The position numbers and the translations under genes were made by a program. Positions 1-50,438 of a stretch of 50,438 bases of DNA are shown in pieces. Source of the DNA: a virus; IMG/VR virus record IMGVR_UViG_3300005613_000092, positions 1 to 50,438 of that record, one strand, 5' to 3'. The stretch's first letter is position 1. Each line of letters opens with the position of its first letter. The notes under the pieces are model-generated. The model saw only the letters and a list, made by a program, of their open reading frames with translations, was not told the DNA's origin and ran no database searches.

Positions 1-132
1 TATTACGTGTATTACGTGTATTACGTGTATTACGTGTATTACGTGTATTACGTGTATTACGTGTATTACGTGTATTACGTGTATTACGTGTATTACGTGT
101 ATTACGTGTATTACGTGTATTACGTGTATTAC
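1..132. repeat. 9-bp tandem repeat array at window edge
   Basis: The unit tattacgtg is repeated head to tail without spacers about 14.7 times from base 1, then decays at 132. The array is cut by the window edge, so its true length is unknown. It contains no ORF. It could be iteron-like or a slippage-prone satellite; the 9-bp spacing without linkers is shorter than in most plasmid or phage iterons. An assembly stop in a low-complexity tract would also place the contig edge here. Confidence 0.97.
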
Positions 133-386
133 ATATAATATAAGCACTAATTTCCATTTGTCAAGCAATAAAATGAAAAAAGCCGAAAATAATTTATTGT
201 GAACAAAAAGGCGTATAATACTGCTGTACTACTACTATTAACAGCGAAAACTCGAATACTGCGGATATGTTCGATATATAAGAGCAAAAAGTTGATTTTT
301 CATCGAAAAAGTCGAATTTTCGAGCGAAAAGAGCCATTTTTACCATTTTTAACACTTTTATTGCACTTTTAGGAGTATTTTTGATT
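133..386. other. AT-rich non-coding leader before the first gene
   Basis: No credible ORF lies between the array and the first gene. The stretch is AT-rich, contains a leftward promoter-like sequence (137-164), the run tactactactatt (about 227-239) that recurs near 977, and several tcgaa/ttcga motifs that also recur in the 990-1060 region. An aggag Shine-Dalgarno sequence lies near 371. Confidence 0.5.
137..164 (-). promoter_or_regulatory. Sigma70-like promoter pointing left into the 9-bp array
   Basis: On the - strand TTGACA (164-159) is followed after 16 bp by TATATT (142-137), with TG just before the -10. The spacer closely resembles that of the promoter at 22250. Transcription would run through the tandem array and off the window. 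Confidence 0.55.
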
Positions 387-938
387 ATGACTATTCTTGT
401 TACTAATAGTACATATACGTGCCCAAATACAGACAGAGAATACGTTTTTGACTCCACCCGAGTGGTATTGGTAGATGGAGACTTTGATCCGGGCGCAGAT
501 GACCCATTTGTAGATACAGAATACGAATGTGAAGGCATTGTAGTGGGTTACGGAGGCGAAGAATACCCCATTAAGGTGGAGTGGGACAATGGCTGCGTCA
601 ATGAATACCATCCAGACCATCTAGAAATCATCGGCCATATCGAAAAAGCTCCTCCCATGCTCAAAGACAACCCAAACCGCACCTTTAAGCAACGAAGATT
701 AGCTAAAGATACAAGGACTATAGAGGTTGGCACCTTGGCCGAGTGGGGGAAAATAGCACATAAGGCATTCATGGCCCAAAGCAAAACTATACCTGAAGCA
801 GAGGTGATATCTGAACCAAAGGTCCATAGTAATAGTATTATTATAGAAGAGGCCAGCAGCAAGCCTAAGAAGACCTTCATGGATGAGGTGATAATAACAG
901 CTAAAGACATGAGAAAAGCTAGAAAGTCAAGTGAGTGA
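387..938 (+). CDS. NPN-tail SH3/KOW-like protein 1
   Basis: 183 aa from ATG 387, with aggag 11 bases upstream; an in-frame TTG at 381 is the alternative. Residues about 18-75 look like a small beta-barrel, with an ECEGIVV segment followed by VEWDNGCVNEYHPDHLEI. The pattern G-x-V ... V-x-W-DNG-x-x-N-x-Y recurs in other proteins of this half. A KDNPNRTFKQRRL motif follows, then a polar, basic C-terminal tail. First gene of a family with members at 4499, 7388, 8635, 9806 and 10342. The fold resembles KOW/SH3-like binding modules, but that assignment is inference; function unknown. Confidence 0.75.
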   Translation: MTILVTNSTYTCPNTDREYVFDSTRVVLVDGDFDPGADDPFVDTEYECEGIVVGYGGEEYPIKVEWDNGCVNEYHPDHLEIIGHIEKAPPMLKDNPNRTFKQRRLAKDTRTIEVGTLAEWGKIAHKAFMAQSKTIPEAEVISEPKVHSNSIIIEEASSKPKKTFMDEVIITAKDMRKARKSSE

Positions 939-1712
939 TACTATTACTAATTATGTACTTGAGACCCCTATGCAGACATGTTGTACTACTACTATTTTCG
1001 ACAGCTGAAAAAATCGACGGCATCGAGGTCGAAAGTTTTCGATGATATATTGGTCGAATCGAGGACCCTGGAGATATGTAATACATCAAAACGATGATGA
1101 CTTTCATAGTAGTAGTAAAATACCAATATCTTATCAATAAAATACCAATATCTTATCAATAAAATACCAATAGCTTATCAATAAAATAGCAATATAATAA
1201 TAGTAACAGCAACTATATATAATACTGCAATAGCAGCAATATAATAATAGTAACAGTATTATAGCGGTAACACAATAATCTCTGAAACCCAACAGTCCTG
1301 TATTGCAATAGCAATATAAAAATGTATTGCAAGCAGTATTGCATAATAGCAGAAAAATGGGTAGTTGTGCATTGCATTTCTGTATTGCATTACAGCAATT
1401 TAATAGTATTATAGCACTAATAGAATAATGCTGTTTCAGCATGTTTGTATTAGTAGTATAATAGAACAGTTGCGGTGGTGCATTTCTAGTCATTTAATTA
1501 TATAGAAATACCATGGAAATTGCTGTAATCTCTAGTGGGGGTCTTTTGTATTGTGAAGGTGTGGGTTATTTACTGTGTTCTATATGGTGATGGCGGACTT
1601 GGACTTTACCGGCCGGATGTGAATTTCACTATAATAATAGTAGTATATACACTGCAATTGCTAAACCCTGAAACAAGTATAACCAGCTTGCAAACATGAA
1701 GGGAGGTGTTTT
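939..1712. other. 774-bp non-coding, repeat-rich spacer
   Basis: No + strand ORF is convincing; the - strand ORF here is low-complexity (Y/C/L-rich) shadow. The stretch is very AT-rich, with three 22-bp tandem repeats (1117-1182), many tagtagta and gcaatataataatagtaacag-like short repeats, and tactactactatt near 977. It may hold origin or regulatory functions; nothing more specific can be seen. Confidence 0.6.
1117..1182. repeat. Three 22-bp direct tandem repeats
   Basis: The unit aaaataccaatatcttatca plus at is present three times in a row; the third copy has one change (tatc to agct region). A partial fourth start (aaaatagcaat) follows. About two helical turns per unit, so iteron-like protein binding is possible. 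Confidence 0.9.
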
Positions 1713-2102
1713 ATGAAGATTGAATATGATGATTATGGAAGAGCAATGGTATATTACCCGGCTGCAGGTGCGGAACCACTGAACATACCGCTGTCCGACA
1801 TTACTACTGACGCAGCTCTGGCAGAAATGATATCTAATCATATAGATGATCTGCCAAATGATTTTGCCTCGCGTATACTTTTGCCTGGGCTACTTGACAC
1901 CACCAGCGATAATATGGTTCTAGGAGATATCTGCACTGTATTGATCGGTCTAGTGGACCTTTTGAAAACAGCTGGTGAAAATAGTGATGAATTCGTCTTA
2001 AGCTTTAAGTTTAAAGACGGTGTGCTTAATGTCGTGATGGGCAGATTAAATTTTATGCTCGGGCCTGATACACTCATTTCGGAGACAGCCGGCAATGCAT
2101 AA
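1713..2102 (+). CDS. Hypothetical acidic protein
   Basis: 129 aa from ATG 1713 with a strong gggaggtg ribosome binding site. Soluble, acidic, no Cys, no signal peptide and no membrane segment. The middle is helical (ALAEMISNHIDDLPNDF) and the C-terminal part beta-like (FVLSFKFKDGVLNVVMG). No family recognised. It follows the long repeat-rich spacer, so it is probably the first gene of its own transcript. Confidence 0.75.
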   Translation: MKIEYDDYGRAMVYYPAAGAEPLNIPLSDITTDAALAEMISNHIDDLPNDFASRILLPGLLDTTSDNMVLGDICTVLIGLVDLLKTAGENSDEFVLSFKFKDGVLNVVMGRLNFMLGPDTLISETAGNA

Positions 2103-2339
2103 AGTGATACAGTTTAGGGAGGAGGGTGGAATGTGGTGTAACTCACAGCCGTCTATACCTCTGCGGTAAGGCTTCCTTGTCCGCATTCCAACAGGGTAAA
2201 GCTGTTTGCAAGGGAGCCATTCCTTCAGGACAGTTGTGCTAGAAGTGCACTCCTGACTTAACAAGAGGTATAACTTCATAAGGGCTTGGCGGGGGCGTGG
2301 TACCATGCCCCTGCCGAGCTATTTTCCAAAGGAGGCAAT
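2103..2339. other. Structured 237-bp leader with a perfect 36-bp dyad
   Basis: Bases 2284-2319 form a perfect inverted repeat that folds into about 18 base pairs including three G-U pairs, centred on ggtacc. Smaller stems are visible upstream: cagga/tcctg near 2226-2256, and gcgg/ccgc near 2163-2183. A 12-codon ORF (ATG 2131) has a strong ggaggag site. The block precedes the GTG-start gene at 2340 and may be a leader RNA or attenuator; function is inference. Confidence 0.55.
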
Positions 2340-2543
2340 GTGAAGGAATTGCAAGAGGAAGCTGTAAAGATAGCTGCAGGGAAGGGTCATTTTCTAGGAA
2401 GGTGGATGATGCATCCTACTCACGGGATTAGCAGATCCTACGCTTATTGTAATAAGTGTGTTTTGAGGGTGGATATAAACACCGAGGATGTTTCTATCAC
2501 CGGCCCGGCTGTTGACAACGAGTGCAAAAGAGTGGCAATGTGA
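2340..2543 (+). CDS. Small Cys-containing phage protein (RGHxLGxW-like)
   Basis: 67 aa. GTG 2340 is chosen because aaaggaggcaat lies just upstream and the amino end KELQEEAVKIAAGKGHFLGR then matches the truncated copy at 4380. Visible pattern: GHFLGRW, then YAYCNKC, a later C, and a GPAVDNEC end, typical of small phage metal-binding proteins with a G-H-x-L-G-x-W start. A second, truncated copy at 4380 shows local duplication. Function unknown. Confidence 0.8.
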   Translation: MKELQEEAVKIAAGKGHFLGRWMMHPTHGISRSYAYCNKCVLRVDINTEDVSITGPAVDNECKRVAM

Positions 2544-2561
2544 TAGTAAAAGGAGCACACC

Positions 2562-2750
2562 ATGCCCAAAGCACGCATATCAGCACAGATAATATGTTAT
2601 AACAAGAACACCTACAAGTACAATGCAGCCAGCGGTGATTGGTTGGTGCATATGTGGGGATGGTGGCCTTATGGCAATAACCCCAGATGGTCTTGGGTGC
2701 GTGTATCTTGTGATAAGGTGCCTGATGAAGTTAAGAGGCTTGTTAAGTAA
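2562..2750 (+). CDS. Small Trp-rich hypothetical protein
   Basis: 62 aa from ATG 2562 with an aaggagc site. Tryptophan-rich centre (DWLVHMWGWWPYGNNPRWSW), no membrane segment. Not recognised. Lies 18 bases after the 2340 gene and is probably cotranscribed with it. Confidence 0.65.
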   Translation: MPKARISAQIICYNKNTYKYNAASGDWLVHMWGWWPYGNNPRWSWVRVSCDKVPDEVKRLVK

Positions 2751-2770
2751 TATATAGTAGTAGTATATAT

Positions 2771-2798
2771 ACTATAATCATTATATTCTATTTGTCAA
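2771..2798 (-). promoter_or_regulatory. Promoter-like TTGACA/TATAGT pair, - strand
   Basis: On the - strand TTGACA (2798-2793), 16 bp, TATAGT (2776-2771). The spacer aatagaatataatgat is nearly the same as the one at 24101-24116. It would give antisense RNA to the 62-aa gene; alternatively the conserved cttgacaaat block is a protein-binding site. Confidence 0.4.
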
Positions 2799-2806
2799 GG
2801 GGTAAT

Positions 2807-2893
2807 ATGGTAACAACAGCGTTAGGTATGTTTGTTGAGGAGACAGAGCTTACGTATCACGAAGAGCGTAAAATAATGTTCAAGAAGTTCTAA
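2807..2893 (+). CDS. 28-aa micro-ORF
   Basis: ATG 2807 preceded by aaggggt at good spacing; the product has an acidic middle and a basic KIMFKKF end. No family can be assigned to something this short. The start site context is the main support. Confidence 0.4.
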   Translation: MVTTALGMFVEETELTYHEERKIMFKKF

Positions 2894-2956
2894 AGAACAG
2901 ACTTTTCTGCGGGCGGACAAAACGCTGTGAAGACAACACAAGAAAGGATAGGAACA

Positions 2957-3475
2957 ATGGTTAAGATGGTATTGCATGAGGATACTTGGGTTGCTTCTGA
3001 AAGTAAGAGTATCACTCTTGAGGTTCCGCTTCAAGAGATGGTTCGTGCTACAGCAGGAGCTTTGCAAAAGATTGCTAAAGGACATGATGGTAACCCTGTT
3101 CGGTTGTACGCTTCTAATGCGCTTACTTCACTAAATCTTCTGACTTACGCTCTAACCGAGGGTGATGTACTGAGTGTGAAAGAATTGCTTTATCAACCTA
3201 AGCCCCGAAAGGATGGTAGGTCTATCCTTGTTGAGGATACACTTGTTGAGTTTATGGCAAACAGAGATAAGTGGGAGGGCACACACACTCAACTTCTGCG
3301 CGCTTTGAAACAACTGGTTCCTTTGAAATTACGGAGACTTGAGGAGTGGCCTAAGAGCGCAAATAGCCTGTCATACAGACTTAAGCAGTCTGAGGCATCT
3401 CTTCCGAAGAGGGGTATAGAGATGCTTAGGATGAAAACATTAGGTGAGCGTACTATCACATTAACACGGTCATAA
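2957..3475 (+). CDS. Hypothetical helical protein
   Basis: 172 aa. ATG 2957 is preferred over GTG 2927 because ggatagga precedes it and nothing comparable precedes the GTG. Mostly helical and basic at the C-terminus (LKQLVPLKLRRLEEWPKS). No Cys, no membrane segment. No family recognised. Confidence 0.7.
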   Translation: MVKMVLHEDTWVASESKSITLEVPLQEMVRATAGALQKIAKGHDGNPVRLYASNALTSLNLLTYALTEGDVLSVKELLYQPKPRKDGRSILVEDTLVEFMANRDKWEGTHTQLLRALKQLVPLKLRRLEEWPKSANSLSYRLKQSEASLPKRGIEMLRMKTLGERTITLTRS

Positions 3476-3507
3476 TAGTAATAGTATATAGTATAAGGAG
3501 GCACAAC

Positions 3508-4362
3508 ATGTTAAAGATTTTAATAGGTTTAGACGCGGAATTTATGGCGTATTATCATGACAGTCCAGTGTATCCACTATTGGACAGAAGAGAGCACAAG
3601 CTTTACAATGTGGGGTGTGATGAGTTTGGACACTGTATTGAGGTTAGACCTAAAGAATCAGACACAGCTGAAGGTCTTGTCCTTAACACTGTAAAGGTGA
3701 TGGCTGAACTACCTGCACACCTTAGATATGAGCATGGAAATGTGCATGTGATGGACAAGAAGACTTTTATCAAGCTTCTCCGCGCGCGTGGCACGGCAAA
3801 GGAAATACCTGGTTGCAAGAACATACATGACCAGGACATCCTTGACGACTGCAAAATGGACATTGAAGCCAGAAAAGCAGGCAACCGTATTGTTTTCTGT
3901 GGCATGCATGTACATGTATCGGCTATGGATGTTAGGACTCAGGAAGTGACAATTAAGGGCAACACTGAGCATGTGGAGATTGAGACACCAATAGACCTAC
4001 CTGTTCAGTCGCTGGTGCTTTTATTCGATGAGTTTCTGTTTAAACCATTGTCAAGTGACAAGGACTTTAACATAGGCAGATATCGCGCACCTGGATTCTA
4101 TGAGCGTAAGACATCAAACCACTTTGAATACAGAAGCTTAGGTTCATCTGCATTTGGCCCCAAACGCTTGATGGTTATCTTTGAGATCATTAAGGAAATC
4201 ATCATAAACCTGGATTACTATGTGTTATGGAACATGGGTCCCCTTGAAATAAGGGGAACACAATGGCGACGATCCGATAAGCTGGCTGAGTTAGTGACAC
4301 AACTGTCCAGAACTAAACCTAGTACCAGGGATCTAAGGCAACTGTGGGTGCCCTGGGCATAA
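3508..4362 (+). CDS. Putative phage amidoligase (COOH-NH2 ligase type 2 / phiEco32-like)
   Basis: 284 aa with a good aaggagg site. It starts LIGLDAEFMAYY, which fits the D-x-E-F opening of this ligase family. It continues NVGCDEFGHCIEVRP (the usual G-x-D-G ... E-x-R-P block) and FCGMHVHVS (the usual G-G-H-H/I-H metal- and substrate-binding block). Known members belong to the glutamine-synthetase/GCS-like superfamily and ligate carboxyl to amino groups; in phages they are thought to modify peptides or host products. The assignment rests on three motifs in the right order; the actual substrate is not visible. Confidence 0.6.
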   Translation: MLKILIGLDAEFMAYYHDSPVYPLLDRREHKLYNVGCDEFGHCIEVRPKESDTAEGLVLNTVKVMAELPAHLRYEHGNVHVMDKKTFIKLLRARGTAKEIPGCKNIHDQDILDDCKMDIEARKAGNRIVFCGMHVHVSAMDVRTQEVTIKGNTEHVEIETPIDLPVQSLVLLFDEFLFKPLSSDKDFNIGRYRAPGFYERKTSNHFEYRSLGSSAFGPKRLMVIFEIIKEIIINLDYYVLWNMGPLEIRGTQWRRSDKLAELVTQLSRTKPSTRDLRQLWVPWA

Positions 4363-4379
4363 AAAGAAGGAATACAATT

Positions 4380-4475
4380 ATGAAAAAACTACAAGAAGAA
4401 GCTGTAAAGATAGCTGCAGAGAAAGGTCATTTTCTAGGGAGATGGATGATGCATCCTACTCAGCGGATGCTGTAG
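4380..4475 (+). pseudogene. Truncated duplicate of the 2340 gene
   Basis: ATG 4380 opens 31 codons (KKLQEEAVKIAAEKGHFLGR then WMMHPT) almost identical to residues 2-26 of the 2340 product, with about 75 bases of near-identical DNA. It then diverges and stops at 4475, losing the YCNKC part. It looks like a partial duplication used as leader for the next gene. Confidence 0.8.
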
Positions 4476-4498
4476 ACACCCCAAGCACAAGAGGAAAT

Positions 4499-4759
4499 AT
4501 GGTTAAAAAAGGTGACACGGTAGAATTTATTGACGGATTCATTGATGAAAAAAGGCCTGCGAGAGGCATTGTTGAAGGTTTTGTGTGTGTAGGACAATCT
4601 GATTTTGTGTGCATCAAGACTGATGATGGCAGAAGGCATTACAGGCCTGCCCACTGCTTTGAAAAAATCCCGACTGAATTTGGTGACAAAAATCCCAACC
4701 AGAGGTTCAAAGCACATAAAATGAGGAAATTGGCCAATGACAGCAGAAGACAAAAGTGA
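4499..4759 (+). CDS. NPN-tail SH3/KOW-like protein 2 (short)
   Basis: 86 aa from ATG 4499 with agaggaa upstream. A longer reading from 4442 would translate the duplicated remnant out of frame, so it is rejected. Single small beta-barrel-like segment (VKKGDTVEFIDGF, RGIVEGFVCV, CIKTDDGRRHYRPAHC) followed by the family tail KNPNQRFKAHKMRKLAND. It is essentially one barrel plus the tail, the minimal form of the family. Confidence 0.75.
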   Translation: MVKKGDTVEFIDGFIDEKRPARGIVEGFVCVGQSDFVCIKTDDGRRHYRPAHCFEKIPTEFGDKNPNQRFKAHKMRKLANDSRRQK

Positions 4760-4877
4760 ACAAGGAGCTGCAGCCGCTAGCGAACAAAACGAAGAGGAAG
4801 GTAATGCAGCGCGGAATAATCCAGATTTGTTGGAAGAGCTGCTCGAAGCGGCCGCATTGTGGGTGCCGTTCTTCTAA
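4737..4877 (+). CDS. 46-aa acidic micro-protein
   Basis: ATG 4737 overlaps the end of the previous gene by 23 bases. Very acidic, Ala-rich product ending AAALWVPFF. Overlapping start suggests translational coupling. Composition is protein-like; no family known. Confidence 0.45.
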   Translation: MTAEDKSEQGAAAASEQNEEEGNAARNNPDLLEELLEAAALWVPFF

Positions 4878-4886
4878 GGATAAATT

Positions 4887-4970
4887 ATGCAGGCAGAAAA
4901 AGGTCAAAAAGTCGGATCTATTGTCAACTTAAATACTGCCCGTTATAAGGAGATCAGATGGAACCAATAG
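4887..4970 (+). CDS. 27-aa micro-ORF overlapping next gene
   Basis: ATG 4887, preceded by aagga, ends inside the start of the 4958 gene. Basic peptide (QAEKGQKVGSIVNLNTARYK). Support is only the start context and the overlap. Confidence 0.3.
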   Translation: MQAEKGQKVGSIVNLNTARYKEIRWNQ

Positions 4971-5767
4971 AATACCAAACTGTTATCAACACCAAAACAG
5001 GTGTTATTCATTATGCTAGACCTGATCATATTATGTCAGAAGTTCCGTATCCACTATGTGGGAACACAGTGAACAATTACCCTGCCGGGTATCCCAAAAG
5101 TGACAAGGGCTACGCTCATTATAAGTTCACGCTTGAACCAGCCACATGCCCAAGATGTACAAATCCGAACGCAGAGAGTTGGTTCACTGAACAGATAGTG
5201 CCACGTCTCGGATGGTGGGCTGAACAGATAAATAAAGCCCAAGAGATCGCAAAGACGCATTTGTGTCCATTTCAGTTATTTGCTAAAAAGCACGGATATG
5301 ATTTGGAACACGATGGACTTGTTTTCCCGGAGTCAGCATTAGATTTCTGTCGTCATATTTCCCAGTGGAGACATCCTCCAACCATTGGTGGTGTTAAGTC
5401 GCATGTGCCGCATAATGTATCTGTTGGTTACGTTGGCACAACAGAGCGCAGATATTCTGATAGAGTAGCGCTGCTGAAGTTCATGTCAGTCTGGTCTGAT
5501 GCACTAGTTATACCTTGGGAACTTATCGTAAAACCATGGCCTGAAGGAAGCCATTCCGATATTGAGATTGTAACTAAGACTGTTAGAGGTGACACGAGGA
5601 TGGGGGCTAAACCCCCGCCGCCTGTGCATCCATATGTAAAGAGTATGATTAAGCATATGGAAGAAACTTCGATATTTGGTGTGTTTAATCGTATGATGAA
5701 AAATAAGAACGCAACTGGCGGGCTAACATTTGGGCTGACAGCAACTGCCGGAAGGAAATGGGGATAA
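4958..5767 (+). CDS. TG-V-H zinc-site protein, long form
   Basis: 269 aa from ATG 4958 with aaggagat. The first 75 residues carry a small zinc-site module: KTGVIHYARPDH, PLCGNT, then ATCPRC. In many phage and actinobacterial micro-proteins the same order (G-x-x-H ... C-G ... T-C-x-x-C) makes a small metal-binding domain. The remaining ~190 residues are unlike anything recognised. The next two genes (5770, 6278) carry shortened or diverged versions of the module, suggesting local duplication. Confidence 0.75.
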   Translation: MEPIEYQTVINTKTGVIHYARPDHIMSEVPYPLCGNTVNNYPAGYPKSDKGYAHYKFTLEPATCPRCTNPNAESWFTEQIVPRLGWWAEQINKAQEIAKTHLCPFQLFAKKHGYDLEHDGLVFPESALDFCRHISQWRHPPTIGGVKSHVPHNVSVGYVGTTERRYSDRVALLKFMSVWSDALVIPWELIVKPWPEGSHSDIEIVTKTVRGDTRMGAKPPPPVHPYVKSMIKHMEETSIFGVFNRMMKNKNATGGLTFGLTATAGRKWG

Positions 5768-5769
5768 AC

Positions 5770-6249
5770 ATGGCCGAGAAGCCTAAATGCTGCAAATGTG
5801 GTAAGGAGTGCGCCGATGATTTTGCTATAGCTGCAAATAACGAGGTCCTCTGCGCACCATGTTACACAGACCCAAAACCTTATCTGCATCTTGTAAGAGG
5901 TATGAAGCTTTACAGGGAACCTGGCCTCGGACTTCTTCATATTGCCGAACCAGGCTACCGTCCAAATACTACGCTTTGCAGGCTTGACGTGCTGGAAAAA
6001 CTCAAGCTTGTGGAAGCGGACGAGTATCCTTTCCTCATTACCGCCAACGGCGAAGCAAGCGCAGAACACACAACCATCTGCGGTTACTGTATGGAGAGTG
6101 TAATACACTATGCTTATGAACATGAAGGACGGTATCAAGAAGACTTTGTGAGATTTGTACTGGCAGTTTTCAATGCAGTCAATTTTGAAATCAAGCGAAG
6201 GAGACCGAAAGGCGGACGAGGCAATAAGGTCCCCAGACGCGGGGTATGA
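5770..6249 (+). CDS. Cys-rich hypothetical protein with H-box
   Basis: 159 aa; ATG 5770 is chosen over 5758 because the latter leaves only two bases after the ggaagga site. N-terminal KCCKCGKEC plus CAPC is likely a zinc finger; GLGLLHIAEPG resembles the TG-x-x-H box of its neighbours; ICGYC lies near residue 100. C-terminus is Arg-rich. Function unknown. Confidence 0.7.
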   Translation: MAEKPKCCKCGKECADDFAIAANNEVLCAPCYTDPKPYLHLVRGMKLYREPGLGLLHIAEPGYRPNTTLCRLDVLEKLKLVEADEYPFLITANGEASAEHTTICGYCMESVIHYAYEHEGRYQEDFVRFVLAVFNAVNFEIKRRRPKGGRGNKVPRRGV

Positions 6250-6277
6250 TGGTGTTCGCAATGGAGCTTGGCAAATA

Positions 6278-6472
6278 ATGCTATTATCACGAATGCGTAG
6301 AATTGTAGACCTAAAGACAGGTATTGTGCATCTTATGAGAGAAGATGTTAAAATACCTATCGGCGAGAAGCGGGTTAGAGTCACTAACGCCTTTCTAACA
6401 TGTGAAGATTGCCAAAAATTACTTAAACAGTACATGAAGGCGCTGGAAAGGCGGGCAAACTGGTTATGTTAA
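6278..6472 (+). CDS. TG-V-H zinc-site protein, short form
   Basis: 64 aa. ATG 6278 is chosen because an ggag lies about 11 bases upstream and the longer frame would overlap the 5770 gene. VDLKTGIVHLMRED then LTCEDCQKLL matches the start and the CxxC end of the 4958 module, so it is a stand-alone version. Ends overlapping the start of the acetyltransferase gene. Confidence 0.7.
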   Translation: MLLSRMRRIVDLKTGIVHLMREDVKIPIGEKRVRVTNAFLTCEDCQKLLKQYMKALERRANWLC

Positions 6473-7170
6473 TAAAGTTATTGGATGATCCAAGACGAGC
6501 CGGAGAAATATCCGATGTTAATCACGCGGCATTCGGTTACCCAACAATACGGAGACTGACTGAACACAAGATAAAAGAGCGAATGAAAGATCCAAGATAT
6601 GAAGCATATGGCTGCATATCAAATGATGTATTATTGGGATTTTTCTATCTCTTCACTGCTGCTCCTACTAGTCGCACAAAACATGTTGAATCTTTCTGTG
6701 TGCTGCCATGTCATCAAGGCAGAGGAATTGGCTATAAGATGGCTGGACACATGATTGAAATGTATTCAATATTCGATTTCCATCTCGATGCTCCGATAGA
6801 AAACCAATCTTGCAGGAGGCTGTACAAGAAGTTCGGCTTCATCGAAACCGGCGAGCGAAGTATGGCAAGGAAAGCGCAGCCATTTATGGAAAACGAATTT
6901 ATATTGGGCAATATGCGCCTTTGTCTAACCGGGGCAGCGGACATGGCCGGTGTTAAATTGCAACGTTCGCCAAATAGCTACGACATGGAAGAAATGCTTT
7001 GTATTATGGAGGAGATACTCGCCAGATTACAAAAGAAAACCTGGAAAGACTGCACTATATGGCCATTACTAGACCTCATTGAAGTTGCAGTTGTTAAACC
7101 CTTGGTTTTTGTACTGACCAGGTTAGAACATTACTTTAAAAAAAGAGAGAGTGAAAGGAGAAACGTATGA
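6466..7170 (+). CDS. GNAT-family N-acetyltransferase with long C-terminal extension
   Basis: 234 aa from ATG 6466. Residues about 1-145 are a GNAT fold. FCVLPCHQGRGIGYKMAGHM is the acetyl-CoA-binding motif A (Q-x-x-G-x-G/A), and NQSCRRLYKKFGFIETGER is the motif B region. The last ~85 residues are an unrelated helical extension with a hydrophobic stretch (PLLDLIEVAVVKPLVFVLT) that could touch a membrane or partner. Phage GNATs can modify host proteins, toxins or DNA bases; the substrate is not evident. Start overlaps the upstream gene by 7 bases, indicating coupling. Confidence 0.85.
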   Translation: MLIKLLDDPRRAGEISDVNHAAFGYPTIRRLTEHKIKERMKDPRYEAYGCISNDVLLGFFYLFTAAPTSRTKHVESFCVLPCHQGRGIGYKMAGHMIEMYSIFDFHLDAPIENQSCRRLYKKFGFIETGERSMARKAQPFMENEFILGNMRLCLTGAADMAGVKLQRSPNSYDMEEMLCIMEEILARLQKKTWKDCTIWPLLDLIEVAVVKPLVFVLTRLEHYFKKRESERRNV

Positions 7171-7361
7171 ACACTTATGTTAAAACGGTCTATGAGGACC
7201 AAAAACCCAACATCACGCGATACAGGGATAAGACAACGGCTGAAAGCATGGTCAGAGCCTACAGAGAACATGGCATCGATGTAGTCAGTTGCGAAATTGT
7301 TGACGAAGAGACCGCTCTGGCCCAGGTCAGAGCAAAGGAAGTCTACTACGATAGGGCATAA
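7167..7361 (+). CDS. Hypothetical 64-aa protein
   Basis: ATG 7167 overlaps the GNAT stop by 4 bases and has aaaggag upstream. Charged alpha/beta pattern (TAESMVRAYREHGIDVVSCEIVD) reminiscent of small ACT/ferredoxin-like folds, not recognised as a family. Confidence 0.65.
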   Translation: MNTYVKTVYEDQKPNITRYRDKTTAESMVRAYREHGIDVVSCEIVDEETALAQVRAKEVYYDRA

Positions 7362-7387
7362 ATGATTTAAACAAAGGGTGTAGTCCT

Positions 7388-8638
7388 ATGGCCAAAAAGC
7401 AGCGAAAGAAAGCAAAGAAGGCAAAAAGGCGCAACGTACCAGACACTAGGACTGCTGTGAGCAAACACACTGCCGAAGCCGAGCTATTGGCTGCGGCAGT
7501 GCTAAGTGGGCACAAAGCAGGAAAGTTTGCTGAAATGGGTCTGGAATTAAGTCCAGAAGATTATATACCCCAGAAAGGGGATATAGTGGTATGTAAAAAA
7601 TATCTGGCCGGCGGCGAAGGTGTAGTGCGGTCTGTAGACAATGGCCCACGCATAGCTACAGTGTACTGGCCATGCGCCAATGGCTCCACTCCTGTCAGCT
7701 TTGCCAAATTGAAAAAAATGAGTCATGTGAATCTGCGAAAACCAAAACCAAAACCAAAACCAAATAAAGAGGGGGGCTGCGGTATGGCGCGCGGTGCAGA
7801 AGGATCTTGTGAGGGGCAATCTTCCAAGTCTAGGGGTTATATTGACTGTGTTGAAATAAGCCATAACAACAGGCGGACTGATGGCTTCGAACCGCCATTA
7901 GAAGAGTTCACGCTGTCTTCAAAGGAACCTGATCTTGGCGACACAGTGGTAGATAGACGTGACCAGGCAGTAGATCAAGTCAAAGGTGCAGAGCGAGTCA
8001 GAGGTCAGATTACGTTCATTAGCACAGATGGCACAGCCAGTGTTGAATGGGCTGCAGGACCGCACAGCTACGTACACACTAAATACCTAAGAGTGGTTAG
8101 AGATCGTTTGACTATTGGGGAGCAAGAAGACGGCAAAGATCCTGACCCCAACCGTGCCTTCAGGCTGCAAAAGATGAGAACAACAGTTCATTTTGCCGCC
8201 AATAGAGCCATCGAGATGCCGCCAGTAGAATGGAAGTGCACAAGTGTAATTACACACAACCACTGCTCTGATAATATACATGTTCTAGAAGAAGCACCAG
8301 CTTTGCGAACTAGCAAACAAGCAACAATCACTCCAGGACAAAGAATAGCAATCAAAAAAGAATTAGAACGAACAGCCATAAGGCTTTCACAAGAAATCGA
8401 AGAAGCCATTCATAGCGGTGATTTGCCTTTTTCAGAGGCGGTTCATTTAATTGCAGATTTATCCAACAAGCCCACACTTTATATCACACCGCGCCAAGTG
8501 CGTGACATAGAAGCAGGAGAAAGCGAATTAGGGCGGTTAAAGACGCCTAGAAGAGATTTGGAAAGGATGCCTCGTGTAAGAGCCGTCCAAATGTTGGACA
8601 TGCTGCAGGAAGCAGTAAATAGCAGTGAAAGACGATGA
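7388..8638 (+). CDS. NPN-tail protein 3, two SH3/KOW-like repeats
   Basis: 416 aa. Strongly basic start (KKQRKKAKKAKRR), suggesting nucleic-acid contact. Barrel 1 is at about residues 55-115 (GDIVVCKKY, GEGVVRSV, TVYWPCANG). A KPKPKPKP linker follows, then barrel 2 at about 180-240 (GQITFISTDGTASVEWAAG). The family tail DPDPNRAFRLQKM comes near residue 252. A helical C-terminal domain (residues ~300-416) ends in a basic, amphipathic region. Largest member of the family; overlaps the next member by 4 bases. Confidence 0.75.
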   Translation: MAKKQRKKAKKAKRRNVPDTRTAVSKHTAEAELLAAAVLSGHKAGKFAEMGLELSPEDYIPQKGDIVVCKKYLAGGEGVVRSVDNGPRIATVYWPCANGSTPVSFAKLKKMSHVNLRKPKPKPKPNKEGGCGMARGAEGSCEGQSSKSRGYIDCVEISHNNRRTDGFEPPLEEFTLSSKEPDLGDTVVDRRDQAVDQVKGAERVRGQITFISTDGTASVEWAAGPHSYVHTKYLRVVRDRLTIGEQEDGKDPDPNRAFRLQKMRTTVHFAANRAIEMPPVEWKCTSVITHNHCSDNIHVLEEAPALRTSKQATITPGQRIAIKKELERTAIRLSQEIEEAIHSGDLPFSEAVHLIADLSNKPTLYITPRQVRDIEAGESELGRLKTPRRDLERMPRVRAVQMLDMLQEAVNSSERR

Positions 8639-8859
8639 AAGTAGGTGATAAAGCAACGTTGATCAATATGGCAGGTCCTAATTTCACTGGCAGGATTAAA
8701 TACCTCGAATACTGTCCAGAAAATGGCACAGTATCAACTGTCTTCATGGAATGGCCAGGTACAAAATTACAGACTGCGCATTTACCGGATGAAATTGTGA
8801 TTGTCTCGTCATTACAGCCAGATAATCCCAATTACACTTTTAAGCAAAGGAAGCATTAA
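8635..8859 (+). CDS. NPN-tail SH3/KOW-like protein 4 (minimal)
   Basis: 74 aa from ATG 8635 (overlaps the previous stop). One barrel (KVGDKATLIN, GRIKYLEYC, TVFMEWPGTKLQTAHLPDE) and the tail PDNPNYTFKQRKH at the very C-terminus. This shows the tail motif is terminal and does not need a following domain. Confidence 0.75.
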   Translation: MKVGDKATLINMAGPNFTGRIKYLEYCPENGTVSTVFMEWPGTKLQTAHLPDEIVIVSSLQPDNPNYTFKQRKH

Positions 8860-8860
8860 C

Positions 8861-9139
8861 ATGGCGGAACTGCCAGTTCCACAAGAGTACTTGGTTGAAG
8901 GTTTAGAAGTTGCCCATTATGATTATGTTAACAAGTATACTGAAGCCGTAGCATTTAAAACGCCTTCCGGTAGGGAGTTTTCACTTGCTAAAGATATGAT
9001 GGGTATACAGTTTTGCGCGGCTGGCCGCTTATGGCCCAATGGGAAATCATGGCCCTCAATGGAGGCTGCCATTGCGCACTTAAGAGAGCACACGGATGAA
9101 GCTATAGCTTTCTTTGAAGCGCCCGTCCCTGGCCGTTAG
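8861..9139 (+). CDS. Hypothetical 92-aa protein
   Basis: ATG 8861 with caaaggaag upstream. WPNGKSWPSMEAAIAHLREHT resembles C-terminal parts of small phage proteins with a conserved W-P-S-x-x-A motif. Soluble, no Cys pair. Function unknown. Confidence 0.7.
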   Translation: MAELPVPQEYLVEGLEVAHYDYVNKYTEAVAFKTPSGREFSLAKDMMGIQFCAAGRLWPNGKSWPSMEAAIAHLREHTDEAIAFFEAPVPGR

Positions 9140-9262
9140 GAAAGGCCTTTCGGTTTGGCAGATGTTTTGTTCGCCGGAGCCTGTGCTGCGCAAAGTCGGC
9201 AATAACCCATATTTTCATCATCGTGATCCAAAATCGGCCATTGACTGAAAGGGGGTGATATA

Positions 9263-9346
9263 ATGGGATCCTACGCTTCTGAGGTTGGCAGTCGATGCTG
9301 TTCTGCTGGCAGTTTTGGCGGAGTCCTCACTGAATCTAAGTTTTAG
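9263..9346 (+). CDS. 27-aa micro-ORF with strong ribosome site
   Basis: ATG 9263 preceded by gaaagggggtgat, one of the best ribosome sites in this half. The small product is Gly/Ser/Cys rich. It sits in a 248-bp gap with no larger gene and may be a leader peptide for the 9388 gene. Confidence 0.4.
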   Translation: MGSYASEVGSRCCSAGSFGGVLTESKF

Positions 9347-9387
9347 TTTGTGGCAGTGGTAATAACATTAACATAAGGAGGTAGACA

Positions 9388-9768
9388 ATGCCGGTAACTG
9401 AAACATGCGGGTTCTGTGCCCATTATGAACAAATAGAGGGCATCTTTGGTACCTGCAGCAAAAAGAAAGATACCACTTTCAGCTCCAATCCTATATGTGA
9501 AGCATTTGAACATAAACACGGTACTGGTGAAGAGCAAGCCACTCCCAGCCCACTTGATCTTGGAGGCCGCCATGCTATTAATCCAAAGGTGCTTGCGTTT
9601 ATGGGAATGGCCCTGCCGCCTGGTTTTATGCCGCAGCACGTCCACCCGCATCAGCAGGAAGCTGTTAAGGAACCGGAGGAATGGATAAATCCTGTAGTCA
9701 GGCGGAAACATACTCCCCGAAAAGTCATCAATCTTGCAGAGGAAGCGGCAAAAAGGAATAAAAAGTAA
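9388..9768 (+). CDS. Cys-rich small protein (CGFC-type)
   Basis: 126 aa with strong aaggagg site. Residues 6-35 carry ETCGFCAHYEQ, GTCSKK and PICEAF. This CxxC...C...C pattern is seen in small bacterial and phage metal- or cluster-binding proteins. The rest is Pro/His-rich, then basic (NLAEEAAKRNKK). Function unknown. Confidence 0.75.
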   Translation: MPVTETCGFCAHYEQIEGIFGTCSKKKDTTFSSNPICEAFEHKHGTGEEQATPSPLDLGGRHAINPKVLAFMGMALPPGFMPQHVHPHQQEAVKEPEEWINPVVRRKHTPRKVINLAEEAAKRNKK

Positions 9769-9805
9769 ATGATCTCTATGGATGGGGAGAAAGGGCAGCC
9801 AGCCA

Positions 9806-10219
9806 ATGATAATTGACTTATTTAAGCTAATGCGGAACCAAAAGGCGTTAGGCGGCAAACCGTGCAGGAAGAACCAGCGCGTTGAACTAGTGACCAAAAG
9901 GTTTGAACCAAGCGCCTCCAACCCAAGAAGAAGCACTATTTACGCATGCGAAGGTGTTGTCGAATATATATCCAAGGGTGCAGTGCAGGTCATGTGGGAC
10001 AATGGTCAAAGGAATGGTTATGAGCCAGTCGATTTAATGGTATGTGATTTCCCCTTTGTTGCCAATCCGCGCGGATTTTACCCTGATTTTAAAGAAAATA
10101 ATCCAAATCTCACATTCAAAAAGGTAAAAGCATATTATGGTATGAATATGCTTAATGATCTCTCAAGCGCCGGTGAATTCTTTGCTGGCAGTTCAATTAC
10201 AGCTTTGGAGGGCAGTTGA
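9806..10219 (+). CDS. NPN-tail SH3/KOW-like protein 5
   Basis: 137 aa from ATG 9806; ATG 9782 is an in-frame alternative with no clear ribosome site. One barrel: ACEGVVEYISKGAVQVMWDN then GQRNGYEPVDLMV, very close in pattern to the first family member. The tail is KENNPNLTFKKVKAYYGM. Short helical end. Confidence 0.75.
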   Translation: MIIDLFKLMRNQKALGGKPCRKNQRVELVTKRFEPSASNPRRSTIYACEGVVEYISKGAVQVMWDNGQRNGYEPVDLMVCDFPFVANPRGFYPDFKENNPNLTFKKVKAYYGMNMLNDLSSAGEFFAGSSITALEGS

Positions 10220-10229
10220 AGGAGCAATC

Positions 10230-10421
10230 ATGCATCGCTGCTGTGAATATTGTGGGTACAACTTTTTGATGATATTTGAAACGGAGAAGTGTGTGTTACT
10301 CTGTTGGGAACATCGTCAAGCATATCAAAAGGGAAAATTAGATGGCATCGGTATTCTGGAGGACAGAGAACGAAAAAGTCGCCGCCACTCCGTCGAACAG
10401 GGTGGGACCCACTCGCGGTAA
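10230..10421 (+). CDS. Small zinc-finger-like protein
   Basis: 63 aa from ATG 10230 with gaaggagc. HRCCEYCGYNF and CVLLCWEH give four Cys/His ligands for a compact zinc site. The C-terminus is basic. Overlaps the next gene by 80 bases in another frame, so the far C-terminal part is uncertain. Confidence 0.6.
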   Translation: MHRCCEYCGYNFLMIFETEKCVLLCWEHRQAYQKGKLDGIGILEDRERKSRRHSVEQGGTHSR

Positions 10422-11163
10422 AGCGCATGAGAAGAGAAAATTAAGGTGGAAAGAAGGTGACAGAGTGTGTCTGCCGGCAAGCGCTTCATATAAACCAAGT
10501 CGGCTTAATCCAAAAAAAGGCAGCACTTTTGCGTGTTACGGCTGTGTACAAAGAGACCCTGCTTTTCAAGTTGTGGTCAAGTGGGACAATGGCTACAAGA
10601 ATGTATACAAAGCTGAAGAATTGAGCAGATCTGAATATTTTGCGCATTATTTTGGAGAGACGTGCGAAGAGGGGCACCCGTCGAGATGCAGAGAAAAAGA
10701 ATTGGAAGCACTAAACACCTCACACCTCAAGTTCCAGCAAGGCGAATTGGTCTTCTTAAAACCCGGTTTTCACCCCCCAACACTGGGAAATCCTTGTTTA
10801 GGGTCTACACACCAGTGTCCAGGCGAAGTATGTGAAGTGAAAGAGCGAGGCAGGGGGCAACTGACCAAAGTAAGGTGGCATAACGGTATGTACAACAGTT
10901 ACGGCTATCGCTCGGATCACAGTGAAAACGAATGTGCATTGGTTTCAGCTGAAAACAAAGATCTACTCAGAGAAACAATCCGTGAAAACCCCAACATAGC
11001 TTTCAAACTGGCAAAGATTGTTGTGGGGGAAGTAACCGATTATTTTGGGATAGGCAGCATCATCGGCAATCTTTTGGAAATAGGCCCCAAACCGTCTGGC
11101 GGGTATAGGGCAGAATACTTCAAGGTGGAGGATTCAGATGCAGATTTTTATGACGACTTCTAA
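10342..11163 (+). CDS. NPN-tail protein 6, two SH3/KOW-like repeats
   Basis: 273 aa from ATG 10342 (aaaaggg upstream). Barrel 1 (about residues 38-95) holds CYGCVQRDPAFQVVVKWDNG; barrel 2 (about 125-205) holds GEVCEVKERGRGQLTKVRWHNG. The tail is RENPNIAFKLAKIVV, followed by a YFGIGSIIG segment. Like the 7388 protein it shows the barrel can be duplicated within one chain. Confidence 0.75.
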   Translation: MASVFWRTENEKVAATPSNRVGPTRGKAHEKRKLRWKEGDRVCLPASASYKPSRLNPKKGSTFACYGCVQRDPAFQVVVKWDNGYKNVYKAEELSRSEYFAHYFGETCEEGHPSRCREKELEALNTSHLKFQQGELVFLKPGFHPPTLGNPCLGSTHQCPGEVCEVKERGRGQLTKVRWHNGMYNSYGYRSDHSENECALVSAENKDLLRETIRENPNIAFKLAKIVVGEVTDYFGIGSIIGNLLEIGPKPSGGYRAEYFKVEDSDADFYDDF

Positions 11164-11178
11164 ATAAGGAGGGAACGC

Positions 11179-11511
11179 ATGAAGTTGAAATGGTGTTTTT
11201 GTACATCGCTTGGAGTGTTTGAATCTCCATTCGAGAACGAATTACCGCCACAACCAAACTCTATTGTAACTATGGACGACGAGACGTATGAAGCATTTAA
11301 AGCATGGGTGCTGAAGAGATTGCCTGAAAATTACCTTGACTCTAACGGCATTCATGACACCTGGCTGTACGTCGCCGGCAAGTATTACATGGAGGGCACC
11401 ATTAAGCTTATGTGCCGCTCCATGACAACATCCGCGTGGGAAGCCATGTTGGGCTTAAATTCCAAAGGTATAGGAAGAAGGGAGGTGGTGGATAAACAGG
11501 TGCAGAAATGA
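11179..11511 (+). CDS. Hypothetical 110-aa protein
   Basis: ATG 11179 with aaggaggg. Soluble alpha-rich protein (MDDETYEAFKAWVLKRLPE); no recognised motif. Leads into the membrane-protein cluster. Confidence 0.7.
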   Translation: MKLKWCFCTSLGVFESPFENELPPQPNSIVTMDDETYEAFKAWVLKRLPENYLDSNGIHDTWLYVAGKYYMEGTIKLMCRSMTTSAWEAMLGLNSKGIGRREVVDKQVQK

Positions 11512-11551
11512 TAATTCTAACAAACAACCAATTACTTTACGGAGGTGCAGC

Positions 11552-11665
11552 ATGAGTGGAGCAACCGGCAACAAGAAGTGGTACGTTCTTGGCGGGGAGG
11601 TAATAGTAATAATAATATTAGTGTTAGGCATGCTGGCAGAACTATTTATAAAGGCGATAGGATAA
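11552..11665 (+). CDS. 37-aa single-pass membrane peptide
   Basis: ATG 11552 with cggaggtg. Residues 15-37 are a clean hydrophobic helix (VIVIIILVLGMLAELFI). Its stop overlaps the next ATG (taATG), so the two are coupled. Small membrane peptides of this type in phages can be holin-like or superinfection factors; no specific assignment. Confidence 0.6.
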   Translation: MSGATGNKKWYVLGGEVIVIIILVLGMLAELFIKAIG

Positions 11666-11970
11666 TGGAAGAATTTAATGCGTTGTATTACATACTCTGT
11701 ATTTTAGGCTTGTTACTAGGGAGAATACGCCGTTCCTTTTTGGCTCTGTGCATTATTTCTATTCTTTGCGTTGTTAGTGCAGGGGAAATGATGGACATTT
11801 GCTGGTTTAAAGTACCGATTTATTTTATCATCTTCAATAAAGTACTGCAAATAGGACAAGTGTACGCCATACTTGAGAAGACAGGTAAATTGACAAGAGT
11901 GGACGAGCATGCGCTTTTATACTTTATGGCCATGTACGGTGCAATATTTGTATTGCTATTATTATCATAG
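11665..11970 (+). CDS. Small polytopic membrane protein
   Basis: 101 aa from ATG 11665, coupled to the preceding stop. Three hydrophobic segments: ALYYILCILGLLLG, FLALCIISILCVVSAG, and a C-terminal MAMYGAIFVLLLLS. No motif recognised. Confidence 0.65.
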   Translation: MEEFNALYYILCILGLLLGRIRRSFLALCIISILCVVSAGEMMDICWFKVPIYFIIFNKVLQIGQVYAILEKTGKLTRVDEHALLYFMAMYGAIFVLLLLS

Positions 11971-11978
11971 GAAATAAT

Positions 11979-12272
11979 ATGGGCTTAAAAGACAAGATTT
12001 TAGACTTTGTACACCTCTGTGTGTATGTGGGAGCGATAGCAGGTATATTTGCTCTACTGTTCAGCGCATATGCTGCTTCTATCATTCTCCTATGCACAGC
12101 GTGGGGACTTAACGCTCATTTCAAAAGATGGTGTTTAGGGTTCTATAAGGACGGGAGGGAGATGGCTGCCACCATCCATATTTACTCCGAAAAACCTAAA
12201 GACTGGCAAAAACAAGAGGAAGCGATAGAAGTCGAATGGGAATTAATTGGAACCTCTGAGGAGAACAGATGA
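11979..12272 (+). CDS. Membrane protein with cytosolic tail
   Basis: 97 aa from ATG 11979. Two close hydrophobic segments (residues ~10-45), then a polar, acidic C-terminal tail (IHIYSEKPKDWQKQEEAIEV). Unknown family. Confidence 0.65.
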   Translation: MGLKDKILDFVHLCVYVGAIAGIFALLFSAYAASIILLCTAWGLNAHFKRWCLGFYKDGREMAATIHIYSEKPKDWQKQEEAIEVEWELIGTSEENR

Positions 12273-12273
12273 C

Positions 12274-12723
12274 ATGTTTGCAAAAATTATGACTAACATA
12301 ATACCCTGGGTCTATAGCAATGGGGATAACTATTATCGTAAATACAGCGGTTACAACGGGGGTGCATACAACTACAACTACGGACATAATGTGGAACCAG
12401 ACGTAGCCTGGTTAATATTCGTCATGTGGATCCTGTTGATCGGATTTCTCATTTGGTTCTTACACAGATATTGGGATGAAATAGTGGCTTATTATTATAA
12501 ATGGCATGAAAGAGGCAGGGTTAAATCTGTTACCGTTGACCTTTACGGCAACGTTTCAAATCTTGAAAAAATGGAACAGCTTACTGAAGATGTAAATGCC
12601 ATTCTAGCAGGTCAAAGGCTGCCCCAGATAAGTAGGGCTCATAAACTCAGTGCTGAGAATATTATAGGAATATCGGTTATACCCGGCGAATTTTCCCTCC
12701 TATATACAATATGGTACAAATGA
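12274..12723 (+). CDS. Membrane protein, YTIWYK family copy 1
   Basis: 149 aa from ATG 12274 with gaggaga. Gly/Tyr/Asn-rich N-terminus (YSGYNGGAYNYNYG), one membrane helix (AWLIFVMWILLIGFLIWFL), and a soluble C-terminal domain ending SLLYTIWYK. The C-terminal domain order (VTVDLYG..., ...IIGISVIPG, TIWYK) parallels the next gene. Confidence 0.7.
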   Translation: MFAKIMTNIIPWVYSNGDNYYRKYSGYNGGAYNYNYGHNVEPDVAWLIFVMWILLIGFLIWFLHRYWDEIVAYYYKWHERGRVKSVTVDLYGNVSNLEKMEQLTEDVNAILAGQRLPQISRAHKLSAENIIGISVIPGEFSLLYTIWYK

Positions 12724-12731
12724 GGTAAATA

Positions 12732-13139
12732 ATGAGAGAACTTTTTGAAGCGTTAATGCAATGGTCGCTTATCGTTGCAGTCTATAGCTTTGTTATGACG
12801 GCTTCGTTTTGGACGATATATATTCTTGCTAAGCCGATTACGCAGTGGTTTGTTGAACGGCGCATCAGAAGAGAAGCAAGAGATTTGTATAGCTATACAG
12901 TGTGGATAAAAGGCGCCTGTTTGACAACAAGCTCAATAACCGCCGTCCGTAAAATCATTAACAAAAAGGTCACCGACCGTGCCAGTGACCTCGACCTTAA
13001 AGAGATTATAAGCATCACCCACTCGCCCCACGCCAAAGGGCACCAATTTACAGTATGGTACAAAAAGAAAAAGTACCCCCGACAGTGGCCCTGGTATGAC
13101 AACTTTTTTTATGGCATACCATATAATTTTAACAGATAA
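12732..13139 (+). CDS. Membrane protein, YTIWYK family copy 2
   Basis: 135 aa from ATG 12732. N-terminal membrane helix (SLIVAVYSFVMTASFWTIYI). The soluble domain contains YTVWIKG, EIISITHSP and HQFTVWYKKKK, matching the layout of the preceding protein, so the pair looks like a tandem duplication. Function unknown. Confidence 0.7.
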   Translation: MRELFEALMQWSLIVAVYSFVMTASFWTIYILAKPITQWFVERRIRREARDLYSYTVWIKGACLTTSSITAVRKIINKKVTDRASDLDLKEIISITHSPHAKGHQFTVWYKKKKYPRQWPWYDNFFYGIPYNFNR

Positions 13140-13153
13140 TAGGAGGGATGAAA

Positions 13154-13825
13154 ATGGCCAACAAGATTATCACACGGAACATGCTGGACGTCGCAACACA
13201 TGTAAGGACAGGCACAGGACATTATGTCTTAAAGTCGGCATTGCGGAAAGTCGACGGAAGGTGCGTAAAATCCGGCTGGGCTGTCACATCAGCTGCCGTA
13301 ACATTATGCGGCTGCATCAGACACCAGCGTGCATCTACCCTGCTGCGTATTGTGACGCCTGCTGCTGCAACATGCGCTAAGTGTATTAGTGCACTTAAGA
13401 AACACGAAGAAGCAGCATTGGCGGCTGCAAAGGTGGAAGAAGTTAAGATGCTCAAGACCAATGATGGCAAGATCTTCCCTCTTGATGCAAGGACAGCTGC
13501 GCTTGAACATGAGAATGCTCTAACTGCAGCAGGGAAAAAGAAAGAGTTCGTCGCCGACGTTGAGAGGACGCTGTTTACTGATGGTAATCTTTTTGACGAG
13601 GAATTGATAGAAGCCTTTGAGGAAAGTATTGCTGAAGCCATCGCAAACAATCTTGAATTTGGCGATATAAGACTCGATGGGTTTCTTGGATTTTTCCACG
13701 AAATGCTCAGCAAACATGGTGCTGCGATCAGAAACATGATAATCCTATACCAAAAGATACACGGATCTTTCCGCCTATGCCGTGATTCAATGTTGGATCA
13801 GGAAAATGGCGGCCTCTATCTATAA
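13154..13825 (+). CDS. Hypothetical protein with Cys-rich N-terminus
   Basis: 223 aa; ATG 13154 gives correct spacing to taggaggg whereas ATG 13148 is too close. Several Cys near the N-terminus (LCGCIRHQ, ATCAKC) may bind metal. The rest is helical and acidic (FDEELIEAFEESIAEAIANN). No family recognised. Confidence 0.7.
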   Translation: MANKIITRNMLDVATHVRTGTGHYVLKSALRKVDGRCVKSGWAVTSAAVTLCGCIRHQRASTLLRIVTPAAATCAKCISALKKHEEAALAAAKVEEVKMLKTNDGKIFPLDARTAALEHENALTAAGKKKEFVADVERTLFTDGNLFDEELIEAFEESIAEAIANNLEFGDIRLDGFLGFFHEMLSKHGAAIRNMIILYQKIHGSFRLCRDSMLDQENGGLYL

Positions 13826-13836
13826 AGGAGACCATT

Positions 13837-14139
13837 GTGAATTCTATGAGCAAGTATTTTAAAACCCAAATGTCTGCATATGTGTCGCCAGTTGCCCGTG
13901 ATAAACTCTTTGCAAGAGTTGTTCCCCAGATGTGCGTTGACAATGACATTTGCCCGGCTTGTGGTTCTGATTTGGACGTGTATGATGACCTGAAAGGTAT
14001 ATTCATGCATGCACATGCCAAAGATCGTATATGCAAACAATGCGGTATATTGTATAAAGGGGGAGATGTTGCCATTCAACGACGAAATACCAAGTCCAAA
14101 GCCTTTATTCAACAAGGAATTGTTGGAGAAGGATCTTAA
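13837..14139 (+). CDS. Zinc-ribbon protein
   Basis: 100 aa from GTG 13837, seven bases after aaggag. DICPACGSD and RICKQCGILYKGG form a classic zinc ribbon. Overlaps the next gene by 74 bases. Confidence 0.65.
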   Translation: MNSMSKYFKTQMSAYVSPVARDKLFARVVPQMCVDNDICPACGSDLDVYDDLKGIFMHAHAKDRICKQCGILYKGGDVAIQRRNTKSKAFIQQGIVGEGS

Positions 14140-14515
14140 AAAGGGCGTTAAACGGATCATGGTCGGAAGTGGAGTCAATGGCATCTTCATAGATATAAGC
14201 GCCAAAGGTATCGCTATAAATGGATATCAAGAAGGCTCTACTAAGGATGTCCTATATGCCAATGTCCGCACCCCTATCGAAATCACGTGGACTGATCTCG
14301 AAAAAATGAAAGTTGCCGCCACGACTAAGCCAAAAAGAAGGAAATCGAAAATGAAGAAGGAGGGAAGCGCTCCCTACTATGTGGAAGAAAAATTGGACAA
14401 AGAATATATAGACGGACTGCCTGTTGTGACAATGAACAATAAAAAGTATTTATTAGACCCAGACAGAAGGGAGCGCAGACCTTGCGATGATCCGGCAAAA
14501 GTGTATAAATACTAG
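14066..14515 (+). CDS. Hypothetical basic protein
   Basis: 149 aa; ATG 14066 sits close behind aaagggggag, inside the end of the previous gene. Beta-rich start (RIMVGSGVNGIFIDISAKGI), then a very basic stretch (TKPKRRKSKMKKE). Not recognised. Confidence 0.65.
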   Translation: MLPFNDEIPSPKPLFNKELLEKDLKKGVKRIMVGSGVNGIFIDISAKGIAINGYQEGSTKDVLYANVRTPIEITWTDLEKMKVAATTKPKRRKSKMKKEGSAPYYVEEKLDKEYIDGLPVVTMNNKKYLLDPDRRERRPCDDPAKVYKY

Positions 14516-14523
14516 GAGAGACC

Positions 14524-15117
14524 ATGCCAATTAAGATGAAATCCAACAGCCCGCAAGTTAAAACTATAATGGTATATGGCAAAAGCGAGATAGTGCGCGA
14601 AATAGCATTATTTGGAAACTTGCACAGAGCTGACATTAATAGGGGCGTTCCATATTTGGTATGTAGGGTAAAATGCATCGACGAAGCAGTAACTCTCATC
14701 GCTTTATTAATGAGGGAAGCGTTCACTACCCCCGGCAGCTTTTATTACTCCAGAAAAACCGAAAAGCTGTTTGTGTGCTGCGAACATTTAGGCTTTGATT
14801 CTGAATACCTGAAAAAAGTATACTTGCGGCTCATTCGCAGACACATGGAGAATAGTCTTCTAAAACATCTTACAGTTGATGAAAGAGGTGACCCTCTATT
14901 CCGCAAATCTTCCACAGGGACACAGCTTGATGACAACTCGGAGGATTTTCACAAAAACAGAGACTTCCCATTTAACGTCGATATTGGCCGTCCGCTTGGC
15001 CCTAAAGACAGCCATGAGCGCAAAGGACTCGAACACCAAGATGTTATCCGGTCTATAGCTCTTTCCCAAGCGTTCGATATGGCTGTAGTAAATCCATCCG
15101 ACATGGAGACTGAGTAA
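14524..15117 (+). CDS. Hypothetical protein
   Basis: 197 aa from ATG 14524 with aggagag. Alpha/beta pattern in the first 120 residues, polar tail afterwards. No motif recognised. Confidence 0.7.
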   Translation: MPIKMKSNSPQVKTIMVYGKSEIVREIALFGNLHRADINRGVPYLVCRVKCIDEAVTLIALLMREAFTTPGSFYYSRKTEKLFVCCEHLGFDSEYLKKVYLRLIRRHMENSLLKHLTVDERGDPLFRKSSTGTQLDDNSEDFHKNRDFPFNVDIGRPLGPKDSHERKGLEHQDVIRSIALSQAFDMAVVNPSDMETE

Positions 15118-15119
15118 AA

Positions 15120-15389
15120 ATGTCTGAAAGAGAACGCGAACTGCAACCAGGCTGTACACAGCCACCAAATAGAAATATGGAGGATGCCCTGGTCGAGTAT
15201 GCGGTAAACGCAGCTTCCGAGCTGGAAGAAATGATCGACTTGTTCAGACTGGCGCAAAATGCCTACAAACGGTCAGCAGAGGCGGGTCAGTCCGGCGATA
15301 GGAAGGAAATGGATCGTCTAAGAGGCATCGGCACTGGCCACTTGTTCCACGCCGAAAAACTATGGGGAGGTAAAAGTGATCCATATTAG
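15120..15389 (+). CDS. Hypothetical helical protein
   Basis: 89 aa from ATG 15120, two bases after the previous stop. Mostly one long helix (EDALVEYAVNAASELEEMID). Overlaps the macro-domain gene by 14 bases, so likely cotranslated with it. Confidence 0.65.
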   Translation: MSERERELQPGCTQPPNRNMEDALVEYAVNAASELEEMIDLFRLAQNAYKRSAEAGQSGDRKEMDRLRGIGTGHLFHAEKLWGGKSDPY

Positions 15390-15828
15390 AGGTAACATCT
15401 TGCATGTCACCAGGGGTATAATATGCCATCAAGTGAACGCCAAAGGTGTAATGAGCTCCAGCTTGGCTCTTCGAATTAAACAAAAGTGGCCAGCTGTGTT
15501 CACAGATTATAGCTTGCAGCACCGCGAAAAATGCCTGACGGTGGGGACAATCATTTTTACCAACATCATCCCAGGTGATTACAAACTGCAGGTGGCCAGC
15601 ATGTGCGCCCAACATGATTATGGCACAGGATACAATAAAGTCTATATTGACTATGAAGCTTTTGAGGAATGTCTGAAGAAGCTGCAAAGGTGGCACACGT
15701 CCTGCATTGGAGGAAAATTGCCGATTTACTTCCCTTTCAAGATAGGGTGTGGGCTGGCAGGCGGTGATTGGACAGTAATACAGCCAATGATAGAGAAATA
15801 CTTCCCAAACGCCATAATAATGAAATAA
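15376..15828 (+). CDS. Macro-domain (ADP-ribose processing) protein
   Basis: 150 aa from GTG 15376 with ggggaggt. The macro-domain opening is clear: GNILHVTRGIICHQVNAKGV (the usual G-D-I/L ... H-x-V-N-x-x-G) and MSSSLALRIKQKWP. A VASMCAQHDYGTG segment and the KIGCGLAGGDW loop (G-x-G-x-x-G) follow. Length equals a stand-alone macro domain. Known members bind or hydrolyse ADP-ribose derivatives, including ADP-ribosylated nucleic acid or protein and Appr-1''-p. In a phage it could reverse host ADP-ribosylation defence or recycle NAD products; that role is inference. Confidence 0.88.
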   Translation: MIHIRGNILHVTRGIICHQVNAKGVMSSSLALRIKQKWPAVFTDYSLQHREKCLTVGTIIFTNIIPGDYKLQVASMCAQHDYGTGYNKVYIDYEAFEECLKKLQRWHTSCIGGKLPIYFPFKIGCGLAGGDWTVIQPMIEKYFPNAIIMK

Positions 15829-15855
15829 TACTGCAATAATAGAAAAGGTATAAAG

Positions 15856-16071
15856 ATGGTGACAGTAGGCGAAAGACCAGATGTCCGTATGCCTTACGGC
15901 AACATGTGCTTTGTAATATGTTCAGAATGTGGGCATGAAACCGAATTTTATTTCTATGACAGCGTTAAGTGCATAAAATGCAGAAAACCTTTTCCAGTTA
16001 GCCCGTGGATGATAAAACAGAACTTCAGAATAAGACTCAGCTACCACTTTGGAGATGCTCTAGGCAAATGA
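15856..16071 (+). CDS. Zinc-ribbon family copy A
   Basis: 71 aa from ATG 15856. FVICSECGHETEFYFYDSVK then CIKCRKPFPVSP, ending in RIRLSYHFGD. Four Cys in two CxxC pairs 18 residues apart. First of five near-tandem paralogues through 17581. Confidence 0.75.
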   Translation: MVTVGERPDVRMPYGNMCFVICSECGHETEFYFYDSVKCIKCRKPFPVSPWMIKQNFRIRLSYHFGDALGK

Positions 16072-16292
16072 TTACCATAAAGGAACGCATAGACGATAGA
16101 ACAGTGATTGCTCTCGGCAACACTGAAAAGGAGTTTAAGTGTCCACATTGCGGGGTGCTGCAGATATGCCTATCAGAAGAAACATTCTTCTGCACTTCCT
16201 GTTTGGAAGACGTGTTGAATATTGGAAGATTGGCAAACAGCAAGACGTACAGGCTTTGCTATTACTCTGGAACTATTGATGACAAAGGATAA
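16068..16292 (+). CDS. Zinc-ribbon family copy B
   Basis: 74 aa; ATG 16068 overlaps the previous TGA (ATGA). FKCPHCGVLQICLSEETFFC with CTSCLEDV, and the shared end TYRLCYYSGTIDDKG. Confidence 0.75.
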   Translation: MITIKERIDDRTVIALGNTEKEFKCPHCGVLQICLSEETFFCTSCLEDVLNIGRLANSKTYRLCYYSGTIDDKG

Positions 16293-16294
16293 AA

Positions 16295-16549
16295 ATGCCA
16301 ATAACATTGACGGTAGAGTATGCAAAAAGAGGGGAAAATATATTAGATAATTCAGATGGCATGACATACAGAAAGATAAAGTGCCCCTTCTGTGACGCTG
16401 ATCAAGTCTTTAGATACAGGTCTACGGAGAAGTGCGATAGCTGCAACAGCAGGATAATTGACGGGTTGAAACTTCTGTTTAACCCCAAATACAAACTAGC
16501 CTTCCACTGGGGCTACGTAACTGACAACGGGGTCTGGAGCGTGCATTGA
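16295..16549 (+). CDS. Zinc-ribbon family copy C
   Basis: 84 aa from ATG 16295. IKCPFCDADQVFRYRSTEKC then CDSCNSRI, ending YKLAFHWGYVTDNG. Same spacing as copies A and B. Confidence 0.75.
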   Translation: MPITLTVEYAKRGENILDNSDGMTYRKIKCPFCDADQVFRYRSTEKCDSCNSRIIDGLKLLFNPKYKLAFHWGYVTDNGVWSVH

Positions 16550-16550
16550 A

Positions 16551-17069
16551 ATGAAACGTTTGGTCAAAAAAGTGATTAGTTATGACATTGGAGAACTCCC
16601 AATTACCATAATGGAGTTCTTTGAGTCTGATTTGTTTAAAATCATATTCTTAGGTCTTATTTATTACGGCGGTATGGCGATCATACTGTATGGTATTTCT
16701 CAAATGCCCTATACGCTTATTTGGCCTATTTGGCTGTCTTCCGCAGGAACAAATATGGTGATGTTGAATATTCTGCCAGGATTGTTCCATTTTGACAACT
16801 TAGATAAACCATCAACAACATTCATGCTAGTGGGTATGGGGCCGCTGTTGTATCCAAGAGCGCTTTGTTGCCTCATGTCGTTCGCGGCGAATGCAAATTG
16901 TTCCATGATGTTATTAAGGAGGCCAATTGCCAGATGGGGTGGAGTAGACGACCCTTGGGTCAGCGCAATTGTAAGAAACAAGGACCTTGGGTATATTCCT
17001 TCATTTGGAGGCAGGATTGAAAGTGTTTTGAAAGCGGTCTCTAGAATAGCAAGATTTAGGATATGGTAA
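16551..17069 (+). CDS. Membrane protein inside the zinc-ribbon cluster
   Basis: 172 aa from ATG 16551, directly after copy C. Three or four hydrophobic segments (IIFLGLIYYGGMAIILYGI, MPYTLIWPIWL, MVMLNILPGLF, PRALCCLMSFAANANCSMML), basic C-terminus. Unknown family; its stop overlaps copy D. Confidence 0.65.
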   Translation: MKRLVKKVISYDIGELPITIMEFFESDLFKIIFLGLIYYGGMAIILYGISQMPYTLIWPIWLSSAGTNMVMLNILPGLFHFDNLDKPSTTFMLVGMGPLLYPRALCCLMSFAANANCSMMLLRRPIARWGGVDDPWVSAIVRNKDLGYIPSFGGRIESVLKAVSRIARFRIW

Positions 17070-17293
17070 TGATTGAGGTATCTGTCGAAACACAAGTAAT
17101 GATGAGCAATAGAACTGAGTTCGAATGCCCGCAGTGTAACCATAGACAAATGTTCTATGTGGCGTCGCCTATAAAGTGTGAGGACTGCAAAGTCTCCCTG
17201 CCAGATTTGAGCGCCATGCGTAACGATCCAAAAGAGAGATTGTTTTACCACTTCTTTATTGAGAAAGATATGCATGGACTTCTCAATAGGTAA
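17063..17293 (+). CDS. Zinc-ribbon family copy D
   Basis: 76 aa from ATG 17063 (ATG 17069 also possible). FECPQCNHRQMFYVASPIKC then CEDCKVSLPDL, ending ERLFYHFFIEKD. Confidence 0.75.
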   Translation: MVMIEVSVETQVMMSNRTEFECPQCNHRQMFYVASPIKCEDCKVSLPDLSAMRNDPKERLFYHFFIEKDMHGLLNR

Positions 17294-17329
17294 ATTGGCC
17301 CGATATACGGGATTACGGGGTATACAACA

Positions 17330-17581
17330 ATGCTGACTGTAAGAATTACACGACCAAATAGCAATAATTTTATAGATCCAGATGTAAGGATTTTTACTTT
17401 TATGTGCCCAGCTTGCGGTAAATTCATAGCACACATGAGCTTTGAAATAACGCCCGTGACATGCAGGCATTGCAGCAAGCCTTTACCAGATGTAAGAGGA
17501 ATTACCGAAAGAAAAAGATGCAGAATTGCCTGGCACGTATTAGACAAGACTTCTTGGGAGACGTATGAATGCGCGCAGTAG
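17330..17581 (+). CDS. Zinc-ribbon family copy E
   Basis: 83 aa from ATG 17330. FMCPACGKFIAHMSFEITPV, TCRHCSKPLPDV and the end CRIAWHVLDK keep the family pattern of two CxxC pairs and a conserved [YFW]H near the C-terminus. Confidence 0.75.
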   Translation: MLTVRITRPNSNNFIDPDVRIFTFMCPACGKFIAHMSFEITPVTCRHCSKPLPDVRGITERKRCRIAWHVLDKTSWETYECAQ

Positions 17582-17688
17582 CGCAGCAGCGTGCAGTTTA
17601 AGCGGGCCGTGCAAGCTTGTAGACAGCGAAGCGGCCAAAGCAACAAAATTAGCTCCAATAAACTAACCTCTAGTATGTGTGAGGCACT

Positions 17689-17868
17689 ATGAAAAAACCC
17701 CCTCTTGAGGTAAGAGTTAAAATTATCCAAGAAGCCAAACTCCTGCTTCTAGAAAGAGCAATCCTAGGGGTTGATGTCTCTGCCGAGCTGAAAATAGTTA
17801 ACAAAAAACTCAAGGAATACGGAAGATTGCGCCGTGAAAGGAAAAAAAGACAAAAAAAGATTAGTTAA
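17689..17868 (+). CDS. 59-aa basic helical protein
   Basis: ATG 17689. Helical and strongly basic at the C-terminus (RLRRERKKRQKK), so nucleic-acid or membrane contact is likely. No clear ribosome site other than gaggca. Followed at once by a strong promoter. Confidence 0.55.
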   Translation: MKKPPLEVRVKIIQEAKLLLLERAILGVDVSAELKIVNKKLKEYGRLRRERKKRQKKIS

Positions 17869-17872
17869 ACCC

Positions 17873-17901
17873 TTGACAAACACCATATCGTGTATTATAT
17901 T
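17873..17901 (+). promoter_or_regulatory. Sigma70-like promoter
   Basis: TTGACA (17873-17878), 17-bp spacer, TATATT (17896-17901). It lies in a non-coding gap 50 bases before the 17951 gene. Same layout as the sites at 24095 and 25826. Confidence 0.7.
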
Positions 17902-17950
17902 GTCTTTACCTTGGACAGTATTTATTGCCTATATCTATTGGAGATGGTAA

Positions 17951-18244
17951 ATGTATTATGATTTTTTTGCAGTCATTACTAATGACAAATGTTATTTCTG
18001 CAACGGGCATGAGCTCATAAGATTCGCTGAACATTGGACATTTTGTCCAAACTGTGCAGCAATATACACTAGAATGGTTCTAAATGAAACTAACTGCGAG
18101 CACATAAACAAGAGTACCCCAGTAGTCACAAATGACTGCTGGTTTCGTAAAAACAGAGAGAAAAAAGTATATATCAAATATTTGAGTTTTGACGACCAAA
18201 GCTGCTCTAAGTGCGGCAAACCCTGCGAAGCAGATGGGTGGTAA
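17951..18244 (+). CDS. Double zinc-knuckle protein
   Basis: 97 aa from ATG 17951 with tggagatgg. KCYFCNGHE with FCPNCAAIY forms one zinc site; CEHINK and CSKCGKPC may form another. Served by the promoter at 17873. Confidence 0.7.
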   Translation: MYYDFFAVITNDKCYFCNGHELIRFAEHWTFCPNCAAIYTRMVLNETNCEHINKSTPVVTNDCWFRKNREKKVYIKYLSFDDQSCSKCGKPCEADGW

Positions 18245-18245
18245 A

Positions 18246-18338
18246 ATGATAAGCGGAGAATTAATGCTTTCAATATATATTATAACTCTAATTGTATTAA
18301 ATATTGGATATGCGAAAAAGAAGCACAAAAAGTACTAA
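18246..18338 (+). CDS. 30-aa membrane peptide
   Basis: ATG 18246, two bases after the previous stop. Hydrophobic helix (LMLSIYIITLIVLNI) and basic tail (YAKKKHKKY). Overlaps the next ORF. Confidence 0.45.
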   Translation: MISGELMLSIYIITLIVLNIGYAKKKHKKY

Positions 18339-18468
18339 AGTAAAATACACTTGCGGGTACTGCCAAGACACTGGTTACCTTACCAGTATTGATGGAAGAT
18401 GGAAAACCGATAAACGCACTGGAACAAAAAGAATACGCTGCCCGCGAGGCTGCTGGATAAAGACATGA
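18310..18468 (+). CDS. 52-aa zinc-ribbon-like protein
   Basis: ATG 18310 overlaps the membrane peptide. TCGYCQDTGYLTSIDGRWK and CPRGCW give four Cys in zinc-ribbon spacing; basic N-terminus. Confidence 0.5.
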   Translation: MRKRSTKSTKVKYTCGYCQDTGYLTSIDGRWKTDKRTGTKRIRCPRGCWIKT

Positions 18469-18576
18469 ATTCACTTCACATTTCGGACGAATACCAACAA
18501 CACCCAGGTGGTGTCATACCACCGCTGCGTCTAAACCCAAACATTATATAATTTATAGATAATACAAGAGGTTGTC

Positions 18577-18681
18577 ATGGATGAAGAGTTAAAAGTGGCG
18601 TTAAAAGTCACGGGTCTATGCACAATACCAATTTGGCTGTTGGTAATTTTTATTTTATGCGGAGGGATTAAATATTTATGA
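18577..18681 (+). CDS. 34-aa membrane peptide
   Basis: ATG 18577 with caagaggt upstream. One hydrophobic helix (TIPIWLLVIFILCGGI). Its stop overlaps the next ATG (ATGA). Confidence 0.5.
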   Translation: MDEELKVALKVTGLCTIPIWLLVIFILCGGIKYL

Positions 18682-18836
18682 AAGATGAAACAGAGGAAGT
18701 AAAAGGTATAGATGTTACAGTAGAAGCTCAAAAATGTGAGCACTGCGGCCACCATGAGATTGGCACAGTTGATAAAGATGGTAACTTCACCCAGTTGAAA
18801 CCGGGAACAAAAGTCATCATATTGGAAAGGAGTTAA
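18678..18836 (+). CDS. 52-aa protein with CEHCGHH motif
   Basis: ATG 18678 coupled to the previous stop. AQKCEHCGHHEIG may be half of a metal site. No family known. Confidence 0.5.
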   Translation: MKDETEEVKGIDVTVEAQKCEHCGHHEIGTVDKDGNFTQLKPGTKVIILERS

Positions 18837-18837
18837 A

Positions 18838-19047
18838 GTGTCTGGCAAACATCAGGTCTTTAAATCATGCGGTAAAGACAGGCAAATAATCAACGATATG
18901 GGCTCACTTGGCGACGACCGTGACTCAATAAGAATAGAAATCAGCAATAGAGAGGCATGGGAGCTTGCAGAAGAGCTGCTTGGAAAACTGAGGAAAGGCA
19001 GCAACCTCGGAACGGCAATAACCTTTTTTGGGAAGATGGATGGCTAA
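18838..19047 (+). CDS. Hypothetical 69-aa protein
   Basis: GTG 18838 directly after ggaaaggag. Pattern IRIEISNREAWELAEELLGK suggests a small alpha/beta fold. Unknown. Confidence 0.6.
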   Translation: MSGKHQVFKSCGKDRQIINDMGSLGDDRDSIRIEISNREAWELAEELLGKLRKGSNLGTAITFFGKMDG

Positions 19048-19049
19048 CA

Positions 19050-19289
19050 ATGAGCTTAATAATGAACAATCTGGAGAAAGTTGATTTTACAGTTATAACT
19101 GTACGTGAGGATGGCTCAAAAACATGGTCTGTTCCTTATGCAGAAGTAAAAACTGCTTTAGATCATAAAGATCAATTGAGACGGAGCCTTTTCGGCGAAA
19201 TGTATATTGGCAGCGGTCAACAGAACCGTGTAAGAGATATACTTGTTGTCGAAAGAACTACTGTAATTAATGAGAAGGTAATTGGATGA
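19050..19289 (+). CDS. Hypothetical 79-aa protein
   Basis: ATG 19050 chosen (three bases after the previous stop) instead of the longer frame that would overlap. Beta-rich start FTVITVREDGSKTWSVPYAE. Unknown. Confidence 0.6.
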   Translation: MSLIMNNLEKVDFTVITVREDGSKTWSVPYAEVKTALDHKDQLRRSLFGEMYIGSGQQNRVRDILVVERTTVINEKVIG

Positions 19290-19403
19290 TAGTAGATTTA
19301 AGCTCCAAAATCAACAATACAGTGAGCAAAGCTCCGGCCTTAGCTGGTTCGTAGACCTTAATGTGAACGCTGCTTACTGTCAATGATCAAAAAAGGTTGT
19401 CCA

Positions 19404-20276
19404 ATGACTGAACGAGAAATAACAAAAGCGGCCAACTTGGCTAAAGAGATTATAAAAGAAATACCCAGTAACAACCAGAGCACTCCAGATTACGAAGTGG
19501 CGCTTGGGTGTTTCAACGATCCAAGGAAAAACGTGTATCTCGTAAGATCTAAAGAAATTACCGAAACATTTAAAAAGCCGATTGCAAAGAACATATGCTT
19601 TAGGACTTTATGGCACGATTTGCAGCAAGGAAACCCAAACAGGGTTTACATGAGAATCGAAGACTGCAAGAAGGTGCAAGTAGAAATTACTTCCAAGGAG
19701 AAAAAGCAGTGGATAAAACTTGCCCAAAAACATGGCTTTTTGCCGAAGTACATCAGACAGTTTTGGGTAAGTAAGGGAGAATATGTCGTTAATTTAGATG
19801 ACAAAAATATGTGTCCGTCACTGCTGTATTCATATTTGTCTGTAATAAGATGCATCAGGGACGAACCTGCTTTTGTTAAAAGTATTTTGATTATGACAAA
19901 CCAAGGTGTGAATTACTATTTAGCTTTTACTCTTGCTTCTAGTATATACATAACAAACTCTGGCCATCATATTGTCGACATTTCCAAAGGTTATCCTAAT
20001 AGGGCTGTCAGAAGTTATGAGGCGTTTCTTAAAGTTGGTTTGAACGTAGGAATGGCAATCGCTCTCAAAAGGTATTTTGACAACCCTAGGAAGTGGGACG
20101 GCAGGCATGTGCCTAGGAGACAAGATGAGACAACCAAGTTGACATGGAACTGTCATGATACCATAAGATCAGCAGCGGAATATGTGAAAGTGGAAATTAA
20201 GGCATCTAGGCTTTACGATCCTTCGGTAGTTAAAGCGGTTATGTCAAACGGCGGTAAAAAAGTAGAATTGGGTTAA
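19404..20276 (+). CDS. Hypothetical 290-aa protein upstream of the tRNA
   Basis: ATG 19404 preferred over ATG 19383 because aaaaagg precedes it at fair spacing. Soluble, mixed alpha/beta, with the block GHHIVDISKGYPNRAVRSYE and a basic C-terminal third (RYFDNPRKWDGRHVPRRQDE). No family recognised. The tRNA begins four bases after its stop, so the two may be on one transcript. Confidence 0.7.
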   Translation: MTEREITKAANLAKEIIKEIPSNNQSTPDYEVALGCFNDPRKNVYLVRSKEITETFKKPIAKNICFRTLWHDLQQGNPNRVYMRIEDCKKVQVEITSKEKKQWIKLAQKHGFLPKYIRQFWVSKGEYVVNLDDKNMCPSLLYSYLSVIRCIRDEPAFVKSILIMTNQGVNYYLAFTLASSIYITNSGHHIVDISKGYPNRAVRSYEAFLKVGLNVGMAIALKRYFDNPRKWDGRHVPRRQDETTKLTWNCHDTIRSAAEYVKVEIKASRLYDPSVVKAVMSNGGKKVELG

Positions 20277-20279
20277 TAT

Positions 20280-20369
20280 GGTGGGGGTGGCGAAAAAGGC
20301 TAGACGCGTTGGGTTGTGGCCCCAGTGTCCATGAAGGACGTGCCGGTTCAAGTCCGGTCCCTCACCCCA
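20280..20369 (+). tRNA. tRNA with GTG (His) anticodon in a Leu-like class II body
   Basis: Acceptor stem gtggggg (20281-20287) pairs with ccctcac. Base 20280 is G (G-1) and pairs with discriminator C73; CCA is encoded (20367-20369). The anticodon stem ttggg/cccag holds loop ttgtggc, anticodon GTG at 20316-20318. The T arm gccgg-ttcaagt-ccggt is standard. The variable region is about 16 nt with a gtcc/ggac stem, and the D arm plus ggctagacgcg reads like tRNA-Leu. G-1:C73 and GTG are the main HisRS identity elements, so charging with His is expected, but the long variable arm belongs to Leu/Ser/Tyr-type tRNAs. Confidence 0.9.
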
Positions 20370-20492
20370 AAGACTGAGAAGATTGACACCGACAATCTTA
20401 TGATGGCAGGAAAATGCATTGAACAGCCTTAGAGCCGCAATCCCCGAACGGTGTTCGGGGTTAGGCTCTTGACAAGTAGGATTTAATGCTTA

Positions 20493-20891
20493 CTATTGGT
20501 TTTGGATATACTTTTTAATAACATCTAAAGGAGCACCGCCAGTGGATACTACAAAATACCCAGAAGACCAAAGAGTTCTGGAATGTTTTCCCCAATACGG
20601 AAAAGTATATTTGTTGTGTAGATACGAAGAAGACCGCACTTTTAGTGCTCCTATAACACTACCAAGATTGTCTTGTGGTGTTGTTTCCAAAAGAAAATGT
20701 ATGTGGTCTTCTTCGCCGTTTATTTCAGAAATGCTTACAGACATTCGTTTAGCCATTTCTGGAAGAGTTAAAATCAAATCTTGGAGAATGTGTTGATGCA
20801 GAACTTTATATCGAAACTTGGTAACAAATACAATATGGTAGACGAGAAAGAACTTGCAGTGTGTCTTACTTTTAAGGTCGTTATACCTCAT
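20493..20891 (-). CDS. tnpA: IS200-type Y1 transposase TnpA
   Basis: 132 aa from the second Met (20891); a start at 20924 would add 11 residues. It opens THCKFFLVYHIVFVTKFRYK, typical of the family. The HUH motif is visible in EEDHIHFLLE, and the catalytic Tyr lies in DVIKKYIQNQ at the C-terminus. Known members cut and rejoin single-stranded ends at the LE and RE hairpins during replication. The gene appears intact, diverges from tnpB, and their 5' ends overlap. Confidence 0.92.
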   Translation of the reverse strand: MRYNDLKSKTHCKFFLVYHIVFVTKFRYKVLHQHILQDLILTLPEMAKRMSVSISEINGEEDHIHFLLETTPQDNLGSVIGALKVRSSSYLHNKYTFPYWGKHSRTLWSSGYFVVSTGGAPLDVIKKYIQNQ

Positions 20892-21935
20892 AATCTTACT
20901 CCTATTTTGGATGAGTTGTATCAAAAAGCATCTGTTTGTGTTAATAGAATGTTAGAAGACAGAACCAAATCTTCTTCAAAATATTACAAAGAGGTACCTT
21001 GTGTTCTTGCTAAAAGTCTTATTTCTAAATACCAAAGAGATAAGAAACTAAAGCAGGTCAAAAATCTTGTTTTGCCTGTATGTGGGGATAAAGGAAAACA
21101 AGTAAAGATTGTAGAAGGTGGTATTAGAGTTCCAGCCTTTTTCAAAAAATCTATTTTGCCAGTCAAGTTTCCTAAACCCATTGTAGGGTTTATTAGACAG
21201 GTAGAGTTCTTTAAAAAAAATGGTAAGTGGTTTATGTCCTATTCCTATAACACCCCTGCTTTACAAGAACAAGAGATTCAAGGATTTCTTGGAGTTGATA
21301 GAAACAGTGTAGAAAATGTTGTAGTTTGTGCTGATGTTATGTCTGGAAAAGTTAGGAAGTTAGGTCCAGATGTATCTGGAATAACTAAAAACTTTCGTAA
21401 TAGAAGGAAAAACTTACAGAAGAAAGGAGCTAAAAATGCTTTAAAGAAAATCAGAAGAAAACAGTCAAATAGAGTTAAAGATATTAATCATAAAACTTCC
21501 AAATCCGTTGTTGACTATGCCAAATCACATCGTCTTGCTATTGTATTAGAAGATTTAGGAAAGATTTCCAAGAAAGGTAAAGCCAAGAGATATGTTCAAA
21601 AATCTCAATGGTCTTTCTATCAGTTGGAAACTTTCATCAAATACAAAGCATCTTTGCTTGGCATACCCATCTATTTTGTAAATCCGGCTTATACAAGTCA
21701 GGTTTGTAGCAGATGCGGAAGTATCAACAAACCAAACGGTAAAGTTTACAAATGTGATTGTGGAAGTTTGACTCATAGAGATTCGAATGCCGCCTTTAAC
21801 ATATCGGCTAACGGATGGTTTCTTTATGAGCAAACGGCAGAACAAAATGCTTCAGCCGTGGGGCATATTGGTGTTCCCCTAAACCAGAGTTCCGAAAAGG
21901 CGGTTCAACTAGAATCGTCGGGCGGTGCCCGATGA
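20835..21935 (+). CDS. tnpB: RNA-guided nuclease TnpB
   Basis: 366 aa from ATG 20835; earlier in-frame ATGs at 20781 and 20796 lie inside the tnpA overlap. The RuvC triad is intact: Asp155 in GVDRNSVEN, Glu239 in IVLEDLGK, Asp316 in LTHRDSNAAFNI. The zinc finger is CSRCGS...YKCDCG (about 291-308). The arginine/lysine-rich bridge region (RNRRKNLQKKGAKNALKKIR) precedes RuvC-II. Known TnpB proteins use a right-end RNA whose guide is the flanking DNA. Complete and probably active. Confidence 0.93.
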   Translation: MVDEKELAVCLTFKVVIPHNLTPILDELYQKASVCVNRMLEDRTKSSSKYYKEVPCVLAKSLISKYQRDKKLKQVKNLVLPVCGDKGKQVKIVEGGIRVPAFFKKSILPVKFPKPIVGFIRQVEFFKKNGKWFMSYSYNTPALQEQEIQGFLGVDRNSVENVVVCADVMSGKVRKLGPDVSGITKNFRNRRKNLQKKGAKNALKKIRRKQSNRVKDINHKTSKSVVDYAKSHRLAIVLEDLGKISKKGKAKRYVQKSQWSFYQLETFIKYKASLLGIPIYFVNPAYTSQVCSRCGSINKPNGKVYKCDCGSLTHRDSNAAFNISANGWFLYEQTAEQNASAVGHIGVPLNQSSEKAVQLESSGGAR

Positions 21936-21960
21936 GCATCAATGGCGTGTTGCAGCATAT
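21780..21960 (+). ncRNA. Predicted right-end omega/re-RNA with guide
   Basis: By analogy with known TnpB systems, the 3' end of tnpB plus the right end (hairpin 21917-21931) forms the scaffold, and the first 16-20 flanking bases after the element form the guide (aatggcgtgttgcagcatat, 21941-21960). The 5' end is guessed. The same 20 bases occur behind TTATG at 50323-50347. Confidence 0.5.
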
Positions 21961-22116
21961 GAGGAAGGTCTATGGGAATCAGAAGACTTAATGGAGGCAT
22001 TTGTAGGCACCACTTATACAGGTGAAGAAGCAAGTTATATCTATGACCATGAAGTAATGTCACAAGATGAATATGATGAGTGGACAACGATGTCAGGTGT
22101 AACTGCATCTGGATAA
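21941..22116 (+). pseudogene. 3' part of a gene cut by the IS right end
   Basis: Reads in frame WRVAAYEEGLWESEDLMEAF onward to TAA at 22116, acidic product. No native start remains; a GTG inside the IS end could start it by chance (21925). The missing 5' part is at 50240-50327, and the first 111 bases are identical to 50328-50438. Confidence 0.8.
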
Positions 22117-22172
22117 TAAATACTGCGCAGTAGTCGCTCTGGTCTGACTGCGCTAGGGCGACGCAACTATAA

Positions 22173-22229
22173 GAAGCCAGAAGTGGGGGAAATTCCTCTG
22201 TTTCTGGCTTTTTATTTGGTTTTTTTTTC
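22173..22229 (+). terminator. Rho-independent terminator
   Basis: Stem agccagaa/ttctggct (22175-22182 with 22202-22209) with an inner gggaaattcc fold, followed by a T-rich tail including nine T at 22220-22228. It ends the transcript of the truncated gene and precedes the promoter at 22250. Confidence 0.85.
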
Positions 22230-22249
22230 AAAAAAGTTGTATTTTTTAC

Positions 22250-22277
22250 TTGACAGATCGAAATTAATGCTTATTAT
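22250..22277 (+). promoter_or_regulatory. Sigma70-like promoter, early block
   Basis: TTGACA (22250-22255), 16 bp, TATTAT (22272-22277), with TG before the -10; a TATAAT also follows at 22280. Located between a terminator and the early genes. Its spacer matches closely that at 158-143 on the - strand. Confidence 0.65.
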
Positions 22278-22362
22278 AGTATAATATAAGACAAGAGGAA
22301 TAAACTAACCATATATACTATAGAAAGGTATTGAATATCTTATAAGACAAGAGGAGATGAGA

Positions 22363-22422
22363 ATGAGTAAAGAAAACATGACAGAACACTGCAAATTATT
22401 GGAATGCGGTGGTTGTAGGTAA
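22363..22422 (+). CDS. 19-aa Cys-rich peptide followed by hairpin
   Basis: ATG 22363 with gaggagatgag. Peptide HCKLLECGGCR at its end. A ggagcgg/ccgctcc hairpin follows at 22430-22449 without a T tract. It may be a leader peptide; weak support as a protein. Confidence 0.35.
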   Translation: MSKENMTEHCKLLECGGCR

Positions 22423-22470
22423 ATCTAACGGAGCGGAGCAATCCGCTCCTAACTAAAAGGAGACAGAACA

Positions 22471-22650
22471 ATGATAGGCAAAGAAAAATTAGCAGTGATT
22501 ACACTGCATGTTCAGGCAGAAATAAAGAAAAGAATTAAACAAGATGCGGCACTTCTGGAACGTTCAGAAGGTTGGATTGTAAGAAAAATCTTTGCGCATT
22601 ATTACAGAGGAGAAGAGCGATACGGAGGAAGAAATGAAGGTAAAGAATAA
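22471..22650 (+). CDS. 59-aa ribbon-helix-helix-like protein
   Basis: ATG 22471 with aaaggagac. VITLHVQAEIKKRIKQDAAL followed by SEGWIVRKIFAHYYRG fits the beta-strand plus two helices of CopG/Arc-type repressors. First sizeable gene after the early promoter, so an autoregulator is plausible (inference). Confidence 0.6.
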   Translation: MIGKEKLAVITLHVQAEIKKRIKQDAALLERSEGWIVRKIFAHYYRGEERYGGRNEGKE

Positions 22651-23155
22651 TCTAGCCGGAAAGGAATTCGGCAAGTGGTTTGTTATAGCACCATCACATA
22701 AGAATAAACATGGTGCAATTCATTACTGGTGTGAGTGCAGCTGCGGTGAAATTGGATTAGTGCGCGGCGCCGCTTTAAGAGCAGGACAAAGCAAATCCTG
22801 CGGATGCAGCCGAGTTAAACACGGACACCTTGTAGATTATGCGAAAAATGGCTATAAACGCAGTGTCAACTATAAAATTTGGGAAAATATAAAGACTAGA
22901 GTATTCTATCACACACATAAAAGCCATATATACTATCGTGATTTAGGCATTTATCGTCCTTGGTTAGAAGATTTTAACGAGTTTAATAAATATATCAAGG
23001 AAAACCTAGGTGAGCGTCCTGATAATACTTACACTATTGACAGAATAGACAATAACGGCTCATATGAGCCTGGAAATTTACGCTGGGCGACTTGGCATCA
23101 GCAGGCAGCGAACAGAAGACCGTATGGATCAGTAACAAAAAGGAGAAGAAAATGA
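22634..23155 (+). CDS. HNH-type homing endonuclease-like protein
   Basis: 173 aa from ATG 22634 with cggaggaag; it overlaps the previous gene. N-terminal Cys-rich DNA-binding part (WCECSCGE, SKSCGCSR) and a C-terminal HNH-like block (YTIDRIDNNGSYEPGNLRWA, then AANRR). This matches the common phage HNH/AP2-associated protein layout. Free-standing mobile nuclease by family; no intron is visible. Confidence 0.8.
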   Translation: MKVKNNLAGKEFGKWFVIAPSHKNKHGAIHYWCECSCGEIGLVRGAALRAGQSKSCGCSRVKHGHLVDYAKNGYKRSVNYKIWENIKTRVFYHTHKSHIYYRDLGIYRPWLEDFNEFNKYIKENLGERPDNTYTIDRIDNNGSYEPGNLRWATWHQQAANRRPYGSVTKRRRK

Positions 23156-23325
23156 GATTGACTAATATATTGCTGACTATGATTTTACTATTGCTATTGT
23201 ATACCAATTTTAAACCATTTATATTTCCAGAGGCAAACGCTGATGGAGTGCAGGCGGTGAAGATTGTTTCTGTCGGCAATAGCGGTGTCTATGGCGGTTA
23301 TTTACCAGTGAAAATAGTTGAATAA
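23152..23325 (+). CDS. Small membrane-anchored or secreted protein
   Basis: 57 aa; ATG 23152 overlaps the HNH stop (ATGA) and has aaggagaag. The N-terminus is a signal peptide or anchor (LTNILLTMILLLLLY) with a possible ANA-D cleavage site, then a short polar part. Unknown function. Confidence 0.6.
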   Translation: MRLTNILLTMILLLLLYTNFKPFIFPEANADGVQAVKIVSVGNSGVYGGYLPVKIVE

Positions 23326-23341
23326 AACGGAGGATTAAGAA

Positions 23342-23770
23342 ATGGCATGGACAGAAACTTGTAAGATAGATTTTCATAAACAAATAGAACACAAGAAAGA
23401 ACAAGGATACAAAACTAAGGACGCTCTCGTTGAATTATCTAATGATAGTGGTATTCCAATTGGAACATTAAAGAACTGGTTGTATCCTGAATCAAGAAAG
23501 AAAGCGCTTGATGCTTACCAAGAAAAAAGTTGTAAAACTACAACTAATTTAGTAGAAGAATTTGAAGAGATTGATAAAGCAGCATATAAACAGAAGTTAG
23601 AAGTTGTTAGGGAGATTGCTGCTGAGAAGAAAGAAATACGGGCGGAACAACGAGAAGAACGAGACCTAGAAGAGCAGTTAGGTGCAGAGAAGTATGATGC
23701 ACAGCCACAGGACGAGAACATACAGATACTACATGGAGATTTCTATGAGTATTGTATGGATATGGAATAA
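23342..23770 (+). CDS. HTH plus coiled-coil protein
   Basis: 142 aa from ATG 23342 with cggaggat. Residues 20-50 look like a helix-turn-helix (TKDALVELSNDSGIPIGTLK NWL). Residues 65-115 are a highly charged coiled coil. Could be a phage regulator; not assigned to a family. Confidence 0.65.
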   Translation: MAWTETCKIDFHKQIEHKKEQGYKTKDALVELSNDSGIPIGTLKNWLYPESRKKALDAYQEKSCKTTTNLVEEFEEIDKAAYKQKLEVVREIAAEKKEIRAEQREERDLEEQLGAEKYDAQPQDENIQILHGDFYEYCMDME

Positions 23771-23822
23771 GAATTTTATACACCACTGGTTCAGTTGTAA
23801 AGATAAATAAAGGAGAAGGATC

Positions 23823-24086
23823 ATGATTGACTTTAACGGAAACGAATTGGAAATGGACAAGGAAGATAAAGAATTATGCACGAAGACACTAGGAGCATTG
23901 CAATACTTACTTCGCAGATACATGAAATTTCAACGGGCGAAAATAGAAGGTGGATTCCCATTGTGGATAGGCGGAGATGTTGGAACTTACAGTTGCACTA
24001 TAGATAACTATGACAAACTGATTGCAGACGACACAGAAGCAATCACGCTTATGGAACTGTTATTAGCCGACACTGAGGATAAATGA
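23823..24086 (+). CDS. Hypothetical 87-aa protein
   Basis: ATG 23823 with aaaggagaa. Acidic, soluble, no motif recognised. Ends nine bases before the next promoter. Confidence 0.65.
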   Translation: MIDFNGNELEMDKEDKELCTKTLGALQYLLRRYMKFQRAKIEGGFPLWIGGDVGTYSCTIDNYDKLIADDTEAITLMELLLADTEDK

Positions 24087-24094
24087 GAGAACAC

Positions 24095-24122
24095 TTGACA
24101 AATGACATATAATGATTATATT
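24095..24122 (+). promoter_or_regulatory. Sigma70-like promoter before the polymerase gene
   Basis: TTGACA (24095-24100), 16 bp, TATATT (24117-24122); a TATAAT follows at 24125. Spacer nearly identical to the - strand site at 2792-2777. Confidence 0.7.
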
Positions 24123-24141
24123 ACTATAATGCGGAGGAATA

Positions 24142-24408
24142 ATGAAACCTATTACAAAGTATAGCACAATAAGAGTAAGCAGTCGCAAAGCACATATCTT
24201 TGATCACTCAGAAGATAGAGTTTTATGCGGTGTAAACAGGTGGAAATGGACACCATTTACCATAAACAAAACTAAGTATAATGCTAAAGATATGTTGGAG
24301 AGACACAAAGGATTTTCAGAAAGAAGAGGTGGTCCGAATCCATATAAATTTACATGTAAAAGGTGTGAAAAGTTGTTAATTCAAATACATGAGGATGCTA
24401 ATGACTAA
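24142..24408 (+). CDS. Hypothetical 88-aa protein with CKRC
   Basis: ATG 24142 with gcggagg. Single CKRC near the C-terminus plus an earlier Cys (VLCGVN); may bind metal. Overlaps the polymerase start. Confidence 0.6.
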   Translation: MKPITKYSTIRVSSRKAHIFDHSEDRVLCGVNRWKWTPFTINKTKYNAKDMLERHKGFSERRGGPNPYKFTCKRCEKLLIQIHEDAND

Positions 24409-25822
24409 ACAAAAATGGCTGACAAAATACATAAACTTTAGGAATAATCTAAATTTACTATCTCATACCAATGAATTATCTATGTTATATGATAAGTTTA
24501 ACTTGGATAATAAGATAAAACAAAGGTCTGATTTAACAAGAATTGCGCTAAATAGATTCATAGCCAATTTATGTATTGCTAGATTGGTAAATAAACCTAT
24601 AAGAATTAGTAAAAATGTAATGCATTATAGAGCAGTAGCAAGATATGATTTAGAGTGGTTTGGATATAAAAGGTGTATGACTGTTTTTGACTGCCTTGCA
24701 GAAAATGGATTTATGACTGTGTATAAAGGATACTATAACGGAAAAAGATGCAGCAGTGCTATGACAAAGATATATCCTGCAGATAAATTCTTGGATTTGT
24801 TCAATGGCAGTTACAATATTCAATTGGAAAAGACAGATGAAAAGGTTTTCCTTAGAAATAATAATAAAGTTTTAGTTGGATATAAAGATGATATTGCTAC
24901 TAATCAAATGAGAGAAAGATTGCGCTGCTTCAATGATAATTTGAAAAACTGTGAAATCTCGTTCTCGGTAAATCTCAACAATCTGCCCAGAGAAAAGAAG
25001 ACCAGGATAAAACTCTACAAGAATACATCTAGAATACATTCTCTATACAATAATCCATCCAGTAATCCATCCAGCAATCCATCATCTATCACTCTATACA
25101 ATAGTAAATCTATGTATGGATGTATACACGATACTAACGGAATAATTGATAGTAGTGAAACTACTGAATTCGTTGTTGATTCTAAATTACTGCAGAGAAA
25201 CTTCTCAAGAGGTGATTTTGCTCTTGGAGGACGATTTTATGGTGCTGTCCATATAGGATTGCCTTCAGAATGCAGAGAGACAATTTTGATAGATAGAGAA
25301 CCAACTGTCGAGTTGGATTACTCTGGAATGCACATTAGAATGTTATATCATCAGTTGGGACTTCCATACACCGGAGAGTGTTATGTGTATAACAAACAGG
25401 ACAAGGAAAATCACGACGAGCGTGAGATAATAAAACTTATGTCCCTGATAATGATAAACGCAAAGCACCGTCATAAAGCAATATATGCTGCCAGGAAAGA
25501 GTTGATAGACGAGAATGAGAAAAGAAAAGAATTAAATCAACCACTGCTAAAGACAACTAAACCTCTGTCAGAGATTTATGATATATTTTTAGAGCATCAT
25601 CCAGACATAAAAGATTTTATAGCATCTGATATAGGTGTAGAACTGCAATATAAAGACAGCTGTATAATGGAGAGCATCCTACTGAAACTATATGACCGCG
25701 ATATACCAGCACTGCCAGTGCATGACAGTGTGATTGTTAAAGAAAAACACAGGGATATGTTATATGACACAATGATAGAGGAATATAAGAAGGTTATGGG
25801 GTTTGAACCAATAGTGGATTAG
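24401..25822 (+). CDS. PolA-like DNA polymerase palm protein
   Basis: 473 aa; ATG 24401 chosen for spacing to gagg (24389 and 24395 also in frame). The C-terminal half has family-A polymerase hallmarks. VELDYSGMHIRMLYH equals motif A (D-Y-S-x-x-E/H-x-R); EIIKLMSLIMINAKHRH sits in the motif B position; ALPVHDSVIV equals motif C (H-D). No 3'-5' exonuclease domain is visible, and the N-terminal half is unlike known Pol A fingers/thumb. The centre has an Asn/Pro/Ser repeat (NNPSSNPSSNPSS). Probably the replication protein of the small phage; a primase-polymerase role is possible. Confidence 0.7.
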   Translation: MTKQKWLTKYINFRNNLNLLSHTNELSMLYDKFNLDNKIKQRSDLTRIALNRFIANLCIARLVNKPIRISKNVMHYRAVARYDLEWFGYKRCMTVFDCLAENGFMTVYKGYYNGKRCSSAMTKIYPADKFLDLFNGSYNIQLEKTDEKVFLRNNNKVLVGYKDDIATNQMRERLRCFNDNLKNCEISFSVNLNNLPREKKTRIKLYKNTSRIHSLYNNPSSNPSSNPSSITLYNSKSMYGCIHDTNGIIDSSETTEFVVDSKLLQRNFSRGDFALGGRFYGAVHIGLPSECRETILIDREPTVELDYSGMHIRMLYHQLGLPYTGECYVYNKQDKENHDEREIIKLMSLIMINAKHRHKAIYAARKELIDENEKRKELNQPLLKTTKPLSEIYDIFLEHHPDIKDFIASDIGVELQYKDSCIMESILLKLYDRDIPALPVHDSVIVKEKHRDMLYDTMIEEYKKVMGFEPIVD

Positions 25823-25825
25823 GAC

Positions 25826-25854
25826 TTGGCATTTTACTATTTATGTATTATATT
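25826..25854 (+). promoter_or_regulatory. Sigma70-like promoter of the structured RNA region
   Basis: TTGGCA (25826-25831), 17 bp, TATATT (25849-25854). It begins right after the polymerase stop, and no ORF with a ribosome site follows for about 460 bases. Confidence 0.7.
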
Positions 25855-25860
25855 ACTGCT

Positions 25861-26300
25861 ATGAATAATGTAACCTTGTATTAAGCAGAGCAGCACAAGT
25901 TTAATAATACTTGTTTAAGCTGCAGCAATAAACACAATCGGCTGTGCTGTCCTGGTGCAGCCACAAGAATTGCACGCTAATTCAAACCTGTGATGCCGGG
26001 AGCGTGTAAATTGCATTTTTTTATTGGAGCGTATCCAAAAATCTTATTAATGGGAATTTTCAGTTAATCGTATTATAACACAGTCCAGACAAAACGGCTG
26101 CGGGCCTCCAAAAACAAATCCGCAGCCATAAGAATTGCATGCTGTTGGTTGGTTTTCTAGCCATAATCAAGTTAGTATTCCTCCGTTGCCGACAATGTGT
26201 AAATTCACCTTTTCCTTTATTAAGACGCACCAGGTTCTTCCTGATCCCTGGTGCATAAGAAGGTGCTCGCAGCCACTAGCCGATGCACCGAAGATATAGA
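25861..26300 (+). ncRNA. Structured non-coding RNA region, three related units
   Basis: No ORF. Unit 1: hairpin gcagcacaagt/acttgt..gctgc (25890-25923), stem ggctg/cagcc (25940-25962), linker acaagaa, stem gcacgct/agcgtgt (25972-26007), then seven T. Unit 2: ggctgcgg/ccgcagcc (26096-26127), linker ataagaa, a second weaker stem and a T-rich stretch near 26210. Unit 3: gcaccagg/cctggtgc (26227-26254), linker ataagaa, ggtgc/gcacc (26262-26289). Each unit is hairpin, A-C/T-AAGAA linker, hairpin. Function unknown. Confidence 0.6.
25968..26022 (+). terminator. Terminator-like stem ending RNA unit 1
   Basis: aattgcacgct pairs with agcgtgtaaatt around a 22-base loop and is followed by ttttttt (26016-26022). 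It would give an RNA of about 160 nt from the 25826 promoter. Confidence 0.5.
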
Positions 26301-26322
26301 ATAACAGCGCTGGAGTTCTAAC

Positions 26323-26460
26323 ATGAAATGCGACAAATGCGGAAAAGAGAATCATATTATTTATGTGCAAAAAAATCACAGAAAACTCTGCAGCAGGTGT
26401 TCAGAAGAGGCAAAAAAGCTTAAATTTAAAGTGGATCAGGTAAAAAATGACAGAAACTAA
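26323..26460 (+). CDS. 45-aa zinc-ribbon protein
   Basis: ATG 26323 shortly after tggag. MKCDKCGKENH and LCSRCSEEAKK give two CxxC pairs about 24 residues apart. Basic tail; overlaps the next ORF by 14 bases. Confidence 0.6.
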   Translation: MKCDKCGKENHIIYVQKNHRKLCSRCSEEAKKLKFKVDQVKNDRN

Positions 26461-26605
26461 TTGGAAATACGAGATTTTAACAGCCGAAGAAGCGGAAAGC
26501 ATGCTTTTCCCGGCCCCAAAAACTGTATATGAATTGGAGCGCATTAAACTAGAAGTTAAAAAACTGTATAAAGATGAGACTATTTATGCTGACATGTCTA
26601 GATGA
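26447..26605 (+). CDS. 52-aa hypothetical protein
   Basis: ATG 26447 overlaps the previous stop. Acidic helical product (LTAEEAESMLF, ERIKLEVKKLYKDE). Unknown. Confidence 0.45.
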   Translation: MTETNWKYEILTAEEAESMLFPAPKTVYELERIKLEVKKLYKDETIYADMSR

Positions 26606-26726
26606 TTGGTCCACAATACAATTCTATATTGCTTATGGCAATACTATTATTGCTAAAGTAGAAGTATTAGACGATCCATCGGCGGAGAGAGGATATACAG
26701 CATATCAGCATAGGGTCAGAATATAG
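26586..26726 (+). CDS. 46-aa hypothetical protein
   Basis: ATG 26586 overlaps the previous gene by 20 bases; no clear ribosome site. Reads like protein (FYIAYGNTIIAKVEVLDDPS). Low support. Confidence 0.35.
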   Translation: MLTCLDDWSTIQFYIAYGNTIIAKVEVLDDPSAERGYTAYQHRVRI

Positions 26727-26822
26727 CTTCAGACGCACAGAGAAGCGATTCTCAGCGACTTTATACTGAGACACTGCTGCTAACTATACATTTGCTAAAT
26801 AACGCAGTCAAAGGGGATTTAA

Positions 26823-27026
26823 ATGGAAAAGAGACAGAGTTACCAGGGACAGAATGCATATGAGAATTTCATGTCCGGCGGAAGAAATACAAGGAAAGAA
26901 GCGATGCTAGCTAAATGTTATGAGTGTATGGGATTATATGGAGAAGGCAAAGAAGATTGTTTAGGCAAATCATGTCCATTATACCAGTATTACCCATACA
27001 GAAAGCAGGTGCTGGAACACACCTAA
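26823..27026 (+). CDS. Small four-Cys phage protein
   Basis: 67 aa from ATG 26823 with aagggga. AKCYECMGLYGEGKEDCLGK then CPLYQYYPYRK matches a common phage micro-protein pattern (CxxC ... G-x-x-D-C ... C-P-L-Y-x-Y-x-P-Y). Likely binds a metal; role unknown. Confidence 0.75.
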   Translation: MEKRQSYQGQNAYENFMSGGRNTRKEAMLAKCYECMGLYGEGKEDCLGKSCPLYQYYPYRKQVLEHT

Positions 27027-27117
27027 GGCGTACTACAGCAAATGATATTGCGTTTTAAGGTGTGTACACTGCTACTGCTATGCATTTGCTGAACAACACA
27101 CAATAAGGAGCAGTCAA

Positions 27118-27507
27118 ATGGCAAAAACACATGCTAAAAGTTACAGGAATTATGGGAGAAAGAGAAGGAAGGATAGAAAAGAAAAACTAAAAGAAAAACT
27201 ATTTGAATTAAATAATAATCAATGTCAGATTTGTGGGAGGATAATACTAATTGATAGTAAATATACTTACGCTGAACATCATCTATCCTATAATAAGAAT
27301 ATAAAGTCTTTTATCTGCAAAGGATGCCATATGTGGCTGCATGGGCAGTCTGCTGTGTATAATCATGTCTTTAAGAAAAAGTATAACAAAGACTTGTCAC
27401 CTTATGTTTTTGCTAAAGCAGTTGTTGATTTATATCAGAAGAATAATTGTGACATCGATAAAGAAGTAGATAGAATGCGCATGGAATTGGATATAGAGGA
27501 TATATGA
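27118..27507 (+). CDS. HNH endonuclease beside the terminase
   Basis: 129 aa from ATG 27118 with aaggagc. NNQCQICGR, then YAEHHLSYNK, and FICKGCHMWLHG give an HNH fold with structural zinc (two CxxC) and catalytic His. Phage HNH proteins next to TerS/TerL often assist packaging-site cleavage; that role is inferred from position. Confidence 0.75.
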   Translation: MAKTHAKSYRNYGRKRRKDRKEKLKEKLFELNNNQCQICGRIILIDSKYTYAEHHLSYNKNIKSFICKGCHMWLHGQSAVYNHVFKKKYNKDLSPYVFAKAVVDLYQKNNCDIDKEVDRMRMELDIEDI

Positions 27508-27697
27508 TATGATTATCAGAAGGTATATGATGCTGCTGCTGCAATGCTGAACAAAAGTAAAATCATAAATGCTGAACAAAGTGTTTCAACAGGGGTAAAA
27601 CTAACATAAATGGCAGTATTATCACTGCATTGCAAAATCAGGATATATGATATGACTACTACTGCTGCAGGATATATGATATGACTACTACTACTAT
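27497..27697 (+). repeat. aggatatatgatatga direct repeats
   Basis: Copies at 27497, 27640 and 27669; the last two are 29-bp tandem units that continue actactactgctgc or actactactactat. The first overlaps the end of the HNH gene. The rest of the gap before TerS also has tgctgctgc and tgctgaacaa repeats. Could be a packaging (pac/cos) region by position; unproven. Confidence 0.75.
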
Positions 27698-27833
27698 AAA
27701 ACTAAGCCCAGGCAACGCTGTCCTCACCAAGAAGGGCAGAAAAGAGTGGGACAGAATCTTTAATCATAAAACAGGAGTGAAGCACGATGTCAGTAAAAAG
27801 AAACAGCGACGGCACATTCAAGAAAGGGACTAA
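27681..27833 (+). CDS. 50-aa basic ORF overlapping TerS start
   Basis: ATG 27681 reads through the repeat end; basic product (KLSPGNAVLTKKGRKEW). It overlaps TerS by 47 bases in another frame. Weak support. Confidence 0.3.
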   Translation: MTTTTIKLSPGNAVLTKKGRKEWDRIFNHKTGVKHDVSKKKQRRHIQERD

Positions 27834-28086
27834 ATCTCCTAATCCCGGCGGAAGAAAAAGTTCTAAAGGCATTGCTAGTTATATCTTCGATAAAACGAAT
27901 GACTTACAGGAGATAGTAGATATAGTATTAGAAGTAGCATTAAAACCAGCGACCAGTAACTTAGAGAAACAAGATAGGCGTTGGGCTATAGATTATCTTA
28001 CAGACCGTGCCTTAGGAAAACCAACACAGGTGAATGAAGTGAGCGGTTTGGATATAGTAATAGGATTACCTAAGGAATTGGAATGA
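27787..28086 (+). CDS. Small terminase-like / DUF5681-type protein
   Basis: 99 aa from ATG 27787 with caggagtg. Starts with RNSDGTFKKGTKSPNPGGRK, the G-N-P-G-G-R-type opening of DUF5681-like proteins found where TerS should be. Helical rest ending in ALGKPTQVNEV. Positioned just before TerL (a mobile-element remnant lies between), so a DNA-recognition subunit of packaging is the best reading. Confidence 0.7.
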   Translation: MSVKRNSDGTFKKGTKSPNPGGRKSSKGIASYIFDKTNDLQEIVDIVLEVALKPATSNLEKQDRRWAIDYLTDRALGKPTQVNEVSGLDIVIGLPKELE

Positions 28087-28256
28087 TAGTATACATTGCT
28101 GCTAATAAGATAAATGGCAAACAGTATGTGGGTCAGACCACCCAGACGCTCAATCAAAGAAAAAGAGCACACAAAAGTGATGCCTTAGGGGATGATACTA
28201 CTACTATCTATTTTCATAGGGCTATTCGTAAATATGGTTGGGAGAATTTTAAATAG
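28083..28256 (+). pseudogene. GIY-YIG endonuclease, N-terminal fragment
   Basis: 57 aa from ATG 28083, overlapping the TerS stop. VYIAANKINGKQYVGQTTQT with ...FHRAIRKYGWENF is a near-complete GIY-YIG core (I/V-Y-x-A ... K-x-Y-V-G-Q-T). It then stops at TAG 28254 with no DNA-binding part. A zinc-finger remnant follows in another frame. Confidence 0.75.
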
Positions 28257-28258
28257 AG

Positions 28259-28417
28259 AACCGTTGTAGAGAATGTGGTAATGCATACTTAGCAAAAACT
28301 GCTTCTTCTAAATACTGTCATAATAACTGTAAAGCAGTATACAATAGAAGAAGTCGTAAAGAAAAGTTTGGTGTGTCTGACCGCACAAGATATAAAAGGA
28401 TGGTGCATGCAGGTTAA
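28259..28417 (+). pseudogene. Zinc-finger remnant of a homing endonuclease
   Basis: An open frame without start codon reads CRECGNAYLAKTASSKYCHN then NCKAVYNRR. This is the C-x-x-C-G ... YC-x-x-x-C finger also seen in the 36097 and 47570 proteins. It ends at TAA 28415, just inside TerL. Together with the fragment before it, this suggests a decayed or recombined GIY-YIG gene. Confidence 0.6.
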
Positions 28418-29639
28418 AATAGACCTAACTAATGTCAAACATACAATCAATGATGCTTTCTACCCCTTATTATCTAACAAAAGTAGGTATTTAGTGCTTC
28501 GAGGTTCTGCCGGTTCGGGTAAGAGCCATTTTGCTATTATGAAGATACTTATTAGAATAATAATAGGTATGTCTAATAATACTATACATAAAGTATTATG
28601 TGTAAGAAAAACACAACCTGCTATTAAAAGGTCTGTATGGGCATTGTTAAAGCATTACATATATGAATGGAATCTCGATTCGTTGTGTAGGATGAATAAT
28701 ACTGATATGACTATTCAATGGTTTAATGGTTCACAGATACTATGTATAGGTTTGGATTTAGCGGATAAAATTAAAAGTATAGAGGGTATTACTTCAATCT
28801 TTTGTGAAGAAGCAACAGAATTATCTGAACAGGATATATTACAATTAGATTTGCGTCTTCGGGGAGAACACGATACATATCATCAAATGATGTTTGCTTT
28901 TAATCCAGTTGGTCGTAGTAATTACATATACAAGATGTTCTTTGAGAAGGAGCATGAGGATACTACATTACATCTTTCTACTTGGCGAGATAATAAATGG
29001 TTAGATAAACAGTATACAGATATGTTGGACAACTTGAAAGAAAAGGATTTCAACATGTGGAGAATATATTCGGAAGGTGCTTGGGGAGAATTAGAGCATC
29101 TTATATTCAATAATTGGGAGATAGTAGATAGTATACCAGATAAATATACTAATTCAGATGCCGTTTATGGTGCTGACTGGGGATATATTCATAAGACAGC
29201 AATAGTAAAAATAGTAAAAGATGATGACAATATATTTATACAAGAAATGTTCTATGAATCAAAAAGAACAAACATGGACATAATAGAATGGATACAAAAG
29301 AATCTACCTAGTAATGCAAGATGTTATGCTGATAATGCAGAGCCAGCCCGTCTTGAAGAAGCAAGAAGAAATAATATAAACATGCATCCATCTATTAAAG
29401 GTAAGAATTCCGTGAAGGATTCAATTGATTTTATTAAAAGACATAAACTTTATGTAACCAAAGATAGTGTAGGATTGATAAATGAATTACAATCATATAA
29501 ATGGAGACAAGATAGAGACGGAAAAGTTACTGAAAAGCCCGTAGATTTCAATGATGACGCTATTGCTGCTATGCGTTATGGTATTTACAGTCATTGGTCA
29601 AACAAGATGGATTTAGAATTCATCACTAGTGGAGAATAA
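28407..29639 (+). CDS. terL: Terminase large subunit
   Basis: 410 aa; ATG 28407 lies seven bases after aaaagga, while the longer GTG-start frame lacks a site. ATPase: LRGSAGSGKSH (Walker A, residues ~32-42) and SIFCEEATEL (Walker B). Nuclease: YGADWGYIHKTA, CYADNAEPARL and FNDDAIAAMRYG carry the three acidic metal-binding positions of the RNase H-like domain. Full length for a siphophage TerL. Drives DNA packaging into the prohead through the portal. Confidence 0.93.
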   Translation: MQVKIDLTNVKHTINDAFYPLLSNKSRYLVLRGSAGSGKSHFAIMKILIRIIIGMSNNTIHKVLCVRKTQPAIKRSVWALLKHYIYEWNLDSLCRMNNTDMTIQWFNGSQILCIGLDLADKIKSIEGITSIFCEEATELSEQDILQLDLRLRGEHDTYHQMMFAFNPVGRSNYIYKMFFEKEHEDTTLHLSTWRDNKWLDKQYTDMLDNLKEKDFNMWRIYSEGAWGELEHLIFNNWEIVDSIPDKYTNSDAVYGADWGYIHKTAIVKIVKDDDNIFIQEMFYESKRTNMDIIEWIQKNLPSNARCYADNAEPARLEEARRNNINMHPSIKGKNSVKDSIDFIKRHKLYVTKDSVGLINELQSYKWRQDRDGKVTEKPVDFNDDAIAAMRYGIYSHWSNKMDLEFITSGE

Positions 29640-29642
29640 AAT

Positions 29643-31727
29643 ATGAGCATAATTAATGATTTCATAAGTAGATTTAGAAGCAAAGCCCCACTCGAAGCAA
29701 AGATTAATGAGTTGGAAGAACAGCTTGCGGACACAGCAGAGAAGATACTTGACTTTTCAATGGCGCTGCCTGGTGTAGATGATGGCGGTAATATGGTATA
29801 TTATAATACCAGCAGTTTAAATAAAGCATTTTCTACCAACTATGTTATCAACAGATGCATCAACATCCTTGCATACAACTTATCTAAACTGCCTTTCAGA
29901 GTATACAGAAATGGAAAGCCTATGCCTCTGGATTTTGTGCTGCCGGGAGGATTCAATATACTGCAGCCGCATCCAAGGATGTCTTTGTCTAAACTATTGT
30001 ATGAGTGCGGTGTATATTACTGGTATAAGGGTGAGTTCATGTCACTGATTGATGAAGACACCAGACTTAGTTTGGAGCCGATCAATCCAGCGATGATGAA
30101 GATAGGCGCATCAGAAGGCAGATCAGTAACATCATGGAGGTTTAATAATTCAGAGAACATACCAAGTGATGAACTTATATACAGTTCTATGATGAATCCA
30201 GAATCAACTTATACTGCTGGTATAACAGACAGCGATAGAACATTATCACCTGTTAAAGTAGTAGAGAAAGAACTGACCAACTATATCAGCGGAAGAGAGT
30301 TCAATGTTCAATTCTTCCAGAACTTCGCTCAACTTGGTCTCACATTAACAGATGTCAACGGCAGAACATCAAAGGAAGACAGGAAAGCAATAGTAGATCA
30401 GATAGACAATAAACTGTCAAGAGGCAAAGCATGGAAGACTAGAGTATTGCCGCAGGGATTAGATGTTGCCAAGTCAAAGGACATGTCTATGCGCGAGATG
30501 GAGTTCTCTAAATCATTAAAGGATATTAGAGATATTATATTAGGTATATACGGAGTGCCTAGGTCTGTGTTTGGCATTACTAATGAAGCAGGATTAGCGC
30601 AGAGCACAGTAGAAACGGAAGAGCGCATTATGTGGAATGGAACTATTCAACCGGCGGCGCATATGATCCAGGAAGCGTTTAATCAAACTTTAATGAGAAA
30701 ATACTTTCCAGTATATAGATTAAAGTTCGACTATACAGCAGTAAAAGTATTGCAGGACAATATGATAGAGAAAACAGAACTTGCGGCCAAATATCAAGCA
30801 TTGGGTTATACTACTGAAGAGATAAACGCTAAACTAGATTTAGGCATGGAAGAAACAGCTGATGCAAGAATGCAGGAACGCTTCCATCCGAGTGTGCTGC
30901 TGCCATACAGCGAGATTGAAGCGGACTTAATAGATAATAGTAAAAGTACAGCAGCAGATGATGCCATAAATAAAATAGCAGAGTTGGCAGAATTAGAAGA
31001 AACCAAATCAGTCAGCCAGCAAAGATACAGAAACAGCTTCAACAGAATACAAAGAAAGACAGAGAAAGCAATGGCAGGCAAACTAGGAAGATACTTCGCA
31101 GAGCAGTTAGGTAAAGTATTAGGTATAGTAAAAGAAGAGAAGATGGTTAAGGCTGTTGATACTGCACTGCTGCTGTCTAAACTGATGAACCTGATGAATG
31201 ATGAGAAGAAGGTCTTGGTAGAAGCAACACAGCCAATATATGAGAATGCTTCTCTTGCAGGATCTAAATTAGCATTAGGTGTGTTAAAGATAGATGCACC
31301 GCCTGCAGCATCAGAGATGGTTGTTAAAGCTCTTACTAATGAAGTTGCTAATATTAATAACTATACATATAAACTGCTGACCAAGCAGATTAAAGAATCA
31401 GTCAATGCTGGTGAATCAGTAGCAATGATGACTAAGCGTATCCAGGGAATCTACAAATTTAATAAAAGTCGTGCCAGAACAATAGCCAGGACTGAATCAC
31501 TAAAAGTGGTCAGTCGCAGCACTGACGAAGAGTATAAGAAAGCAGGAGTAAAGATGAAAAGATGGCTAAGCAGCCCAGGGGCCAGAAGCTCTCACGCCGC
31601 TTGCAGCGCGCAAGGTAAAATACCTTATGATGACGCTTTTAGTAACGGACTTATGTTTCCCGGAGATTCCGGTCCTGCAAGTGAGATAATTAACTGCAGG
31701 TGCTCGCTTGCACCCGTTATAGAATAA
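29643..31727 (+). CDS. Portal protein fused to a MuF/SPP1-gp7 head protein
   Basis: 694 aa from ATG 29643, three bases after TerL. Residues about 1-410 are an HK97-type portal (YVINRCINILAYNLSKLPFR near 75, IYGVPRSVFGITNEAGLAQS near 305). Residues about 530-690 are a MuF domain (SRARTIARTESLKVVSRSTD, GARSSHAACSAQGKIPYD, INCRCSLAPVI). Most phages encode these as two proteins; here one chain does both, with a linker rich in charged helices. Confidence 0.9.
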   Translation: MSIINDFISRFRSKAPLEAKINELEEQLADTAEKILDFSMALPGVDDGGNMVYYNTSSLNKAFSTNYVINRCINILAYNLSKLPFRVYRNGKPMPLDFVLPGGFNILQPHPRMSLSKLLYECGVYYWYKGEFMSLIDEDTRLSLEPINPAMMKIGASEGRSVTSWRFNNSENIPSDELIYSSMMNPESTYTAGITDSDRTLSPVKVVEKELTNYISGREFNVQFFQNFAQLGLTLTDVNGRTSKEDRKAIVDQIDNKLSRGKAWKTRVLPQGLDVAKSKDMSMREMEFSKSLKDIRDIILGIYGVPRSVFGITNEAGLAQSTVETEERIMWNGTIQPAAHMIQEAFNQTLMRKYFPVYRLKFDYTAVKVLQDNMIEKTELAAKYQALGYTTEEINAKLDLGMEETADARMQERFHPSVLLPYSEIEADLIDNSKSTAADDAINKIAELAELEETKSVSQQRYRNSFNRIQRKTEKAMAGKLGRYFAEQLGKVLGIVKEEKMVKAVDTALLLSKLMNLMNDEKKVLVEATQPIYENASLAGSKLALGVLKIDAPPAASEMVVKALTNEVANINNYTYKLLTKQIKESVNAGESVAMMTKRIQGIYKFNKSRARTIARTESLKVVSRSTDEEYKKAGVKMKRWLSSPGARSSHAACSAQGKIPYDDAFSNGLMFPGDSGPASEIINCRCSLAPVIE

Positions 31728-31777
31728 ATACAATGAGTTAGTATGAAGTTTAGAAAGAATATAAAAGGGAGTACACA

Positions 31778-32653
31778 ATGGATAAGATGATACTAAAAGA
31801 CATGTCAGTTGTTATTAAAGAAATAAATGACAAAGACAGAACTATGACTGTGGTTGGTTCAAAAGAGATTGTTGATCGCGACAAAGACATAGTTCGTGTA
31901 GATGGTGTTAATATAAAGAACTGGAAGAAGAATCCAGTAGTACTATTAAACCACAAGCGCACCGACTTCCCTGTGGCAAAAGGTGTTGGTAAGAAAGTAT
32001 GGATAGATGGCAATAAACTTATGTTCAAGATACAGTTTGCTACTGAGGAAGAGTATCCAATAGCAGATATAGCGTATAAATTATACAAAGGTGGATATAT
32101 GAATGCGTTCTCTATGGGGTTTATTCCTAATTTCGAGAAAACAGAATATCCAGAGAAACGCAAGGATGGTGCTGTAAGAATATTCAATGAAGTAGAACTG
32201 CTTGAGCTTTCAGCCGTTCCTGTTCCTGCTAATCAACAAGCATTGATGGCTAGTGTTAATAAAGCCTGGGATGATAATGTTTTGGATGGCAGTGAGCTAA
32301 ACCAGTGGGAAGAGATGATAAAAGAATTAACACAAATCGACAAAGAAATCGACGAGGAAACTACCATCGAAACTGCCGTCGAAGATGCATTAGAGAAGGC
32401 TGCTGCCACTATCGAAGATCTTACAGCTGCTTTAGAAGACAGCAGCAATAAAATAGCAGAATTGGAATTGCAGCTGAAAGAACAAGAGATGGAAGAAGAA
32501 ATAGATGAATTTGATAATTACCTAACAGAGATTTTTGATGAGTTTAATTCAGTCGGGAGCGCCGAAGCATCGGCAGCAGATCTCGAACAGATGAATGATA
32601 ACTGGATCGAGGATGCTCTGAATATTTTAGAGGAGACAAACAGAGATGACTAA
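31778..32653 (+). CDS. Prohead protease (S78) with coiled-coil scaffold-like tail
   Basis: 291 aa from ATG 31778 with aaagggag. Residues ~1-155 are the HK97 prohead protease. PVVLLNHKRTDFPVAKG holds the catalytic His, and GYMNAFSMGFIP the catalytic Ser. Residues ~185-240 form an acidic coiled coil (AAATIEDLTAALEDSSNKIA), so the protein may also carry a scaffold function, as seen in fused protease-scaffolds. The gene overlaps the capsid gene by 8 bases. Confidence 0.9.
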   Translation: MDKMILKDMSVVIKEINDKDRTMTVVGSKEIVDRDKDIVRVDGVNIKNWKKNPVVLLNHKRTDFPVAKGVGKKVWIDGNKLMFKIQFATEEEYPIADIAYKLYKGGYMNAFSMGFIPNFEKTEYPEKRKDGAVRIFNEVELLELSAVPVPANQQALMASVNKAWDDNVLDGSELNQWEEMIKELTQIDKEIDEETTIETAVEDALEKAAATIEDLTAALEDSSNKIAELELQLKEQEMEEEIDEFDNYLTEIFDEFNSVGSAEASAADLEQMNDNWIEDALNILEETNRDD

Positions 32654-33881
32654 ACAAGAACAATTAGCAGGACTTATCAAAGAGAAAGCTCAAGAAGCTA
32701 CTAGTGAAGTTAAAACTGAAATGGAAGCAAAATGGGCTGCTCAAGATGAGACTAATGCTAAAATACTAGAGGAGAACACAGAGCTGAAAGCGCAGATTGA
32801 TGCTATGCAGGATAAGAAGTTCAAGAGTTCTGGCAAGTTTGGTGATACTGTATATCAGTATAAAGGATATAATCCTGAGCATAATAAGAACTTCAAGGGC
32901 ACTCTTACTGAGAGTGAAGCAGAGCAAGTAGCCAGCGTTTACTGCAAGATGGTAAAAGATGCTGGTGGTTTTACTAATTCTCAACTGACTAATCTCGAAG
33001 CGAAAGCAATCGACTTTGCGAGTGAAATGCCTCAGGGATATGGTTCTACGGTATTGGGCCTGGGAGAACTTTTCAGTTCAGGTCTGAGATATATGAATGT
33101 TATTAATATTGATGCACCTGTATTTACCGCACCTGTGAAAGCAACTCGTGAAACTTCTGATGCTCAAGCATCAGCCACGGCTAATACTGCTACTTCTATT
33201 ACTGCTGATAACATCGTATGGACAGTTGATACAAGAATTGGTTCATATGCGGAAGTAAGAGTAGATCAGTTGGAAGATGCTGCTTTTGATATTGTAAATG
33301 GTTGGGTTGTGCCGCTGCAGGCAGAAGGCATTGGACAGTATGTAGATGCTGAGGTGTTTAATGGCACTAATAGTATATTTACTACTAGTATTATAGACTG
33401 CACTGCTTCAGTAACAGCATCAGGAGCAGTAGCCACTGCGGCGCTTATTACTTATGCTAATCTTAATACTATGTATCATTCAGTAGAATGGGAAAGAGGA
33501 TTAGGAGACTGCAAGTGGTTTGGTTCAAGACCTGCTTTAAGTGATATTAGAGGTCTGGTGGATACTTATGGGCTTCCGATCATGCAGACAGTTCCTGTTG
33601 CCGGCAAACCATTTATGACAGTGATGGGTTCTGAATTTGTAATCACACCTGTGATTGCTGATGCACCTGCTAATGGTGCTATGAGATTATGTTTTGGAGA
33701 TCCAAAGCATTATACTATCGTATTAAGAGGTTCATTAACCAATCTTGTTAATCCATATATCAAAATGAAAGAAGATGTTGTGCAATTTATTGCTAAACTG
33801 AGAGCAGATGGCAATGTCGATGACAACGCCACGGCCTCAAGTTCTGGTGCATGGACAGTTATGTCAAGGGTGGATGAATAA
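32646..33881 (+). CDS. Major capsid protein, HK97 fold
   Basis: 411 aa from ATG 32646. Residues 1-60 are a helical delta domain likely removed by the protease. The body has the typical MPQGYGSTVLGLGELFSSGL segment, then beta-rich P and A domains (SADAQASATANTA-type insertion near 180, VMGSEFVITPVI near 335) and a YTIVLRGSL end. Position after the protease and before the connectors supports the call. Confidence 0.9.
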   Translation: MTKQEQLAGLIKEKAQEATSEVKTEMEAKWAAQDETNAKILEENTELKAQIDAMQDKKFKSSGKFGDTVYQYKGYNPEHNKNFKGTLTESEAEQVASVYCKMVKDAGGFTNSQLTNLEAKAIDFASEMPQGYGSTVLGLGELFSSGLRYMNVINIDAPVFTAPVKATRETSDAQASATANTATSITADNIVWTVDTRIGSYAEVRVDQLEDAAFDIVNGWVVPLQAEGIGQYVDAEVFNGTNSIFTTSIIDCTASVTASGAVATAALITYANLNTMYHSVEWERGLGDCKWFGSRPALSDIRGLVDTYGLPIMQTVPVAGKPFMTVMGSEFVITPVIADAPANGAMRLCFGDPKHYTIVLRGSLTNLVNPYIKMKEDVVQFIAKLRADGNVDDNATASSSGAWTVMSRVDE

Positions 33882-33928
33882 AATAAAACTATAATAAAAC
33901 TATAATAAAACTATAGACGGACTATTAT

Positions 33929-33952
33929 GCGGGGGGAGCAGTCTCCTCCCGC
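33929..33952 (+). promoter_or_regulatory. GC-rich hairpin after the capsid gene
   Basis: gcggggggag-cagt-ctcctcccgc forms a 10-pair stem (one G-U) with a 4-base loop, in otherwise AT-rich DNA. No T tract follows, so it is more likely an RNA-stability or processing element, or a weak attenuator, than a terminator. Just upstream, aataaaactat is repeated three times (33882-33914). Confidence 0.7.
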
Positions 33953-33971
33953 GTATGAAAGGAAAGCAGTC

Positions 33972-34157
33972 ATGACAATAAACAGAAATACTAAAATAGG
34001 AAAGATGATAGATAACAAGCGTGTGGTATATCAGTGTCTTAAATGTGATGGGAAATTCATTGGCGATGCTGACACCAATATCAGCAAATGTCCTTTTTGC
34101 AGATGGACAAATAAAATAGTAATAGTAGAAAACCTAGTAGTAGTAAAAGGAGTATAA
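33972..34157 (+). CDS. 61-aa zinc-ribbon protein in the head module
   Basis: ATG 33972 with gaaaggaaag. YQCLKCDGKF and ISKCPFCRW make two CxxC pairs. Small zinc ribbons between capsid and connector genes are not core virion parts; role unknown. Confidence 0.7.
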   Translation: MTINRNTKIGKMIDNKRVVYQCLKCDGKFIGDADTNISKCPFCRWTNKIVIVENLVVVKGV

Positions 34158-34158
34158 C

Positions 34159-34746
34159 ATGTCACTAACAACACTATCAGGAGTAAACGCATATAAAGGA
34201 TGGACGACTGGGGAGAATACTGCAAGAGACACTCAGATAACTGCCATGATAGACGGCATTTCCGCCAGGTTTGAAACATACTGTGATAGGAAGTTTAATT
34301 CAGCAACATACACTCAATATTATAATGGCGAGGGCGGAAGACATCTGTATCTGGATCAGTATCCTATTACTTCTATTGCCAACATATGGAGTGATGCTTC
34401 CTGGGTATGGGGCAGTGGAACACTTGTCAGCGGAACTAAATATAGAATAGTTCAGAATGGACAAGGTGTTGTGTTTTATGATACTATTACTAAAGGAGAG
34501 CAGAATATAAAGATTACTTATACTGCTGGTTATACTGCTATACCTGCTGACTTGCAGGAAGCATGCAACGAGGAAACAGCAGATGCATGGAAAGATTCTA
34601 CTAAAAGCACAGGTGCTGTTAAGTCCAAGACACTGCCTGACGGAAGTGTTGTGTATGGCGAGGGCGGGAGTTCTGGATATACTCCTCCATTTAAAGCTGC
34701 TACTATGGATATACTAGAAAGATACAGGAATAAGCATATAGTATGA
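34159..34746 (+). CDS. Head-tail connector (gp6-like)
   Basis: 195 aa from ATG 34159. Early MIDGISARFETYCDRKFNSA and the middle beta part resemble HK97 gp6/SPP1 gp15-type adaptors. ITYTAGYTAIPADLQEACNE is the hallmark C-terminal block of this family. It would ring the portal below the packaged DNA. Confidence 0.8.
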   Translation: MSLTTLSGVNAYKGWTTGENTARDTQITAMIDGISARFETYCDRKFNSATYTQYYNGEGGRHLYLDQYPITSIANIWSDASWVWGSGTLVSGTKYRIVQNGQGVVFYDTITKGEQNIKITYTAGYTAIPADLQEACNEETADAWKDSTKSTGAVKSKTLPDGSVVYGEGGSSGYTPPFKAATMDILERYRNKHIV

Positions 34747-35138
34747 TAAAAGTAAGCATTGACATAGAAAAACTGCCTTTCAAAGAGCTGACAGATGATA
34801 TAGAGGATGCTCTAGTAACAGCTATGCGCAAAGCAATGAGATTTGCTGAAGGAGAGAGCAAGAAGCGTTTTGATACTCCCGGCAATCTGCAAGTGCAGAC
34901 AGGAACATTGAGACGATCCATATCCTCGATAGTAGAAGAGCAGCACGATAGAATAATGGGCAGCATCTTTACTAATGTCATATATGGACCGCCCCACGAG
35001 TTGGGGCTAGTTATGCGCACGCGCGCAGGATCAGTTTACAAGATGCCTTTAAGACCTTTCTTAAGACCGGCTATAGAAGAGAACATAAATAAATTAGAAG
35101 ACATTATACTAAATGAGTTGGAGAAGGAGTTAGAATGA
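34743..35138 (+). CDS. HK97 gp10-like tail-completion protein
   Basis: 131 aa, overlapping the previous stop by 4 bases. ALVTAMRKAMRFAEGESKKR, then TGTLRRSISS, and YGPPHELGLVMRTRAG follow the gp10 pattern (A-x-x-x-K ... T-G-x-L-R-x-S ... Y-x-x-x-x-E-x-G). Acts at the head-tail joint. Confidence 0.85.
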   Translation: MIKVSIDIEKLPFKELTDDIEDALVTAMRKAMRFAEGESKKRFDTPGNLQVQTGTLRRSISSIVEEQHDRIMGSIFTNVIYGPPHELGLVMRTRAGSVYKMPLRPFLRPAIEENINKLEDIILNELEKELE

Positions 35139-35557
35139 TAAGTCCAAGAAATACAGTCCTCAGTCAGTTGGAAACAGATTTAACTATGATTAGTGGAACT
35201 ACACCTTATACTGCTGATATACAGGAGATAAAAAGAGGAATCTATCATATAGATGATTTCGATGCGTTTCCTGCTATATCCTTTTGGTGTGAGAACGATG
35301 AAGTGGAAGAACGCCTTATGGGCAATACATATCTAAGAGAACTGTCCGTCTATATGTTTGGATATGCTGCTGGTGTAAGCGAAGTAACTGCTATTCATCA
35401 ATTTGAGGAAGATGTAGAATATTTCTTGGATAATGATTTCACTTACAGCAATAATGTCTTAATAGATAATGTAATATTATATGAAAAGGGAACTATCAGC
35501 ACAACAGATGATGCTGCTATGTTCTTGCTTAATTTTAGAATTAAATATGAGAAGTAA
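35135..35557 (+). CDS. Tail terminator-like protein
   Basis: 140 aa, 4-base overlap with gp10. Alpha/beta protein (VLSQLETDLTMISG, AISFWCENDEVEERLMGNTY, LRELSVYMFGY) in the usual position and size of a tail terminator or minor tail U-like protein. Family call is by position and shape. Confidence 0.65.
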   Translation: MISPRNTVLSQLETDLTMISGTTPYTADIQEIKRGIYHIDDFDAFPAISFWCENDEVEERLMGNTYLRELSVYMFGYAAGVSEVTAIHQFEEDVEYFLDNDFTYSNNVLIDNVILYEKGTISTTDDAAMFLLNFRIKYEK

Positions 35558-35584
35558 AATAATAAACAAAGGAGACATAACAAT

Positions 35585-36004
35585 ATGGCAACTTTAATGG
35601 GGCGTAATGCCAAGATTGTAACATCATCTGGTACGATTGCAGAAATGTCTGAATGGACTATTGATATTGATAATGAACTTGTTGAAGAAGCAGTATTTGG
35701 GAATGATGGCTGGAATCGTGTGCATGGCAGTTCATTAAAAGCATATGGTGGAACGATGACAGGTCTGTTAGACATTACTGATACTAACGGTCAGACATAT
35801 CTGTATGATGCTATGGTTGATGGTACTGGGCTTACTGATGTCTGGTTCTATGTAGATGCTGCAAATTATTACAAACCAGATACTGCAAGCAACGCAGATG
35901 CGTGTCTGTATATAGGTAATTACTCAGTCACTGCTGCAACTACAGATGTTATTAGATTGGAGCTTACCTTTCGCGGGAATGGACCTCTAATCCTAACATC
36001 ATAG
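35585..36004 (+). CDS. Major tail tube protein
   Basis: 139 aa from ATG 35585 with aaaggag. Beta-rich: NAKIVTSSGTIAEMSEWTID, AYGGTMTGLLDITDTNG, YIGNYSVTAATTDVIRLELT. This matches the short TP901-1/GTA-like tail tube pattern. Placed between terminator and chaperones as expected. Confidence 0.8.
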   Translation: MATLMGRNAKIVTSSGTIAEMSEWTIDIDNELVEEAVFGNDGWNRVHGSSLKAYGGTMTGLLDITDTNGQTYLYDAMVDGTGLTDVWFYVDAANYYKPDTASNADACLYIGNYSVTAATTDVIRLELTFRGNGPLILTS

Positions 36005-36096
36005 AAATATAAATAGATTTTCCTTTACCGAATTATAATTAAATTACAATTAAATTACTAATAATTACCAAACTAAATTACAAAAGGAAATACACA

Positions 36097-36306
36097 ATGA
36101 AAATCTGTTGGAAAAACATAGAGGGTCTCTGCTTAACCAAGAATGGTAGTTTTAGAAGGAACCAAACTACATATGTGTATAAAGATTCTTGTTTAAAATG
36201 TGGAGACCCTTTTTTAACAGAAAATTCCAGACAAGGTATTTATTGTAGCATAGGTTGTGCCAATTCAGTAAATGGATTTCCATCACCAGTATGGATATGG
36301 CAGTAA
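36097..36306 (+). pseudogene. N-terminal fragment of a zinc-finger homing endonuclease
   Basis: 69 aa. KICWKNIEGLCLTKNGSFRR and DSCLKCGDPF...YCSIGC match the first ~65 residues of the 47570 HNH protein (KICWDNLEDLRL, DSCKQCGDPY, YCSIQC). The NUMOD3 and HNH parts are missing. It is inserted between tube and chaperone genes and flanked by aaattac-rich AT repeats, so it is probably a truncated mobile gene. Confidence 0.8.
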
Positions 36307-36402
36307 TACAGGAGAACAATTAGAAAGATTTTTAATATCTCATAAATTACTTAAATTACATAATTACTTAAATTACCCAAAAAATTATAAAGGAGATATA
36401 CA

Positions 36403-36726
36403 ATGAAAATAAGTAGAAAGAAAATTACTAGAAAATGGTTCAACCATGAGTCTGGCGCTAAATTCGAAATTCGCCCTTTCCCATTTTCACTTTTTAACAG
36501 TGAAGTCAATGTTGAGACAAGGAAATTACAAACTACCTCACTAAAAGACCAGTTCATGCATTGTTTATGCGGATGGGAAGGTCTTAAAGATGATGATGAT
36601 AAAGAGTTCAAATATAGTGATGAGAATAAAGAATTCCTTTATGATTACTATGAAGAAATAAGGGAATTTGTTTTTGAGAAAGCACGGCTTATCAATGAAA
36701 GCGAGGATAAGGAGATAAAAAACTAA
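36403..36726 (+). CDS. Tail assembly chaperone G-like
   Basis: 107 aa from ATG 36403 with aaaggagat. Acidic helical C-terminus (DDDDKEFKYSDENKEFLYDY). It lies between tube and tape measure and ends at a slippery A AAA AAC, exactly where lambda-type G/GT chaperones shift frame. Confidence 0.75.
   Translation: MKISRKKITRKWFNHESGAKFEIRPFPFSLFNSEVNVETRKLQTTSLKDQFMHCLCGWEGLKDDDDKEFKYSDENKEFLYDYYEEIREFVFEKARLINESEDKEIKN
36717..36723 (+). promoter_or_regulatory. Programmed -1 frameshift site (A AAA AAC)
   Basis: The heptamer is in phase with the zero frame (ata aaa aac taa), directly before the stop. A -1 slip leads into an open frame that runs without stop to 37097. A gcagg/cctgc stem lies 15-30 bases downstream and gccct can pair with agggc further away. 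Confidence 0.85.
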
Positions 36727-37097
36727 TAGCCCTCGCTGCGCAGGACTCAATGCCTGCTGCTATTACCTGTGCTGAATGCAGGGCTACTGTTAAAAAGAGC
36801 AGAGGACCTGATGCAGAGCCTACTGGGTGTGATGCATGCATGAGAGTAAAAGTTATTCCAGAGAATGTAATAGTATACAATGTCATATGTGAATGGGCGC
36901 CAATCATATGGGATGGAGAGAGTATGTCTGCTGCTGGAATATGGAAAGGTTTGGAATGGTCTTATGTGAATGAAGAAGATCATCCTACTTTAGCACGGAG
37001 AATAATGGCATACTTCAGTGAGATAAGAAGACAGCAGGCAGCGAAGATGAAAGCAAAATCAGTAAAGAAACCAACTAAAACTATGGGTGGTAAGTAA
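36723..37097 (+). CDS. Tail assembly chaperone T extension (read by -1 shift)
   Basis: Continues the G frame after slippage as LIALAAQDSMPAAITCAECR, about 125 codons. It contains CAEC and CDACMRV pairs (possible zinc site) and a basic tail (KAKSVKKPTKTMGGK). An ATG at 36750 exists but has no ribosome site, which favours the fusion. The GT product usually binds the tape measure during tail assembly. Confidence 0.8.
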   Translation, partial: LIALAAQDSMPAAITCAECRATVKKSRGPDAEPTGCDACMRVKVIPENVIVYNVICEWAPIIWDGESMSAAGIWKGLEWSYVNEEDHPTLARRIMAYFSEIRRQQAAKMKAKSVKKPTKTMGGK

Positions 37098-37098
37098 A

Positions 37099-39750
37099 AT
37101 GGCTAAACGCGAAATCAAGATGGGATTGACTATTGATACTAAAAAGAGCAAGCGCAGTGTTGATAAGGTAGAGAAAGAAGTCAAGAAATTTGGTAAGACA
37201 GCAGAGAAGAGTGCTGATAAAGCAACTAGATCTTTTAATAAAACTAATACTGCATTAGATAAACTATCTAATAAGGTTAAAGGTATTACTTTCAAACAGA
37301 TGGCGATAGGTGTTACTGCTGCTGCTGCTGCTTTTGCTGCACTGACGAAAGCATCATTAGATGCTGCTGATAATATAGCGAAGACAGCAGATAAGATTGG
37401 GTTGACTACAGATGCCTTGCAGCAGTATAGATATGCTGCTCAACTGTCTGGTGTTGGAATAACTGCTCTTGATATGGGATTGCAGCGTTTTACTAGAAGA
37501 TTAGCAGAAGCACGACAGGGAATGGGAGAATTGAAAGGTGTGTTGGATCAGTATAATATTGCTGCTAAAAATGCAGATGGTTCTACTAGGTCTATGGACA
37601 GTGTTCTTGATGATTTAGCAGATGTTATTGCTGGAACTGCCGATAAGCAGGAGAGATTGCGCATTGCTTTCAAAGCATTTGATAGTGAGGGTGTTGCATT
37701 AGTCAATGTGTTAAAGAATGGTTCCAAAGGATTAGAGCAGTTCCGTCAAGAAGCAGCTGATGCTGGTATAGTATTAGAAGAAAGTTTATTGCGTCAAGCA
37801 GAAGAAGCAAACGATGCTTTATCAAGATTGTGGATGATATTAAAAACACAAATGATTGGTATATTTGGTTCTCTCGCTCCAGAGATTAAAAAAGCAGCAG
37901 ATGCTGTTGCTGAATGGATCAAACAAAACAAAGAAATAGTTAAAATTAAAATTAAAGAATGGTTTGATAAAGTTAAAACGAGTTTGGATAATATAAAAGA
38001 ACCATTAGAGTTTGCTGTTAATAATTTTGGTGAATTCGCAGCCATAGCTTTAGCTATAACAGGTATAACATTAGCAGCATGGTTTACTAGTGTAGGCACT
38101 GCTGTTGGTGTTATGGGGAAAGCAATAATAACAGGAGTTGTAGGAGCCTTTGGTTTTATGACAGCAGCATTTGTTAGAGCAAGGATGGCAGCAAAAGCAT
38201 TACAAACATTATCAACAGTAGGAAATATACAACAAGCAATGGGTGCGTCTGCTGCTGGTGCTGCAGAACTAGCTGCTGCTGCTGCTGCAGCAAAGAAACT
38301 TACAATAGCAGGCAGAGCATTGAATCTTGTGATGACTGCTGCTCCATGGTTAGGAGGGGCAGCTATATTAGGCGGTCTCTACCTTATAGCTAAATCATTT
38401 GGTGATACAACTGATAGGGTAGATGAATTTACCAAAGCATTAAAAGATGCTGATAAAGCACAGGAACAACTGATTGCGACGAAGATAGATACTAGAATAA
38501 AAGAATTGAAAATACTGTTAAATAGAGGTCCAATTGGTTTTGGAAGCATTGAAGATCCAACTGCTGATGCTGGTTATGCTATGGCACAAGCAGCGATAAG
38601 AGAGTTGGAAACATTAGAAAAGATGAAAGCGAGTATTCTGAAACCAACACCTATTGCTGATACTGGCGGTGTTGGTGGTACTGATGCTCCTGGTGGTGAT
38701 AAAGTTAAAACTTCCATGAAAGCAGCAACATTTGCCGAAGCGGCTTTATTTGAGAGAGAAAGGCGGAAACAACTAAAGAAATCTGCAGAAGAAGCATTAA
38801 AACTGCAGTTGAATTTAGCACCAGAGTTAACTCAGTGGGAAAAGATGGATATGATGTTAAATACAATAACAGCGGATTTAGCATCAGCAGAAGAAGAAGC
38901 AGAGAAATTACAATTGAATTTAGCACCAGATGTCAGTCAGTTAGAGATGATGGAGCGTCAGTTAAAAGCAATAAAAGATGAAGAACAAGCATTGTTTGAA
39001 GCACGAAGAGATTATTCAGATGCCTGGATTGCCCAACAAAAGTTTATGCTTGTAGGATGGGGTCAGATTGGATATGGTGTTCAAACAGCGATAATGCAGG
39101 CAGAGACCTGGGGAGAAACCTGGATAAGAGTGGGTAGAGAAGTCAATGATCAATTAGCAGGCAGTTTTACTGATAGTTTATGGAGTATTATAGATAGAAC
39201 CAAGTCCGCTAAACAAGCAGCAATTGACTTTGGTATGAGTATGACTAAGTGGTTGTTTGAGATTATAGTAAAACAAACTATGTTGACTGCATTAAAAACG
39301 CTGTGGGGAACTGAATCAACACAGGCATCTGCTATGGCGGCAGCAGGAAATCAACTTGAACAGGCATCAGTAGCCTCTTTGACAGCATCATATTATGCAT
39401 TGGCGGCAGCAAAGATGGCAGCAGGAGCATCTGGTATGGCTGGTGGAGCAGCAGCAGGTGTAGGTGCAATACCTATGATGGCTGGCGGTGGAAGCATAGG
39501 TGCAGGAGAAACAGCGATAATCGGTGAGAAAGGTCCAGAATTGTTCACTCCTAAAACATCTGGCAATATATTATCCAATGAAGACCTGCAAGCATTAGGT
39601 GGAGGACAGCAACCAGACATAAACTTGAGTATGACAAATATAGTATCACCAGATCTAATTGATCAATATATGGCTTCCAGCCGAGGAAAGAATTCAGTGT
39701 TAAACATTATATCTACTAACAGAAGAAGTATAAAAAGGAGATTAATGTAA
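37099..39750 (+). CDS. Tail tape measure protein
   Basis: 883 aa from ATG 37099, right after the chaperone stop. Long helical N-terminal part (DTKKSKRSVDKVEKEVKKFG), hydrophobic segments near residues 75-90, 320-360 and 420-435, Ala-rich helices, and the usual C-terminal GEKGPELFTPKTSGNILSNE. Longest gene but one, located after G/GT. By the rule of about 1.5 angstrom per residue the tail would be near 130 nm (inference). Confidence 0.92.
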   Translation: MAKREIKMGLTIDTKKSKRSVDKVEKEVKKFGKTAEKSADKATRSFNKTNTALDKLSNKVKGITFKQMAIGVTAAAAAFAALTKASLDAADNIAKTADKIGLTTDALQQYRYAAQLSGVGITALDMGLQRFTRRLAEARQGMGELKGVLDQYNIAAKNADGSTRSMDSVLDDLADVIAGTADKQERLRIAFKAFDSEGVALVNVLKNGSKGLEQFRQEAADAGIVLEESLLRQAEEANDALSRLWMILKTQMIGIFGSLAPEIKKAADAVAEWIKQNKEIVKIKIKEWFDKVKTSLDNIKEPLEFAVNNFGEFAAIALAITGITLAAWFTSVGTAVGVMGKAIITGVVGAFGFMTAAFVRARMAAKALQTLSTVGNIQQAMGASAAGAAELAAAAAAAKKLTIAGRALNLVMTAAPWLGGAAILGGLYLIAKSFGDTTDRVDEFTKALKDADKAQEQLIATKIDTRIKELKILLNRGPIGFGSIEDPTADAGYAMAQAAIRELETLEKMKASILKPTPIADTGGVGGTDAPGGDKVKTSMKAATFAEAALFERERRKQLKKSAEEALKLQLNLAPELTQWEKMDMMLNTITADLASAEEEAEKLQLNLAPDVSQLEMMERQLKAIKDEEQALFEARRDYSDAWIAQQKFMLVGWGQIGYGVQTAIMQAETWGETWIRVGREVNDQLAGSFTDSLWSIIDRTKSAKQAAIDFGMSMTKWLFEIIVKQTMLTALKTLWGTESTQASAMAAAGNQLEQASVASLTASYYALAAAKMAAGASGMAGGAAAGVGAIPMMAGGGSIGAGETAIIGEKGPELFTPKTSGNILSNEDLQALGGGQQPDINLSMTNIVSPDLIDQYMASSRGKNSVLNIISTNRRSIKRRLM

Positions 39751-40967
39751 TGGCAGCAGTATTCTGTATACCACCGAGCAAACAAAACATCAGACATAGA
39801 TGGCGCACTAGTATTCAGAAGTCCATTAGCGGGGTTGAAAAGCGCAGTGCTCTTTATACTTGGTTCAGGATGGAGATGGAGAATGAATATATAACAGGAG
39901 TGAATTCTGAATCAGTATGGATAAGAAACAACCTTAAAAAGAACATTACAGACACCTTTTATGTTCCTATATTTGCTGACAGGACTGCTTTGACATCAGG
40001 AACTGCTATATCTGGTACTACTTTCTATTGTGCGGAAACGGATTATAGACATTTCTATGAAGGTAGGGATGCAGTAGTAGTAAATCCAAGTGATTGGACT
40101 GATTACGAACAAGCAACTATTACTACTATTAGCGGCAATAATATAAACCTAAGCGCAGGAACAAGCAGTGCATGGGCTATCGGCTCTTATGTGTATCCAT
40201 TATATGGCTGCAGAATAGCATCGGCACAGGAATTAAAGAAACAAACTCAAGCAATAGATAGATGGAGCTTTGAATTCGTAGAGAAATATGAGACAGATAG
40301 AACATTTGCTTATACTGATGCTGTTTGGAATACTGCTACCTATTCAGGTATGGATGTATTTACGCACGCCCCGGCGAGAGAGTTTACACAAACATATAAT
40401 CATCCTTATGATTTAACTCAATGGATTGGCAAAGGTTTGGCTTATACCTGGTATGCCGAGGGACAGACAGAGATGGGTGTGCAGAATGAATATATCTTTG
40501 GAGCTAATAGACAGGAAGAATCTAGATACTATGTAGATGATGTTCTTAGGTTCTTTGATAAAAAGAAAGGCAGATGGGGTGCATTTATGGTTCCGACATG
40601 GTCGAAAGATATTATTGTTAATACAACCTTTTCTGGAGGACAAACAGAAATCTTTATTGATGATAATGAATATTTAGACTATTACTTTGATGGTACTGAT
40701 ATAATGGGCAAGTATATTATTATCTGGCTTAACAGCAATGATTTTGTAGTACGAAAGGTAGAATGGATGGACAGCAGCAGAATGAGACTTGATCAAGGAG
40801 TAGGGACAGATGTCCTAACACAAGCAGGTGTAGATAACTTATACATATCTTATTTAACTTATAGTAGATTCGATCAAGACGATATAGAAATACAGTATCC
40901 ATATGCTAAGGATGACATAGCAGTAGTAGCATTAAACTTCGCCGGACTAGTTGAGGAGACACCATAA
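39750..40967 (+). CDS. Distal tail protein upstream of BR0599-like gene
   Basis: 405 aa; ATG 39750 overlaps the tape measure stop. Beta-rich with RHRWRTSIQKSISGVEKRSA at the start, reminiscent of DUF2460-type tail proteins that precede DUF2163/BR0599 genes in GTA-like tails. The C-terminal half has DRWSFEFVEKYETDRTFAYT and GRWGAFMVPTWSKD. Likely a distal tail or hub-adaptor subunit. Confidence 0.7.
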   Translation: MAAVFCIPPSKQNIRHRWRTSIQKSISGVEKRSALYTWFRMEMENEYITGVNSESVWIRNNLKKNITDTFYVPIFADRTALTSGTAISGTTFYCAETDYRHFYEGRDAVVVNPSDWTDYEQATITTISGNNINLSAGTSSAWAIGSYVYPLYGCRIASAQELKKQTQAIDRWSFEFVEKYETDRTFAYTDAVWNTATYSGMDVFTHAPAREFTQTYNHPYDLTQWIGKGLAYTWYAEGQTEMGVQNEYIFGANRQEESRYYVDDVLRFFDKKKGRWGAFMVPTWSKDIIVNTTFSGGQTEIFIDDNEYLDYYFDGTDIMGKYIIIWLNSNDFVVRKVEWMDSSRMRLDQGVGTDVLTQAGVDNLYISYLTYSRFDQDDIEIQYPYAKDDIAVVALNFAGLVEETP

Positions 40968-41779
40968 TGAAAACAGCATCTGATGAATACATAGCAGAAG
41001 AAGAAGCAATAGAAAGGGAACCAAGTGAGATTTACAAAATCTGGGATGCCTATAATTCATATTATTATACTGATGGTGATACTGCTATTACTGTAGGTGG
41101 ACAGGAATACAGTCCTTCTACTATTACTAGAGGAGAGATTAATTTCAACTCCGAATTGGAAGTGAGTGAGATAGAAGTAACTGGTGTATACTTGGAAGAT
41201 CCTATAGTAGAATATATTACTATGAACCCATTAGAGATATTATGGGTTTCTATTATGAAACTTCATCGGGACCAAGATCCAATAGAAACATCAGTAGTTT
41301 TCCTAGGGCAGGTAAAGAATGTAGAGTTCAAAGGCAATGAGGCTAGAGTTGCAATAGTTGGATTTGAACATTATTTATCACAAGCAATTCCTAAATATAG
41401 ATACCAGCCTATATGCAATAACTTTTTATTTGATGACTTCTGTGGATTAGATGCTGACACATATAAAGACAGCGGCACTGTGACCGCCGTAAGCGACGAT
41501 GGCTTGACTTTAACAGTGGCAGGCATATCTACTGCTGATAATTATTTTACACACGGTTATTTGGAAGCTGGGGACCACAGAAAAACTATGATTGCAGCGC
41601 ATGAAGGAAGCACTTTAACTTTAAGATATAAGATTTCTACTATAGTATCAGGAACAGCAGTTGATTGCTATCCAGGCTGTGATTTGGATATAGAGACATG
41701 CAGAGATAAATTTAATAATGTTGTTAACTTTTTCGGCCACCCTTATATCCCACTGAATAATCCTTCTTTGCGTGTATAA
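40967..41779 (+). CDS. BR0599/DUF2163-like tail protein
   Basis: 270 aa from ATG 40967. N-terminal ITVGGQEYSPSTITRGEINF and the SELEVSEIEVTGVYL block, then the Cys-rich BR0599 end: QPICNNFLFDDFCGLDADTY ... CYPGCDLDIETCRDKFNN...FFGHPYIP. This combination is diagnostic for the family found next to NlpC/P60 tail genes. Confidence 0.88.
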   Translation: MKTASDEYIAEEEAIEREPSEIYKIWDAYNSYYYTDGDTAITVGGQEYSPSTITRGEINFNSELEVSEIEVTGVYLEDPIVEYITMNPLEILWVSIMKLHRDQDPIETSVVFLGQVKNVEFKGNEARVAIVGFEHYLSQAIPKYRYQPICNNFLFDDFCGLDADTYKDSGTVTAVSDDGLTLTVAGISTADNYFTHGYLEAGDHRKTMIAAHEGSTLTLRYKISTIVSGTAVDCYPGCDLDIETCRDKFNNVVNFFGHPYIPLNNPSLRV

Positions 41780-41814
41780 ATAGCAGTAACAGCAATATAA
41801 ATAAGGAGTGCAAT

Positions 41815-42207
41815 ATGACAAATCCAATAGATATAAATTACCTAAATGCAGTCGGAGAATTCTGTAAAATTTATGGCGGTTGGGCAGTTGCAATCTTTGA
41901 AGGTTTCTTTATTATGTATTTGATTAAGCTGCAGCGCAAAGACAGGAGAGATGCGGCTGCTACTTTTGCTGACTATCATGACGAGTTGGTTGATATGATT
42001 AAAGAAGCCACTCAAACTAAAATGTCTGTTTCTTCTAGAGTATTAGAACAATTAAGAGAAGTTAGAACTATTAAAGAAGTGCTGCATCAATTGGTAATGA
42101 GCTGTATGGGCGGCGGAAAGGTTGATATAGATTTATTGTTAGATGAAAATAATCATGAGAACCATACTGTAATAAGTTTTTTAAAAGAAAAGAATGGAGA
42201 AAAATAA
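41815..42207 (+). CDS. Single-pass membrane/coiled-coil protein
   Basis: 130 aa from ATG 41815 with aaggagtg. One hydrophobic segment (GGWAVAIFEGFFIMYLI, ~20-36), then charged helices. It might be a holin-type or tail-membrane protein, as no other lysis candidate is visible in the right half; evidence is weak. Confidence 0.6.
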   Translation: MTNPIDINYLNAVGEFCKIYGGWAVAIFEGFFIMYLIKLQRKDRRDAAATFADYHDELVDMIKEATQTKMSVSSRVLEQLREVRTIKEVLHQLVMSCMGGGKVDIDLLLDENNHENHTVISFLKEKNGEK

Positions 42208-42233
42208 GGATGGAGAAAAATAAGGATTGATGA

Positions 42234-42686
42234 ATGAAATATTACTTTGAAGATGAAAAGAAGCAGAAACAATTGCTTGCTGTATTAAATGAATGGATAG
42301 GAACAAAGTATCGTCATCGCGCTTCTGTTAAAGGTATGGGGTGTGATTGTATAGGACTTCCAATAGGAGTATTAACAGAAATGGGTTTATTGAATTTAAG
42401 AAAGAAGGATATACTAGAGTATGCTCCTGATTATCATATGCATAATACTAGATCTATGTTGGTGGAAAGTATAATAAAACATTTGAAAGTAGTCGAGATT
42501 ACGGATGGCAGTTTTATGAATGGAGATATACTTTGTTTTAAATTTGGCAAAGCAGCAGCGCATGCTGGCTTCTGGTTCAATGATTATTTATATGAAAGTG
42601 TAGATAAGATAGGTGTGATAAAGACGCATTTCCCCAACAGCCAGTGGAAGGAAAGACTTCAGCATACTTTCAGGATGGTGAATTAA
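42234..42686 (+). CDS. NlpC/P60-family tail peptidase
   Basis: 150 aa from ATG 42234. Catalytic Cys in GMGCDCIGLPIGVLTEMG and catalytic His in KAAAHAGFWFND fit the NlpC/P60 core, preceded by the usual WIGTKYRHRA. Position after BR0599 and before the hub is that of the tail-associated cell-wall hydrolase. It could also serve in lysis. Confidence 0.85.
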   Translation: MKYYFEDEKKQKQLLAVLNEWIGTKYRHRASVKGMGCDCIGLPIGVLTEMGLLNLRKKDILEYAPDYHMHNTRSMLVESIIKHLKVVEITDGSFMNGDILCFKFGKAAAHAGFWFNDYLYESVDKIGVIKTHFPNSQWKERLQHTFRMVN

Positions 42687-43133
42687 ATGATTTCAACAGA
42701 CAAAGAATTTAATGCGTTTGGTAAATTAATGTCAATGTTTGCATTAGGCGAATTGCAAAATACTATTGATGTTAAAACATATTTAAAAGAATATAATTAT
42801 ACATTAAGTGATCTAGAGAGCTATGTTTATTGGAAAAGAACTAGTATAGAAGAAAAACAAAAGGTTATGATGGAAAGATATGATAAAAAAATTAAGCCGT
42901 CGAGAGAAGCATTGAATGCAGCGCTGCCAAAATGTCCAAACTGCAGCAGGCTGCTTTATATTTACCCCATTAATGCTGAAAAAGGAAAAGGAAATATACA
43001 TGGATATAAATCAGTATGGCAATGTATTGATAAAGAATGTGTTTATGAAGAATACAGCAAGGAAACAGCATTTAATATAATATCATCTTTAATAGGAATA
43101 GAACATACCAAAAATTTAGGTTATAAGGAGTAG
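42687..43133 (+). CDS. Hypothetical zinc-ribbon protein in the tail module
   Basis: 148 aa from ATG 42687, one base after the previous stop. PKCPNCSRLLYIYPI and VWQCIDKECVYEE form a C4 zinc ribbon in the C-terminal half; N-terminal half helical. Unusual between tail lysin and hub genes; role unknown. Confidence 0.65.
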   Translation: MISTDKEFNAFGKLMSMFALGELQNTIDVKTYLKEYNYTLSDLESYVYWKRTSIEEKQKVMMERYDKKIKPSREALNAALPKCPNCSRLLYIYPINAEKGKGNIHGYKSVWQCIDKECVYEEYSKETAFNIISSLIGIEHTKNLGYKE

Positions 43134-43137
43134 CATA

Positions 43138-46100
43138 ATGACAATAGGCGGTTTCTTTGGCGGTGTAGTTGGCGGAGTAATAGGATGGTTTGCTGGCGGT
43201 CCTTATGGAGCGTTTGTAGGCGCTTCGTTTGGTTTTGGTATAGGAATGATGGTAGATCCTATATCACCTGATGTGCAGTCTCCTGGGCAGCCGCAGATGG
43301 CAGAATATGTTGTTCCTACATCAGATGAAGGGCTGCCTCTGCCTGATCTGGTTGGCACTACTAAATGCACTGGCAATATAATAGTATATGGTGGAGATAG
43401 AGCAGAGGCTATTTATACTACTACTACTGCAGAAGGCGGTAAAGGCGGAGGAGGAAGTTCTTCTTCGACACAGCAGACAGGATGGAAGTATTATTCAACT
43501 TGGGCTATGGGAATATGTTTAGGCGAAGTTAATAAACTTTATACTGTTTACAAGGGAGATAATGCTGTATGGAATGGTGAAATAGAATTAACTCCTGGTG
43601 TTAATGATGTTACAGGTGAAACTATTACATTAAGTGAGAATATGGGCTCAATGACATTTTACTTCGGGACTGCAAATCAAACTGCTAATTCTGATATAAC
43701 TGCATTGCTAGATGATGCTTCATTAAGCCCTGCTTATAGAAATCAATGTTATGCTGTGTTTCACGACAATATGATGGGAGAAAACAGCAACAGAGTTCCA
43801 GCAATGAAGTTTGTTATAGGAAAGTTTCCAGTATTAGGCATAAGTGGCCGGGAACAAATAGGATTATATGATTACAATCCAGCAGATGCTGCTTATTATA
43901 CTTTGGTTAATATGGCAGAACTGCCTGCAGCATATGTAAATTCAACGACATTTTCAGGTGCAGCATATACTTTATGGGAAGAGTCACTAGGTATAAGTTG
44001 TTTTTATCAATCATATAATTCAGTTGATACATATTTAACATCAATATTAAATCATTGTGTCAGTATTATTAAATATAGCAATAATGGTATGTTTGATATG
44101 AAATTGCTCAGAGATGATATATATGAATATGATATGGAAGAAACAGATGAGAATATTTATTTGGATAAACCTATTATAAATAGAATTTCATGGATTGATA
44201 CTTTAAATGAGATAAAACTTTCTTACTCATTAAGGACATATAATTCTGAATGTGTTTTAGATGCTCCAGTATTATCACAAGGAGCAGAAGTATCAGGAAC
44301 ATGCACAGGAGAATGTGAATATAATGTTGCATTAGGATGTCCGCCTTTGACATTGCAAAGTTCTACGGGCGGAGAATGGATTGATGTTAAGACAGTAGAC
44401 AGTTCATTTACTTGGTTATGCAGACCAACTAAATGTGCTGGAAATGAAACAAGCATTAGAATTAAAGATATCCAGGGTCAAATAAGCAATGTTATTGAAT
44501 TAGATGTTAGCTGTACTTGCGGCTATCCTAGTATGAGTGTAAGCGCTGCTCATTTAGAATGCAGTGAAGTTGCTGATATAACATTGGTTGGTGCAGTGGA
44601 TGATTGCTGTGATTATACTATTACTGCATTTAGTGATGGCGGTACAATAGAACAAGGTATAAAACAGACAGGAGCAGCTGCTTGGACTTATACCTGTCCA
44701 GATGGTTCTGGTAGAGGCAATACATGCTGTTTAAATGACTATGTAAGGTTGGATTTAAAGTGCTGCAAGACTATAATAGATCAATATACTATTACACTAG
44801 GAACACCAGTTCCTATTATATGGAGCCCTGCCAATCCAGCTGATATGGAAGCAGGAGGAACTATAGGCGTAGTAGTTCAAGGCGGTAGAGGCGGTCCATT
44901 TCATTGGGTCTCATTAGATATGGATGAATTCTGGTTTACTTGGGGAGATACAGAAGGAAGAGAGAATTATTTAAATGCTGCTGAAGATTTAGAAGACGGA
45001 ACAGAAGCAGTATTAACTGTATTTGATGCCTGCAACAGCAATTGCAACGGAGAAGTAACAATCGGTGCTGCTGGCCCGGCAGCGATGATGATGGGTGAAA
45101 ATCCAAGAGGCGAGTTGGGAGATGGAACTACTGTAAACAAATGGGTTCCGACACAAGAAGTAACAGCAGCATTAGATTGGGCATTGATTTCTTGCGGAAA
45201 AGCAACTACTCAAGCAATTAAAACAGATGGCACAAGGTGGGCTTGGGGTAAAAATAATAATGGTGTTATGGGTATAGGATCTATTGATAATGATGATCAC
45301 ACAACACCAATTCAAGCAGACGAAGGCAATCAGTGGGTTAAAGTTGTATCTGGTTGGCAGTCAAGTGTTGCTTTGCAGTCAGATGGAGATGTTTCAACTT
45401 GGGGATATAATAGTTATGGTGAAATTGGAGACGGAAGCTTTCCGCCGATACAAGGTCCGACTTCTCCATCTCATGTTTTATCAGATGGTGCTGATATAGC
45501 GATAGGCTATTATCATTGTTTATGTGTAAAAACTGATGGCAAAATGTATGGTTGGGGTGCAAATGGTTATGGTGGATTAGGAATTGGCAGTGTTTCCCCA
45601 CCAGATAATTTTGAAGTTTCTCCTGTTCAAGAAGCTCATGGTTATACTGATTGGTTGAAAGTTGCATGCGGTTCTGGCGGACACTCATTAGCACTCAAAG
45701 TTGATGGAACTTTATGGACATGCGGCAGAAACAATGATGGTCAATTAGGAATTGGTTCAAAAGATACAAGTGCCCATACACAATGGGTGCAGATCGGCAG
45801 TGATGTTTACAGCGCAATAGCAGCAGGCAATCAGTCAAGTTTTGCAATTAAAACAGATGGAACACTTTGGTCTTGGGGCGGTAATGTAGTAGGAGCGGCA
45901 GCGCAAGGCGGATCAGGAGATATATTAACTCCAACACAAGTAGGTTCTGATGATACTTGGACTGATGTTCAAGCAGGATATTTCAATGGTATAGGGCTTA
46001 AATCAGATGGAACACTTTGGTCTTGGGGATGGAATCAATATGGTCAATTAGGATTAGGCGATACTTCAAGCAGAAGCGTGCCTACTCAAGTCGGTTCTGA

Positions 46101-46170
46101 TACAACCTGGACATCTGTGGCTTACATTAAAGTAGAGCATGGCGGTGCAATTCAAGAAATAGAAGGATAA
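43138..46170 (+). CDS. Tail hub N-part with Ig-like and 7-blade RCC1 propeller
   Basis: 1010 aa. Gly-rich hydrophobic start (GGVVGGVIGWFAGGPYGAFV). A hub-like region runs to residue ~375 (MFDMKLLRDDIYEYDMEETD then NRISWIDTLNEIKLSYS). Cys-rich Ig-like repeats follow to ~640. Seven RCC1 blades run from ~645 to 1000, each with a G-x-N-x-x-G-x-L-G type turn and an A-I/L-K-T/S-D-G-T-L-W-x-W-G strand. The hub domain is interrupted here and resumes in the next gene. The propeller probably binds the host surface (inference). Confidence 0.85.
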   Translation: MTIGGFFGGVVGGVIGWFAGGPYGAFVGASFGFGIGMMVDPISPDVQSPGQPQMAEYVVPTSDEGLPLPDLVGTTKCTGNIIVYGGDRAEAIYTTTTAEGGKGGGGSSSSTQQTGWKYYSTWAMGICLGEVNKLYTVYKGDNAVWNGEIELTPGVNDVTGETITLSENMGSMTFYFGTANQTANSDITALLDDASLSPAYRNQCYAVFHDNMMGENSNRVPAMKFVIGKFPVLGISGREQIGLYDYNPADAAYYTLVNMAELPAAYVNSTTFSGAAYTLWEESLGISCFYQSYNSVDTYLTSILNHCVSIIKYSNNGMFDMKLLRDDIYEYDMEETDENIYLDKPIINRISWIDTLNEIKLSYSLRTYNSECVLDAPVLSQGAEVSGTCTGECEYNVALGCPPLTLQSSTGGEWIDVKTVDSSFTWLCRPTKCAGNETSIRIKDIQGQISNVIELDVSCTCGYPSMSVSAAHLECSEVADITLVGAVDDCCDYTITAFSDGGTIEQGIKQTGAAAWTYTCPDGSGRGNTCCLNDYVRLDLKCCKTIIDQYTITLGTPVPIIWSPANPADMEAGGTIGVVVQGGRGGPFHWVSLDMDEFWFTWGDTEGRENYLNAAEDLEDGTEAVLTVFDACNSNCNGEVTIGAAGPAAMMMGENPRGELGDGTTVNKWVPTQEVTAALDWALISCGKATTQAIKTDGTRWAWGKNNNGVMGIGSIDNDDHTTPIQADEGNQWVKVVSGWQSSVALQSDGDVSTWGYNSYGEIGDGSFPPIQGPTSPSHVLSDGADIAIGYYHCLCVKTDGKMYGWGANGYGGLGIGSVSPPDNFEVSPVQEAHGYTDWLKVACGSGGHSLALKVDGTLWTCGRNNDGQLGIGSKDTSAHTQWVQIGSDVYSAIAAGNQSSFAIKTDGTLWSWGGNVVGAAAQGGSGDILTPTQVGSDDTWTDVQAGYFNGIGLKSDGTLWSWGWNQYGQLGLGDTSSRSVPTQVGSDTTWTSVAYIKVEHGGAIQEIEG

Positions 46171-46180
46171 GAGGAATAAT

Positions 46181-47566
46181 ATGAGTGTTACTATAGATTT
46201 CAGAGAAAGTATGGTTCAAGCAAATGATATGGCTAATAGAAGTATAGTTGGTTTGAATACATCTAAATCAGTTAGATATATGCTTCATTGTGTTACTAGT
46301 AATGCCATATGGTCTGCTGATAAGATATTAAGAAATGCAGCGTATCCACTTGCACAAGTTTCTTTTCCGGCGAATAGAAATTCATTTAGATTAGAAGTAG
46401 GAGATTTGTTTAAGTTTAAATATGAACAATACAGTATAGATCCATTAATATGCCGAGTAGTTCGAATTAAAGAAGAGAATATTGAATCAGAAAAGATTTG
46501 GGTAGAAGCAATAGAAGATTTGAATTATGTATCATCCAATGTAGTTGCACAACCAGTACCAGGATTAGCAGAAACAGAGGATTGGGATTTAATTCCTTTA
46601 ACTAATATAGAAGTGCAGGAAGCGCCATTTGTAGTAGCAGGAGACAATATAAGGATTATACCACTGGCAGAAAGAACAGCACCTACTGATTTAGGTTATC
46701 TATTATATATTAGTATTGATGGTGGGACTTCTTATACATTGTTAGACAATATAGATGTGTTTAATCCTTATGGAACATTAGATGCTGAATATCCTGATAC
46801 TACTTATACAATAGATGATGCAGTGGGTTTTAATGTTACTTTTACTAATGATGATGTTGATATAATAAATTCAATAACAAGAACAGCATTGTTTGGCGGA
46901 ACAAATTTAGCACTGCTTGGTAATGAAATTATTTCGTTTCAAACTATCACGCCTGTGTCAGGTTATACTTACACGATAGAAGGGGTGTACAGAGGAAGAT
47001 TTGATACAGATAAACAGACACATGCAGCAGGAACTGATTTCTGGTATCTAGGATTAAGTAACTATAGAATAGTAGAAAGCACTGATTTGACATTAGGCAC
47101 CACAAGATATTTTAAGATGGTACCATATAATGTAGTGCAAACTGGCAGTATTGCTGATGCTGTATCTGATTCACTATTGATAGAAGGAAGAGCCAAGAAA
47201 CCTTATCCACCAAACAATTTAAAGGCGAATGGTACTACTTGGCACCCTAAGTACAGTGCCTATGTGGTTTTAACCTGGGATACTCGTGAGAGAAGCTTAT
47301 GGGCTGGAATGTCCAATGCGGATGCACAAACGGACGCCGAATCTTCATGGGAAGGGTTCTTCAAAATAGAGACTACGGTCAGTGGTGTCATTGTGCGAAC
47401 TACCGATAGTATTGATGATGACACTTGGACATATACTTCTGCGATGAATATAAGTGACAATGGAACATTAGCAGATGAGGTGTCCTTCTCATTATCTAAC
47501 TATCTTATAGTAGGAGGAATGAACTACGAGAGCATTTCCAGAGAAATAGTTGTTGAGAAGGAGTAA
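46181..47566 (+). CDS. Tail hub C-part / tip protein
   Basis: 461 aa from ATG 46181 with aagaggaat. It opens ANDMANRSIVGLNTSKSVRY, then NAAYPLAQVSFPANR and LEVGDLFKFKYEQY, CRVVRIKEENIESEKIWVEA. This reads as the direct continuation of the hub domain broken at residue ~375 of the previous protein. C-terminal beta domains (GVYRGRFDTDKQTHAAGTDF) are fibronectin-like tail-tip parts. Confidence 0.8.
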   Translation: MSVTIDFRESMVQANDMANRSIVGLNTSKSVRYMLHCVTSNAIWSADKILRNAAYPLAQVSFPANRNSFRLEVGDLFKFKYEQYSIDPLICRVVRIKEENIESEKIWVEAIEDLNYVSSNVVAQPVPGLAETEDWDLIPLTNIEVQEAPFVVAGDNIRIIPLAERTAPTDLGYLLYISIDGGTSYTLLDNIDVFNPYGTLDAEYPDTTYTIDDAVGFNVTFTNDDVDIINSITRTALFGGTNLALLGNEIISFQTITPVSGYTYTIEGVYRGRFDTDKQTHAAGTDFWYLGLSNYRIVESTDLTLGTTRYFKMVPYNVVQTGSIADAVSDSLLIEGRAKKPYPPNNLKANGTTWHPKYSAYVVLTWDTRERSLWAGMSNADAQTDAESSWEGFFKIETTVSGVIVRTTDSIDDDTWTYTSAMNISDNGTLADEVSFSLSNYLIVGGMNYESISREIVVEKE

Positions 47567-47569
47567 GAT

Positions 47570-48304
47570 ATGAAGATATGTTGGGATAATTTAGAAGACT
47601 TACGATTAAAATCAACGGGAAACTTTGGAATAGTTGGTAAACCTACTACTACTTTAATTTACCATGATTCTTGTAAGCAATGTGGAGATCCTTATCTCGC
47701 CTATGCAAAAGGTGCTAATAGTAAAGGACATGGCACACACGAGTATTGTAGCATACAATGTAGTAATAAACTTTCCAAAGAAGAAAGAAAAACAGCGTCG
47801 GAGAATAGCAAAGGTAGAAAGAATCATTTTTATGGAAAAACACACACAGAAGAAACAAGAAAGAAGATGTCAGTTATAAATGCTGGAGAAGGCAATCCAA
47901 TGTATGGGAGAAAACATTCAAAAGAAACAATAGAGAAAATGTCTGGTAAAAATAATTGTATGTATGGTTTAAGAGGTAAAGATACTCCTGGATATATACA
48001 CGGATTATCATATACCAAACAATATAGAGCAGGAGAAACTGCTAAATACAGAACTAAAAAATCGAATCAGACATCTGAACTTACAGAAAATGAACAAAAG
48101 AAAGTGCGACTCTATTACCAGATAAGAGAATACATGGGTGAAGATTGGCATGTAGACCATATTAGACCTATTTCTAAGGGTGGGTCAGACCATCCAGATA
48201 ATCTACAGATAATACCGAAGGAATTAAATTTTAGAAAGAGTGCGCAATACCCCTTATCACCAGAGTTAGAGAAAGAATGTGAGCAGTATGGATTTAGAAT
48301 ATAA
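47570..48304 (+). CDS. NUMOD3-HNH homing endonuclease
   Basis: 244 aa from ATG 47570. Order: zinc finger (DSCKQCGDPY...YCSIQC), two NUMOD3 DNA-binding motifs (YGKTHTEETRKKMS and YGRKHSKETIEKMS, a third partial at YGLRGKDTPGY), then the HNH domain (DWHVDHIRPISKGGSDHPDN). Free-standing between tail genes; it looks intact. The fragment at 36097 is a truncated relative. Confidence 0.9.
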   Translation: MKICWDNLEDLRLKSTGNFGIVGKPTTTLIYHDSCKQCGDPYLAYAKGANSKGHGTHEYCSIQCSNKLSKEERKTASENSKGRKNHFYGKTHTEETRKKMSVINAGEGNPMYGRKHSKETIEKMSGKNNCMYGLRGKDTPGYIHGLSYTKQYRAGETAKYRTKKSNQTSELTENEQKKVRLYYQIREYMGEDWHVDHIRPISKGGSDHPDNLQIIPKELNFRKSAQYPLSPELEKECEQYGFRI

Positions 48305-48323
48305 AGCATAAAGGAGCAAAATC

Positions 48324-49649
48324 ATGAGTTTCAGTGACAAGTACGATCTTGAGTTTATAGATTACAGCACATCAAATTGGAATTCCATTATAACCACAGA
48401 TTTAGAAATCTTGGATGATGTAATCCAAACAAGAACAATAGTTACATTAGAAAGTGATACAGAGGCATATATGGCATTGGGTCTCACAGCAAGTGGAACC
48501 TATGAAAAGATTATCTCTGTGTCAGGCACAACAGATGATATGGTTTGCCTTTCGATAGAAGCAGGTTCTGCTGGTGAAACAATCCGTGGTCAACTTACTG
48601 GGTTTATAGAAAATCCTTTATGGTCCTGGACTATTGCTGGTGATGTATATTTAAGTGACACTGTTTCCGGTTCTCTAACACAAACTCCTCCTGCTGTTGA
48701 TCCACAAAGAATAGGTATAGCTGATAGTGCTACAAGTCTTTTCATAACAGCACAAGATGGAGCCACTGGTCCTACAGGCGCTGCTGGTCCGACAGGCGCA
48801 ACTGGTGCAACTGGTCCTGCAGGCACTGCTGGAAGTACAACCTTATCAGGACTAACAGACACACCTGATACATATGATAATGGCAAGTATTTGCAATCTA
48901 CTGCTTCTGGTACACAATGGCAAACGATAAGCGGATCAGAAGGAGTAACTAACCATAGTGAATTAAATGAATTAGATTATGCTTCAGCAGGACACACAGG
49001 ATTTGCTTCTGCTACAGATCTAACTAATGTATCTGGTACTGCTGACACTAATACATCTAACTTAACTACACTACAATCAGATTTTACTACTCATAGTGGT
49101 ACTGCTAATATACATACAGTGCTAAATGATACTGTATCAGGAACAGATAATGTATGGTCTGCTGATAAGATTATAGATTTTACTCAGAATGGTGCTACTA
49201 CTATTGGTGATTATGGGTTTTATCAAGACCAAAAAGCACAAAATTCAGAAAGTGGCACTTTTACTCAGGGTGCGTGGCGGACGAGAACATTAAATACGAC
49301 TGTGTATGAGAGTGGTTCTACTATTTCAAGAAGTGGTAATGTTATTACTTTAACCGCTGGAACATATAAGATTAGAGGAAGTGCACCAGCACACTATATA
49401 TGGGATCACCAAACAAGATTTCAGAATACAACTGATGCATCTACTGCTTTATGGGGCACGCCGGAAGTGGCGGTAAATGTCGATGAACAAACACGCTCTT
49501 TTGTTGAAGGAGTTATTACTATTACTGCAAATAAATCATTTGAATTACAACATAGATGTGGTACAACAAGAAATACTGATGGTTTTGGAAAACATGTTAA
49601 TTGGGGAACAGAAGTGTTTGCGATGTTAGATATAGAAAAAATTTCATAA
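48324..49649 (+). CDS. Collagen-like tail fibre protein
   Basis: 441 aa from ATG 48324 with aaaggagc. A beta N-terminal region with a virion-type GQLTGFIENPLWSWTIAGDV segment, then a short collagen-like run (GPTGAAGPTGATGATGPAG, ~153-172). Ser/Thr/Asp-rich fibre repeats and a globular C-terminal tip (ETRSFVEGVITITANKS-type) follow. Trimeric adhesin expected. Confidence 0.8.
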   Translation: MSFSDKYDLEFIDYSTSNWNSIITTDLEILDDVIQTRTIVTLESDTEAYMALGLTASGTYEKIISVSGTTDDMVCLSIEAGSAGETIRGQLTGFIENPLWSWTIAGDVYLSDTVSGSLTQTPPAVDPQRIGIADSATSLFITAQDGATGPTGAAGPTGATGATGPAGTAGSTTLSGLTDTPDTYDNGKYLQSTASGTQWQTISGSEGVTNHSELNELDYASAGHTGFASATDLTNVSGTADTNTSNLTTLQSDFTTHSGTANIHTVLNDTVSGTDNVWSADKIIDFTQNGATTIGDYGFYQDQKAQNSESGTFTQGAWRTRTLNTTVYESGSTISRSGNVITLTAGTYKIRGSAPAHYIWDHQTRFQNTTDASTALWGTPEVAVNVDEQTRSFVEGVITITANKSFELQHRCGTTRNTDGFGKHVNWGTEVFAMLDIEKIS

Positions 49650-49659
49650 CGAGGTAATC

Positions 49660-50223
49660 ATGGCGAAAGTCAGAGAACAAAACTTACTATTAAAAGATAA
49701 TCAGAAAGTCCAACTGGGAAACAGTAATGAGGGCGAAGCAACTCACGATGGAACTGACTTGACTATATCTACTAGTGCTGGTATAAATGTTTCTATAAAT
49801 TCTGGCGCGGGCGGAAAAATCATCATTGGTACTATGAATTATCCAACAGCAGATGGTAGTGCGTCCCAAGTATTGAAGACAGATGGAATAGACACTATGA
49901 GTTGGGCAGATACAGATGCATTTCCGATAGGTCAAACAGGTGTATTTGGTGGTGGTAGTTTAGGAACTGGGGATGATACTATTGATTATATTACTATCAC
50001 AACAACAGGAAATGCCACTGACTTTGGTGATTTGACTGTTGGTAGAGGAGGTTCTGGTGCTTGTTCAAATACAACTAATGAAAGAGCGTGTTTTAGTGGT
50101 GGATCTACTGGAACTGCTGTAAATACTATAGATTATGTTACTATATCTACTACTGGAGACGCTGCCGATTTTGGTGATTTGACACAAGCAAGAGAGAATT
50201 TAGTAGGAACATCAAACGCATAA
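49660..50223 (+). CDS. Tail fibre / adhesin with DFGDL repeats
   Basis: 187 aa from ATG 49660. Two copies of a ~46-residue repeat: FGGGSLGTGDDTIDYITITT...DFGDLTVGRGG and FSGGSTGTAVNTIDYVTIST...DFGDLTQAREN. The repeat is known in phage fibres with many blades; here it stops after two (LVGTSNA), so the gene may be a truncated version. Confidence 0.7.
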   Translation: MAKVREQNLLLKDNQKVQLGNSNEGEATHDGTDLTISTSAGINVSINSGAGGKIIIGTMNYPTADGSASQVLKTDGIDTMSWADTDAFPIGQTGVFGGGSLGTGDDTIDYITITTTGNATDFGDLTVGRGGSGACSNTTNERACFSGGSTGTAVNTIDYVTISTTGDAADFGDLTQARENLVGTSNA

Positions 50224-50239
50224 AAAGGAGCAACACAAA

Positions 50240-50438
50240 TGATTATACGAAGAAAAGTTAAACTAAAAACACATCAAGGATGGGACAGATAAAATACTGG
50301 AATACCTGCACGAGGTTCCTTATTATGAATGGCGTGTTGCAGCATATGAGGAAGGTCTATGGGAATCAGAAGACTTAATGGAGGCATTTGTAGGCACCAC
50401 TTATACAGGTGAAGAAGCAAGTTATATCTATGACCATG
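50240..50438 (+). pseudogene. 5' part of the gene continued at 21941, possibly frameshifted
   Basis: ATG 50240 with aaaggagc reads 17 codons (IIRRKVKLKTHQGWDR) to TAA 50292. The +1 frame then runs DGTDKILEYLHEVPYYEWRV AAYEEG to the window end, and matches 21941-22116 in frame. No start codon lies in the second frame, so either a one-base change or recoding separates the two. Confidence 0.6.
50328..50438 (+). repeat. 111-bp direct repeat of 21941-22051
   Basis: Identical at all 111 positions to the DNA immediately right of the IS. The preceding bases differ (g at 50327, c at 21940). Here the repeat is preceded by ttattatg. It is cut by the window end, so the true repeat may be longer. Confidence 0.97.

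Follow-up and report, generated by a model that had tools for sequence, protein, structure and literature searches.

A tRNA-His gene with a class II body in a phage genome and its counterparts in other phages

The sole tRNA gene of a virus record of 50,438 bases (referred to as the window, i.e. the whole stretch of DNA that was analysed) combines the GUG anticodon and acceptor-end determinants of tRNA-His with a class II body bearing a long variable arm of Leu type. We propose that this gene, at positions 20280-20369, encodes a translation-competent phage tRNA-His that would be charged by HisRS and rejected by LeuRS, and that the window copy derives from a tRNA-Leu. We assign this reading a probability of roughly 0.7. 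Together with the window copy, scans of IMG/VR and GenBank phages revealed 25 distinct class II tRNA-His(GUG) genes, and thus about 24 others, in diverse phages. The division of tRNAs into class I and class II by amino acid is regarded as near-universal in bacteria, with long arms for Leu, Ser, Tyr and Sec, and phages appear to break this structural rule repeatedly.

Structure and identity elements of the window tRNA

ARAGORN called a tRNA-His(gtg) at 20281-20369, and the Rfam family RF00005 matched 20281-20366 with 41.3 bits (gathering threshold of 29). From 20280 to 20369 the gene reads G-GTGGGGG-TGGCGAAAAAGGCTAGACGCG-TTGGG-TTGTGGC-CCCAG-TGTCCATGAAGGACGT-GCCGG-TTCAAGT-CCGGT-CCCTCAC-C-CCA. 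The GTG anticodon, G-1, discriminator C and encoded CCA described by the first-pass annotation were all recovered in the sequence, the anticodon by ARAGORN as well, and the variable region of about 16 nt with its own 4-bp stem was likewise found in the ARAGORN cloverleaf (Table 1). The acceptor stem contains one G-U pair and zero mismatches, and the anticodon loop looks ordinary. A spaced pattern for class II tRNA-His matched the window once and none of 100 shuffles. Because the plain minimum-energy fold of the gene is not strikingly stable (z of -1.1), the cloverleaf is taken from ARAGORN, Rfam and the covariation detailed below.

Table 1. Coordinates of the tRNA gene, its parts and further features of the window
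Feature	Position	Strand	Remarks
297-aa ORF	19383..20276	+	ends 3 nt before G-1
G-1	20280..20280	+	pairs with C73, HisRS determinant; from the sequence; -1:73 is G:C in 12/12 aligned homologues
Acceptor stem, 5' strand GTGGGGG	20281..20287	+	pairs with 20359-20365; ARAGORN cloverleaf
T8-G26 including D arm	20288..20308	+	3-bp stem GCG/CGC, AAA...GG loop; Leu-like, also in some tRNA-His
Anticodon arm	20309..20325	+	5-bp stem TTGGG/CCCAG, 7-nt loop TTGTGGC, anticodon GTG at 20316-20318; ARAGORN
Class II variable region TGTCCATGAAGGACGT	20326..20341	+	16 nt; 4-bp stem GTCC/GGAC at 20327-20330/20336-20339, loop ATGAA, two unpaired 3' nt GT (Leu-type)
T arm	20342..20358	+	5-bp stem, loop TTCAAGT
Acceptor 3' strand CCCTCAC, C73, CCA	20359..20369	+	discriminator C73 at 20366; encoded CCA at 20367-20369
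Y1 transposase and TnpB-like protein (Cas12f1-like TNB domain)	20493-20924, 20781-21935	-, +	IS200/IS605-type element directly downstream of the tRNA
1010-aa tail protein	43138-46170		RCC1-like (regulator of chromosome condensation) matches in C-terminal part
NUMOD3 and HNH homing-type endonuclease	47570-48304		between tail genes

The 297-aa ORF upstream of the tRNA yielded no family match and no relative in viral_contigs; it is likely co-transcribed with the tRNA, which RNase P would then release. A search by TerL returned no usable relatives of the window phage in viral_contigs.

Both His identity features, the GUG anticodon in a 7-nt loop and an encoded G-1 opposite C73, are present in the window tRNA. 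Its stem-bearing variable region of 16 nt replaces the class I loop of 4-5 nt, which is the usual tRNA-His structure and no identity determinant. Where 48/49 phage and reference tRNA-Leu have A73 the window tRNA has C73, and its GTG is no Leu anticodon, whereas its class II arm follows Leu architecture (4-bp stem, two unpaired 3' nt, GT). It carries neither the G73 of tRNA-Ser nor a Ser-type arm, in which one unpaired 3' nt is most frequent.

We compared the acceptor ends of the tRNAs in the fetched set. C73 was found in 25/26 class II GTG tRNAs, a count that is partly set by construction, since only one of the four search patterns left C73 free. G-1 and C73 occurred together in 21/26 class II GTG tRNAs (about 80%) and 15/22 class I tRNA-His, and in 0/34 class II tRNA-Leu and 0/39 class II tRNA-Ser. 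Among the class II GTG tRNAs that came from searches without the C73 requirement (n=8, window counted), 7/8 had both (Fisher p ~3e-7). Four class II tRNA-His members carry U-1.

These elements lead to the following proposed course. RNase P would leave G-1 in place because it is paired with C73, and host HisRS would charge the tRNA through G-1:C73 and the GUG anticodon, tolerating the long arm. Host LeuRS would reject it because A73 has become C73, and SerRS because it lacks G73 and its arm is of Leu type. The charged tRNA is expected to decode CAU and CAC, and would supplement or replace host tRNA-His during infection. A host HisRS of the alpha-proteobacterial A73 type would fail to recognise C73, which counts against this explanation. 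His codons make up 1.89% of codons in the chosen window ORFs (2.72% before the tRNA and 1.34% after it), and because they are not abundant in the window phage, they provide no strong supply argument.

The published determinants fit HisRS charging. G-1:C73 is the main HisRS determinant, with the anticodon second, and gives minihelices His acceptance (PMC9976931). In E. coli tRNA-Leu, A73 is crucial while the anticodon and variable arm are no LeuRS determinants, and changing A73 to C73 abolishes leucylation of minimal tRNA-Leu variants (PMC9976931). Long-arm tRNAs engineered to carry G-1:C73 led to His insertion in E. coli; since the first such design, H073, remained uncharged until its variable arm was altered, and the S005 chassis failed, the long arm does not come free for HisRS (PMC7590224).

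The first-pass annotation had also raised the option of a tRNA built to misread His codons. A device that is charged with Leu (or Ser) and places this residue at His codons could draw on the Leu-type body and on an anticodon that E. coli LeuRS does not use (PMC9976931), but C73 stands in place of A73 and is joined by G-1, a combination that is absent from the class II tRNA-Leu counted above. Because C73 abolishes leucylation of minimal tRNA-Leu and G-1:C73 is a HisRS determinant (PMC9976931), we regard such a device as very improbable.

Recurrence across phages and the search of bacterial chromosomes

The first spaced pattern yielded eight stretches in IMG/VR, six of which were real tRNAs. The set was enlarged with three further patterns and with BLAST against GenBank phages, the latter giving Arthrobacter phage Talia1610; two narrow DNA patterns gave zero matches. 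Cultured carriers belong to two phage groups, namely the Brevibacillus phages Jenst and SecTim467, and Talia1610. The 91-nt gene of Jenst and SecTim467 is annotated simply as tRNA-His in GenBank, and its class passes unremarked in the Jenst record and in the tRNA-mentioning parts of the Jenst paper, which give tRNAs merely as counts (PMC4909266).

A number of pattern matches were set aside. Seventeen were chance matches, and one was a class I tRNA. Four others are 3' pieces or halves of ordinary tRNA-His following unrelated sequence, and are probably prophage attachment sites in tRNA-His. Two (L072 and L079) look degenerate or like other tRNAs and were left out of the count; L072, at 9173-9268, is a GTG tRNA of 96 nt that has C-1, G73 and a variable region of 26 nt, that is, a class II tRNA without the His end determinants.

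The other carriers mostly have large tRNA arrays, with the class II gene usually located inside the array. It was the only tRNA-His in the regions read of L005, L006, L008, L009 and L027 and of the viral-looking contig of L012. In the regions read of records G002-G007 no other tRNA-His was seen beyond the one that belongs to the host in the MAG G006. In L028 and L004 the class II gene is accompanied by a class I GTG tRNA. As the sole His tRNA of a broad tRNA set, the class II gene is most simply explained as a working tRNA-His.

Other tRNAs of these phages also depart from their usual class. Short class I variable loops were observed on phage-array tRNA-Leu at seven loci (L009/L089 counted as one), and long variable regions on phage Met, Asn, Lys, Gln, Gly, Arg, Pro, Cys and Ile tRNAs at nine. 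At two loci, an unusual stretch separates the 5' half of a Leu-type tRNA from a later T arm, a pattern that may represent intron-bearing tRNA-Leu.

In an alignment of 12 class II sequences, 97.1% of cells were paired, all four variable-stem pairs (4/4) displayed two-sided (compensatory) changes, and the covariation score was reached by 0/500 shuffles. For the whole family, the covariation and the invariant -1:73 pair therefore rule out decay or a sequencing error, and independent homologues whose arms covary exclude the error that would have undone the first-pass annotation. A pseudogene, recombination scar or assembly error in the window could account, as a recombinant would, for a 3' part of 31-33 nt that resembles phage tRNA-His beside longer matches to tRNA-Leu, and for the IS200/IS605-type element just downstream. 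However, all stems are intact, CCA is encoded and the design is common to independent homologues with compensatory changes, so that we attach hardly any weight to this option.

We also scanned bacterial chromosomes. In 84,980 bacterial and archaeal species the first pattern retrieved 17 stretches, of which a single one proved to be a genuine class II tRNA-His. It lies on a MAG contig that we judge to look viral, where a DnaG-type primase and a thymidine kinase-like gene are found as well; a class I tRNA-His belonging to this MAG itself is also present. A loose-form scan of 150 genomes of the phylum of G401 gave one match, a non-tRNA. A class II scan of 392 genomes of one phylum gave 0 matches, a weak result since the pattern required ACCCCA, which is rare in tRNA-His there; the class I control pattern matched 57/61 genomes of this phylum. 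Because the patterns demand an encoded CCCA (and the first pattern a certain D arm as well), chromosomal absence is not proven by these scans, which among the genomes covered yielded no confirmed candidate for a class II tRNA-His on a bacterial chromosome.

Origin of the long arm and reasons for its presence

That a tRNA-Leu changed identity, as the first-pass annotation proposed, stands as the leading origin for the window copy rather than as a proven one. Its arm has Leu architecture and its longest BLAST matches in phage records are tRNA-Leu, but its nearest body without the variable arm is a tie between class II tRNA-Leu and class I tRNA-His. Segment comparison spoke neither for nor against a chimera by simple recombination. 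The D arm attributed to tRNA-Leu is indeed Leu-like but not exclusive to it: because TGGCGAA...ACGC D arms are also common in phage class I tRNA-His, the D arm alone does not prove Leu origin. The variable arm seems the better marker. The arms of fetched class II tRNA-Leu mostly consist of a 4-bp stem and two unpaired 3' nt ending in GT, whereas those of tRNA-Ser mostly have one unpaired nt. From these comparisons we lean towards a Leu origin for the window copy, in which the anticodon and acceptor end of a tRNA-Leu would have turned His-type.

Across the 25 class II tRNA-His, the nearest body without the arm was a class II tRNA-Leu in 14 cases, a class I tRNA-His in seven and another tRNA in four. 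A tree over 61 columns was poorly resolved; explaining the class II tRNA-His label on it takes 12 changes, of which the branches with good support alone force five. L005, L009 and L012 are nested with tRNA-His of class I; L028 and L127 take positions among tRNAs for Ser and Tyr. Since some of the long-armed copies sit within class I tRNA-His, gain of an arm on tRNA-His suggests itself as a second route. The tree thus points to several likely origins or reversals, by at least two routes, and other phages would have reached the same form separately, some of them by arm gain.

Why the arm is present is a further matter, and one answer, compatible with a working tRNA-His of Leu origin, is that it is tolerated rather than selected, with bodies drifting because acceptance by HisRS, RNase P, EF-Tu and the ribosome is all that is required of them. 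The fetched loci contain 29 other non-Leu/Ser/Tyr tRNAs with variable regions of at least 10 nt and at least 12 tRNA-Leu with short ones, some of which are possibly weak predictions, and on the tree the two classes of tRNA-His are intermixed. This suggests that body class is loose in phage tRNAs generally. On the other hand, the arm is a well-paired, covarying hairpin, and Leu-type arms outnumber random insertions, which leaves drift under relaxed structure at close to even odds.

Alternatively, phages may repeatedly make class II tRNA-His, by Leu conversion or arm addition, as an adaptation: the long body would escape a host nuclease or toxin directed at the class I body of tRNA-His, and the phage tRNA-His would keep working while host copies are destroyed. 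Phage tRNAs do counter tRNA-depleting defences, such as T5-type tRNA-Tyr against retron-Eco7 and tRNA-Lys against PrrC170 (PMC11555353), and class II tRNA-His recurs in unrelated phages while being unconfirmed in the bacterial chromosomes scanned. Nevertheless, most anticodon nucleases act on the anticodon loop, which is ordinary-looking here, no defence system was linked to the window tRNA, and in the same phages long arms come and go on other isotypes too, as fits relaxed structure without a specific selector. We therefore deem such an adaptation unlikely; if true, phage-host conflict would target the body class of tRNAs in addition to the anticodon loop. The long arm is most simply explained by tolerance, with defence escape as a possible reason.

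Relation to known tRNAs

In the part of the literature that our searches covered, no natural tRNA-His of class II is described, nor does one appear in a survey of the tRNA genes of viruses (PMC6409571). Annotation tools name such tRNAs by their anticodon and leave the odd body unflagged. A recurrent phage tRNA-His that breaks the class split with all His determinants kept would represent a natural identity swap that is testable in cultured phages, and bears on HisRS tolerance of a long arm, on tRNA identity change in evolution and on defence evasion via body shape. According to a 2017 abstract by Mukai et al., certain bacteria and their phages reportedly use 8/4 structures for Ser and His tRNAs; these 8/4 His tRNAs could overlap with the class II tRNA-His described here.

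The tRNA-His of Jenst, SecTim467 and Talia1610 share the class II Leu-like body, GTG, G-1, C73 and CCA with the window tRNA, but come from other phages and have other sequences. Bacterial tRNA-His(GUG), such as E. coli hisR, has the same GUG anticodon, G-1:C73 and encoded CCA, but belongs to class I, with a variable loop of 5 nt where the window tRNA has its 16-nt class II arm. Bacterial class II tRNA-Leu, such as E. coli leuT (CAG), corresponds in D-arm type, 4-bp variable stem, 3' GT and class II layout, and differs in having A73 and a Leu anticodon instead of C73, G-1 and GUG. The engineered H072 and H073 (PMC7590224) combine a long variable arm with G-1:C73 and are charged with His in E. 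coli; unlike the window tRNA, they are synthetic, built on a 9/3 allo-tRNA chassis and equipped with an amber-suppressor anticodon. Finally, the 8/4 and 9/3 allo-tRNAs (PMC7609411) resemble it in their long variable arm and in anticodons outside Ser/Leu/Tyr, rarely that of His, but differ in their acceptor/T stems, which are 8/4 or 9/3, and in the Ser type of their arms; the window tRNA has a 7-bp acceptor stem with the extra -1:73 pair and a 5-bp T stem.
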